Of a stretch of 39,276 nucleotides of DNA, positions 1-39,276 are shown piece after piece. Each line of letters starts with the position of its first letter. Position 1 is the first letter of the stretch. The translations under genes were made by a program, and so were the position numbers. The stretch covers positions 1 through 39,276 of the forward strand of contig LGEZ01000019.1 of NCBI GenBank assembly GCA_001508005.1, written 5' to 3'. The notes below the pieces were generated by a model that was not told where the DNA came from, ran no database searches, and was given only the letters and a program-made list of their open reading frames with translations. Origin of the DNA: Clostridia bacterium 41_269. GTDB taxonomy: Bacteria > Bacillota > DTU086.

Positions 1-249
<249 letters not shown>

Positions 250-355
250 TGTTGGCCCTTCCTCTTTGTTATACCCCCCCATCTCCCCCTGCGCTGGTCT
301 TTTCCCGCAAGCTTTTTGGGAAGCAAATAAATCCTTTTTAAAATTTCCCAGTACT

Positions 356-1702
356 TTACTGCTTCCTGCTGGCAAAAAATCCCGTGTAAATATCCATCTC
401 AATCTCTTGATTGTAAGAGGGAGAACTGCTTTCTTCCTTCACGTAAATTCTTGTCCCCCTTATCTTCATCGCAACTTTGGAACCCCTGCGGGTAATTCCG
501 GCTGAAAGGCCATCGATCAATCTGAAAAACCTGTACATTGGCAAAAGATGCCCCGGAAAATCAAACGGCAGTTCATTTTCCACATGATGGTGATACTTTA
601 TCAACCAATACACCTTGTCGTCTATGTTATATAACGCCCTGCTCAAATCAGCTCCCCGAAACGCATGAAGGTGACTCTTTTCAAATACTTCTTTCGGATT
701 TACCATGTCTCCTATTTTTAAATCCGGCTGCACCTTTCCGATATCATGCAGAACGGTAGCCTGCACAAGTGCATTCTTATCCATCCCCGGCAGTTCCATC
801 AGCCCTTGCCTAGAGGCGTCTGCGATCAGTTTGAGCATGTTTATGACGTGCCTGAAACAGCCGTTTTTGATCACGCCGGTTATTTTTATCATATCTGTAC
901 TTTCGTCGTACTCGTCCATATACTCCACTATGGATTTTAACCTTGTCTCTATGCGCTGATCCGGAAGCATTATCGAAAATGCCGCTTCCACTTCACTTTG
1001 ACTACTTCTCAATTTTTCCACCATGGTGTACTCCGCCGTTATATCGGCAAAAGTAACAAGAAAATAATTTGCTTTCCGTAAAATATTCGAATGTGCCCTG
1101 TAATAGGTTCCTGCTTTGGTTGTGAATACCTTTCTTTTATTATCCTTAATTATCGCCTTCATTTCTTCAGTGCCTATTGAGCTTTCTGACATTATTTCCA
1201 TCGCGAGCTTATTGGCCCTTATGACCTCGCCGACCTCCGATACCAGCGCAACTCCAAAGGGAAGGAAGTCTATTATTGCCTCTATTAAGTACTCAGCATC
1301 TTTCCTTTTTTTCCTTTCCTCATCGTGCCACTTTGCAAGTTCGCCCATTAGCTTATCCGGCGAAAGTCTTCCCGTTATTCTTCCCTCTTTACCAGTAAAT
1401 AATGGCAAACTTCCGCATTTATTTATCCTTTCAACAACGGCTTCTACGTCCATGGACGATTCCAGTTTATCCTCGTCTTTTATCAAAACGGCAATGTCCT
1501 TGGTTTTAAATTTTGAACCTTCATCTCCCATGAGAAGCCATTTTATTATCGATTTGCCGTCAAAGTATCCATAAACACCCTCTTCCTTCTCTACAATTAC
1601 CAGGGCTCCTTCACTTTCAAGCAGTGCTTTCGCAACTTCTTTTAAACCGGCATCTGGTGGAACTACAGGCAAATCGCATCGGTCCCCTAGTATATCCCCC
1701 AT
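356..1702 (-). CDS. CBS-PAS-HD domain signalling protein
   Basis: The 448-residue soluble protein has an N-terminal region of about 120 residues that looks like a CBS-domain pair, a PAS-like domain at about 135-225 ending in the usual FADIT motif, and an HD phosphohydrolase domain at about 280-400. The HD motif is VLHDIGK near residue 319, followed by HLHAFRGADL and a HHHVE cluster near 371. It resembles HD-GYP enzymes but no GYP motif is visible, so cyclic-di-GMP hydrolysis is plausible but not proven. ATG at 1702 has GGGAGGGG about eight bases upstream. It follows a GGDEF gene remnant and the rest of the stressosome operon on the same strand, which suggests it is a turnover or sensing output of that system. 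Confidence 0.75.
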   Translation of the reverse strand: MGDILGDRCDLPVVPPDAGLKEVAKALLESEGALVIVEKEEGVYGYFDGKSIIKWLLMGDEGSKFKTKDIAVLIKDEDKLESSMDVEAVVERINKCGSLPLFTGKEGRITGRLSPDKLMGELAKWHDEERKKRKDAEYLIEAIIDFLPFGVALVSEVGEVIRANKLAMEIMSESSIGTEEMKAIIKDNKRKVFTTKAGTYYRAHSNILRKANYFLVTFADITAEYTMVEKLRSSQSEVEAAFSIMLPDQRIETRLKSIVEYMDEYDESTDMIKITGVIKNGCFRHVINMLKLIADASRQGLMELPGMDKNALVQATVLHDIGKVQPDLKIGDMVNPKEVFEKSHLHAFRGADLSRALYNIDDKVYWLIKYHHHVENELPFDFPGHLLPMYRFFRLIDGLSAGITRRGSKVAMKIRGTRIYVKEESSSPSYNQEIEMDIYTGFFASRKQ

Positions 1703-1716
1703 TTAAGCACCCCTCC

Positions 1717-1861
1717 CTAATTTTTGCCGTCCAGGTAGCTGTAGAAAACGAGCCTGTTTTTACCTTTTGCTTTAGCTGCGTACATCGCCGCATCTGCAAA
1801 TTTTATGATCTCCTCCATACTTAAGGGACAGTCATCCGGATATACCGCCGCACCTATGCTG
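1717..1861 (-). pseudogene. C-terminal remnant of a duplicated GGDEF gene
   Basis: This stretch is an approximately 96% copy of the last part of the diguanylate cyclase at 3134-3949: it keeps the SIGAAVYPDD and AMYAAKAKGKNR segments in frame and ends with its own stop just before the ribosome binding site of the CBS-PAS-HD gene. The catalytic GGEEF half is absent. Homology stops abruptly at about 1861, where unrelated sequence joins. It is therefore a truncated tandem duplicate rather than a functional gene. Confidence 0.85.
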
Positions 1862-2043
1862 TTATGAGCAGATGGAATAACAACCTCTCCATTTTTTGAA
1901 ATTTAAGTTGCCTTCTATTGCCAGAACCTTCAGCCGACATATACCCACCATGAGGAATGATCCTAACTCGTATCCCAGACTTACACCTCCACGTTGTAAA
2001 GGGTGTAGGCGAGCCAATCAGCCAGACTCTAGAGTGCATAAAT
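1862..2043 (-). other. Unassigned insert between GGDEF remnant and response regulator
   Basis: About 180 bases replace the front of the duplicated GGDEF gene. A 61-codon minus-strand frame crosses them, but its composition does not look like protein. On the minus strand the phrase ACAACGTGGAGGTGTAAGTC is reminiscent of the structured 5' part of some group II introns. This resemblance is from memory and is weak. No other structure or gene was recognised. Confidence 0.25.
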
Positions 2044-2079
2044 AAATTTCCCTTTCCTTCCTGCCGGTGAGAAATTTTG

Positions 2080-2946
2080 CTATCCTTTTTGGAACTCGGA
2101 AAATTTTTCTTTAAAGTCGGTTTCTAATTTTGCGATCAGCTCGTCCGGATTTTTCCCGTCCTCGGGAAAAGTAGCCGAACCCATGACCAAGAGCAGTTTC
2201 TTTCTTTCTTCCTCAGGAATGAGGACGTTATATATGTTTTCCAGTTTCTTATGGACGGTTAAAACTCCCTCTTTGTCGGTAAAAGGGAGAATAAATAAAT
2301 ATTCGCTGGGGGAAAGGTTTATTATGCTGTCCGTCTCCCTCATTACGCCGCGCAGCTTATCGGGATACTTGCTCTCAAGGTCGACGATCCGGCGATAACT
2401 GCTTTCCTTATAAAAAGCATGCAGGGTGTCGGCAGTAAAAATACCTGCCAGGACCAAGCTTAAAAGATAATTTCCCCTCTGGGCCCGCTTGACTTCATTT
2501 CTAATCCGGTCATAGTACTCCCTGACCGACTTTCTTTCTTTAAAGCTGTACTTTGAGGATAAAATGTGGTCTATTCTTTCCTTAAGCCTGTCCAGATTTA
2601 CGGGCTTAGCCATGATATCCTTAGCCCCTGCCCGAAGGGCCTGGACAGCTTTGCTGCTGTCAATGCGCGCGCTGACGACGATAAAAGGTATTTCCTTTTC
2701 GCCGGAAATCTCCCTGTACTTCTGGATAACCTCCAGGCCGTCACCGTCAGGAAGAAAAATGTCGAGAATGATCAGCAGTAAACTGCTTAGTCCAAAGGTA
2801 CTGAGGTAACGGGAGAACTCCCGAGCCGAGGTAATCTCCTCAACCTCCAGGGAATAGCTGCTGTTTAAAAAATTTTTCAGGTAAGACCGGAAAAGAGGTG
2901 AGTCATCTACCACCAGGATCTTACCATCTTCTGATGACTTAGGCAT
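2080..2946 (-). CDS. Response regulator with degenerate GGDEF domain
   Basis: The protein of about 288 residues opens with a receiver domain: ILVVDDSPLFR carries the acidic pair, ILDIFLPDGDG the phospho-acceptor Asp, VVSA the Thr/Ser position and AKPV the conserved Lys. The second half (about residues 140-288) has the length and spacing of a GGDEF domain, but the signature is replaced by a LSPSEYLFILPF-like segment, so diguanylate cyclase activity is unlikely. I chose ATG at 2946 because GGAGAG precedes it, although the frame is open upstream to 3045. It sits between the GGDEF gene and its truncated duplicate on the same strand. A role as an effector or adaptor in the stressosome/c-di-GMP circuit is inference. 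Confidence 0.8.
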   Translation of the reverse strand: MPKSSEDGKILVVDDSPLFRSYLKNFLNSSYSLEVEEITSAREFSRYLSTFGLSSLLLIILDIFLPDGDGLEVIQKYREISGEKEIPFIVVSARIDSSKAVQALRAGAKDIMAKPVNLDRLKERIDHILSSKYSFKERKSVREYYDRIRNEVKRAQRGNYLLSLVLAGIFTADTLHAFYKESSYRRIVDLESKYPDKLRGVMRETDSIINLSPSEYLFILPFTDKEGVLTVHKKLENIYNVLIPEEERKKLLLVMGSATFPEDGKNPDELIAKLETDFKEKFSEFQKG

Positions 2947-3133
2947 AGCTTTTCTCTCCTTACCTGTGTTTTTTACAGGCCTTTTGCCCTTGGACGTTTT
3001 AAAAATTAGTTGACACGAGGTCAATAAAACCGGAGCTTCTGGCATGGCAATTCCAAACCTGACCCCGGCTGTCGGGCCATTTTGGAAGCGGAACCACAGG
3101 TAAATAGCATTGGTCCTTAAGTATATCCTTCAT

Positions 3134-3949
3134 TTAGGTACTTTCCTTATTTTTACTGTCCAGGTGGCTGTAGAAAACGAGCCTGTTTTTACCTTTTGCT
3201 TTAGCTGCGTACATCGCCGCATCTGCAAATTCTATGATCTCCTCCATACTTAAGGGACGGTCATCCGGATACACCGCCGCACCTATGCTGGCAGTAATTT
3301 TAATCCTGGCTTCTGTGAAAACTCCCTCCTCTATTCGTTTTCTTATCCTCTCAAGGGGGGTTTTAGCATCGCAGCTATCCGTTTCAGGCAGCAATATAAG
3401 AAATTCCTCGCCTCCATATCTCATAACTACATCCTTATCCCTTAGGCATGTCTTTATAACAACGCTTACTTCTTTCAAAAGTTCGTCTCCGATAACATGG
3501 CCATATTTATCATTAACATCTTTGAAATTGTCTATATCAAGCATCGCCACTGTAAGAGGTGTTTTTGATATACTCGCATTCGCCCAAAACTTCGAAAAAA
3601 TTCTCTCAATTGCCAACCTATTGTAAAGACCTGTCAGGGGATCTCTTTCGACATTCTCCCTTAGAGAAAGGAGTAAAGCATCCGTTGCTATAAGTATTTG
3701 GGCTAAAAATTCTGTGGATCTCTCAATGTAGATCCATTGGACCACATCGTTATCCTGCTTTATATTAAGAATATCTTTCAGAACTTGATTATGAATGTCC
3801 AGAATATTTGCGGCCTGGGCTGAAGACACATCCAGTAATCTAATAAGGTGCTGGTATGCCTCAAACAGTACTTCATCCTGCCCACCTTTTAAAAGATACT
3901 CTGAAAGGTAATTCTTATATTCCATCATAAAGCCTCTAAGATTTTTCAC
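3134..3949 (-). CDS. Diguanylate cyclase with RsbU-like N-terminal domain
   Basis: The protein has 271 residues. Residues about 10-85 are helical and resemble the N-terminal domain of the phosphatase RsbU, which in Bacillus binds RsbT. The rest is a full GGDEF domain: DPLTGLYNR at its start, MLDIDNFKDVND, an intact GGEEF active site and the late SIGAA segment. An RDKD motif five residues before GGEEF fits the inhibitory RxxD site. A GTG start at 3949 has AAGGGGGG upstream and overlaps the previous gene by 14 bases; an ATG at 3928 is an alternative. Because rsbT lies two genes upstream, RsbT released from the stressosome may bind this protein directly and switch c-di-GMP synthesis. A stressosome coupled to a diguanylate cyclase is known from Moorella thermoacetica. 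Confidence 0.85.
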   Translation of the reverse strand: MKNLRGFMMEYKNYLSEYLLKGGQDEVLFEAYQHLIRLLDVSSAQAANILDIHNQVLKDILNIKQDNDVVQWIYIERSTEFLAQILIATDALLLSLRENVERDPLTGLYNRLAIERIFSKFWANASISKTPLTVAMLDIDNFKDVNDKYGHVIGDELLKEVSVVIKTCLRDKDVVMRYGGEEFLILLPETDSCDAKTPLERIRKRIEEGVFTEARIKITASIGAAVYPDDRPLSMEEIIEFADAAMYAAKAKGKNRLVFYSHLDSKNKEST

Positions 3950-4916
3950 TGCCCCATTCCCCCCTTGCTACCAGTGCGGTAGCATCATCTTCTTTTATAC
4001 TGAACTCCGTCACTATCTTTAAAGCGGCCTCTCTGGTATTTAATGTTCTGATCCATCCCATATCTGGTGTCGGGATAAACTGATTCTTTATTCCATCGGT
4101 ACAGACTACTAATGTAGAATAAAACAGCGACACGGGTTCTTTAAATATTTTAAGGCTGGTAGGCATCCTCCCGATGACACCGCCTACTCCCATAATTCTC
4201 CTTGCAGACCCAGCATCGACGAGCCAGGCCTTTATATTGCCCACGTTTATGTATTCTATCATAGATTCAGAAACCAAAGCAACAAAAGCAGCACAGCCGC
4301 GGGTATCTCGTAAAAGCCCCTGAAGGTCCGCATATATCTTTTCTATTTTCTCCTCCGCTGAATTCTTTACGTAAAACTCGATCAGTTTTGCAACTTCGTG
4401 CGCCCTTCTGCCGTGGCCCAGGACATCGGCCACAAATAACATATATTTCTCGCCCATCTTCTTCCATAAGCACACATCTCCGCTCTCTTCCTCCAGATAA
4501 TGCGGCTTTGATGCCGTTCCGACTTGCAAAATAAAATTCTTCCCCTTTTGCTTTGAAGGCTTAAGGATAGCCTTTACTCTTGTACCTCCGCCGGGTTTTC
4601 GCTTGATTTCAAGTTCATTGCTGCTTTTTTTTACCACTTCAAGGCCTATACCAAGCCCACCGGATAACTTATCTTCGTTGCTATTCCCCATAACCCTTCC
4701 TATATCTTCGGCCACGATGCGAAGACCATCCTCGCCAAGTTCTATCTCTATGAAGCCCTTTTTGCCGCATTTCAAAATATTAGTGGCCAATTCTTTGGCC
4801 ACGAGCAGGGTGGAGGGTATATCCAGGTTAATTTTTTTCAAAAATTTTTTCAGGAGGTGTTCGAGAATAAAAAGATCGGCTTCAACAGCAATATTGACCT
4901 TCAGCCTCTCTGTCAA
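3936..4916 (-). CDS. RsbT-like ATPase fused to PP2C (RsbX/SpoIIE-type) phosphatase
   Basis: The 326-residue protein has two parts. Residues about 1-120 are a GHKL ATPase of the RsbT/RsbW type, with KELATN in the N-box position and a GGLGIGLEVV glycine box; the usual DxGxG motif is altered to EDIGRVMGN. Residues about 125-320 are a PP2C/SpoIIE-type serine phosphatase with VADVLGHGRRA, VCTDGI and DDATALVA metal-site motifs. RsbX, the stressosome-resetting phosphatase, has only the second part. A TTG start at 4916 overlaps the rsbT stop, which implies translational coupling. The likely job is dephosphorylating RsbR and RsbS to reset the stressosome. The fused, partly degenerate ATPase domain may dock it to RsbS or the complex; that is inference. 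Confidence 0.85.
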   Translation of the reverse strand: MTERLKVNIAVEADLFILEHLLKKFLKKINLDIPSTLLVAKELATNILKCGKKGFIEIELGEDGLRIVAEDIGRVMGNSNEDKLSGGLGIGLEVVKKSSNELEIKRKPGGGTRVKAILKPSKQKGKNFILQVGTASKPHYLEEESGDVCLWKKMGEKYMLFVADVLGHGRRAHEVAKLIEFYVKNSAEEKIEKIYADLQGLLRDTRGCAAFVALVSESMIEYINVGNIKAWLVDAGSARRIMGVGGVIGRMPTSLKIFKEPVSLFYSTLVVCTDGIKNQFIPTPDMGWIRTLNTREAALKIVTEFSIKEDDATALVARGEWGSEKS

Positions 4917-5347
4917 TATGCGTGCCTCCTTTTTTCAACGATAACGGCCGTTCCCTTCCCAACTTCAGACTCAATATGAAAACTGTCCATAAGCCTCCTG
5001 ATCCCCGCAAGGCCCAGCCCCAGGCTCCTTTCTGAAGTCGTATATCCTCCGCTTACCGCAAGTTCCACATTTTCTATCCCAGGTCCCTCGTCGCACGCCA
5101 AAATCTCTATGGTTATCGCCTTCTCGGGACCTGCTTCTTTTTCTCTAATGTAAATGTATCCTTCCTTTGCATACCTGTATATATTTCTTGCCAGCTCCGA
5201 GACGGCCGTGGCTATTTTAGTGACATCCGCCAGAGAAAAATTCATTTTCTGTGCAAAATTTTTTGCCATCTGCCTGGACACCGCTATATCGCTTTCATCT
5301 TTTATCTTCAGCACTATATCGTAGTCCTGGGGATTCACTTCTATCAC
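4913..5347 (-). CDS. rsbT: Stressosome switch kinase RsbT
   Basis: The 144-residue protein is a full-length GHKL serine-protein kinase. It has an ELARNIYRYA N-box, a CDEGPGI ATP-lid motif and a GLGLAGIRRL glycine motif. In the known family RsbT is held by RsbS in the stressosome, phosphorylates RsbS and RsbR under stress and then leaves to activate a partner with an RsbU-type N-terminal domain. Here that partner is probably the GGDEF protein encoded at 3134-3949, because no RsbU phosphatase is visible. GTG at 5347 has GGGGGAG about nine bases upstream. It follows rsbS by about 43 bases and overlaps the next gene by four. Confidence 0.92.
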   Translation of the reverse strand: MIEVNPQDYDIVLKIKDESDIAVSRQMAKNFAQKMNFSLADVTKIATAVSELARNIYRYAKEGYIYIREKEAGPEKAITIEILACDEGPGIENVELAVSGGYTTSERSLGLGLAGIRRLMDSFHIESEVGKGTAVIVEKRRHAY

Positions 5348-5390
5348 CCGGTATCACTCCCCCAACGCAAAAACATTGAAAAAGCGCCCC

Positions 5391-5750
5391 TTAATCCAGC
5401 TCATCCAGAATATCTATAGCATCCTCAAGGCTCCGGGCAGTGATTATGTCTTTCAACCTGATGCCCATCTGGGCCAGCGTAAGCGCTACCTGCGGCTGAA
5501 TCCCGCATATAACAGTATGGCATCCCATAGCTTTAGCCATACCAGCCGTCTCCGACAGGACAAAAGATATGTAGCTGTCGATTACATCTACCATACTGAC
5601 ATCGATTATTATCCCCCGGACGTCATTCTCGTGTATCTCGTGGAGTATCTGCATTTGCAGCCTCTCAACCGTATTGTCATCAAGTTCGATCTGTATTGGG
5701 ACAAGCAGATAATCATAAAGCTTTATGGTCGGCACTACCTTACTCTTCAT
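5391..5750 (-). CDS. rsbS: Stressosome scaffold STAS protein RsbS
   Basis: This small single STAS-domain protein of about 119 residues has the RsbS signature IIIDVSMVDVIDSYIS, which contains the serine phosphorylated by RsbT in known systems, and the later GIQPQVALTLAQMGI segment. I chose ATG at 5750 because GAGGGG lies six bases upstream. It overlaps the end of rsbR by 11 bases, a sign of coupled translation. An ATG at 5774 would add eight residues but lacks a good ribosome site. RsbS forms the stressosome core with RsbR and binds RsbT. Confidence 0.93.
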   Translation of the reverse strand: MKSKVVPTIKLYDYLLVPIQIELDDNTVERLQMQILHEIHENDVRGIIIDVSMVDVIDSYISFVLSETAGMAKAMGCHTVICGIQPQVALTLAQMGIRLKDIITARSLEDAIDILDELD

Positions 5751-6474
5751 CGCCGTCCCCTCTTTTTCGGCCATGTTTTCTGTCGCTTTTATCAGGCGCT
5801 ATACCAATGGCATACTTGAGAGCGCTTTCTAGGTCCCTCTTTATAATTACCATGTTGAAATCGACGCCCAGTTTTACAAGAGTATGGGCTATCTCCGGCT
5901 TTATTCCTGTCAGAATTACATCGCTGCCGAGCAACTTTATCGCGTTAAACATTTCTATTAAAAATCCTCCGACAATTGTATCGATCATCGGCACTCCCGT
6001 CACATCCACGATGACTATCTTTGCCCTGGTGCTTGCTGTTCTTTCAAGAAGTTTTTCGGCCATGTTCTGGGCTCTATGGCTGTCAAGGGTACCGATAAGA
6101 GGCACGAGGAGTATATCCTGCCAGATCCTTATTATGGGAGTCGCAAGTTCGGCGAGTATGTCATTAAGTTCTCTTAAACGCGTTTCTTTTTCTTTTCTAA
6201 TTCCGTCCAATGCCTCAACTGCGAACTTCAACATCTCTATGAAAGGAAACCCACCTATTCTGGAATTTAAAAGCTCTATCCCCCTTATCAGAGCATCCGC
6301 ATCAGCAAAATCCAGCAAATTTTTGAAGAGTTCTTTTATTCTTTCATCCTTGTCCTCGCTGCTGAAAGCATCGGCGAGATTAACCAGAAAATCCTCCCAT
6401 TCCCTTTTAAGATCGTCCGAAGCTGCTAAATCTTCCACAAGCTCTTTCAAATTATAAATGATAGCCTCCTTCAT
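5740..6474 (-). CDS. rsbR: Stressosome sensor RsbR
   Basis: The protein of about 244 residues has a helical N-terminal sensory region (about 1-95) and a C-terminal STAS domain (about 115-230). The STAS motif VDVTGVPMIDT carries the conserved threonine region phosphorylated by RsbT, followed by GIKPEIAHTLVKLGVD. The N-terminal region is shorter than the globin-like domain of Bacillus RsbRA, so its stimulus cannot be read. ATG at 6474 is preferred over GTG at 6483 because AAAGGGTGG then has proper spacing. It is the first gene of the operon rsbR-rsbS-rsbT-phosphatase-GGDEF. Confidence 0.9.
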   Translation of the reverse strand: MKEAIIYNLKELVEDLAASDDLKREWEDFLVNLADAFSSEDKDERIKELFKNLLDFADADALIRGIELLNSRIGGFPFIEMLKFAVEALDGIRKEKETRLRELNDILAELATPIIRIWQDILLVPLIGTLDSHRAQNMAEKLLERTASTRAKIVIVDVTGVPMIDTIVGGFLIEMFNAIKLLGSDVILTGIKPEIAHTLVKLGVDFNMVIIKRDLESALKYAIGIAPDKSDRKHGRKRGDGDEE

Positions 6475-6489
6475 AATACCCACCCTTTC

Positions 6490-6636
6490 TTAAAATTTAT
6501 TTCCATATGCATAATATTTTTTAGCAGAGCACTGCGCCAGAAGCAGAAATATTATCATGGAGTGCTTCTTTCTGTCCTTTACAGCATAGACTGTCTTTTC
6601 TAACGGCATTTCTTTTATCAAAATACGGTTGAACAC
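6490..6636 (-). pseudogene. Possible gene remnant upstream of rsbR
   Basis: A minus-strand frame runs from about 6708 to a stop at 6490, right before rsbR, and reads like protein (a CKFGTGFLGDNAGEIVFNR stretch, then a KKHSMIIFLLLAQCSAKK tail). No in-frame start has a convincing ribosome binding site; GTG at 6636 is the best available. I do not recognise it. It may be the 3' end of a gene whose front has been lost, or a chance frame. The remaining upstream sequence to 6811 is AT-rich and I see nothing else in it. Confidence 0.2.
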
Positions 6637-6811
6637 TATTTCACCCGCATTATCTCCTAAAAAACCTGTTCCAAATTTGCAGAAGAATCTCAGTGAGCCA
6701 TCACTACCAACTTATTTTTACATTATTTTACTTCAACACAGCGTCATTTTTCCCCTTCATGATTTTACTTGTCAATACTAATTCTTAATTTTTGAATTCT
6801 TAATTATAGAT

Positions 6812-7125
6812 GAGCCAGAGTTTCGTTCACAAAAGTTTAAGAAATTAAAAAAGCCATTGAAAAAGGTGGGTATCCCTGAGGTATTATCAATATGGCGCAA
6901 CAACAAAAATACCTCGACAGGGGGACCCACCTAATGTCATTGTACCACCAATTGAAGCATTCCGGAAACCCCCAGGCTGCTGTTCAAACTGTTATCTCTT
7001 TGCTGGAAAAGCATTCCCCAAAAGAAGTCGCTGAAATTATGGGTATTTCAGTAAGCCTCTTTGATATTTCTAAATACCTTGGGATTACTCACCTAAAAAT
7101 AAGGTTGTGAACGAAACTATGGCTC
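6812..7125 (+). mobile_element. Small inverted-repeat (MITE-like) element, copy A
   Basis: A 314-base element is bounded by inverted repeats of about 21 bases, with the core AGTTTCGTTCACAA on the left and its complement on the right. A second copy lies in opposite orientation at 27341-27610. Copy A holds an extra segment of about 45 bases near 6874-6918 that can fold (GAGGTATT against AATACCTC). The interior encodes only a short helix-turn-helix-like peptide, so movement would need a transposase supplied elsewhere. No exact target duplication is visible. Confidence 0.75.
6892..7110 (+). pseudogene. Short transposase-like HTH peptide in element copy A
   Basis: The frame encodes MSLYHQLKHSGNPQAAV from an internal ATG at 6934, followed by LEKHSPKEVAEIMGIS, which looks like the recognition helix region of a transposase N-terminus. 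No DDE catalytic domain follows; the frame ends about 60 residues after that ATG, inside the right inverted repeat. It is best read as the stump of an IS transposase gene kept in a deletion derivative. The same peptide is conserved in the other copy, which hints at either recent copying or a retained DNA-binding role. Confidence 0.45.
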
Positions 7126-7197
7126 AGTATAGTTTTCAGTCGAAATAGGGATTTGGTACTGCTTTATCGTTTGCGCAGCTTAAAAGCGGTTACTGAC

Positions 7198-7968
7198 TTA
7201 CAGGTTCAATATTGAGTTTATTAAATATTTTGTATAGGGATGCCGGGGCATGGAAAAAATCTGCTCCGGCTCGCCCAGTTCCACAATTTTCCCTTTTTGC
7301 ATGATGGCAATCCTGTCACTGATGGCCCGGACTACTTCCAAATCATGCGATATGAACAGGAAGCTGATTTTATACTCCCTCTGCAGCTTTTTTATTAACT
7401 TAAGGATTTGAGCTTGAACGGATACGTCCAGCATGGAAGTGGGTTCATCCGCTACAACAAATTTGGGTTTTAAGGCCAGCACGCGGGCAATGGCAACTCT
7501 CTGGGCCTGGCCCCCGCTTAATTCATGTGGATACCGTTCAAGGTGTTCTTCTGTTAGCCCCACGGTTTCAAGAAGCTTTAAAATTTCTTCTTTTTCCCTT
7601 GATTTGCCGTCTGCAAGGCCGTACAGGCGAATAGGTTCGGCCATGCTTTCATATATTTTCATCCGGGGGTTGAGGGATTCTTGGGGGTGCTGAAAAATTA
7701 TCTGCATATCCTTTCGCAGATTCTGCAGCTCCTTTTTTCTTAGCCGGGTTAATTCCTTCCCGTTAAAATAAATGCGGCCTTCTGTCGGCTCCAACAGCAG
7801 GAGCAGCAGTCTTCCCACGGTTGATTTTCCACTGCCGCTTTCACCTACAAGGCCCATTATTTCCCCTTGATTGATCGAAAAACTCACGCCGTCAACGGCC
7901 CTGATACGGCTCTTATTTAATCTTCCTTTAAAGAATTCTTTTGATAGGTTTTCAGCCATTAAAAGCAT
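7198..7968 (-). CDS. Nickel/peptide ABC transporter ATPase (second subunit, NikE/DppF-like)
   Basis: The 256-residue ATPase has Walker A GLVGESGSGKST, the ABC signature LSGGQAQRVAIARVL and Walker B FVVADEPTSMLD, followed by the SHDL histidine switch. It lacks the long C-terminal oligopeptide-type extension, a feature shared with NikE-type subunits. It is the last gene of a five-component importer operon and overlaps the upstream ATPase gene by ten bases. An internal ATG at 7959 is an alternative start. It would power uptake through the two permeases encoded upstream. Confidence 0.9.
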   Translation of the reverse strand: MLLMAENLSKEFFKGRLNKSRIRAVDGVSFSINQGEIMGLVGESGSGKSTVGRLLLLLLEPTEGRIYFNGKELTRLRKKELQNLRKDMQIIFQHPQESLNPRMKIYESMAEPIRLYGLADGKSREKEEILKLLETVGLTEEHLERYPHELSGGQAQRVAIARVLALKPKFVVADEPTSMLDVSVQAQILKLIKKLQREYKISFLFISHDLEVVRAISDRIAIMQKGKIVELGEPEQIFSMPRHPYTKYLINSILNL

Positions 7969-8957
7969 ACATTAAAGCACCTCACAAAATGGTCATCATT
8001 CAGTTTAACCAGCTCTGGATGTGATGCGGTACATTTCATGTTAGCCCTGCTGCACCGGGGATGAAAGCGGCAGCCTTCAGGCAGGCTGATAATACTAGGG
8101 CTTGAGCCGGGAATGGGGTTGAAGCCCTTGCCGGGAAGTGAATTTAGGAGACCTGCAGTGTAAGGGTGCCTTGGATTTCTTAGAACAGCTGCTGTTTTTC
8201 CCATTTCAACAATTTCACCTGCATACATTACGGCTATCCTGTGCGCCAAGGCCGCTGCAACCGAGAAATCATGGGTTATCAACAGCATGGAAGTACCCGC
8301 TGCTGAAGCTGTTTCCTTCAGCATCCGGACAACTTCGATCCTGAGCACTGCGTCAAGTCCTTTGGTCGGTTCGTCCACAATAATCAGTTTCGGATTGCAT
8401 GCCACCCCCATGGCCATAAGCACCCTCTGCTTCATACCGCCGCTTAGCTGGTGAGGGAAGTCCCGGAATTTCCTGGGAGGTTCCTGCAGCTTTAATTTGC
8501 TGAAAAGATCGAGCACCTTGCTCACAGCTTCGGATTTTTTTAAATTATGATGGCGGATAACAGCTTCAAGGACCTGGCAGCCGATCTGCATCAGAGGATT
8601 CAATGATGTAGAAGGGTTCTGGGGGATCAGGACTATTTCCTTACCCCGGAGCTTTCTCATTTCGGCTTTGCTGAGGCTTAATATTTCTTTCCCCCGGAAA
8701 AGCAGGTTTCCTTCAATTTTGGCGTTTTCAGGCAGTAAACGCAGTATGGATAATCCCAGAACCGATTTCCCGCAGCCGGTTTCGCCGATTAGGCCCAAAA
8801 TTTCTCCATTAATTATTTTTAAGGATACGTTGTCCACTGCCTTTACAATGGAACCGTTTATTTTGAAGTAAGTTTTAAGGTTGCGGATTTCAAGCAGCGT
8901 TTCTGCGGTTTTTGCCTTCTGTTCGCTGTTTTCCATTGCTGTCTGCACCAATACCAA
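7959..8957 (-). CDS. Nickel/peptide ABC transporter ATPase (first subunit, DppD/NikD-like)
   Basis: The 332-residue ATPase has Walker A GLIGETGCGKS, signature LSGGMKQRVLMAMG and Walker B LIIVDEPTKGLD. Its C-terminal region carries the cysteine-containing segment typical of oligopeptide/dipeptide ATPases (GCRFHPRC, then a later Cys). TTG at 8957 is supported by GAGGAG eight bases upstream. It pairs with the shorter ATPase encoded next. About 27 bases separate it from the permease gene upstream, so the operon is continuous. Confidence 0.9.
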   Translation of the reverse strand: MVLVQTAMENSEQKAKTAETLLEIRNLKTYFKINGSIVKAVDNVSLKIINGEILGLIGETGCGKSVLGLSILRLLPENAKIEGNLLFRGKEILSLSKAEMRKLRGKEIVLIPQNPSTSLNPLMQIGCQVLEAVIRHHNLKKSEAVSKVLDLFSKLKLQEPPRKFRDFPHQLSGGMKQRVLMAMGVACNPKLIIVDEPTKGLDAVLRIEVVRMLKETASAAGTSMLLITHDFSVAAALAHRIAVMYAGEIVEMGKTAAVLRNPRHPYTAGLLNSLPGKGFNPIPGSSPSIISLPEGCRFHPRCSRANMKCTASHPELVKLNDDHFVRCFNVCF

Positions 8958-8984
8958 TTAAAACACTCCTCTGCCTTCAGCTTT

Positions 8985-9857
8985 TTACTCGATACGGCCT
9001 TCCCTCAGCCGTGGGTCAAGAGCGTCCCGCAACCAATCTCCCAGCCAATTAAAAGCCAGTGAGGTTATCATTATTGCAAGTCCGGGGAAAATTGTTAAAT
9101 GGGGTGCAGTCCGGATGAATTCCCGGCCGTCATTGACCATTGCCCCCCATTCGGGAGTCGGGGGCTGTGCTCCAAGGCCGAGGAAGCTTAAGCCGGATGC
9201 CGAGAGAATAACATGGGCGACATCCAAAGTAGACACCACCATGACCGGGGCCATGACGTTTGGTAAGATGTATCGAAACATGATCCTTAGCTGGCTGTTA
9301 CCCATGGCCCGTGCCGATTCCACAAATTCCTTTTCTTTGATTCTCAGCACTTCACCCCTTACCAACCTTGCGTAACTTGTCCAGTGTACCAGGGTAAGTG
9401 CTAAGATTACGTTATTTAGCCCGGGCCCCAGGGCTGTTATAATTGCCAGTGCGAGAATGATACTTGGAAAGGCGAGCATGATATCAACAGCTCGCATAAT
9501 CAGTTCGTCGGTTAAACCGCCGAAGTACCCCGAAACAAGCCCGAGGAGAATGCCGATGGAAGCACTGATGCTTACTACTATCAGGGATACTTTGAGGGAT
9601 TCACGGGTGCCGTAGATGACCCGGCTGAATATACACCGACCCAGGTGATCCGTGCCGAAGGGGTAGTTTAAGGAAGGGGCTTTTAATTTGTTTGCCAGAT
9701 CTACTGCAACTGGATCGTGGGGAGCGATAACAGGCGCGGCGATAGCGGTAAAAACCAAAAGCAGTATTATTAGTGCGCTCAAAGCCGTGATTCTGCTGTT
9801 TGCTGTCCTCAATGAGAACGTTGAAAATTTTTTAGGCACCATGACTGTGTCGTGCAT
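8985..9857 (-). CDS. Nickel/peptide ABC transporter permease (DppC/NikC-like)
   Basis: The 290-residue membrane protein has an N-terminal membrane segment near residues 25-50, the APHDPVAVDL and GTDHLGRCIFSR motifs typical of DppC/OppC/NikC permeases, about five further membrane segments and the EAA-type loop around ESARAMGNSQ. The ATG at 9857 directly follows the stop of the upstream permease, with GGGAGGGG as ribosome site. It forms the membrane channel with the DppB-like subunit. Confidence 0.9.
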   Translation of the reverse strand: MHDTVMVPKKFSTFSLRTANSRITALSALIILLLVFTAIAAPVIAPHDPVAVDLANKLKAPSLNYPFGTDHLGRCIFSRVIYGTRESLKVSLIVVSISASIGILLGLVSGYFGGLTDELIMRAVDIMLAFPSIILALAIITALGPGLNNVILALTLVHWTSYARLVRGEVLRIKEKEFVESARAMGNSQLRIMFRYILPNVMAPVMVVSTLDVAHVILSASGLSFLGLGAQPPTPEWGAMVNDGREFIRTAPHLTIFPGLAIMITSLAFNWLGDWLRDALDPRLREGRIE

Positions 9858-10808
9858 CTATAATCCCCTCCCGTAACGGATTTTAGGATCGAGTAGGGCA
9901 TAGAAAAGGTCAACAAACAAATTGATGAGAGCGTAGGCAGTCGCAATGAGCAAAATACATCCCTGGATTAGCGGAATATCCCTGGCAAGAATCGAATCCA
10001 CCAGGAGCTTACCAACCCCCGGCCAGGAAAATACCGTTTCCACAATCACGGATCCTCCCAGAAGATGACCGAACTGTAACCCCGCCACGGTAATCACTGG
10101 GAGCAGCGCATTCCGGACGGCATGTCGAAAAATAACAATTGTTTCGGAAAGGCCTTTGGCCCTGGCAGTGATAATGTAGTCTTGATTTAAAACTTCAAGC
10201 ATACTGGAGCGCATTACGCGCGTAGTAACTGCTGCCATGCCTGAGCCAAGCGTTAAACAGGGTAGAACGAGGTGTTCCAGTTTTCCGTATCCCGTAACCG
10301 GAAAGAGGTCAAGTTTTAATGAAAAAATGATAATGAGGATAAGCCCCAACCAGAAGTTGGGCATAGATACGAAAAACAGCGATCCCAGCCTGCAGAAATG
10401 GTCTATTAAAGTGTTTCTATTAATTGCCGACACTATTCCAAGAGGTATTGATATTACAAGGGAAAAGACGGTACTTGTTGCAGCGAGCAGAACCGTGGCC
10501 GGAAGCTTGGAAAGCAGCAAAGTGCTTACAGGTAACCCGTACACGTACGATGTTCCTAAATTTCCGCCCAGCACTTCCATTAGCCACCGGAAATACTGCT
10601 TGTATAAAGGATCGTTTAGATTAAAGCGCTCAATAATTGTAGCAATTTCGGAATCGTTTGGTACTTCTTCCAGCCCGATAAATGCGTATTTTAAAATCAT
10701 AATAGGGGTAACGCCAGGTATAAGGTTTAAAATTAGAAAAGTGAGCATGGAGGCAGCTACGATCACCAGGACCGTAGCCGCCAGACGCTTTGAAATATAG
10801 AGCAGCAT
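9858..10808 (-). CDS. Nickel/peptide ABC transporter permease (DppB/NikB-like)
   Basis: The 316-residue membrane protein belongs to the DppB/OppB/NikB permease family. It has an N-terminal membrane helix (about residues 9-30), the family phrase RFNLNDPLYKQYFRWL, a LGTSYVYG turn, several membrane helices and the coupling loop TARAKGLSE. The C-terminus ends YALLDPKIRYG, usual for this family. ATG at 10808 has GAGGAGTAAGGA upstream and follows the binding-protein gene by a few bases. Confidence 0.9.
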   Translation of the reverse strand: MLLYISKRLAATVLVIVAASMLTFLILNLIPGVTPIMILKYAFIGLEEVPNDSEIATIIERFNLNDPLYKQYFRWLMEVLGGNLGTSYVYGLPVSTLLLSKLPATVLLAATSTVFSLVISIPLGIVSAINRNTLIDHFCRLGSLFFVSMPNFWLGLILIIIFSLKLDLFPVTGYGKLEHLVLPCLTLGSGMAAVTTRVMRSSMLEVLNQDYIITARAKGLSETIVIFRHAVRNALLPVITVAGLQFGHLLGGSVIVETVFSWPGVGKLLVDSILARDIPLIQGCILLIATAYALINLFVDLFYALLDPKIRYGRGL

Positions 10809-10814
10809 ATGTCC

Positions 10815-12380
10815 TTACTCCTCAACGAAAACTTCTGTAGTAAGCATATAATCATGGGCTGTTGGGTTAAACTCATAACCCTTGACCTTATCCTTCATTA
10901 CCACGGCGACACCGTAATGGGCTATCGTGATTACCGGGAGCTCATCTTCTACAATTTCCTGTACCTGCTTGGACAATTCGTATTTTTCCTGTTTGTCATA
11001 GGACGACATGCAGGCTTCTATCAACTGGTCAACTTTTGCGTTGTGGTAGCCGGTATCAGGATTGTTTTTGGAATAATACAGCACCTGCAGGTAGTAGCTG
11101 GGAGTGGGAATCATAGCTGTGGCCGATGCACCGAGCTTCATATCCCACGCACCTTTTTTAACTCTTTCACTTATTGCGCCCCACTCCATAACTTCAATCT
11201 TCACATCGATTCCAACTTTCTTTAATTGAGCCTGAAGAGATTGTGCCATTGGGGGCAGTCCCGGCCTCTGGGAATAGGTCATAAGGGTTACCTTAAAAGG
11301 CTTACCGTCTTTATCGATTACCCCGTCACCGTTGGTGTCCTTCCAACCTGCATCAGCCAAGATTTGTTTTGCCTTTTCCGGATCGTAAGGGTAGCCCTTT
11401 AGATTTTCATTTGTCCATGCCATTCCGGGCATAAAGGGGCCCTTTGCCGGAGCGCCGCAGCCAAAGAGCACATGCTTAACGATGGCTTCTCTGTCAATGG
11501 CATAGCTGATTGCTTTTCTTACCTTAAGGTCGCTGAACGGGGCCCTTTTCAAATTCATTTCGAGTATGTAGTTTCTGGCTGTTTGGTGAAATTCAACATT
11601 TAAATCATCCATGGAGCTTAGCCTATCCAGTTCGTTGTATGGCGGGTCGCAGGTGAAGTCGATTTCCCCTTTTTCCACCGCCAGTGCCCGCGTATTTGGG
11701 TCGGGAAGCGGACGAATCACGATTCTGTCAAGTTTGGGTGCTCCACCCCAATAATTTTCATTCTTAACCGCTTCCAGTTCCCCGGTACCCGGATCCCACT
11801 GTTTCAGCTTAAAAGGCCCTGTCCCGATTGGCTTTACCAAATTACCTTTTTGATCCACCGAATTGGGGCTGATAATGGCAGTATTTGAATAGTGGAGTGA
11901 AGCGGGAAGGTCTGCGTTGGGCTCTACCGTTTTTATTATCAGCGTGTAATCGTCAGCTGCTTCAATAGATTTGATCTTGGTGAAGGATTGATTCTTCGGA
12001 TTAATACTCAATGCCCTTTCCAGGGACCACTTAACAGCTTCGGCGGTCATAAGGGAACCGTCGTGGAACCTGACGCCTTTCCTGAGTTTTATTTTCCATG
12101 TTGTGCCGTCAACATTTTCCCAGGATATTGCCAACCCCGGCTTCAGCTCAAAATTGGGCTTGCATTCCACCAGGGTTTCAACTATAAGTGCTTTTTCCTT
12201 TAAAAGTGTACCGTCAGCAGCCGGGTCGATATTGTCTATAGCCCACATTTCCCCTATAGTCAGTACCTGTTCTTTCTTATTTTGTGAGCTTTCTGTATCG
12301 TTTTGACCGCATCCCGTTATGAGGAATAACGAAACCGATATAACTGCACAGAGAAATCCGAGTAAAAGTTTTCTAAACAT
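10815..12380 (-). CDS. Extracellular solute-binding lipoprotein (nickel/peptide type, SBP family 5)
   Basis: The protein of about 521 residues begins with a lipoprotein signal peptide (MFRKLLLGF, hydrophobic core, lipobox LITGCG), so it should be anchored outside the membrane by cysteine. The mature part is a family 5 binding protein with LRKGVRFHDG, IGTGPFKLKQW, NENYWGGAP and LPDPNTRALAVEKGEID. The last two resemble NikA-type nickel-binding proteins as well as DppA, so the substrate could be a metal chelate or peptide. ATG at 12380 has GGAGGG seven bases upstream and overlaps the methyltransferase end by eight bases; the frame also opens five codons earlier. Confidence 0.9.
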   Translation of the reverse strand: MFRKLLLGFLCAVISVSLFLITGCGQNDTESSQNKKEQVLTIGEMWAIDNIDPAADGTLLKEKALIVETLVECKPNFELKPGLAISWENVDGTTWKIKLRKGVRFHDGSLMTAEAVKWSLERALSINPKNQSFTKIKSIEAADDYTLIIKTVEPNADLPASLHYSNTAIISPNSVDQKGNLVKPIGTGPFKLKQWDPGTGELEAVKNENYWGGAPKLDRIVIRPLPDPNTRALAVEKGEIDFTCDPPYNELDRLSSMDDLNVEFHQTARNYILEMNLKRAPFSDLKVRKAISYAIDREAIVKHVLFGCGAPAKGPFMPGMAWTNENLKGYPYDPEKAKQILADAGWKDTNGDGVIDKDGKPFKVTLMTYSQRPGLPPMAQSLQAQLKKVGIDVKIEVMEWGAISERVKKGAWDMKLGASATAMIPTPSYYLQVLYYSKNNPDTGYHNAKVDQLIEACMSSYDKQEKYELSKQVQEIVEDELPVITIAHYGVAVVMKDKVKGYEFNPTAHDYMLTTEVFVEE

Positions 12381-13146
12381 CTTGAACCCTCCCATTTGGT
12401 TTTACTCCAATAACTACAAATCTTTCATAGTGGCCGTATTTAAGGTAATTAAGGAAATTATGAGTATGCGGATCTTTAAAGCCAAATGCTTTCGCCTGCA
12501 GTCCCAAACCATTTAAGATTTCAAGGTCAGCCTCAGGGCGCTTCTTATGCCTCAAAGGCAAATGTTTTTCAAATTGACAGAATTTATTGTTTTTACTCCA
12601 GGGGTTTCTCATTTCTGTGACCAGTATCAGGAACTTGGCCAACTCTCGCCATATTTTTTTGTAGTATCTGCAGTTGTCCCAGTCGCCATCAATTATTACC
12701 AGCTTTCCCCCGGGCTTGAGCACTCTTACCCACTCTGCTGCGGCCCTTTCTGGGTCGGGCATTGTCCAGAATACGTGCCTGTTGATAACGATGTCGAAGG
12801 CTCCATCGTTAAATGGAATGTTTTCAGCATCACCCAGCAGAAAATTCACCGGTATACCCATCTGCTCTGCCTTTTTTCTTGCTCTTACCAACATTTCCTC
12901 TGCTAAGTCTATTCCTGTGACTTTATGGCCCATTTCCGCAAGCATAAGAGCAATAACTCCTGTGCCGGTGCCCACATCTAATACTTCCAGAGGTTTTTCC
13001 CCAAGCAATTTTGCCAACAGCGTCTGCCAGATCTGCTTTTCTTGTGCAGAGTGGATTCCGTGCCCGGGAGAGTTATCAAACCCTTCTGCCGCTTCATTCC
13101 ACCTTTGCTTCACCATGGCTTTTAAATCCAGTGGCTCCGTGTTCAC
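12373..13146 (-). CDS. Class I SAM-dependent methyltransferase
   Basis: The 257-residue protein has the SAM-binding motif VLDVGTGTGVIALMLAEMG, the acidic motif VTGIDLAEEML, the GDAENIPFNDGAFD segment and a WTMPDPERAAAEWVRVLKPG motif, which is the UbiE/Methyltransf_11 pattern. It is the first gene of the ABC importer operon, with GTG at 13146 behind a strong GGAGGTGGG site. The neighbours suggest that it modifies the imported ligand or a metal-binding small molecule, but no second biosynthetic gene is present and the substrate is unknown. Confidence 0.88.
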   Translation of the reverse strand: MNTEPLDLKAMVKQRWNEAAEGFDNSPGHGIHSAQEKQIWQTLLAKLLGEKPLEVLDVGTGTGVIALMLAEMGHKVTGIDLAEEMLVRARKKAEQMGIPVNFLLGDAENIPFNDGAFDIVINRHVFWTMPDPERAAAEWVRVLKPGGKLVIIDGDWDNCRYYKKIWRELAKFLILVTEMRNPWSKNNKFCQFEKHLPLRHKKRPEADLEILNGLGLQAKAFGFKDPHTHNFLNYLKYGHYERFVVIGVKPNGRVQDV

Positions 13147-13177
13147 AATTTTCCCACCTCCAATATTATTTTGTTAA

Positions 13178-13236
13178 CAAAAAAAGACCATGGGGTTAGG
13201 GCTTGCTTTTCATGCAAGCCGCAGGTCTCCATGGTC
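13178..13236 (-). terminator. Leader hairpin with U-tract before the importer operon
   Basis: On the minus strand GACCATGG and CCATGGTC form the outer stem of a 51-base hairpin, inside which GGCTTGC and GCAAGCC form a second stem. A run of seven U follows, and the methyltransferase ribosome site lies 20-30 bases later. This is the layout of an attenuator in a 5' leader rather than an end-of-operon terminator. Confidence 0.65.
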
Positions 13237-13278
13237 CTGGACTAAAGCTTTTTGCGTAATGTTATTTTAACTCACTTT

Positions 13279-13340
13279 GAAAAAAAACAAAAAACCACCA
13301 ATATCCTCTCGTTCCGACAGGAGAAAGACCTTCATGGTCT
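13279..13340 (-). promoter_or_regulatory. Second stem-loop unit in the importer leader
   Basis: Upstream of the attenuator, the minus strand has AGACCATGAAGGTCT (a short hairpin), then a TCCT/AGGA hairpin with a GAACGAG-side loop, then GGTGGTTTTTTG and more T. Its GACCATG arm could pair with the CATGGTC arm of the downstream hairpin, giving an alternative fold. I cannot match this to a named riboswitch class. Confidence 0.4.
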
Positions 13341-13470
13341 TCAACTAAAAAATATACTGTAAATTTAAAATTTAAATTTATTTAAACTGCCTTCATGGCG
13401 TTCGTTCCAAAAAAGGTATATTCTACAAATGCATATAATTGATAAAAAACGGAAAAATGCTAAAAAAACG

Positions 13471-13560
13471 TTAAAAGGGCCATGAAAGTTCAGATCCGGC
13501 ACAGGGCAGCCGCCACTGCCGCATTTTTTAGGAATTAATCCCGAATACCGCCACGGTAAC
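13471..13560 (+). promoter_or_regulatory. Cobalamin-riboswitch-like element, orphaned
   Basis: The plus strand reads TTAAAAGGGCCATGAAAGTT, then ATCCGGCACAGGGC, GCCGCCACTGC and, after about 20 bases, CCCGAATACCGCC. These follow the order of the conserved blocks of cobalamin riboswitches (AATAGGGAA, GTGAAA..CC, the CCGCCACTG box, and the GGAGACC-GCC end), with a shortened middle. An ATG follows at 13565, but no recognisable gene does: the opposite strand is occupied by the end of the PAS-GGDEF gene. It is either a scar or drives an antisense transcript. Confidence 0.4.
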
Positions 13561-13619
13561 CGCAATGGCCAGCTCAAAGTCGGTAATGAAATATTGTGAT
13601 AAAATTTTTATGCAAGCTG

Positions 13620-15278
13620 TTACTCACTTTTCACACAATTCCTCCCAGAAGCCTTCGCTTCATAAAGCATCTCATCTGCTCGTAAAAGAATGGTATCGAT
13701 TGTATCCGATGGTCTATAACTTGCTACACCAAAGCTTGCCGTTACACGCCCAACTTCTGGTAATGTCATGCTACTAACTCTTTCCCGAAGTTCTTCGGCT
13801 AAACCTACCGCATCTTTTATAGAAGTCTCAGGCAAAAGAATTATAAACTCCTCTCCGCCCCATCGGGCAAAGCAGTCTGTTTTGCGTATCCTCTTTTTTA
13901 CTATATCAGCAATGCTCTTTAGAACCATATCCCCCGCAGCATGACCGAAACGATCATTTGTGCTCTTAAAATGGTCTATGTCAAACATAATAACTGAAAA
14001 AGGTTTGCCATTTCGCCGTGTGCGTTCTATCTCCTGTTCCATCATCTGCATGAAAAAGCGGCGATTATAAATATTTGTCAATGGATCAGTTATGGATTGC
14101 TGATAAAGCATTTCTTCAATTTTCTTGCGTTCAGTTATATCACGGACAATTCCTACTGCATGCCACGAATCCTTTATTCTTACAGCAGATAGCGAGAGTT
14201 CTACATTAATTTCATGACCATCTTTATGTCTTGTTTTCAGTTCAATTGTTTTCCCTACCGCACTCCCCTTACCACTTAATTGAAATTTCTTGAATGCTTT
14301 TTTATATGCCTGATAAAGACTTTCATCGTGTATCATAAACCTGTGCAGTTCTTTGCCCATCACTTCTTCTTTAGTGTAGCCAAATATCCGTTCCGCTGCA
14401 GGATTCCAGAAAGTAACATCTCCTTTATCATCAATTATAATAATAGCGTCTCCTGCAGATTTCATTATCGTGCTTAAAATTTCATTTCTTTCCTGCAGTT
14501 CTCTTTCTAACGTTTTCCGTTCTGTTACATCAACTACAATTGCCATATATACTTTTTCTTTTGCGGACTCTATAAGCATTAAACGAACTTCTACAGGATA
14601 AACAGAACCATCTTTCCTGCGATGCATAGTGTTAAAAATAACAAATTCCTGTTTTCCTTCGTATAAAGGTGCAAGGAGTTTCTTAAAACTTTGCATATCA
14701 AATTCAGGTTTCAAATCAAGTGGAGTCATTTCTTTCAGTTCTTCCAAGCTGTATCCCAAATTTTCTCTTGCCCTGCGATTTGCAGAGATAAATTTTAATG
14801 TTTCAGAGTGAAATATATACATTTCGTTCGGAGAATTCTCAAAGAGATGATGGTAAAATTGAAATATTCTTTCCCTTTGTTTAAGCATTATATTTGTTTC
14901 ATGAAGCTTAAGAGCCATTTCAACTGTGGACATAAGCACATATTCGTTTACGCCTTTCAGTATGTAGCCGTAGCCAGTAACCGATTTGATTTTCTCCATA
15001 ATTTCTTTATTGGTATTGGCAGTAAGGAATATAACAGGAATGTCTTTAAATTGCTGGATTATACGAGCCGCTTCTATACCGTCTAATTTACCCATAAGCT
15101 CTATATCCATAAGAATTAGATTAGGGCTTTGATCGCTTTTGGTTTTTTCCACAGCTTCTTCGCCTGTTCGCACTATTTCTGCTTCATATCCGTATTTGCT
15201 GAAAATATCCGCTGTTATCTGTGCATTAAGACTGCTGTCTTCTACAATCAGGATTTTCTTACGCGCAACGTCATTCAT
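13620..15278 (-). CDS. Response regulator-PAS-PAS-GGDEF diguanylate cyclase
   Basis: The protein of about 552 residues starts with a receiver domain (KILIVEDSSLN, the phospho-acceptor in LILMDIELMG, and ILKGV in the Lys position). Two PAS domains follow, each ending in a VTERK or ITERK motif (about residues 135-260 and 265-385). Then comes a GGDEF domain with DPLTNIYNRRF, MFDIDHFKSTND and an intact GGEEF. RKTD five residues before GGEEF fits the inhibitory site. ATG at 15278 is preferred because AGGGG precedes it and the receiver fold starts right after; the frame also opens at 15314 and 15377. No kinase gene is adjacent. Confidence 0.85.
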   Translation of the reverse strand: MNDVARKKILIVEDSSLNAQITADIFSKYGYEAEIVRTGEEAVEKTKSDQSPNLILMDIELMGKLDGIEAARIIQQFKDIPVIFLTANTNKEIMEKIKSVTGYGYILKGVNEYVLMSTVEMALKLHETNIMLKQRERIFQFYHHLFENSPNEMYIFHSETLKFISANRRARENLGYSLEELKEMTPLDLKPEFDMQSFKKLLAPLYEGKQEFVIFNTMHRRKDGSVYPVEVRLMLIESAKEKVYMAIVVDVTERKTLERELQERNEILSTIMKSAGDAIIIIDDKGDVTFWNPAAERIFGYTKEEVMGKELHRFMIHDESLYQAYKKAFKKFQLSGKGSAVGKTIELKTRHKDGHEINVELSLSAVRIKDSWHAVGIVRDITERKKIEEMLYQQSITDPLTNIYNRRFFMQMMEQEIERTRRNGKPFSVIMFDIDHFKSTNDRFGHAAGDMVLKSIADIVKKRIRKTDCFARWGGEEFIILLPETSIKDAVGLAEELRERVSSMTLPEVGRVTASFGVASYRPSDTIDTILLRADEMLYEAKASGRNCVKSE

Positions 15279-15545
15279 AAAAGGGGACCCCTGCTTTAAA
15301 TCGGTATCTAACATAATTTTATTTTTTTTATCATACAATTCAAATAAAAAAGTCAGTAATTTATTAAATTGAAACATTAATTTTTCCGTTCAGGGCTCTT
15401 CCACAGTTTTTTCCATACTACCAAAAAGTCTTTTAAATTTATTCATTACGATGGGATTTCTATTTTTTGTGTATTTACATCGAAAACTGCTTATTTCTAT
15501 AATAAGTTTGTTGTCAAATTTTCAGAGTCTAAATTTTCTAACTTT

Positions 15546-15646
15546 CCTGTTCCCGCAAACCCGCGTAAAATCTACATGGGATTTTATGGGAGGTAATAAA
15601 GTTTTTCCGTGAAGCAGTATTATTTTCCCTATAATTTCCCAAATAT
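15546..15646 (-). repeat. Intergenic repeat, copy 1
   Basis: About 100 bases here match 18389-18481 with small gaps; the best block is GAGGTAATAAAG followed by TTTTTCCGTGAAG. On the minus strand both copies lie upstream of c-di-GMP genes: this one 170-270 bases before the PAS-GGDEF protein. It may be a shared regulatory region or an old duplication. Apart from this repeat, I see nothing between 15378 and 15664. Confidence 0.6.
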
Positions 15647-15664
15647 TGTTGTGGCCCTTTAGTT

Positions 15665-17443
15665 TTAATCTCCTAATCTTGATACAAATTTCTTTTCCAC
15701 AAGATGAATAAAAACATCCACTATCTGAGGGTCAAAATGCTTTCCACTCTGTTCACGAATATATTCAAGAACCTTCTCTATTGGCCAAGCTTTTCTGTAT
15801 GGGCGATCATTAGACAATGCATCAAAAACATCAACTATTGCAAAAATACGTGCTGCTAAAGGTATCTCTTTTTCTTTTAATCCACGAGGATAACCAGAAC
15901 CATCCCACCTTTCATGATGACAATAAGGTATATCCAAAGCTGGTCGCAAATATTCAATCTGGGAAAGCATCTTATAAGCATATACAGGGTGTATTTTCAT
16001 TATTTCCCACTCTTCATCAGAAAGTTTTCCTGGCTTTAGTAATATACTATCTGGTATACCCAGCTTACCGATATCATGCAATAGGGCGCCACGTTTTATG
16101 TGGATTAATTTTTCTTCAGGAATACCCATTTCTTTAGCAATGCTAAGAGTCAGTTCTGTTACGCGTATACTGTGTCCTTCAGTTTCTTTATCTCTAAGAT
16201 CAAGGGCATAGGAAAGTGCCTCTATTGTTTCATCATAAGCTTTTAAAAGCTCCAAATTCGATTGTTGCAAATTATGAAAAAGTTCAGCGTTGTCCATTGC
16301 AATTGCAATTTGCCCTGCCAATGTTTCCAAAAAATCTCGCCATTCATCATTAACAATGTGTGGATTTCGCATAAAAACTTCCAATACTCCTAATACATGA
16401 CCTTTTGCAATAAGTGGAACAGCATAATAAGCTTTGAAACCTTCCACTCGGAAAAGATCTTTTGGCATATCTTCGTTTTCTCTCTCAATGTCAGGTATAT
16501 AAATAGTTTTTCTTTCTAATACAGCACGTCCTGCAAAGCTTTTTTCTAAGCTAAGAGAAATTTCTTCAATTATGTTAGTATAAAAACCGTATGCAGCTAT
16601 AAATTCTAACTTTTGCATATAAGGATTTAACCTAAAAATAGCAGCTGCATCGACGTTTAACTCTCTAATAGTCTCTTGCAAAGCCACATTTGATATAACG
16701 CGCAGATCAATGCTTCCAGCAATAGCCATATCAACTTTCCTAAGTGCTTGAATATGCTGTAAGCGCCGCGTTGATTTTTCGTAAAGGTTAGCATTTTCTA
16801 AGGCCGCAGCAGCTTGATGAGCAAATGTTTGAAAAAGTTGTACATTCTCAGCATCAAAAAATCCTTTTTTGTCACTATAAATATTTAGAGCACCAAAGGT
16901 GCGTCCTCGTGTTGCTAATGGAAAAGCAGCAGATGTAATAAACCCTGCTTCAGTCACAGCTTTCATTCGCCAAGGCTCAAACCTTTGATTGGTTGTAATA
17001 TCTTCAATTACCTGTGGTATACCAGTTCTAATAGCAACCCCTGTGGGCCCTTGGCCCTCTGGAGTGTCATCCCAACGTACGTTTAAATTCTTGGTATATG
17101 GATGTTCGGTCGGATATTGATATAAAACTGTCACTTTTCCATTAGCCTCTGCATGTCCTATCCAAGCTAATGAAGCTCCTAAATCTTCAACACATGTTCG
17201 GGTTACTTCATACGCTACCTTTTCCAAATTTAAACTCTCTGAGAACTTTTGATTCGCATTATATAGTGTTTTTAAAAGATGTAGCCGTTTTAGTTTTTGT
17301 TCCTCAGATTCCTTTATCTCGGTTATATCATGAGCTATACCTAAAAGAAAATCATTATCTAACTTTGAGATATTTACCTCTACCGTAACTTGTTTCCCTT
17401 CTTTGGTATTTAAATTTCTCTCAACAGTTATAGAATTCTTCAT
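15665..17443 (-). CDS. PAS(half)-GAF-GAF-HD-GYP c-di-GMP phosphodiesterase, C-terminal part of a split gene
   Basis: The 592-residue frame begins inside a PAS domain (DNDFLLGIAHDITE is the usual PAS end), continues with two GAF domains (about 55-215 and 225-390) and ends with a full HD-GYP domain: LLHDIGKLGIPD, HPVYAYKML, CHHERWDGSGYPRGL and FDALSNDRPYR. All metal ligands of active HD-GYP enzymes appear present, so c-di-GMP hydrolysis is likely. The front half of the PAS domain is in another frame (17421-18017). Either a single-base error or mutation splits one gene, or the two frames are translated as coupled genes. Its ATG at 17443 has no good ribosome site, which favours the broken-gene reading. 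Confidence 0.85.
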   Translation of the reverse strand: MKNSITVERNLNTKEGKQVTVEVNISKLDNDFLLGIAHDITEIKESEEQKLKRLHLLKTLYNANQKFSESLNLEKVAYEVTRTCVEDLGASLAWIGHAEANGKVTVLYQYPTEHPYTKNLNVRWDDTPEGQGPTGVAIRTGIPQVIEDITTNQRFEPWRMKAVTEAGFITSAAFPLATRGRTFGALNIYSDKKGFFDAENVQLFQTFAHQAAAALENANLYEKSTRRLQHIQALRKVDMAIAGSIDLRVISNVALQETIRELNVDAAAIFRLNPYMQKLEFIAAYGFYTNIIEEISLSLEKSFAGRAVLERKTIYIPDIERENEDMPKDLFRVEGFKAYYAVPLIAKGHVLGVLEVFMRNPHIVNDEWRDFLETLAGQIAIAMDNAELFHNLQQSNLELLKAYDETIEALSYALDLRDKETEGHSIRVTELTLSIAKEMGIPEEKLIHIKRGALLHDIGKLGIPDSILLKPGKLSDEEWEIMKIHPVYAYKMLSQIEYLRPALDIPYCHHERWDGSGYPRGLKEKEIPLAARIFAIVDVFDALSNDRPYRKAWPIEKVLEYIREQSGKHFDPQIVDVFIHLVEKKFVSRLGD

Positions 17444-18017
17444 TTAAAACCCTATTGATGTCGATTGGTTCTTTAGCTAAATCTTCAGGTAAAATAATAT
17501 CAGTTAGAGACTTTGTCAGAAGTTCATCTCGAGAGTAACCTAATAATTTACAAGCAGCAGGGTTGATGTTTTGAATCTTTCCTTTTGTATTAACGATGAA
17601 AATAGCATCATTGGCTTTTTCAAATAAATTTCTATAACGGCCTTCATTTTCTTGGAGCTCAGCTCTTTGGGTTCGAGTAATATTGACAAATCTACCTAAT
17701 AATATTCCTATTCCAAAATAAGCTATGCTTCCTGTGACTAAACTACGGATTGTTGCCTGTTTTGTAACATAAAAAGAAACAATATTTATAAAAGTCGCTA
17801 AAATTGCTGATACTATGCCACCTACTAATCCCCAATATAAAGCAGAGCCAATAATTAAAAACAATGCTAAAATTGCAATAAAAAATGTAGGTAATATCTT
17901 CGTCAGAATTAGTAAAGCCATTGAATAAAAAAACAGTAAAATGAGTATTTTGTTAATCTTTCTTGAAAAATCCTTGATGTTGTGAACCAAACTGAACATA
18001 GGTGCTAACCCTCCCAA
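17421..18017 (-). CDS. Membrane-PAS sensor fragment, N-terminal part of the split HD-GYP gene
   Basis: The 198-residue frame has about four membrane segments between residues 20 and 115 and then the first half of a PAS domain (FEKANDAIFIVNTKG, INPAACKLLGYSRDE). It stops mid-domain after VLNEEFYNC. The missing PAS strands continue in the overlapping frame at 17443. Skipping one base near 17433 restores a continuous PAS domain, so the original product was probably a membrane-PAS-GAF-GAF-HD-GYP protein of about 780 residues. It faces the same way as the PAS-GGDEF gene downstream. Confidence 0.8.
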   Translation of the reverse strand: MGGLAPMFSLVHNIKDFSRKINKILILLFFYSMALLILTKILPTFFIAILALFLIIGSALYWGLVGGIVSAILATFINIVSFYVTKQATIRSLVTGSIAYFGIGILLGRFVNITRTQRAELQENEGRYRNLFEKANDAIFIVNTKGKIQNINPAACKLLGYSRDELLTKSLTDIILPEDLAKEPIDINRVLNEEFYNC

Positions 18018-18193
18018 GACGAGTCATACTGCCTAAATAATTTATACCCTTTAGAGTAAATTGATTATCTTTTTAAAAGGTTTAAAAACAAACATGGAGC
18101 TAGTATACTATCCTTTTATAAAGAAAATCCATTCTATGTATATATTAAGGTTTTGGTAGAAATGTAGGAATACATTGCCATTTATGATCTATT

Positions 18194-18295
18194 TTAAGTG
18201 GATAGATCACTTCTCAGCTGCGTAGTAGTCCCTCTTTCATAGACACTTAGGTGTTTAAAAGAACGTGCAGTTGTGGTAGACTTAATAGTAGCCAT
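18194..18295 (-). pseudogene. IS30-type transposase N-terminal stub
   Basis: A strong AGGAGG site and a TATAAT box precede an ATG at 18295, but the frame stops after 33 codons. The peptide ends its clear part with FKHLSVYERG, which resembles the start of IS30 transposases, and then becomes unrelated. The body of the element is missing. The 700-base stretch 18018-18679 otherwise holds only repeats and no gene. Confidence 0.45.
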
Positions 18296-18388
18296 AGTAA
18301 AAAACCTCCTGTATGTTTAAATTTGACGCCTATATTATACATGGTTTTTCACTATAGTTGTTCTTTTTTATTTCAAACCCTTTCCATT

Positions 18389-18481
18389 TCTGTTCTCTCC
18401 AACCCACATTAAATCTACATGTCATGAGGTAATAAAGTTTTTCCGTGAAGTAGTATTATTTCTCCTATAATTTTCTAAATG
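18389..18481 (-). repeat. Intergenic repeat, copy 2
   Basis: This matches 15546-15646 and shares the block ATAAAGTTTTTCCGTGAAG followed by AGTATTATT. It lies about 370 bases upstream of the membrane-PAS/HD-GYP gene, with the IS30-type stub between them. About ten bases present in copy 1 are missing here. Confidence 0.6.
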
Positions 18482-18541
18482 CTGCTCTAATTTGTGTGAA
18501 AAAAGTTGGTCCGAATGGGTAGGGACAAGGATAAAAGGAAA

Positions 18542-18595
18542 AAGGGATAAGTGGCGTAAATCCCAAATCCCTCAAGGCTTTACCACTTATCCCTT
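18542..18595. repeat. Long inverted repeat
   Basis: AAGGGATAAGTGGCGTAAA is followed 18 bases later by TTTACCACTTATCCCTT, giving a stem of 17 pairs with one bulged base. Outside it, AAGGATAAAAGGAAAAA and TTAATCCTTTTCCCTTT extend the symmetry imperfectly. No U-tract follows on either strand, so it is not a simple terminator and may be a mobile-element remnant. Confidence 0.7.
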
Positions 18596-18679
18596 CACTG
18601 CTCTGTAAAGACTTAATCCTTAATCCTTTTCCCTTTCTTACCCCTCAACGGAACCACTTTTTTCGCATGGGGAAAAGAT

Positions 18680-18775
18680 TTATTCTACTGTCACGCTTTT
18701 TGCTAGGTTTCTGGGTTTGTCGACGCCGCAGCCGCGTTTTACTGCGGTAATATGCATTTTATGCCTTATTAGATA
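18680..18775 (-). pseudogene. glmS: 3' end of glmS
   Basis: The last codons encode GCGVDKPRNLAKSVTVE and a stop, which is the highly conserved C-terminus of glucosamine-6-phosphate synthase. Only about 25 residues are recognisable and the rest of the gene is absent. It lies directly downstream of the cdaR remnant. In Firmicutes the order is commonly cdaA-cdaR-glmM-glmS, so one deletion has removed glmM and nearly all of glmS. A working copy must exist elsewhere if the cell makes its own glucosamine. Confidence 0.85.
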
Positions 18776-18784
18776 TTTCCGCTA

Positions 18785-19402
18785 CTATTTTTGTTTTACA
18801 TCCACAAAAACATTTACGGCAACGGTTTCCGTATCCACCGATGCGGGAATTTTTATCCCGGCACTGGTGGTAAAACTTCTGTCCTTCCCGCTGATATTAA
18901 CAGGATAGGTGCTCAAATGGTTAATACTATTCAGCATATCCCGGTAGCCGAAAATCCTGATCTCCTGAGGCTGAACCACAACCCTTTTCATCTCATACCC
19001 AGCCGCAGGGGCACCGGTTAAAACCACCTCAACAGGAACTCTTTTCTCAAAACCCCCCATGACAACAGGTATAAATACCTTTGCCATAGAGGGAGATACC
19101 ATTATCTGATACTTGTCATCAAGGCTGTTCCCGCTGCCCACAACGGGGAGAATGTGCACAAAGTTCTCCTGGGCTCCTCCGGTATCCACCTCCACATGGG
19201 CTGACTGCACATTTTCCAGTATGCTTTCGGGCCCGCTTACAAGGACTTCAGCAGGCTCCACCACTGGAGTCACTACATGAACGCCCGGCGGAGCAGAAAC
19301 CATCACTTTTTCCACATGTTCTCCGAGATTCCTCCGCAGCTCTGGCTGGAAAATAACAGGGATGGCAACCAGCACCGCAAAACTTGCTTTATCCAGCTCC
19401 AA
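18785..19402 (-). pseudogene. cdaA-cdaR deletion fusion
   Basis: The frame begins with CdaA residues (VLVAIPVIFQPELRRNLGE) and passes after about 30 residues into YbbR repeats of CdaR (VVEPAEVLVSGPESI, then VPVEVVLTGAPAAGYE, and a third repeat). The whole diadenylate cyclase catalytic domain of CdaA and the membrane anchor of CdaR are missing between the two parts. A TTG at 19402 opens the frame but is only a point inside the old cdaA gene. It is a deletion scar, not a functional c-di-AMP gene. Confidence 0.85.
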
Positions 19403-19605
19403 TTTATGGTGGCAAATCCCAATTTGTGGCTTATTATTGAAATAGCCCCCAAAAGGGCAAGCCCTTTAAGCAGCTGCACTGCCTTGGTACCCTTGACCAG
19501 CAGCAGAAGCCTGTAAAGGATAAAGGCCACTATCCCCACATCGATTATGGTAAAGATGGTTTGAGAGACAAAAAAAAACAGGTTGATTCCTTTTAGATTA
19601 CATGA
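19303..19605 (-). pseudogene. cdaA: N-terminal remnant of diadenylate cyclase gene cdaA
   Basis: The membrane region of CdaA is recognisable: GINLFFFVSQTIFTIIDVG, then VAFILYRLLLLVKGTKAVQ and LGFATINW. No in-frame start precedes it; an ATG at about 19604 is out of frame and meets a stop at once. At about 19400 the frame shifts again into the frame used by the fusion at 18785-19402. Two frameshifts and the loss of the catalytic DGA/RHR domain make it a pseudogene. Between its front and the IS element at 19694 I see nothing. Confidence 0.85.
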
Positions 19606-19736
19606 CTGCTCAAGGCTGTTTTTGGAAAATCTGCCGCTTCGAAACCAAATTGCCTGCTCAAAAAACTCTGCAGCAGTTTATCTAAAGGCGAGCGTGTAAA
19701 ATTTCAGTAGGTGTTGGTAAGCGGGAAAATAGAAAA

Positions 19737-19805
19737 GAGACCTCACCGGTTGTCTTCCCAGGCAACCGACCCTGACAACACAACGGCCTAGGAGGGTGAG
19801 GTCTC
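19737..19805 (+). promoter_or_regulatory. Inverted repeat occluding the transposase start
   Basis: GAGACCTCACC and GGTGAGGTCTC form a perfect 11-base stem that ends directly at the ATG at 19806 and closes over the AGGAGG ribosome site. Inside lies a second GGTTG/CAACC stem. Such structures in insertion sequences are known to limit translation from read-through transcripts. Confidence 0.55.
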
Positions 19806-20788
19806 ATGCGGAAGTACTACCGGGATCGGGAGACAGGACAAGGTCGGTTTCTGCTGGATGAGACGCTGAGTCTAGTGCCACGGCAGCGTTTATCGCCGTG
19901 GACGACAGAGCTGGCTGTGGCAGCAGCGGCAGAAATGCCGTACCACCGAGCAGCGGATGAAGTGTGGATGGCGGCTAAATCTTGTAGGGAGCGCCGGAAG
20001 TTAGCGATCAAAGTCAGCGTTGGATATGAAGGAAAGACGACCATAGGGCTGCATCGGCGTAGCTTGCTGGAACGCCGGGTAGTCACTGATGTGGCCGATG
20101 CACGGGTGTTCTGGGAGCAAGCGGTGGCGCAATTTGGGCGGTACTTGGACCTTTCTGCCGTAGAGGACTGTTACGTGGGTGGCGACGGTGCACCATGGGT
20201 GAAGCTTGGCTGTGAGTATTTCCCACGGGCAACGTACCGGCTGGCCCCCTACCACTTGCGGCAGGCATTGTTGGAGGGCTTGGGGCATGATGAGGCAGCG
20301 TACAAGGCAGTATGTGCTGCCCTTGCAGCCGAAGAGTGGGCAGAGGCAGAGAAAGCCCTGGTAGCCGCTGAACAATTGTAAAACTGCGCCGGTACCTGCA
20401 GGGGAAGTGGGAGGGGATCTGCCAGTCGAAAGCAGCAAAGCGCCTTGGCGCCATTGAAGGTCAAGTATTTCACCATGTTGTCCGTAGGATGAAGCGGCAC
20501 GGGGCCCGTTGGAGTGAAGCTGGAGTTGACCATCTCGCACGCTTGCTGGCAGCACGGACCAACGGCGAGCTGCCGGAAGCGGCACGACAGGTCTGGCGGG
20601 CACAGCCCGAGTTGATCCGCCGCGCTGCTGGGGACAATCCCATTTGCGCCGAAGGCCGCTCATCCGGTCAAGACCCCAGCGCTTGGCTGCAAGCCAGCAC
20701 GCCGGCGCTGTATGGTCTGTCAGCTGATGAGCCATGGGTCAAGTACGTGCTACGTGTACTTGCACAAACATTACCAGTTGTTGCCTAA
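19806..20788 (+). pseudogene. Frameshifted ISLre2-family transposase
   Basis: The first frame (19806-20381) starts MRKYYRDRETGQGRFLLDE and carries the YVGGDGAPWVKLG motif around a catalytic acidic residue. It stops at 20379-20381. The rest of the protein continues in another frame from about 20381 (YLQGKWEGICQSKAAKR, then RMKRHGARWSE and HLARLLA) to the stop at 20788; the two parts together are about 325 residues. The usual N-terminal 100 or so residues of ISLre2 transposases are absent, so the gene is both truncated and frameshifted. Confidence 0.85.
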
Positions 20789-20839
20789 AACATGATATTT
20801 ATGCCATATGTCAGGGTCACCTACTGAATCTTGACACGT

Positions 20840-20944
20840 ACCAGAATACCCGTGTACCATTACGGCAGGCTGGGCGGAGTTGTGCCGACGCCCGGTGAAA
20901 TGCTTGAACAAATAGAGAAAATCGAGGTGCAGATCAATGGGTAA
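20840..20944 (+). pseudogene. 3' remnant of 2-oxoacid:ferredoxin oxidoreductase alpha gene
   Basis: Directly after the IS right end the frame reads TRIPVYHYGRLGGVVPTPG and then EMLEQIEKIEVQING before a stop. This is the C-terminus of the alpha subunit of pyruvate/2-ketoisovalerate-type ferredoxin oxidoreductases. Its stop overlaps the beta-gene ATG (ATGGGTAA), the normal operon arrangement. Everything upstream has been removed at or near the IS insertion. Confidence 0.75.
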
Positions 20945-21539
20945 GGTAATAGCTTCAAGGACAAAGGCTCTAACAGATGTGCCCTTTCACTATTTCCCCG
21001 GCTGCGCCCACGGCATTGTCCACCGTCTTGTGGCCGAGGCAATAGAAGAATTGGGACTTATTGAAAAAAACCATAGGGGTTGCCCCTGTAGGCTGCTCCG
21101 TATTCGCATACAATTATTTTAACGTGGACATGCAGCAGGCTCCCCACGGCAGAGCCCCCGCAGTGGCTTACCGGAATAAAGAGGGTACACCCCCACTGCA
21201 TTGTCTTTGCCTATCAACCACAACAACGCCCTTCAGAAGAGACAGAAAAGCAAACGGGCTTCCAATCCGTGTCGCAGAAATGCTGAGCACCCTTGACAGA
21301 GCAACCTATATAAGCAAGGTGGCGGTATTTGATCCTCACCACGTGATCAGAACCAAAAGGCCATTACAAAAGCCTTTAAAGTTCAGATGCTCGGGCTTGG
21401 GTTTTCTCTGGTGGAAGTGCTGGCAAACTGCCCCACCAACTGGCACATGACGCCCCTTGACTCCATTAAATGGCTCAAGGAAAACATGCTGCCCTATTAT
21501 CCGCTGGGGAAATTCAAAGCTTCCGAGGAGGTCGGTTAA
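20937..21539 (+). pseudogene. Broken 2-oxoacid:ferredoxin oxidoreductase beta gene
   Basis: The ATG at 20937 starts a good beta subunit (FPGCAHGIVHRLVAEAIEE), but the frame shifts near 21061, where IGVAPVGCSVFAYNYF continues in another frame. The TPP-binding GDGD segment is missing, so there is an internal deletion of roughly 200 bases or more. Later parts (TPFRRD, IRVAEMLSTLDRATYIS, FDPHHVIRTK, LLPYYPLG) are in further frames. With the normal family length near 250 residues, it is clearly non-functional. The gamma gene follows immediately. Confidence 0.85.
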
Positions 21540-21540
21540 A

Positions 21541-22089
21541 ATGCATAATGAAATAATTATTGCCGGTTTTAAGGGGCAAAGTATAATGTTCGCAGGCCAG
21601 CTCATTACCCATGCGGGAATGCTGGAAGGCAGGCACGTCTCCTGGAGCCCTTCCTACGGTCCGGAAATACGAAGCGGCACGGCAAACTGCTCCGTAGTAA
21701 TTTCAGACAGGGAAATCAGCTCCCCAATTGTCACAAAAACCTCAATTCTTATCGTGTTTAACCAGCCGTTCCTGGATAAATTTGAAAAAGCGGTCAAGCC
21801 CGGGGGATTAATTTTTTACAATTCCTCCATAATCAGCAGGGGCCCAAAGCGGGATGATGTCACCGCCTTTGCCGTACCCGCTAACGAAATGGCGGATGAA
21901 CTGGGAAGCGCAAAGGTGATAAACATGGTCATGTTGGGAGCCCTGGTGGAAATAACGAAAATCGTTTCCCCGGACACCCTTTTATCATCGCTAGAAAAAG
22001 CGCTTGGCCAGCACAGGCAAAATATGATACCCCTGAACAAGCAAGCGCTTAAAGCAGGAATAGAATATGCCAGCAAAAAAATTAGGTAA
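21541..22089 (+). CDS. 2-oxoacid:ferredoxin oxidoreductase gamma subunit
   Basis: The 182-residue protein matches the gamma subunit (PorG/VorG/KorC type): IIIAGFKGQSIMFAGQLI at the start, SWSPSYGPEIRSGTANC and SSIISRGPKRDDV. Gamma subunits help hold the TPP and FeS parts together in a complex that oxidises 2-oxoacids to acyl-CoA with ferredoxin. The ATG at 21541 has GAGGAGG nine bases upstream. It is the only intact subunit here; alpha and beta are broken, so it is probably a relic on its way out or works with subunits encoded elsewhere. Confidence 0.88.
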   Translation: MHNEIIIAGFKGQSIMFAGQLITHAGMLEGRHVSWSPSYGPEIRSGTANCSVVISDREISSPIVTKTSILIVFNQPFLDKFEKAVKPGGLIFYNSSIISRGPKRDDVTAFAVPANEMADELGSAKVINMVMLGALVEITKIVSPDTLLSSLEKALGQHRQNMIPLNKQALKAGIEYASKKIR

Positions 22090-22207
22090 AAAGACTTCCC
22101 GATTTTACAAAAAATTATTGTTCATTTAACCTGGACTTAACCTTCGAGGTTTATAATTTACAATAGAAAATACCTAAAGACAAAGGGTGAAAGTAAGGGG
22201 TTTGAAT

Positions 22208-23197
22208 ATGCGGATTAAAGGTTTTGGCATTAACGCAGATGCATTGAAAGCAGGTGATGGTTGTGAAACTTTGGCCTTTGATTTTGATGCTTTAGCTCGA
22301 AATCTGGAACACTATGCCCAACTGGGCTTCGACTGCGTGGAAATCCCTCTTCACAGAATGGGAGCCATGGCATGCGGAAAGCTCCTTCCTCCCCAGGTTA
22401 AAAAAATATGCGGCATTCTTAACCAATTCCCCTTCCGTTACACTGTTCATGCTCCCGACCTGCTGAACCTAATGGACAGGGAGAATGTTTCTTGGCAAAA
22501 GAAAGCTTTGGAAGAATGCATTGAATTCGCCAAAACTATTGGAGCAACAATACTAGTGTGCCACAGTGGCAGATATGTGCCGGATGAAATCATCCCCCTT
22601 TCTGAGAACTGCAAAGGAAAGCCTGATAAAAAGGTAATGGATAAAATGCTTGCCCTTGAAAGGGAACTCCTGCTTGAAGCAGCCGAAAAAGCTGAAGAAC
22701 TGGGAGTCACCATAGCTTTAGAAAACGCACAGCCATATCTTGACCGCAGCCCTTACTGCTATGCAGAGATTCCTTCCCTTTTGAAGGAACAGGTAGCAAC
22801 CGTAAATCATCCTAACGTGAAGATAGCTCTGGATATCGGCCATGCCTATTTGGCCTCAAAATTTTATAAGTTTAACTTTTTAATGGAAATAGCCTGTACT
22901 GTTCCGTTTATAGGACACGTACACCTTCACGACAATTTTGGCAGGGTTTCACGAACCGACGAAAAAGATAAAGCTGATCTTATGACTGCCGGGCGCGGGG
23001 ATCTTCATCTGCCCATCGGCTTTGGCGAAATACCCGCCAGAGAAGTGCTGGTTTTGCTGCGGGACTGTCCATGTGTAATACTCCATGAAATCCACTCAAG
23101 CCCCCGGGACTACATCAAAGAAGCGCTGGAACTAACAAAGAATATTCTGTTATCCAATGCCTCCAATGCCCCGGAAAGAAAAAGGATGGTTATTTAA
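22208..23197 (+). CDS. Sugar phosphate isomerase/epimerase-like TIM-barrel protein
   Basis: The protein of about 329 residues belongs to the xylose-isomerase-like TIM-barrel (AP endonuclease 2) superfamily. Visible metal-site segments are VEIPLHRMG, YTVHAPDLLN, ILVCHSGRY, IALENAQPY, ALDIGHAYLA and GHVHLHDN, then GFGEIP and ILHEIHSS. It probably binds a divalent metal and acts on a sugar or polyol, but the substrate cannot be read. ATG at 22208 has AAGGGG eight bases upstream; the GTG at 22187 has its ribosome site too close. A TATAAT-like box lies near 22152. It seems to be a single gene followed by the GGDEF-EAL gene. Confidence 0.8.
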   Translation: MRIKGFGINADALKAGDGCETLAFDFDALARNLEHYAQLGFDCVEIPLHRMGAMACGKLLPPQVKKICGILNQFPFRYTVHAPDLLNLMDRENVSWQKKALEECIEFAKTIGATILVCHSGRYVPDEIIPLSENCKGKPDKKVMDKMLALERELLLEAAEKAEELGVTIALENAQPYLDRSPYCYAEIPSLLKEQVATVNHPNVKIALDIGHAYLASKFYKFNFLMEIACTVPFIGHVHLHDNFGRVSRTDEKDKADLMTAGRGDLHLPIGFGEIPAREVLVLLRDCPCVILHEIHSSPRDYIKEALELTKNILLSNASNAPERKRMVI

Positions 23198-23230
23198 ACC
23201 AGCCAAGAACCGTTTCCTAAGAGGAAAGGG

Positions 23231-25546
23231 GTGGGGCAGTACCCCGTGGATGTTAAAACTTTGCTTTGCAAGAAAGTTAAGCAAGGCGATAATGGTTTTC
23301 TGCTTAGCCATTTGAACCTTAAAAATATCAAACTGCACTTAGACAAAAAAGGCAGCAGCGTAGCTGTTCTATATTTTCATATTGAGAAATTCAACCAAAT
23401 AGAACAAATATACAGTAGCGCAACAGCAGAAAAAATATTAAAGTTTTTGCTGAAAAAAATAGAAGAAAAAGCCAGCCGCTTCCGGCAGAGCCTGCATGTC
23501 CTAAATTCCGGCAGTTTTTGGGGAGACGATTTAATTTTATTTGTCTCCTGTTCCGAAAGGACTGCAGCCAATGATTTGCACGAGTTAGCTGTCATCTGCC
23601 GTCACTACTTAAAGAAACTGTTGGATACTAAGATAAAAAAATATGGAGAGCTGGATCTGGATCTGTATGTTGGTTTTGCAACTATTTTAAAGAACCAAAA
23701 TTTAAAATTGGAAAGCCGCATATACTCAGCAATAAAAGAAGCGCAGAATGTCGCTAAAGGAAAGCTGGATTTGACAGCTCCAAAGCTTTTGTCTGAATTT
23801 AAGGAACTTATAGAAGGGGAAAGGCTCAAAGTTGTATACCAGCCTGTAATGTCTTTACAATCGGGCAGAATTTTTGGCTGGGAGGCTTTGGCCAGGGGAC
23901 CTCAAAAAAGCTCCTTCCATTCTCCAGAAAGTCTCTTTAATTTTGCAAAAAATGTAAATATGCTTTACCTGTTAGACAGGCTGTGCCGCAAAAATGCGAT
24001 TAACAACGTGGGAGAGTTGGGAAAAAATCAAAAGCTTTTTATCAACATCGAACCTTTGACAATCACTGATCCAGGATTTGCCAATGGAGAAACTCTGAGC
24101 CTCCTGAAAAACGTGGGACTGCAGCCGGATGATATTGTTTTAGAAATAACCGAAAGATATCTTATTAAAGATTACGATTTATTTAACCGTGTTCTGCACC
24201 ACTACCGCCAACAGGGGTACCTAATTGCCATTGATGATCTGGGATCCGGTTTTTCTTCGCTTCGAATGATCGCCGAGACTAAGCCGGAGTTCATCAAAAT
24301 TGACAAAAGCATGATCAGGGACATAGATACCAATGAGGTTAAAAAGGCGCTCCTTGAAACTTTAAAGACCTTTGCCGAAAAAATAAATTCCTATGTTATC
24401 GCCGAGGGAATTGAAACCCCGGAAGAACTGGAGGCACTGGCGAAAATAGGGATTCATTACGGGCAGGGTTATTATATTTCCCGCCCTTCTCTGCCAAAAC
24501 CCTCGGTCAATGATAAGGCTGTCCAGAAACTGCTAGCCGTGCGTTCTGAAAATCGCGAAAAAATATTCGGCATATCCAGCTACTCAATATTGGCCAAAGA
24601 TGTAGTGGAAAATACCACTACAGTTACCGAGGAAGTGCCGGTTAACAAAGTAAAGAATATCCTCGATGCCAACGACCCCATCAGCAACGTAGTAATAGTT
24701 GACAAAAAGAACCGGCCGATAGGATTGGTTATGCACTATTATTTAGACAATCTTTTGAGCAGCCAATTTGGAATTCCGCTGTACTCCAACCGCCCCATAT
24801 CGGAAATCATGGATAATAAACCGCTTATTGTAGATGAAAAAGCTCCCATTGAGCAGGTAACGGAAATGGCTATGAACAGGGAAAGAAAGAAACTCTATGA
24901 TTCCATCATTGTCACTAAAAACGGCCGTTTGTTGGGAACAATTTCAATAAAGCACTTGTTGGAAACGATGACGAGAATACGCGAAGAGATTGCCAAAGGG
25001 GCAAATCCGCTTACGGGGCTTCCGGGAAACATAGCTATAGAGCAGAAGCTATCCCAAATATCCCGGCAGGAAGGCAGCTGTTCAATGGTATACATAGATT
25101 TGGATAATTTCAAATCGTACAACGATAAGTACGGTTTTAATATGGGAGACAAAGTAATTCTTTTCACATCCAGGCTGCTGAAACATATACTGAAAAAATA
25201 CGGCTCAAGCGGGGATTTTTTGGGACACATTGGCGGCGACGACTTCATTATGCTTGTTGACAGCGAGAAAGTGGATTTGGTATGCACCAAGATAATTAAA
25301 ATTTTTGATCGCCTTATCCCCTATTTTTACAATGAAGAGGACCGCGCAAGGAAAAAAATAAAAGGCACCAACCGAAATGGTGAGGAAAGCTGGTTTCCTG
25401 TTATATCAATTTCCATTGCTGTTATCGAATGTGGAAAGAAGGGGTGTGCAAAGGACCTTAACGAGATCAGCCAAAGGGCAATGCAATTAAAAAGCTACGC
25501 AAAATCCTTGAAGGGAAGTGTTTACGTTCGGGACAGGAGAAAATAA
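23231..25546 (+). CDS. GGDEF-EAL-CBS-GGDEF c-di-GMP protein
   Basis: The 771-residue soluble protein has four parts. Residues about 40-185 are a degenerate GGDEF domain (GSFWGDDLILF in place of the signature). Residues 190-435 are an EAL phosphodiesterase domain with YQPVM, WEALARG, INIEP, EITER, DDLGSGFSSL, IKIDKS and IAEGIETPEE, so the catalytic residues are present. Residues about 450-575 carry a CBS pair. Residues about 590-765 are a second GGDEF domain with NPLTGLPGN, YIDLDNFKSYND and GGDDF, without an RxxD inhibitory site. GTG at 23231 follows GAGGAAAGGG. It could make, break or sense c-di-GMP, with the CBS pair adding nucleotide control. Confidence 0.88.
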   Translation: MGQYPVDVKTLLCKKVKQGDNGFLLSHLNLKNIKLHLDKKGSSVAVLYFHIEKFNQIEQIYSSATAEKILKFLLKKIEEKASRFRQSLHVLNSGSFWGDDLILFVSCSERTAANDLHELAVICRHYLKKLLDTKIKKYGELDLDLYVGFATILKNQNLKLESRIYSAIKEAQNVAKGKLDLTAPKLLSEFKELIEGERLKVVYQPVMSLQSGRIFGWEALARGPQKSSFHSPESLFNFAKNVNMLYLLDRLCRKNAINNVGELGKNQKLFINIEPLTITDPGFANGETLSLLKNVGLQPDDIVLEITERYLIKDYDLFNRVLHHYRQQGYLIAIDDLGSGFSSLRMIAETKPEFIKIDKSMIRDIDTNEVKKALLETLKTFAEKINSYVIAEGIETPEELEALAKIGIHYGQGYYISRPSLPKPSVNDKAVQKLLAVRSENREKIFGISSYSILAKDVVENTTTVTEEVPVNKVKNILDANDPISNVVIVDKKNRPIGLVMHYYLDNLLSSQFGIPLYSNRPISEIMDNKPLIVDEKAPIEQVTEMAMNRERKKLYDSIIVTKNGRLLGTISIKHLLETMTRIREEIAKGANPLTGLPGNIAIEQKLSQISRQEGSCSMVYIDLDNFKSYNDKYGFNMGDKVILFTSRLLKHILKKYGSSGDFLGHIGGDDFIMLVDSEKVDLVCTKIIKIFDRLIPYFYNEEDRARKKIKGTNRNGEESWFPVISISIAVIECGKKGCAKDLNEISQRAMQLKSYAKSLKGSVYVRDRRK

Positions 25547-25620
25547 AAAGCAGTATCCCCCGTTGGCAGCGGCTTTTGCCAGAGACTGCCAGTAAAATAG
25601 CTAACCTCCTCCCCCATTCT

Positions 25621-25642
25621 AGGCCCGAAGGGGCCTTTTTCC
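25621..25642 (+). terminator. Rho-independent terminator after the GGDEF-EAL gene
   Basis: AGGCCC and GGGCCT form a six-pair stem around GAAG, followed by TTTTTCC. It lies about 75 bases after the stop at 25546. Confidence 0.85.
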
Positions 25643-25788
25643 TTACCATTTACCCACGGTTATATTTCCGTGAGCAGTAAACACCAAAGAACAATTTCTT
25701 TTAGGGTTTTTAAAAAATGCTTAATTGGGAAAGCTGCTTAAGGTAAAATATTGATATACGCTGTTGGATAATGTGCGGGAGTCTAAAA

Positions 25789-26433
25789 ATGTTCGTTTTA
25801 AAAAACGTGCGCTATAAAAACATTCTTTACATCGACCACCTGGTAATCCCCAAAGGCAGGATAACCTGTATAACCGGGGAAAGCGGGAGCGGCAAAACCA
25901 CCCTGCTCAAGCTTTTAAACAACCTGATAAGCAGCGACAGCGGGGAAATTTTTTATATGGGAAAAAATATGCGAGAAATTGACCCCGTTCAACTCAGGCG
26001 GGAAGTCGTGCTGTTGCCTCAGACGCCAGTTATCTTTCCGGGAACAATTAAGGACAATCTTCTCATAGGACGGCGGTTTTCCGAAAGGCCTCCGGTTGGG
26101 GATGATGAACTGTCCGTTTTATTGGAAAAAACCAGATTAAGCAAAGACCTGGCAAGCAGCGCAGCAGAGCTTTCCGGAGGAGAAAAGCAGCGCCTAGCCC
26201 TTTGCAGAGTTCTTCTTATGGAACCCGACGCGCTGCTTCTGGATGAGCCCACTTCAGCCCTGGACAATGATACGGCAGATCTGGTAATGGGACTGGTAGC
26301 GAACTACGCCCGGGATAAAAGGAAAACAATTGTTATGGTTACCCACTCCAAGGAGTTGGCCCGCATTTACGGCGAAAAGTTGGTAACCATAAACGGAGGC
26401 AGAATCGTCCATGTGGAGGAGGTCGCAGAATGA
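25789..26433 (+). CDS. fetA: ABC transporter ATPase, FetA (YbbL) type
   Basis: The protein of about 214 residues is a compact ABC ATPase with Walker A ITGESGSGKTT, signature LSGGEKQRLALCRVL, Walker B ALLLDEPTSALD and a VTHS histidine switch. Its pairing with a FetB-type permease and four-base overlap with it identify the FetAB pair, which in Escherichia coli exports iron and protects against oxidative stress. ATG at 25789 has GGGAG eight bases upstream; the frame also opens at 25771. Export of iron or another metal here is by homology only. Confidence 0.85.
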   Translation: MFVLKNVRYKNILYIDHLVIPKGRITCITGESGSGKTTLLKLLNNLISSDSGEIFYMGKNMREIDPVQLRREVVLLPQTPVIFPGTIKDNLLIGRRFSERPPVGDDELSVLLEKTRLSKDLASSAAELSGGEKQRLALCRVLLMEPDALLLDEPTSALDNDTADLVMGLVANYARDKRKTIVMVTHSKELARIYGEKLVTINGGRIVHVEEVAE

Positions 26434-27209
26434 AGGGCATTGCCGAAATAGGGTTTTCTCAGCTTTTAGCAGCCTACGTTTTCCTGATTCTACTGCTGGT
26501 GATGGCAAGCAGGCAGGGCATCGACAAAGAAAAGGAAATAATCGTTTCTGCCCTCAGGATGACCTTTCAGCTGGTTCTGATGGGATACGTCCTGGTTTAC
26601 ATCCTGGAGTTTAATTCTCTGCTGCTTTCTGCATGTACGCTGTTCTTAATGGAACTCTTTGCAGTAAAAAACATATACAGCCGCGTTAAAGTGGAAATAA
26701 ACCCGAGACTGCGGAGGGTTATAGTCTTTTCCATGTTCACCGGGACCGTAACGCCCCTCCTTTATTTTCTGCTCGCAGTAATAAATATAAGTCCGTGGTA
26801 CGAAGCCCGCTATTTTATCCCCATTGCAGGGATGTTCATCGGAAACTCCATGACCGGCGTATCCCTGGGAACGGAACGGCTCATAGACAGTATCAAGACT
26901 AAAAGAGAACTTATAGAGGGCGCCCTTATGCTGGGGGCAACCCCGAAACAGGCTGCAAAAATCGCCGTTAACGACGCTTTTACGGCGGCCATTATGCCCA
27001 CCATAAACTCCATGGTGGGGATGGGAATCGTTTTCCTGCCAGGGATGATGACGGGACAAATACTCTCCGGCATATCGCCCCTTACCGCCATCAAGTACCA
27101 GATAGCAATAATGCTGGGTGTGCTCGGCAGTGTTTCCCTTACCGTCTTTATGCTCGTACGGCTCGGTTATAAAACCTTCTTCAACGAGAGGGCTCAGCTT
27201 GTAGGCTGA
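26430..27209 (+). CDS. fetB: ABC transporter permease, FetB (YbbM/UPF0014) type
   Basis: The 259-residue membrane protein has about seven hydrophobic segments and the UPF0014 landmarks RMTFQLVLMGYVL, IAGMFIGNSMTGVSLG, EGALMLGATPKQA and MVGMGIVFLPGMMTGQIL. It overlaps fetA by four bases (ATGA), so the two are translated together. It is the membrane half of the exporter and ends with a hairpin and terminator. Confidence 0.9.
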   Translation: MKGIAEIGFSQLLAAYVFLILLLVMASRQGIDKEKEIIVSALRMTFQLVLMGYVLVYILEFNSLLLSACTLFLMELFAVKNIYSRVKVEINPRLRRVIVFSMFTGTVTPLLYFLLAVINISPWYEARYFIPIAGMFIGNSMTGVSLGTERLIDSIKTKRELIEGALMLGATPKQAAKIAVNDAFTAAIMPTINSMVGMGIVFLPGMMTGQILSGISPLTAIKYQIAIMLGVLGSVSLTVFMLVRLGYKTFFNERAQLVG

Positions 27210-27262
27210 GTCCCTGGGACTTCGCCAGCTTCTTAAGGCCCTGTTATCAGGCCCTTTTTATT
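27188..27262 (+). terminator. Hairpin plus terminator after fetB
   Basis: GGCTCAGC and GCTGAGTCC form a stem spanning the fetB stop. Then AGGCC and GGCCT surround CTGTTATCA, followed by TTTTTATTTTTTT. The second hairpin lies within a sequence repeated at 36394-36480. Confidence 0.7.
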
Positions 27263-27327
27263 TTTTTCAAAGTAGGCGTCCTCGCCTTCCAAATTCACCC
27301 CCTCCTACCAACTTCAGCAAAACTTCA
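27241..27327. repeat. 87-base near-identical repeat, copy 1
   Basis: This block matches 36394-36480 at 86 of 87 positions. It starts inside a terminator hairpin and continues about 60 bases beyond the T-tract through CCTTCCAAATTCACC to AACTTCA. Copy 1 ends 13 bases before the MITE-like element, which is copied separately. Confidence 0.9.
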
Positions 27328-27533
27328 GCGGAAATGTATTGAGCTATAGTTTCGTTCACAACCTTAATTTTAGGTGAGTAATCCCAAGGTATTTTAGAAA
27401 TATCAAAGAGGCTTACTGAAATACCCATAATTTCAGCGACTTCTTTTGGGGAATGTTTTTCCAGCAAAGAGATAACAGTTTGAACAGCAGCCTGGGGGTT
27501 TCCAGAATGCTTCAATTGGTGGTATAACGACAT
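27267..27533 (-). pseudogene. Short transposase-like HTH peptide in element copy B
   Basis: The same peptide as in copy A begins at 27533 and runs through LEKHSPKEVAEIMGIS. Here the frame leaves the element through its inverted repeat and continues into the 87-base repeat, ending LLKLVGGGEFGRRGRLL. That tail is protein-like but unrecognised and could be chance. No catalytic domain is present. Only the part inside the element is supported by conservation. Confidence 0.35.
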
Positions 27534-27610
27534 TAGGTGGGTCCTCAGGATACCCACCTTTTTCAATAGCTTTTTCAATTTCTTAAATTTTTGTGAACGA
27601 AACTCTGGTC
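27341..27610 (-). mobile_element. Small inverted-repeat (MITE-like) element, copy B
   Basis: This 270-base copy of the element at 6812-7125 is in the opposite orientation and lacks about 45 bases of interior. Its ends carry the same AGTTTCGTTCACAA core as inverted repeats. It ends about 28 bases before the -35 box of the regulator gene downstream. On its minus strand it holds the same MSLYHQLKHSGNPQ peptide, continuing past the element to 27267. Confidence 0.75.
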
Positions 27611-27637
27611 GACCTATACACCAATGTTTTTTACGTC

Positions 27638-27667
27638 TTGACAATCGTGTTTGACAGGACCTATAAT
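27638..27667 (+). promoter_or_regulatory. Sigma-A type promoter of the winged-helix regulator
   Basis: TTGACA and TATAAT are both perfect consensus and are 18 bases apart. The start codon of the regulator lies about 80 bases downstream behind GGAGG. A second TTGACA-like box, TTTGACAGG, lies between them. Confidence 0.8.
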
Positions 27668-27746
27668 TATGGCAAAGAAATCTTGGGGAAATTGGGGTTT
27701 GTTTACGTTACACATCTGGCCGGTTCCCCAGTATCGGAGGTTTATA

Positions 27747-28445
27747 ATGGCTGTTACCAGGCGGCAAGTGGACTTTCTGAAAACGATCAAACAGGTCTAC
27801 GAAGATACCAACCTGCCCGTACATTATACTCGCGTGGCTGAAATGCTGGGAATAAGCAAATGGAGCGCTTATGAAATGCTGAAAACGTTGGAAAGAAAGG
27901 GATTCTTGACCAGCCAGTACGAAGTTGACCAAGAGAAAAAGTATCCTGGGCGGGCACGGATAATGTTTGCGCCTACTCGACTGGTTAACTTGGTCCTGTC
28001 GGGAAAAACGTTGGAAGACAAGTCACCCGTCAAGGAGTTTCAGTTGCTCAAAGAAAGATTAATGTCCCTCTTCGACAAAACCGCTAAGACCACTCCGGGA
28101 GAACTTGTGGAACAAATGAGGACTGAATTGTCCAGTGTTGAAAATCCGTTGGTTTTTTGTGCATATGTAGTTACTATTTTCATACTGCAACTGCAAGCCT
28201 TGAACAAAAGCAGCATTTCTCTACTCAAAAACGGGGCTTTGGAAGTATCCGAGGGAAAAATAGGGCTGGCCATGTTTATAGGTGCTGCTTTTGGCACTAT
28301 GGCGAAAGCAGCCTCTCAGGTTCAACTACTTTCTCATATGGCTGACTGTCTGTCGGGGTTCCAAAAAAATCTGGCCAAATTGAACCAATTAGAGCAGACG
28401 CTATTGATGGACTTTTTGAGTGAAGCATTGGCAAAAACGACGTAA
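27747..28445 (+). CDS. Winged-helix DNA-binding regulator
   Basis: The protein of about 232 residues has a winged-helix domain at about 5-75 (YTRVAEMLGISKWSAYEML, then LERKGFL and a YPGRARIMFAPT wing). Its C-terminal half is helical, with an alanine/glycine-rich segment that could be membrane-associated or an oligomerisation surface. I do not recognise that part. ATG at 27747 has GGAGG six bases upstream. It lies before a membrane/HD gene and a radical SAM gene on the same strand and probably regulates them, itself or both. A run of 15 T follows its stop. Confidence 0.7.
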   Translation: MAVTRRQVDFLKTIKQVYEDTNLPVHYTRVAEMLGISKWSAYEMLKTLERKGFLTSQYEVDQEKKYPGRARIMFAPTRLVNLVLSGKTLEDKSPVKEFQLLKERLMSLFDKTAKTTPGELVEQMRTELSSVENPLVFCAYVVTIFILQLQALNKSSISLLKNGALEVSEGKIGLAMFIGAAFGTMAKAASQVQLLSHMADCLSGFQKNLAKLNQLEQTLLMDFLSEALAKTT

Positions 28446-28460
28446 TTTTTTTTTTTTTTT
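28446..28460 (+). repeat. Run of 15 T after the regulator
   Basis: A T15 tract starts directly after the regulator stop, without a clear stem before it. It is a slippage-prone site. The rest of the spacer to 28613 is G-rich and I see no gene in it. Confidence 0.8.
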
Positions 28461-28613
28461 GCGAGTTATTTGTGGAAATTGGGGATTATGTTGATATTGG
28501 GGAAGCATAAAAATTCCAAAAAAAGCGCAAGATACTAGTTTTTTTAGGATGATTTTGGGGATTTTGGGGAGAGCGATTCATTTGCCGATTTCAATACCGG
28601 CAATATATGGGGG

Positions 28614-29021
28614 GTGGGGAATTTGAGTCAAAACCTGGACAGCCTGATACTGCTCTTTGTGATTTACTCTTTTCTGGGGTGGACCATAGAAACGTTCTTC
28701 AAAAGTGTGCGCGCAAAGAGATTCATTAACAGCGGGTTTCTCTCCGGGCCGTTCTGTCCAGTGTATGGTTTTGGGGCCTTGCTGGTACTTCAGTCCAGGC
28801 AACTGGTGGATGGTGCCGCATCAATAGTCGACCCGACTACAAGAACGGTTGTTAGCATAATATTGGCCATTATGGGCACTAGCACCCTGGAGTATTTGAC
28901 CGGGATGTTGCTGGAAAAGATTTTTAACCGCAAATGGTGGGATTATAGCAGAGAACGGTTTAACCTTCAAGGCAGAATCTGTCTTAAATATTCTGTATAT
29001 TGGGGATGTTGGCTTATTTAA
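28614..29021 (+). CDS. CmpB-like membrane protein, N-terminal part of a frameshifted membrane/HD gene
   Basis: The frame encodes a membrane protein of the putative ABC permease CmpB type, with LFVIYSFLGWTIET, a FLSGPFCPVYGFGALLV motif and LEYLTGMLLEKIF, and about four hydrophobic segments. It ends prematurely after VYWGCWLI. The family continues in the +1 frame at 29000 (YWG then MLAYLMLEF), across a run of four G. Five G would restore the frame. GTG at 28614 or TTG at 28623, with GGGGTGGGG upstream, could start it. Confidence 0.8.
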   Translation: MGNLSQNLDSLILLFVIYSFLGWTIETFFKSVRAKRFINSGFLSGPFCPVYGFGALLVLQSRQLVDGAASIVDPTTRTVVSIILAIMGTSTLEYLTGMLLEKIFNRKWWDYSRERFNLQGRICLKYSVYWGCWLI

Positions 29022-29806
29022 TGTTGGAGTTTATTCACCCATTTCTCATACGGTTCGCAAACCCTATTCCAATGAACGTAAAATATTTGCTCTCCGGCAT
29101 TATGATGCCTTATTTCATATTTGATTTGATAAACTCCGTGGAAAACGCTTTAGAGACGGGTAAGCATAGGTCTTCGCCTTATTGCCGATATTCCTGGAAA
29201 AGACGCTTGAAAAAGTACTGTCGCCTGCCTTCAGCTTTTTCCCGGCTAAGCCTAGTCATTACCAACAAGGTTGCAGATTTCAGAGGCTCTCTGAATGAAA
29301 AATGGGGGTATGTCCGCAATATCGAGGAGTACAGGAATTGTATTCATGATGTGATCCACTCTGCTCCCGTTGAGAAAATGAAACAGTTTAGACATCACGG
29401 TCATGTAACATGTTTCGAACACAGTTTGAATGTCTCTTTCTACAGTTTTATGCTCTGCAGAGCTCTGGGACTCGACTATAAGGCAGCTGCCAGGGCAGGA
29501 TTACTCCATGATCTATTCCTATACGATTGGAGAACGACCAGACTGAGTCATGGGAAACACGGGTTTGTTCACCCGCGGCTTGCTTTGAACAACGCATCAG
29601 CAGTGTGTCTTTTGAATGAAGTAGAAAAAGATATCATACTAAAACACATGTTTCCCTTGACCTGGCAACTGCCATCATACAAAGAATCATGGATCGTGTG
29701 CTTAGTCGACAAGTGTTGTGCATGCGCAGAGATTATAGGCTGCATGTTTCCTTCAAAGCAACTGTTTGACAGCTACACCGCACATCAGCTTAGCCAAAAC
29801 CAATGA
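29000..29806 (+). CDS. HD-domain part of the frameshifted membrane/HD gene
   Basis: This frame carries the last two or three membrane segments of the CmpB-like domain (LAYLMLEFIHPFLIRF, ISGIMMPYFIFDLI-like) and then a soluble HD domain: FRHHGHVTCFEHSLNVSFYS, AARAGLLHDLFLYDW, HGFVHPRLALNNA and DIILKHMFPL. The HD motif and its histidines are present, so metal-dependent phosphohydrolase activity is possible. The ATG at 29003 is inside the old gene. Together with 28614-29021 it makes a protein of about 400 residues. The substrate is unknown. Confidence 0.8.
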   Translation: MGMLAYLMLEFIHPFLIRFANPIPMNVKYLLSGIMMPYFIFDLINSVENALETGKHRSSPYCRYSWKRRLKKYCRLPSAFSRLSLVITNKVADFRGSLNEKWGYVRNIEEYRNCIHDVIHSAPVEKMKQFRHHGHVTCFEHSLNVSFYSFMLCRALGLDYKAAARAGLLHDLFLYDWRTTRLSHGKHGFVHPRLALNNASAVCLLNEVEKDIILKHMFPLTWQLPSYKESWIVCLVDKCCACAEIIGCMFPSKQLFDSYTAHQLSQNQ

Positions 29807-29850
29807 AAGTGAGTTCCTTGAAACAGTCACCCAAATTCTGGTCATAATCG

Positions 29851-30087
29851 TTGTCATTCTCCATCCCCAATGGCGGATACATATCTCTTATCCACTGGAT
29901 GTCTGGAGTGTATATTGTTGCAACTGCGGTGACTGTTCTGTCTGGATTTAAATATTTTTCAAGTCGAAGACTGGTAGGATACAAAAGTTTTGAAACCTTT
30001 CTGAATCAGGAGGTGAGAAACCGTTATCTTCATTCTTTCTTACTCTCAAGATTCCCACATATGATCAGCACAACCCCAAAACAATAG
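29851..30087 (+). pseudogene. Possible CDP-alcohol phosphatidyltransferase C-terminal remnant
   Basis: A TTG-initiated frame includes HWMSGVYIVATAVTVLSG and then FKYFSS, which resembles the last membrane helix of PgsA-type phosphatidyltransferases. The catalytic DGxxAR part is absent and an in-frame stop lies just upstream. The opposite strand also has a 64-codon frame here with no recognisable domain. I prefer the remnant reading but hold it loosely. The rest of 29807-30106 shows nothing else. Confidence 0.3.
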
Positions 30088-30106
30088 GGAAAGGAAGGAG
30101 TGATTC

Positions 30107-31456
30107 TTGGTGTTTGAGTATGCCAAAAAGTTGGTCGGGGAAGCTGTGATAACAGAAGTAACGAATTACTTAGCCAAAGACCCGGAAAACAACATTGAAA
30201 AACTGGTAAATCTCGCCAGTAAGCTGGCTATACGCCAAAATCATAAAGAACAGATTGCCTCTGCTGGAAAGCATCTTTCCAACAGAGATTCTCACTGGCA
30301 CAAGCTGTTTGTCAGGACTTTGAAAGAAACTCATCCGAAGGTCCGCGAACGTCTGACCGTCAATTTTATCATCAACTCGGTGCTGTTCGGGATTCCCAAA
30401 CAATACGAATTAGCGGAAAAGCTGGGTTATGCCGTACCGTGGGCTATTCTCATGGATCCTACCGACCGTTGCAACCTCCGCTGCAAAGGTTGCTGGGCGG
30501 GCGAATACCCGAAGAAAAACGACCTCACTTTTGAATTAATGGACCGAATAGTCAAGGAAGGCGAGGAACTCAGCATATTTTTCTACCTCTTCTCCGGCGG
30601 CGAACCGCTCCTTAGGAAAGACGATATTTTAAAGCTGGCTAAGGAACATCCTGACAGCGTGTTCCACATCTTCACCAACGGAACTCTTATTGATGAAAAG
30701 TTCGCCGAAGAATGCGCAGACGCAGCCAACATAGTATTCGCAATCAGCATCGATGGTTTCGAGGAATCTACCGACATGCGCCGGGGTAAAGGGACTTTCG
30801 CTAAAGTCATGCGGGCTGCCGATATCCTGCACCAATATGGGCTCATTTACGGTTTCTCAACTACTTACCACCGCCACAATGTTGAAGAAATCGCCTCCGA
30901 CGAATATATCGATATGCTCGTCGACAAGGGCTTCCGTTTCGGATGGCTTTTTACCTATGTTCCGGTAGGCTCTGAATCTGATTTGGAGTTCATGGCCACC
31001 CCTGAGCAGAGGGCTTATGTCTGGAAGCGCATCCGAGAAATCAGGGCCACCAAGCCTATCCTTGTTGCCGATTTTTGGAACGACGGGGAATTCACCGGCG
31101 GGTGCATAGCAGGAGGACGCCGCTATTTCCATATCAACGCGGCCGGCGATGTTGAACCATGTGCATTTATCCATTACGCTTGCGTCAACATCAAAGACAC
31201 GAGCTTGAAAGAAGCGCTTGGTAATCCACTTTTTCTGGCTTATCAGAAACGACAACCGTTCAACGAGAACCACCTGCGTCCCTGCCCGCTCATAGACAAT
31301 CCGCAGGAACTGGTAGCCTGCGTCAAGGAGAGCAAGGCCCGCTGCACCCAGACGGTATCGCTTGATGCCGAAAAGCTTGCCGACAGCTTGGAAGCCTATG
31401 CTGTCGAATGGGGCAGGAAGGCCGACAGTAATTGGGAAGAAACAAGAGCACGCTGA
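30107..31456 (+). CDS. Radical SAM/SPASM-like protein
   Basis: The 449-residue protein has an N-terminal helical region of about 100 residues, then a radical SAM core with PTDRCNLRCKGCW (the CxxxCxxC cluster), FSGGEPLL, HIFTNGTLI and FAISIDGFEE. The C-terminal part is cysteine-rich (GGCIAGGR, VEPCAFIHYAC, RPCPLID, then two more Cys), which fits a SPASM-like auxiliary FeS cluster. It has no close functional assignment I can make from sequence. AAGGAG lies six bases before TTG at 30107 and nine before GTG at 30110. It follows the membrane/HD gene and the regulator and precedes the efflux genes. Confidence 0.85.
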   Translation: MVFEYAKKLVGEAVITEVTNYLAKDPENNIEKLVNLASKLAIRQNHKEQIASAGKHLSNRDSHWHKLFVRTLKETHPKVRERLTVNFIINSVLFGIPKQYELAEKLGYAVPWAILMDPTDRCNLRCKGCWAGEYPKKNDLTFELMDRIVKEGEELSIFFYLFSGGEPLLRKDDILKLAKEHPDSVFHIFTNGTLIDEKFAEECADAANIVFAISIDGFEESTDMRRGKGTFAKVMRAADILHQYGLIYGFSTTYHRHNVEEIASDEYIDMLVDKGFRFGWLFTYVPVGSESDLEFMATPEQRAYVWKRIREIRATKPILVADFWNDGEFTGGCIAGGRRYFHINAAGDVEPCAFIHYACVNIKDTSLKEALGNPLFLAYQKRQPFNENHLRPCPLIDNPQELVACVKESKARCTQTVSLDAEKLADSLEAYAVEWGRKADSNWEETRAR

Positions 31457-31581
31457 GGGGAGGACTGAGTGACAACGGAGTTCTCGCCGTCTGGCTTTGG
31501 GATTTGTATCCAAATCCAAGGCAAATTGCAGAATGTTGGGTTAACTCGTCCAACATTGTTTTGGGGAAGGAGTAATGCAGG

Positions 31582-32844
31582 GTGATTTTGAGAAACAGAC
31601 CCAAGATAGTTATTTCTACTTTCATCTTAATTTTTTTCTTTTTTTTTGGCATTTTTAATTATATGCAGCACGAAAAAAAGAAAGAGGCAACCGTTAACAG
31701 AGAGGAAATTGTTCCCGTGCAAGTGGCCGAAGCAAGGTTAACAAGGCTGCAAAAGGTACTAGAACTGACAGGAGAGATCAAACCAGCAGCCGTGGTAGAT
31801 GTTTGTCCCAAAATGGGGGGAGAAACTATTGAGAAAATATACGTAGAAACCGGAGATTACGTTAAAAAAGGAGATCTGATAGCTGTTCTGGATGACGATG
31901 TCATAAATGCCCAGCTTGAAGAGGCAGCAGCAGGCTTGGCTGCAGCTAAGTCTGGGGTAAAGCAAAGCGAGGCAAACCTTCAGACATGCAGCGCAAACCT
32001 TAAGTCGAGCAAAGCAAACCTCGATTTAATGGGGAAAGAACGGCTCCGTGTGGAACGTCTTTACCAGGCAGGTGTTGTATCTGAACAGGAAATGGATCGC
32101 ATCAAATCTCAGTACGAGGTTGCTGAGGCCCAATACAATGCTGCCAAGGCGCAGTATAAAGCGGCTTTAGAATCAAAGAACTTGGCGATAAACCAGGTCG
32201 AGAGGGCGAAGGCAGCTTTAAAACAATTACAGATAGTTTGCGAAGAATATAAGATATACGCGCCTATCTCGGGGTTTGTTGCTGCCCGCTACGTAGATCA
32301 GGGAAACCGGACAAACCCGGCGCAGCCGATTATTCGTATTTCCCAGGAAGATGAACTGAAAATCGTCTGCAGTATAACGGAAAAGGATTTTCCCCAGCTC
32401 AAAAAGGGGATGAAAGCAGAAGTAACTGTAGATGCTTTCCCCGGGAAGATTTTTGAAGGCACGGTCTCGGTTATCAGCCCAACCATCGATCCGTCCACCC
32501 GCACGGCTGAAATTGAAATACGCATTCCCAATGAGAAGTACAAGCTTCGCTCCGGCATGTTTGCCCGTATTAAATTGTACTTGGGCGAAAAGAAAGCCCT
32601 GACGGTTCCCACTGTAGCCCTTAACAAAATGCCGGGAACGGGAAGCTATTACGTATACGTCGTCAAAGACAACAAAGCAATCATGAAAAACGTAAAGACA
32701 GGCATAAGGCAGGATAATTTAACCGAGATAATCGATGGTTTGGCAGAAAAAGAACTCGTTGTTATCAGGGGACAAAACCGGCTTTACGACGGTGCTCGCG
32801 TTTCTATAGAAGAAAGGGGTGTTGCAGGCAGTGAGGCTTCCTGA
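31582..32844 (+). CDS. RND efflux periplasmic-adaptor-type protein (HlyD family)
   Basis: The 420-residue protein has one N-terminal membrane anchor (about 9-27), a biotinyl-lipoyl-like half (GGETIEKIYVETGDYVKKGD), a long alpha-helical hairpin rich in alanine and lysine (about 110-215), the second lipoyl half (YAPISGFVAARYVDQGN) and a beta-barrel ending IDPSTRTAEIEIR. GTG at 31582 has AAGGAG nine bases upstream. It overlaps the pump gene by 26 bases. No outer-membrane channel gene is in the window. Confidence 0.9.
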   Translation: MILRNRPKIVISTFILIFFFFFGIFNYMQHEKKKEATVNREEIVPVQVAEARLTRLQKVLELTGEIKPAAVVDVCPKMGGETIEKIYVETGDYVKKGDLIAVLDDDVINAQLEEAAAGLAAAKSGVKQSEANLQTCSANLKSSKANLDLMGKERLRVERLYQAGVVSEQEMDRIKSQYEVAEAQYNAAKAQYKAALESKNLAINQVERAKAALKQLQIVCEEYKIYAPISGFVAARYVDQGNRTNPAQPIIRISQEDELKIVCSITEKDFPQLKKGMKAEVTVDAFPGKIFEGTVSVISPTIDPSTRTAEIEIRIPNEKYKLRSGMFARIKLYLGEKKALTVPTVALNKMPGTGSYYVYVVKDNKAIMKNVKTGIRQDNLTEIIDGLAEKELVVIRGQNRLYDGARVSIEERGVAGSEAS

Positions 32845-35800
32845 ATTCTCGGTAAAACAGCCTGTGGCTGCCTTAATGATTTTTCTAGCCGTGATTGTTC
32901 TGGGAATTTTTTCTTTAACCAAGCTTCCTATTGATCTGCTTCCTAACGTGGAAATGCCAGCAGTAACTGTGCTGACCGTCTGGCCGGGAGCGAGTGCTTC
33001 CGACGTGGAGACGGAAGTTACCAAGCATATAGAAGATCAGCTTAGTATGGTGAACAACCTGGATACAATTACTTCCAAATCCCTAGATAACCTTTCTATG
33101 GTCTCCTGCAAATTCGAATGGGGCACAGATCTGGAGGAAGCTACCAACGACGTTCGGGACAAACTGGAGCTGGCCAAAAAGAAACTGCCGGATAATGCTG
33201 AAGAGCCAGTAATTTTTAAGTTCAGCAGCGCCAGTATTCCCATTCTGGCCATGACGGTCACCGGGGATAAAAGCTGGCCCAGGCTCTATTATTTGACAGA
33301 AAAACAGATTGCCGACGAACTTAAAAGTGTTCCCGGGGTAGGTGCCGTTCAGCTGTACGGGGGGATGAAGAGGCAAATAAATGTTCATTTCGACCTGCAA
33401 AAAATAAACGGTTACCACCTGAATATACAGCAGGTCAATCAGGTTCTGGCGGCAGAAAACTTAAACCTGCCGGCCGGCAGCATAAAATCCGGTCCACAGG
33501 AGCACTTTATCCGGATTCCAGCCAGGTACAGGGATGTGGAGGAAATAAAAAATACGGTTATCGGCTACTTTAACGGCAGGCCGGTTTACCTTAAGGACGT
33601 TGCCGAAGTTGAAGACGGCTACAAAGAGCAGACAGTAAACGGCTGGGGAGATGGGAAAAAAGCTATCGTTCTTATATTACAAAAGCAAAGCGGCAAAAAT
33701 ACCGTGAAAGTTGTGCGGGATGTAAAAGATAAACTTAGGGCAATAGAAAAAAACCTGCCCAGCGATGTTAAAATCAACACGGTATTTGACACTTCTGAAA
33801 ATATTCTGCTGGCTATTAAGACTCTACGGGATGAGTTACTAAGAGCCGTCTTTCTCGTGTTACTGGTAACGATTTTATTTTTAAAGAAAGTTAAGGCGGC
33901 TGCCATCGTTGCCTTTACCATTCCTTTTTCCCTTATTAGTGCTTTTATATTCCTTTACTTATTCGGTCGAACTATCAACATTATTTCCCTGCTGACGCTT
34001 GCCATTGCCTGCGGATTGGTGGTAGACGACGGAATTGTAGCCCTGGAAAATATCATCCGCCACCTGGAACGCGGCGGCCGGCCGATAACCAGCGCCATTT
34101 ATGGCGCAAGCGAAGTGGGTATGGCCATGACGGCTTCCACCATGACGGTCGTGGTGGTTTTCGTCCCGCTGATGTTTGTAGGGGGGATTACGGGAATGCT
34201 TTTTAAGGAACTGGGGTTTGTTATGGCCGTGACCCTGCTGGCATCCCTTTTTACTGCCCTTTCCATGACGCCGATGCTGGCCTCAAAGTGGCTGGGAGCC
34301 GGCGATAAAGAATCCACGGCAAAAGAAAGTCTCGGGAGCAAATTTTACACAACTATAGAGAAATATCTGGTTCTTATTGAGGATGTTTACGGCCGTATAC
34401 TCGGGTGGGCCTTGTCTCATAAGAAAGCCGTTATTATCGGGTCAGTTTTGATTTTTGCCAGCAGCTTGGCCCTGGTTCCTTTTATAGGTACCAGCTTTAT
34501 ACCGGATATGGATTCTGGGGATGTCAACGTTGAGTTCCGCCTGCCGGAAGGGACAAGAATAGAGGAAACAAACCGGGTTATGGAAAAAATTCTGCAAACC
34601 ATTGGTGAAACAGTAAAACCAAAAGAATTGAGGCATTCTTACGCCTTCGACGGACAGAGCGAAGAGGGATTCGGCGCGGCTATGGGCATGGACGAAGGGC
34701 CTAACGTGGGTATGATAGGTCTTAAACTGGTGGACAGAGATAAGCGGGAACGCAGCGCCAGTGATATCGCCGGCGAATTAAGAGAGCAGCTGGAAAGAAT
34801 ACCAGGCATAAGCCGGATAAAGGTTACTGCCACGACCCCGCTTTCCTCTCTCATGATGGGGGGTGGAAAACCTATCGTGATTGAAGTTGCTGGCCCCGAC
34901 CTGAATACGAACCTCAGAGTGGCAGAACAAGTGAAAAAGATTGTTCAAGAGGTTCCCGGAACGACGGATGTTTCTCTCAGTCAAAAAGATCCCCGACCGG
35001 AAATCTGGGTGGAGGTAGATCGTGAAAAAGCAGCTTCCTTCGGGCTAAATACTGCTATGATCGCAGGTACGGTCAGTAACTATTTTTATGGTGATGCTGC
35101 CACTGATTTCCGCGATGCGGGGGACAGTTTCGATATCTTTACGCGGTTGAACGAAGCGGACAAAAACAGGCTGGAAAATTTGCCGGAAGTACCGATTTTT
35201 ACTCCCGACGGCAGAATGATTAAATTGAAAAGTATTGCCGAAATAAAGAGCGGGGAAGGACCTGTGGAAATTGAAAGGGAAAACCGCCAGCGGATCGTGA
35301 AAGTAGAAGCAGACAGGTACGGCCGTTCTCTCGGTGAAATTACCAGCGATATCAAAGCTGCCCTTGAAAATGTGGATATACCGCCTGAAGTTTCACTCAG
35401 TTTCGGCGGAGAAATTGAACAACAGCAAGAGGCCTTTAAGGATCTTGGGCTGTTGCTGCTCTTGGGAATTGTTCTTGTTTATATGGTTTTGGCCTCGCTC
35501 TACGGAAATTTCAGGGATCCCTTAATTATAATGTTTTCCGTACCCTTTGCTTTGACAGGTGTTTTTTACGCACTTGTATTAACTGGTACTACCCTGAGCT
35601 TAATTTCTTACATGGGTATAATCATGTTGGTAGGAATTGTGGTTAAAAACGCTGTTATTTTCCTCGATTATACCCACCTGTTGCAAAACAGAGGTCAGCC
35701 TTTGCTGAAAGCAATAACTAATGCCGGACGCAACAGGTTGAGGCCAATTCTAATGACTACAAGTGCCACTTTCTTCGGTATGTTACCTTTAGCTGTTTCC

Positions 35801-35971
35801 AGAGGTGTGGGTGCAGAAATATGGAATCCCCTGGGAATCACCATGTTGGGAGGGCTAGCTGTATCAACTTTGGTCACGCTGGTCCTCATTCCGACTGTTT
35901 ACTGCCTGTTTGAGGAGAGAAAGCTTCAAAAGACAGGTGGCATTCAGAAATTGGGCATGGATATTTCCTGA
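32819..35971 (+). CDS. RND multidrug/lipid efflux pump (AcrB/HAE1 family)
   Basis: The 1050-residue protein has a full RND layout: a first membrane helix, a large loop, membrane helices around 340-500, a second loop and final helices around 865-1035. Family motifs include KLPIDLLPNVEMPAV, WPGASASDVE and the proton-relay pair in ACGLVVDDGIVALENI, with SLYGNFRDPLIIM near the end. GTG at 32819 is close to AAAGG, and GTG at 32831 is a possible alternative. It works with the adaptor as a proton-driven exporter; the substrate is unknown. Confidence 0.92.
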   Translation: MLQAVRLPEFSVKQPVAALMIFLAVIVLGIFSLTKLPIDLLPNVEMPAVTVLTVWPGASASDVETEVTKHIEDQLSMVNNLDTITSKSLDNLSMVSCKFEWGTDLEEATNDVRDKLELAKKKLPDNAEEPVIFKFSSASIPILAMTVTGDKSWPRLYYLTEKQIADELKSVPGVGAVQLYGGMKRQINVHFDLQKINGYHLNIQQVNQVLAAENLNLPAGSIKSGPQEHFIRIPARYRDVEEIKNTVIGYFNGRPVYLKDVAEVEDGYKEQTVNGWGDGKKAIVLILQKQSGKNTVKVVRDVKDKLRAIEKNLPSDVKINTVFDTSENILLAIKTLRDELLRAVFLVLLVTILFLKKVKAAAIVAFTIPFSLISAFIFLYLFGRTINIISLLTLAIACGLVVDDGIVALENIIRHLERGGRPITSAIYGASEVGMAMTASTMTVVVVFVPLMFVGGITGMLFKELGFVMAVTLLASLFTALSMTPMLASKWLGAGDKESTAKESLGSKFYTTIEKYLVLIEDVYGRILGWALSHKKAVIIGSVLIFASSLALVPFIGTSFIPDMDSGDVNVEFRLPEGTRIEETNRVMEKILQTIGETVKPKELRHSYAFDGQSEEGFGAAMGMDEGPNVGMIGLKLVDRDKRERSASDIAGELREQLERIPGISRIKVTATTPLSSLMMGGGKPIVIEVAGPDLNTNLRVAEQVKKIVQEVPGTTDVSLSQKDPRPEIWVEVDREKAASFGLNTAMIAGTVSNYFYGDAATDFRDAGDSFDIFTRLNEADKNRLENLPEVPIFTPDGRMIKLKSIAEIKSGEGPVEIERENRQRIVKVEADRYGRSLGEITSDIKAALENVDIPPEVSLSFGGEIEQQQEAFKDLGLLLLLGIVLVYMVLASLYGNFRDPLIIMFSVPFALTGVFYALVLTGTTLSLISYMGIIMLVGIVVKNAVIFLDYTHLLQNRGQPLLKAITNAGRNRLRPILMTTSATFFGMLPLAVSRGVGAEIWNPLGITMLGGLAVSTLVTLVLIPTVYCLFEERKLQKTGGIQKLGMDIS

Positions 35972-36031
35972 GGACTTGAATATGAAAAGCTGCGATTTTT
36001 GTGGGTACTGTTTTCTGGGGGGTGTGTGGTA

Positions 36032-36322
36032 GTGAAGCTGCTTTTTATCATTTATGACGCGGACCTTGACAATGACGTAATGGAAATGCTCGACTTGCTA
36101 GGTGTCAACAGCTTTACCAAATGGGATAGGGTGTTGGGTAAAGGGAAAAACAGTGAGCCCAAGCTGGATAACTCCGTATGGCCGGGATTTAACTGTGCTT
36201 TAGCTGTGGTGATAAGTGATGACGAGCAGGAACGTATCGTACAAGAGTTCAAGAAATTTTCCTTACGGCTTGATGGTAGGGGCTTTAGGGTCTTTGTGCT
36301 ACCGGTTTTGACAGCTTTTTAG
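36032..36322 (+). CDS. Small PII-like transporter-associated protein
   Basis: The 96-residue protein starts KLLFIIYDADLDNDVMEML, then GVNSFTKWDRVLGKG and a LAVVISDDEQERIV strand. The ferredoxin-like fold pattern and its place right after an RND pump match the PII-like family known as PG0541 transporter-associated proteins. I assign it from pattern and context only. GTG at 36032 has GGGGGG about nine bases upstream; the frame opens at 35999. It may sense a nucleotide or metal and tune the pump. Confidence 0.7.
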   Translation: MKLLFIIYDADLDNDVMEMLDLLGVNSFTKWDRVLGKGKNSEPKLDNSVWPGFNCALAVVISDDEQERIVQEFKKFSLRLDGRGFRVFVLPVLTAF

Positions 36323-36354
36323 AAAGGAAACAGTGTAAAAAGACGGTAATTTGA

Positions 36355-36420
36355 AGCTGTTGACAAAACACCACAGGTCAACAGCCTCAGGGCCTGTTAT
36401 CAGGCCCTTTTTATTTTTTT
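36355..36420 (+). terminator. Hairpin plus strong terminator after the RND operon
   Basis: GCTGTTGAC and GTCAACAGC make a perfect nine-pair stem. It is followed by AGGGCCTG and CAGGCCCT, a perfect eight-pair stem around TTAT, and TTTTTATTTTTTT. The second hairpin begins the 87-base repeat copy 2. Confidence 0.85.
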
Positions 36421-36480
36421 CAAAGTACGCGTCCTCGCCTTCCAAATTCACCCCCTCCTACCAACTTCAGCAAAACTTCA
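36394..36480. repeat. 87-base near-identical repeat, copy 2
   Basis: This block matches 27241-27327 with one mismatch in AGTACGCG against AGTAGGCG. Here it lies between the terminator stem and the promoter of the ChrB-N-type regulator. There is no MITE-like element beside this copy. Confidence 0.9.
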
Positions 36481-36487
36481 AAAAATC

Positions 36488-36534
36488 TTGACGTAACCGT
36501 TGTTACATGATATTCTGTTTGTAACAATGGTTAC
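36488..36534 (+). promoter_or_regulatory. Promoter with paired GTAAC operators
   Basis: TTGACG and TATTCT are separated by 17 bases. The spacer carries GTAACCGTTGTTAC and the region after the -10 carries GTAACAATGGTTAC; the second is the complement of the first at 13 of 14 positions. Each arm is itself nearly palindromic. The sites lie on and just after the promoter, the usual arrangement for repression, and directly precede the regulator gene, so autoregulation is likely. Confidence 0.8.
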
Positions 36535-36549
36535 TTGGAGGCGGACGCC

Positions 36550-37089
36550 TTGGGAGAAAAAATAAACTGGCTGCTCATTATTTACAAGATTCCTCCAGAA
36601 CCGTCCAAACACCGGGTTGCCGTCTGGCGACGCTTAAAGGAAGCGGGAGCAATCTACCTTCAAAACTCCGTATGCATCCTGCCGGATCTTCCGGCCAGCC
36701 GCGACTTTTTCCAAACTCTCAAAGAGATGGTTGAAAAAGCGGGAGGCGAAAGTTTGGTCCTGTTGACCCAGGCAGCAGAAGATGCGGAGGAAGAAAAGAT
36801 AGTGAAGAAATTCAATGATGAACGGGATCAGGAATACGGGGAATTTCTCGAACAGGGAGCAGCGTTTCTTGCGGAGATCCGCAAGGAAACCGAAAGGAAA
36901 AACTTCTCTTTCGGGGAGCTTGAGGAAAATGAAGGGGAACTGCAGCGGCTGAAGAACTGGCTTGAAAAGATCAAACGCCGGGATTTTTTCCGTGCCCAAA
37001 AGGGAGAAAAGGCAGAAAAGATGCTCCGGGAGTGCGAAGAAGCGCTGGAATCCTTTTCAAACAGAGTTTTTGAAGCAAATGAAGGCTGA
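36550..37089 (+). CDS. ChrB N-terminal-domain regulator-like protein
   Basis: The protein of about 179 residues starts with a ChrB N-terminal domain (INWLLIIYKIPPEPSKHRVA, WRRLKEAGAIYLQNSVCILP). This domain resembles part of PaaX-type regulators. From about residue 80 on it is strongly charged and helical, probably coiled coil, and the C-terminal enzymatic part of full ChrB is missing. TTG at 36550 has GGAGG eight bases upstream; the frame also opens at 36535. It lies right behind a promoter with paired operators and is followed 43 bases later by a CaCA-type antiporter gene, which it may control. Confidence 0.75.
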   Translation: MGEKINWLLIIYKIPPEPSKHRVAVWRRLKEAGAIYLQNSVCILPDLPASRDFFQTLKEMVEKAGGESLVLLTQAAEDAEEEKIVKKFNDERDQEYGEFLEQGAAFLAEIRKETERKNFSFGELEENEGELQRLKNWLEKIKRRDFFRAQKGEKAEKMLRECEEALESFSNRVFEANEG

Positions 37090-37131
37090 TACAGCTTAAA
37101 AAAGGCGTCTTATGGAGGGGAGGGTTCTTTC

Positions 37132-37797
37132 GTGCTGACAGCACTGCAGTTTACAGGGGGATTGGCCCTGCTTATTTTTGGCGCAGAGATGTTTACCGAT
37201 GCGGCTGTGGATACCGCAAGAAAGTTAAGGGTTACAACTTTCCTTCTAGCTCTGCTGGCAGCAGGTGCCGAACCGGAGGAACTGCTGGCTTCGGTCATCG
37301 CCTCGTGGAGGGGAATGGGCGAACTGGCATTGTCCAACGCCCTAGGTACCAACATTTGCATTGTTGCCTTTGCCCTGGCGCTGGGTGCAGCAATTATGCC
37401 CATACAGGTGAACAAAAGTTCCATCAGGCACGGCATAATAGCCCTGACTGCTTCCGTTTTCCCTCTTTTCTTTCTCGCAAATTTCAAGGTTACCAGGATA
37501 GAAGGCTTATTACTAGTTGCTCTGTATTTCGTATATGTTTGGTACGCACTGACAAAAGAGAGGATTGATATTGAACTGGAGGATGTTAGTGTCAGAGAAT
37601 TAATAGGCGAGACTGCAGAACGCAAAGAAGCTGCTGTGTCCGAAAACATAATAGAAGAAAGAGAGGGAAGAGAAGAATTTGAAGAAAAAGAAGAAGAAGC
37701 AGCAGAAGGGGAATCCTTGCAGAAATCGGCTGTTCTGGTATTAGCGGGTATTGGAATAATGGGGCTGGGGGGGGAATTGGCTTGTAAGCGGTGCTGA
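37132..37797 (+). CDS. CaCA-type cation antiporter, N-terminal part (frameshifted)
   Basis: The frame encodes the first half of a Ca2+/cation antiporter. About five membrane segments surround the alpha-1 repeat (LLALLAAGAEPEELLASVI), followed by an acidic linker of about 60 residues rich in Glu and Lys. The next membrane segment begins GIGIMGLGG and then the frame runs into a run of eight G (37767-37774) and stops at CKRC. With seven G the frame continues into the second half. GTG at 37132 has GGAGGGGAGGG seven bases upstream. Confidence 0.85.
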   Translation: MLTALQFTGGLALLIFGAEMFTDAAVDTARKLRVTTFLLALLAAGAEPEELLASVIASWRGMGELALSNALGTNICIVAFALALGAAIMPIQVNKSSIRHGIIALTASVFPLFFLANFKVTRIEGLLLVALYFVYVWYALTKERIDIELEDVSVRELIGETAERKEAAVSENIIEEREGREEFEEKEEEAAEGESLQKSAVLVLAGIGIMGLGGELACKRC

Positions 37798-37834
37798 AGG
37801 AATTATCCAAAAGCTGCACTTATCCGAAGCGTTA

Positions 37835-38161
37835 GTGGGACTTACCTTCGTTTCCTTTGCCACCAGTGCAGAAATGATAGCTCTTTCAGTAATTCCCCTC
37901 TACAAAGGGCATCCAGAGATAACCCTTGGCGGCATAATTGGAAGTTACATATACAACATTCTTTTGACACTGGGCACAGCAGCAGCAGTCCACCCCATCG
38001 GGTTCAGCAAGGAAACACTGTTAGTGGATTTTCCCGTTATGGTAGTCGCCCTGGGATCTGTTCTCCTCTTTGCCAGAAAGGGACAGCTGGACCGCAGGGA
38101 GGGAATTATATTGATGCTCGGCTACTTAGTTTACATTTATTATACTTTCATATTCCGTTAA
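37835..38161 (+). CDS. CaCA-type cation antiporter, C-terminal part (frameshifted)
   Basis: This frame carries the second half of the antiporter: the coding region really resumes at about 37775 with WLVSGAEGII, and the alpha-2 repeat reads VGLTFVSFATSAEMIALSVI, followed by LGGIIGSYIYNILLTLG and three membrane segments. The first ATG or GTG inside it is not a real start. Joined to the first half it gives a protein of about 340 residues. The transported ion cannot be read; the two alpha repeats depart from the classical GTSxPE motif (AGAEPEE and ATSAEM), so it may not be calcium. Confidence 0.82.
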   Translation: MGLTFVSFATSAEMIALSVIPLYKGHPEITLGGIIGSYIYNILLTLGTAAAVHPIGFSKETLLVDFPVMVVALGSVLLFARKGQLDRREGIILMLGYLVYIYYTFIFR

Positions 38162-38188
38162 CAGAGCAGTTACGGGAAATTAAAAATA

Positions 38189-38266
38189 AGCCGCTTCTGC
38201 TGTCCTTTGCGAAGAACTTAACATATGGGCATGAACTTAGGAGGAATACAAGCAGCAGAAGCAGCT
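38189..38266. repeat. Inverted repeat between antiporter and citramalate synthase
   Basis: AGCCGCTTCTGCTGT and GCAGCAGAAGCAGCT are complementary at 13 of 15 positions and are 48 bases apart. The intervening sequence has an 18-codon frame from 38226 that ends at 38282, too short to claim. Confidence 0.6.
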
Positions 38267-38277
38267 ATTTCAACAAT

Positions 38278-38299
38278 TTAAGAGCCGAAAGGCTTTTAA
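38278..38299. terminator. Bidirectional terminator between convergent genes
   Basis: TTAAGAGCC and GGCTTTTAA form a stem around GAAA with one wobble pair. The flanks are T-rich on the plus strand and A-rich on the other side. It separates the antiporter gene from the convergent citramalate synthase gene. Confidence 0.6.
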
Positions 38300-38335
38300 A
38301 ATATACACTCTAAGAGGATAACCACCTGTTTGACC

Positions 38336-39276
38336 CTACTCAGACCGCTTCTCAGCTTTCCTTTTACTCTGCTCCTTCTGGTACTTAAGAAGCGCATAAT
38401 CAATGCTGTCCATGAGCGCCTGCCAGCTCGCTTCTATGATGTTTTCCGATACTCCCACCGTTGTCCATGAAGAAGTAGCATCCCTTGTTTCAATGAACAC
38501 CCTGACTTTTGCTGCAGTGCCGTCTTTCTCATCAAGCACGCGTACCTTGTAGTCCGTCAGGTGAACATTTTTTATAAAGGGATAAAATTCTTCCAGAGCC
38601 TTTCTCAAGCAGTTGTCAAGGGCATTCACTGGACCGTTTCCTTCAGCAGCAGTATGTACAATCTCATCCCCCACCTTGAGTTTCATAACAGCTTCAGAAG
38701 TGCTTTCCTTATCCCCTTGCTTTTCAATGATCAGCCTGAAGCTGTCCAAAACAAAGGACTGAACATACTCCTTTAAAGCTTTTCTTAAAAGAAGCTCAAG
38801 GGAGCCTTCGGCACTCTCAAACTGAAAACCTTCGTGCTCCAGCTGTTTGATCTTCTCTACAATTTTCCTAGTATGTCCGTTCAGAGCATCCAGATCAATG
38901 CCCATCTCCTTGGCTTTATATTTAAGGTTGCTGGCTCCGGAAAGTTCTGAAACTATTACCCTGCGCTTGTTTCCAACCTTTTCTGGGGGTATGTGCTCAT
39001 AGGTCTGGCCGTCCTTCAGAATGGCGCTGGCATGGATTCCCCCTTTGTGGGCAAAGGCACTTCTTCCCACAAAGGGCTGGTTGTTGGGCAGCACCTGGTT
39101 TGCCACTTCGCTCACATAAAGAGCCACTTCCGTCAGCATCTTAAGCTTATCCTCGGGAATACACTGATATCCTCCTTTAAGCTGGAGGTTGGGAATTACT
39201 GAACAGAGGTTGCAGTTTCCGCAGCGCTCACCATAGCCGTTAATTGTTCCCTGAACCTGAACTGCTCCAGCTCTCA
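38336..39276 (-). CDS. cimA: (R)-citramalate synthase, C-terminal part (runs off the window)
   Basis: The frame is open to the right edge, so the N-terminus lies outside. About 313 residues are visible. They start in the HMGL-like TIM barrel (VQGTINGYGERCGN), continue with FVGRSAFAHKGGIHASAIL, and end with the LeuA-type dimer/regulatory domain (YKVRVLDEKDGTAAKVRV, then WTTVGVSENIIEASW). This matches citramalate synthase, which joins pyruvate and acetyl-CoA for isoleucine synthesis without threonine. It is convergent with the antiporter gene. Confidence 0.9.
   Translation of the reverse strand, partial: RAGAVQVQGTINGYGERCGNCNLCSVIPNLQLKGGYQCIPEDKLKMLTEVALYVSEVANQVLPNNQPFVGRSAFAHKGGIHASAILKDGQTYEHIPPEKVGNKRRVIVSELSGASNLKYKAKEMGIDLDALNGHTRKIVEKIKQLEHEGFQFESAEGSLELLLRKALKEYVQSFVLDSFRLIIEKQGDKESTSEAVMKLKVGDEIVHTAAEGNGPVNALDNCLRKALEEFYPFIKNVHLTDYKVRVLDEKDGTAAKVRVFIETRDATSSWTTVGVSENIIEASWQALMDSIDYALLKYQKEQSKRKAEKRSE

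Follow-up and report, generated by a model that had tools for sequence, protein, structure and literature searches.

ChrB regulators of chromate-resistance operons, such as those of Ochrobactrum tritici TnOtChr and C. metallidurans pMOL28, are among the closest known counterparts of the regulator considered here. In O. tritici ChrB, residues R18 and R23 are required for DNA binding and residues R180, R187 and H229 for the response to chromate, and classical ChrB still bound a promoter that was mutated in its repeat (PMC3817168). Stand-alone ChrB_N proteins, annotated as 'Chromate resistance protein ChrB', are already known from annotation to be encoded beside transporter genes. For CaCA antiporters, the canonical ion-binding motif G-T/S-S-x-P-E in both alpha repeats is a feature of the NCX/YrbG-type branches.

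Here, a stand-alone ChrB_N gene is followed by a gene encoding a CaCA antiporter. The window, i.e., the whole stretch of DNA that was analysed, is the 39,276-nt contig LGEZ01000019.1 of Clostridia bacterium 41_269, and the features of the locus are listed in Table 1. We are fairly confident that the two genes form a self-regulated transporter operon, in which ChrB_N would repress transcription via two palindromes and a signal would relieve the repression, and that the break of the antiporter frame at a run of eight G is most likely an assembly error and not a switch. The first-pass annotation had described a regulator with ChrB_N but no ChrB_C, whose promoter bears a pair of inverted GTAAC sites and which is coupled not to ChrA but to a CaCA antiporter with altered alpha repeats, an acidic linker and a frame broken at the eight-G run; all of these were recovered, with PF01699 as the domain of the downstream gene, found in two frames.

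Table 1. Features of the ChrB_N-CaCA locus (positions in the window)
Feature	Position	Strand	Basis or context
Terminator-like hairpin and following sequence, second copy of the 92-nt repeat	36389-36480	+	
Promoter-like site, TTGACG-17-TATTCT with TG before the -10	36488-36516	+	sequence match
Operator site 1, GTAACCGTTGTTAC	36493-36506	.	inside the 17-nt -35/-10 spacer
Operator site 2, GTAACAATGGTTAC	36521-36534	.	begins 4 nt past the -10
Stand-alone ChrB_N regulator, 179 aa	36550-37089	+	PF20229, E=3.6e-45
CaCA N-terminal half, alpha-1 repeat and acidic linker	37132-37797	+	PF01699, E=5.7e-20
G8 run, change of antiporter frame	37767-37774	+	sequence
CaCA C-terminal half, alpha-2 repeat, another frame	37775-38161	+	PF01699, E=1e-17

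The antiporter resembles NCX_Mj and YrbG-type proteins in having two PF01699 alpha repeats, each half exceeding the gathering score, and differs from them in its long acidic linker and in its repeat motifs, which read GAEPEE and ATSAEM where the canonical motif (GTSLPE) is expected. Both repeats retain PE in the other CaCA proteins that were sampled from the phylum. One close relative was found in the searched genomes, an intact protein of 328 aa (L070) in a genome with an estimated contamination of 7% (G112), and none was found in plasmids or in viral contigs. This relative is 55% identical to the window antiporter over the first half, shares its GAEPEE and ATSAEM motifs and also has an acidic linker, and its locus contains neither ChrB_N nor the operator. 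It aligns to NCX_Mj with E=3e-29. In the comparison with NCX_Mj, for which the alpha-2 part past residue 218 was aligned by eye, Thr50, Ser51, Asn81 (to Ile/Val), Glu213 and Asp240 (to Asn) are changed and Glu54 is kept; the residue roles are those generally known for NCX_Mj. Because these aligned residues are changed, the ion carried by the window antiporter may differ from that of NCX_Mj.

The frame that opens at 37132 stops at 37797, 23 nt past the G run, and the remainder of the protein is encoded in a different frame, which runs to 38161. This break would be expected if the antiporter had been acquired or was dispensable and were now decaying as a pseudogene, and the absence of both ChrB_N and this CaCA from the genomes sampled in its genus and family is consistent with such a history. 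However, the conserved frame contains no stop from the break to the natural end of the CaCA protein, and there, just as before the break, most changes affect the third position of codons, a pattern that a very recent break would also leave. Relative to the G112 protein, changes beyond the break amount to 0.66 at third and 0.22 at second positions, and the amino acid identity is 54%, compared in this analysis with 51% in the first half. Since conservation does not drop past the break, the antiporter gene, judged from this comparison, is not long dead, and we regard decay as unlikely.

The window regulator covers the ChrB_N domain in full (PF20229 profile positions 1-157 of 159), and in Pfam searches no ChrB_C match was found in or beside the protein of 179-184 aa and no helix-turn-helix domain within it. 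The length depends on the start codon: the listed open reading frame begins at TTG 36535, and TTG 36550 appears the likelier start because a Shine-Dalgarno-like GGAGG lies at 36537-36541, and with this start operator site 2 therefore falls in the leader. Sequence searches found no solved ChrB_N structure. AlphaFold models of six ChrB_N sequences from the window and other loci (mean pLDDT 91.8) predicted a beta-alpha-beta-beta-alpha-beta domain followed by three long helices, for which the best PDB neighbours in Foldseek were Cas2 and E. coli PaaX (probability 0.99-1.00, E near 0.01). The predicted Cas2-like domain with helices and a weak PaaX_M match resemble PaaX, whereas ChrB_N lacks the N-terminal winged helix and the sequence similarity is marginal.

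Compared with classical ChrB, the window regulator shares the ChrB_N domain, the position of a transporter gene just 3' of the regulator gene and a palindrome near the start codon, but the identity is low (~27% in plasmid ChrB matches). The part that holds R180, R187 and H229 in O. tritici ChrB is absent. Furthermore, the downstream gene belongs to PF01699 and chrA is not in the operon, which places the regulator outside the classical chromate sensors. Two arginines, R22 and R27 in the 179-aa form, are invariant in the aligned stand-alone ChrB_N proteins and have the same spacing as R18 and R23, which suggests that they correspond to those two residues.

Both operator sites of the window are exact matches to GTAAC-N4-GTTAC, the arms are palindromic within each site, the reverse complement of site 2 equals site 1 at 13 of 14 bases, and the distance from centre to centre is 28 bp. 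The promoter-like site in which site 1 is embedded is of a kind expected about twice by chance in that stretch. The operator pair at the ChrB_N promoter is not a chance occurrence: the 1.67-Mb genome has only two further exact matches, one within an fmt-like gene and the other without promoter-like context, and the reversed pattern, used as a control, yields one per strand.

The first-pass annotation had also called for a search for ChrB_N-CaCA pairs with GTAAC sites, and its two parts fared differently. The operator is conserved, as the exact GTAAC-N4-GTTAC was found within 200 nt upstream in 22 of 52 distinct ChrB_N loci of the phylum, which are mutually related, so that these counts do not represent independent events. 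The spacer was 4 in all 22, and no other length in the range 0-12 occurred. A further 14 of the 52 matched 9 of the 10 fixed bases, a level reached by 14 of 2600 shuffled sequences, none of which (0/2600) reached 10. The remaining 16 had no site with at least 9 matches within 200 nt upstream, a scan in which wrong start calls may have misplaced some upstream stretches. Paired sites 28-31 bp apart, including sites with one mismatch, were found in six other loci (L015 and L044 counted as one), and the TTGACGTAAC...GTTACATG arrangement of the window is similar in L015/L044, L018 and L048. In Proteobacteria and Actinomycetota, too, the GTAAC motif precedes stand-alone ChrB_N genes. Outside the set of 52, exact sites were found in Cereibacter, Neotabrizicola and Pantoea, and sites matching 9 of 10 bases in Phyllobacterium, Roseibium, Rhodococcus, Mycobacterium, Priestia and the mcr-5 cassette. 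Thus, by sequence, the candidate operator is broadly conserved and more general than was first proposed. No paper naming a GTAAC operator for ChrB was found in a literature search that misses most subscription journals. The motif provides a testable candidate operator for a widespread regulator type that is almost unstudied.

A related palindrome precedes the classical genes. Three classical ChrB genes located before chromate transporters have TGTAGAGATCTCTACA (C. metallidurans) or similar GTAG/CTAC palindromes, and the window motif TGTAAC-N4-GTTACA differs from the classical TGTAGA-N4-TCTACA in its inner bases. Because the two motifs are equal in size and share the outer TGTA/TACA, classical and stand-alone ChrB may read DNA in one mode with different inner bases, and finding such a palindrome in classical chrBA operons as well points to a DNA code common to the family.

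The other part of the search, the pairing, was not repeated elsewhere: among 53 ChrB_N loci, which came from 101 and 399 genomes of this phylum, no pair of ChrB_N and CaCA was found except that of the window. In 34 of the 53, one of two MFS types lies just downstream, and the other partners were a P-type ATPase (4 loci), an acyltransferase-like protein (3) and another membrane protein (1); a separate ChrB_C gene was nearby in three. Partners on plasmids include MFS, TMEM165/GDT1, CDF and MCR-5. The window regulator is thus like the other stand-alone ChrB_N proteins in identity (roughly 35-64%), in length, in having the same operator and in having a gene directly 3' (for MFS, P-type ATPase, TMEM165/GDT1, CDF or MCR-5 in the others), and differs in its CaCA partner, so that a regulator type which is known but has been little studied gains a new partner. 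Because the regulator and the CaCA gene co-occur only here, it is their spacing of 42 nt that suggests co-regulation. Annotation assigns stand-alone ChrB_N proteins to chromate resistance, yet these proteins lack the chromate-sensing part and are encoded beside many kinds of transporters, and for these reasons the annotation is probably misleading. Among individual loci, L050, L059 and L133 have ChrB_N followed by the acyltransferase-like gene, without a transporter and with exact operator sites, and in the plasmid loci L148 and L149 the stand-alone ChrB_N gene is directly 5' of mcr-5, with a site matching 9 of 10 bases 52 nt upstream of the start.

In the mechanism that we infer, including binding, the sign of regulation, the inducer and the transported ion, the ChrB_N core, consisting of the Cas2-like domain and the helical part common with PaaX and lacking the ChrB_C sensor part, would bind both palindromes. 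With site 1 between the -35 and -10 elements and site 2 covering the point where transcription is expected to begin, RNA polymerase would be blocked. A signal, probably the ion removed by the transporter of the operon, would relieve the repression, and the regulator and antiporter genes would then be transcribed together, resulting in expulsion of the ion. Alternatively, ChrB_N could be an activator or a dual regulator, as might be suggested by the O. tritici promoter with a changed repeat, for which expression was low with or without chromate (PMC3817168). However, expression was higher without chrB in the same study (PMC3817168), and the location of site 1 in a spacer of the normal 17 nt and of site 2 over the start region suits steric repression, and activation or dual regulation is unlikely. 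As an extension of the repression model, it is conceivable, but on balance doubtful, that a CaCA clade of their own comprises the window antiporter and the G112 protein, in which the rebuilt ion site (GAEPEE/ATSAEM, with Asp240 replaced by Asn) carries another ion that is sensed by the ChrB_N repressor through a GTAAC operator common to partner-swapping metal-efflux operons.

The G run in the antiporter gene is one of many in this genome, in which the runs of G7-G10 were checked and which contains 25 G runs of length seven and 11 of greater length. At nine of them, including that at 37767, the open reading frame stops and the remaining protein resumes in another frame; the genes involved encode phosphofructokinase, CcdA, a PAS protein, a SpoIVB peptidase, two histidine kinases, an XRE-cupin regulator, an MFS transporter and the window antiporter. 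The resumption was established by Pfam for four other genes, with profiles divided at G7 or G9 runs (PFK 1-257 then 255-277, SpoIVB peptidase 2-67 then 66-210, HATPase_c 2-65 then 70-109, and DsbD_TM 4-75 then 124-186), and was judged from translations for the remaining ones. Some long G runs lie in frame, for instance a G9 run in a flavodoxin-like gene. Since runs of G7-G9 split unrelated genes of the same genome, the G8 run of the antiporter gene is not a special contingency locus, and the break is most likely a homopolymer consensus error of the assembly, or at most an unselected recent slippage. The slippage switch that had been proposed at first, which would make the antiporter a phase-variable contingency gene, is highly improbable: the run is located mid-gene and the conserved remainder is open in another frame, but frame-breaking repeats are not confined to contingency loci here, as housekeeping genes are also split, runs of eight or more G are no commoner than in many relatives, where G8 counts are comparable, and the G112 relative has no G run at the matching position. 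Long G runs of this assembly should therefore not be taken as switches, and such breaks are doubtful in annotation.

Several minor observations were made on the assembly and on the surroundings of the locus. The other split genes are L094, L084, L086, L103, L099, L111, L119 and L121. A loss of mismatch repair as the cause of the breaks was considered and is not evident; a MutS_I domain is present, in a gene that appears to reach a contig end. The contig starts with 89 consecutive A (1-89), which is probably an assembly artefact. The 92-nt sequence upstream of the promoter-like site is a direct repeat of 27236-27327 (98% identical) that ends 7 nt before the -35 element, and a DNA search of the genome found no third copy. 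Adjoining the first copy, the segment 27341-27610 is flanked by inverted agtttcgttcac and gtgaacgaaact and is possibly a remnant of an insertion sequence. In addition, a P-II-like protein of the PG0541 family is encoded at 35999-36322 (NF045581, E=4.6e-26), immediately after an RND efflux gene.
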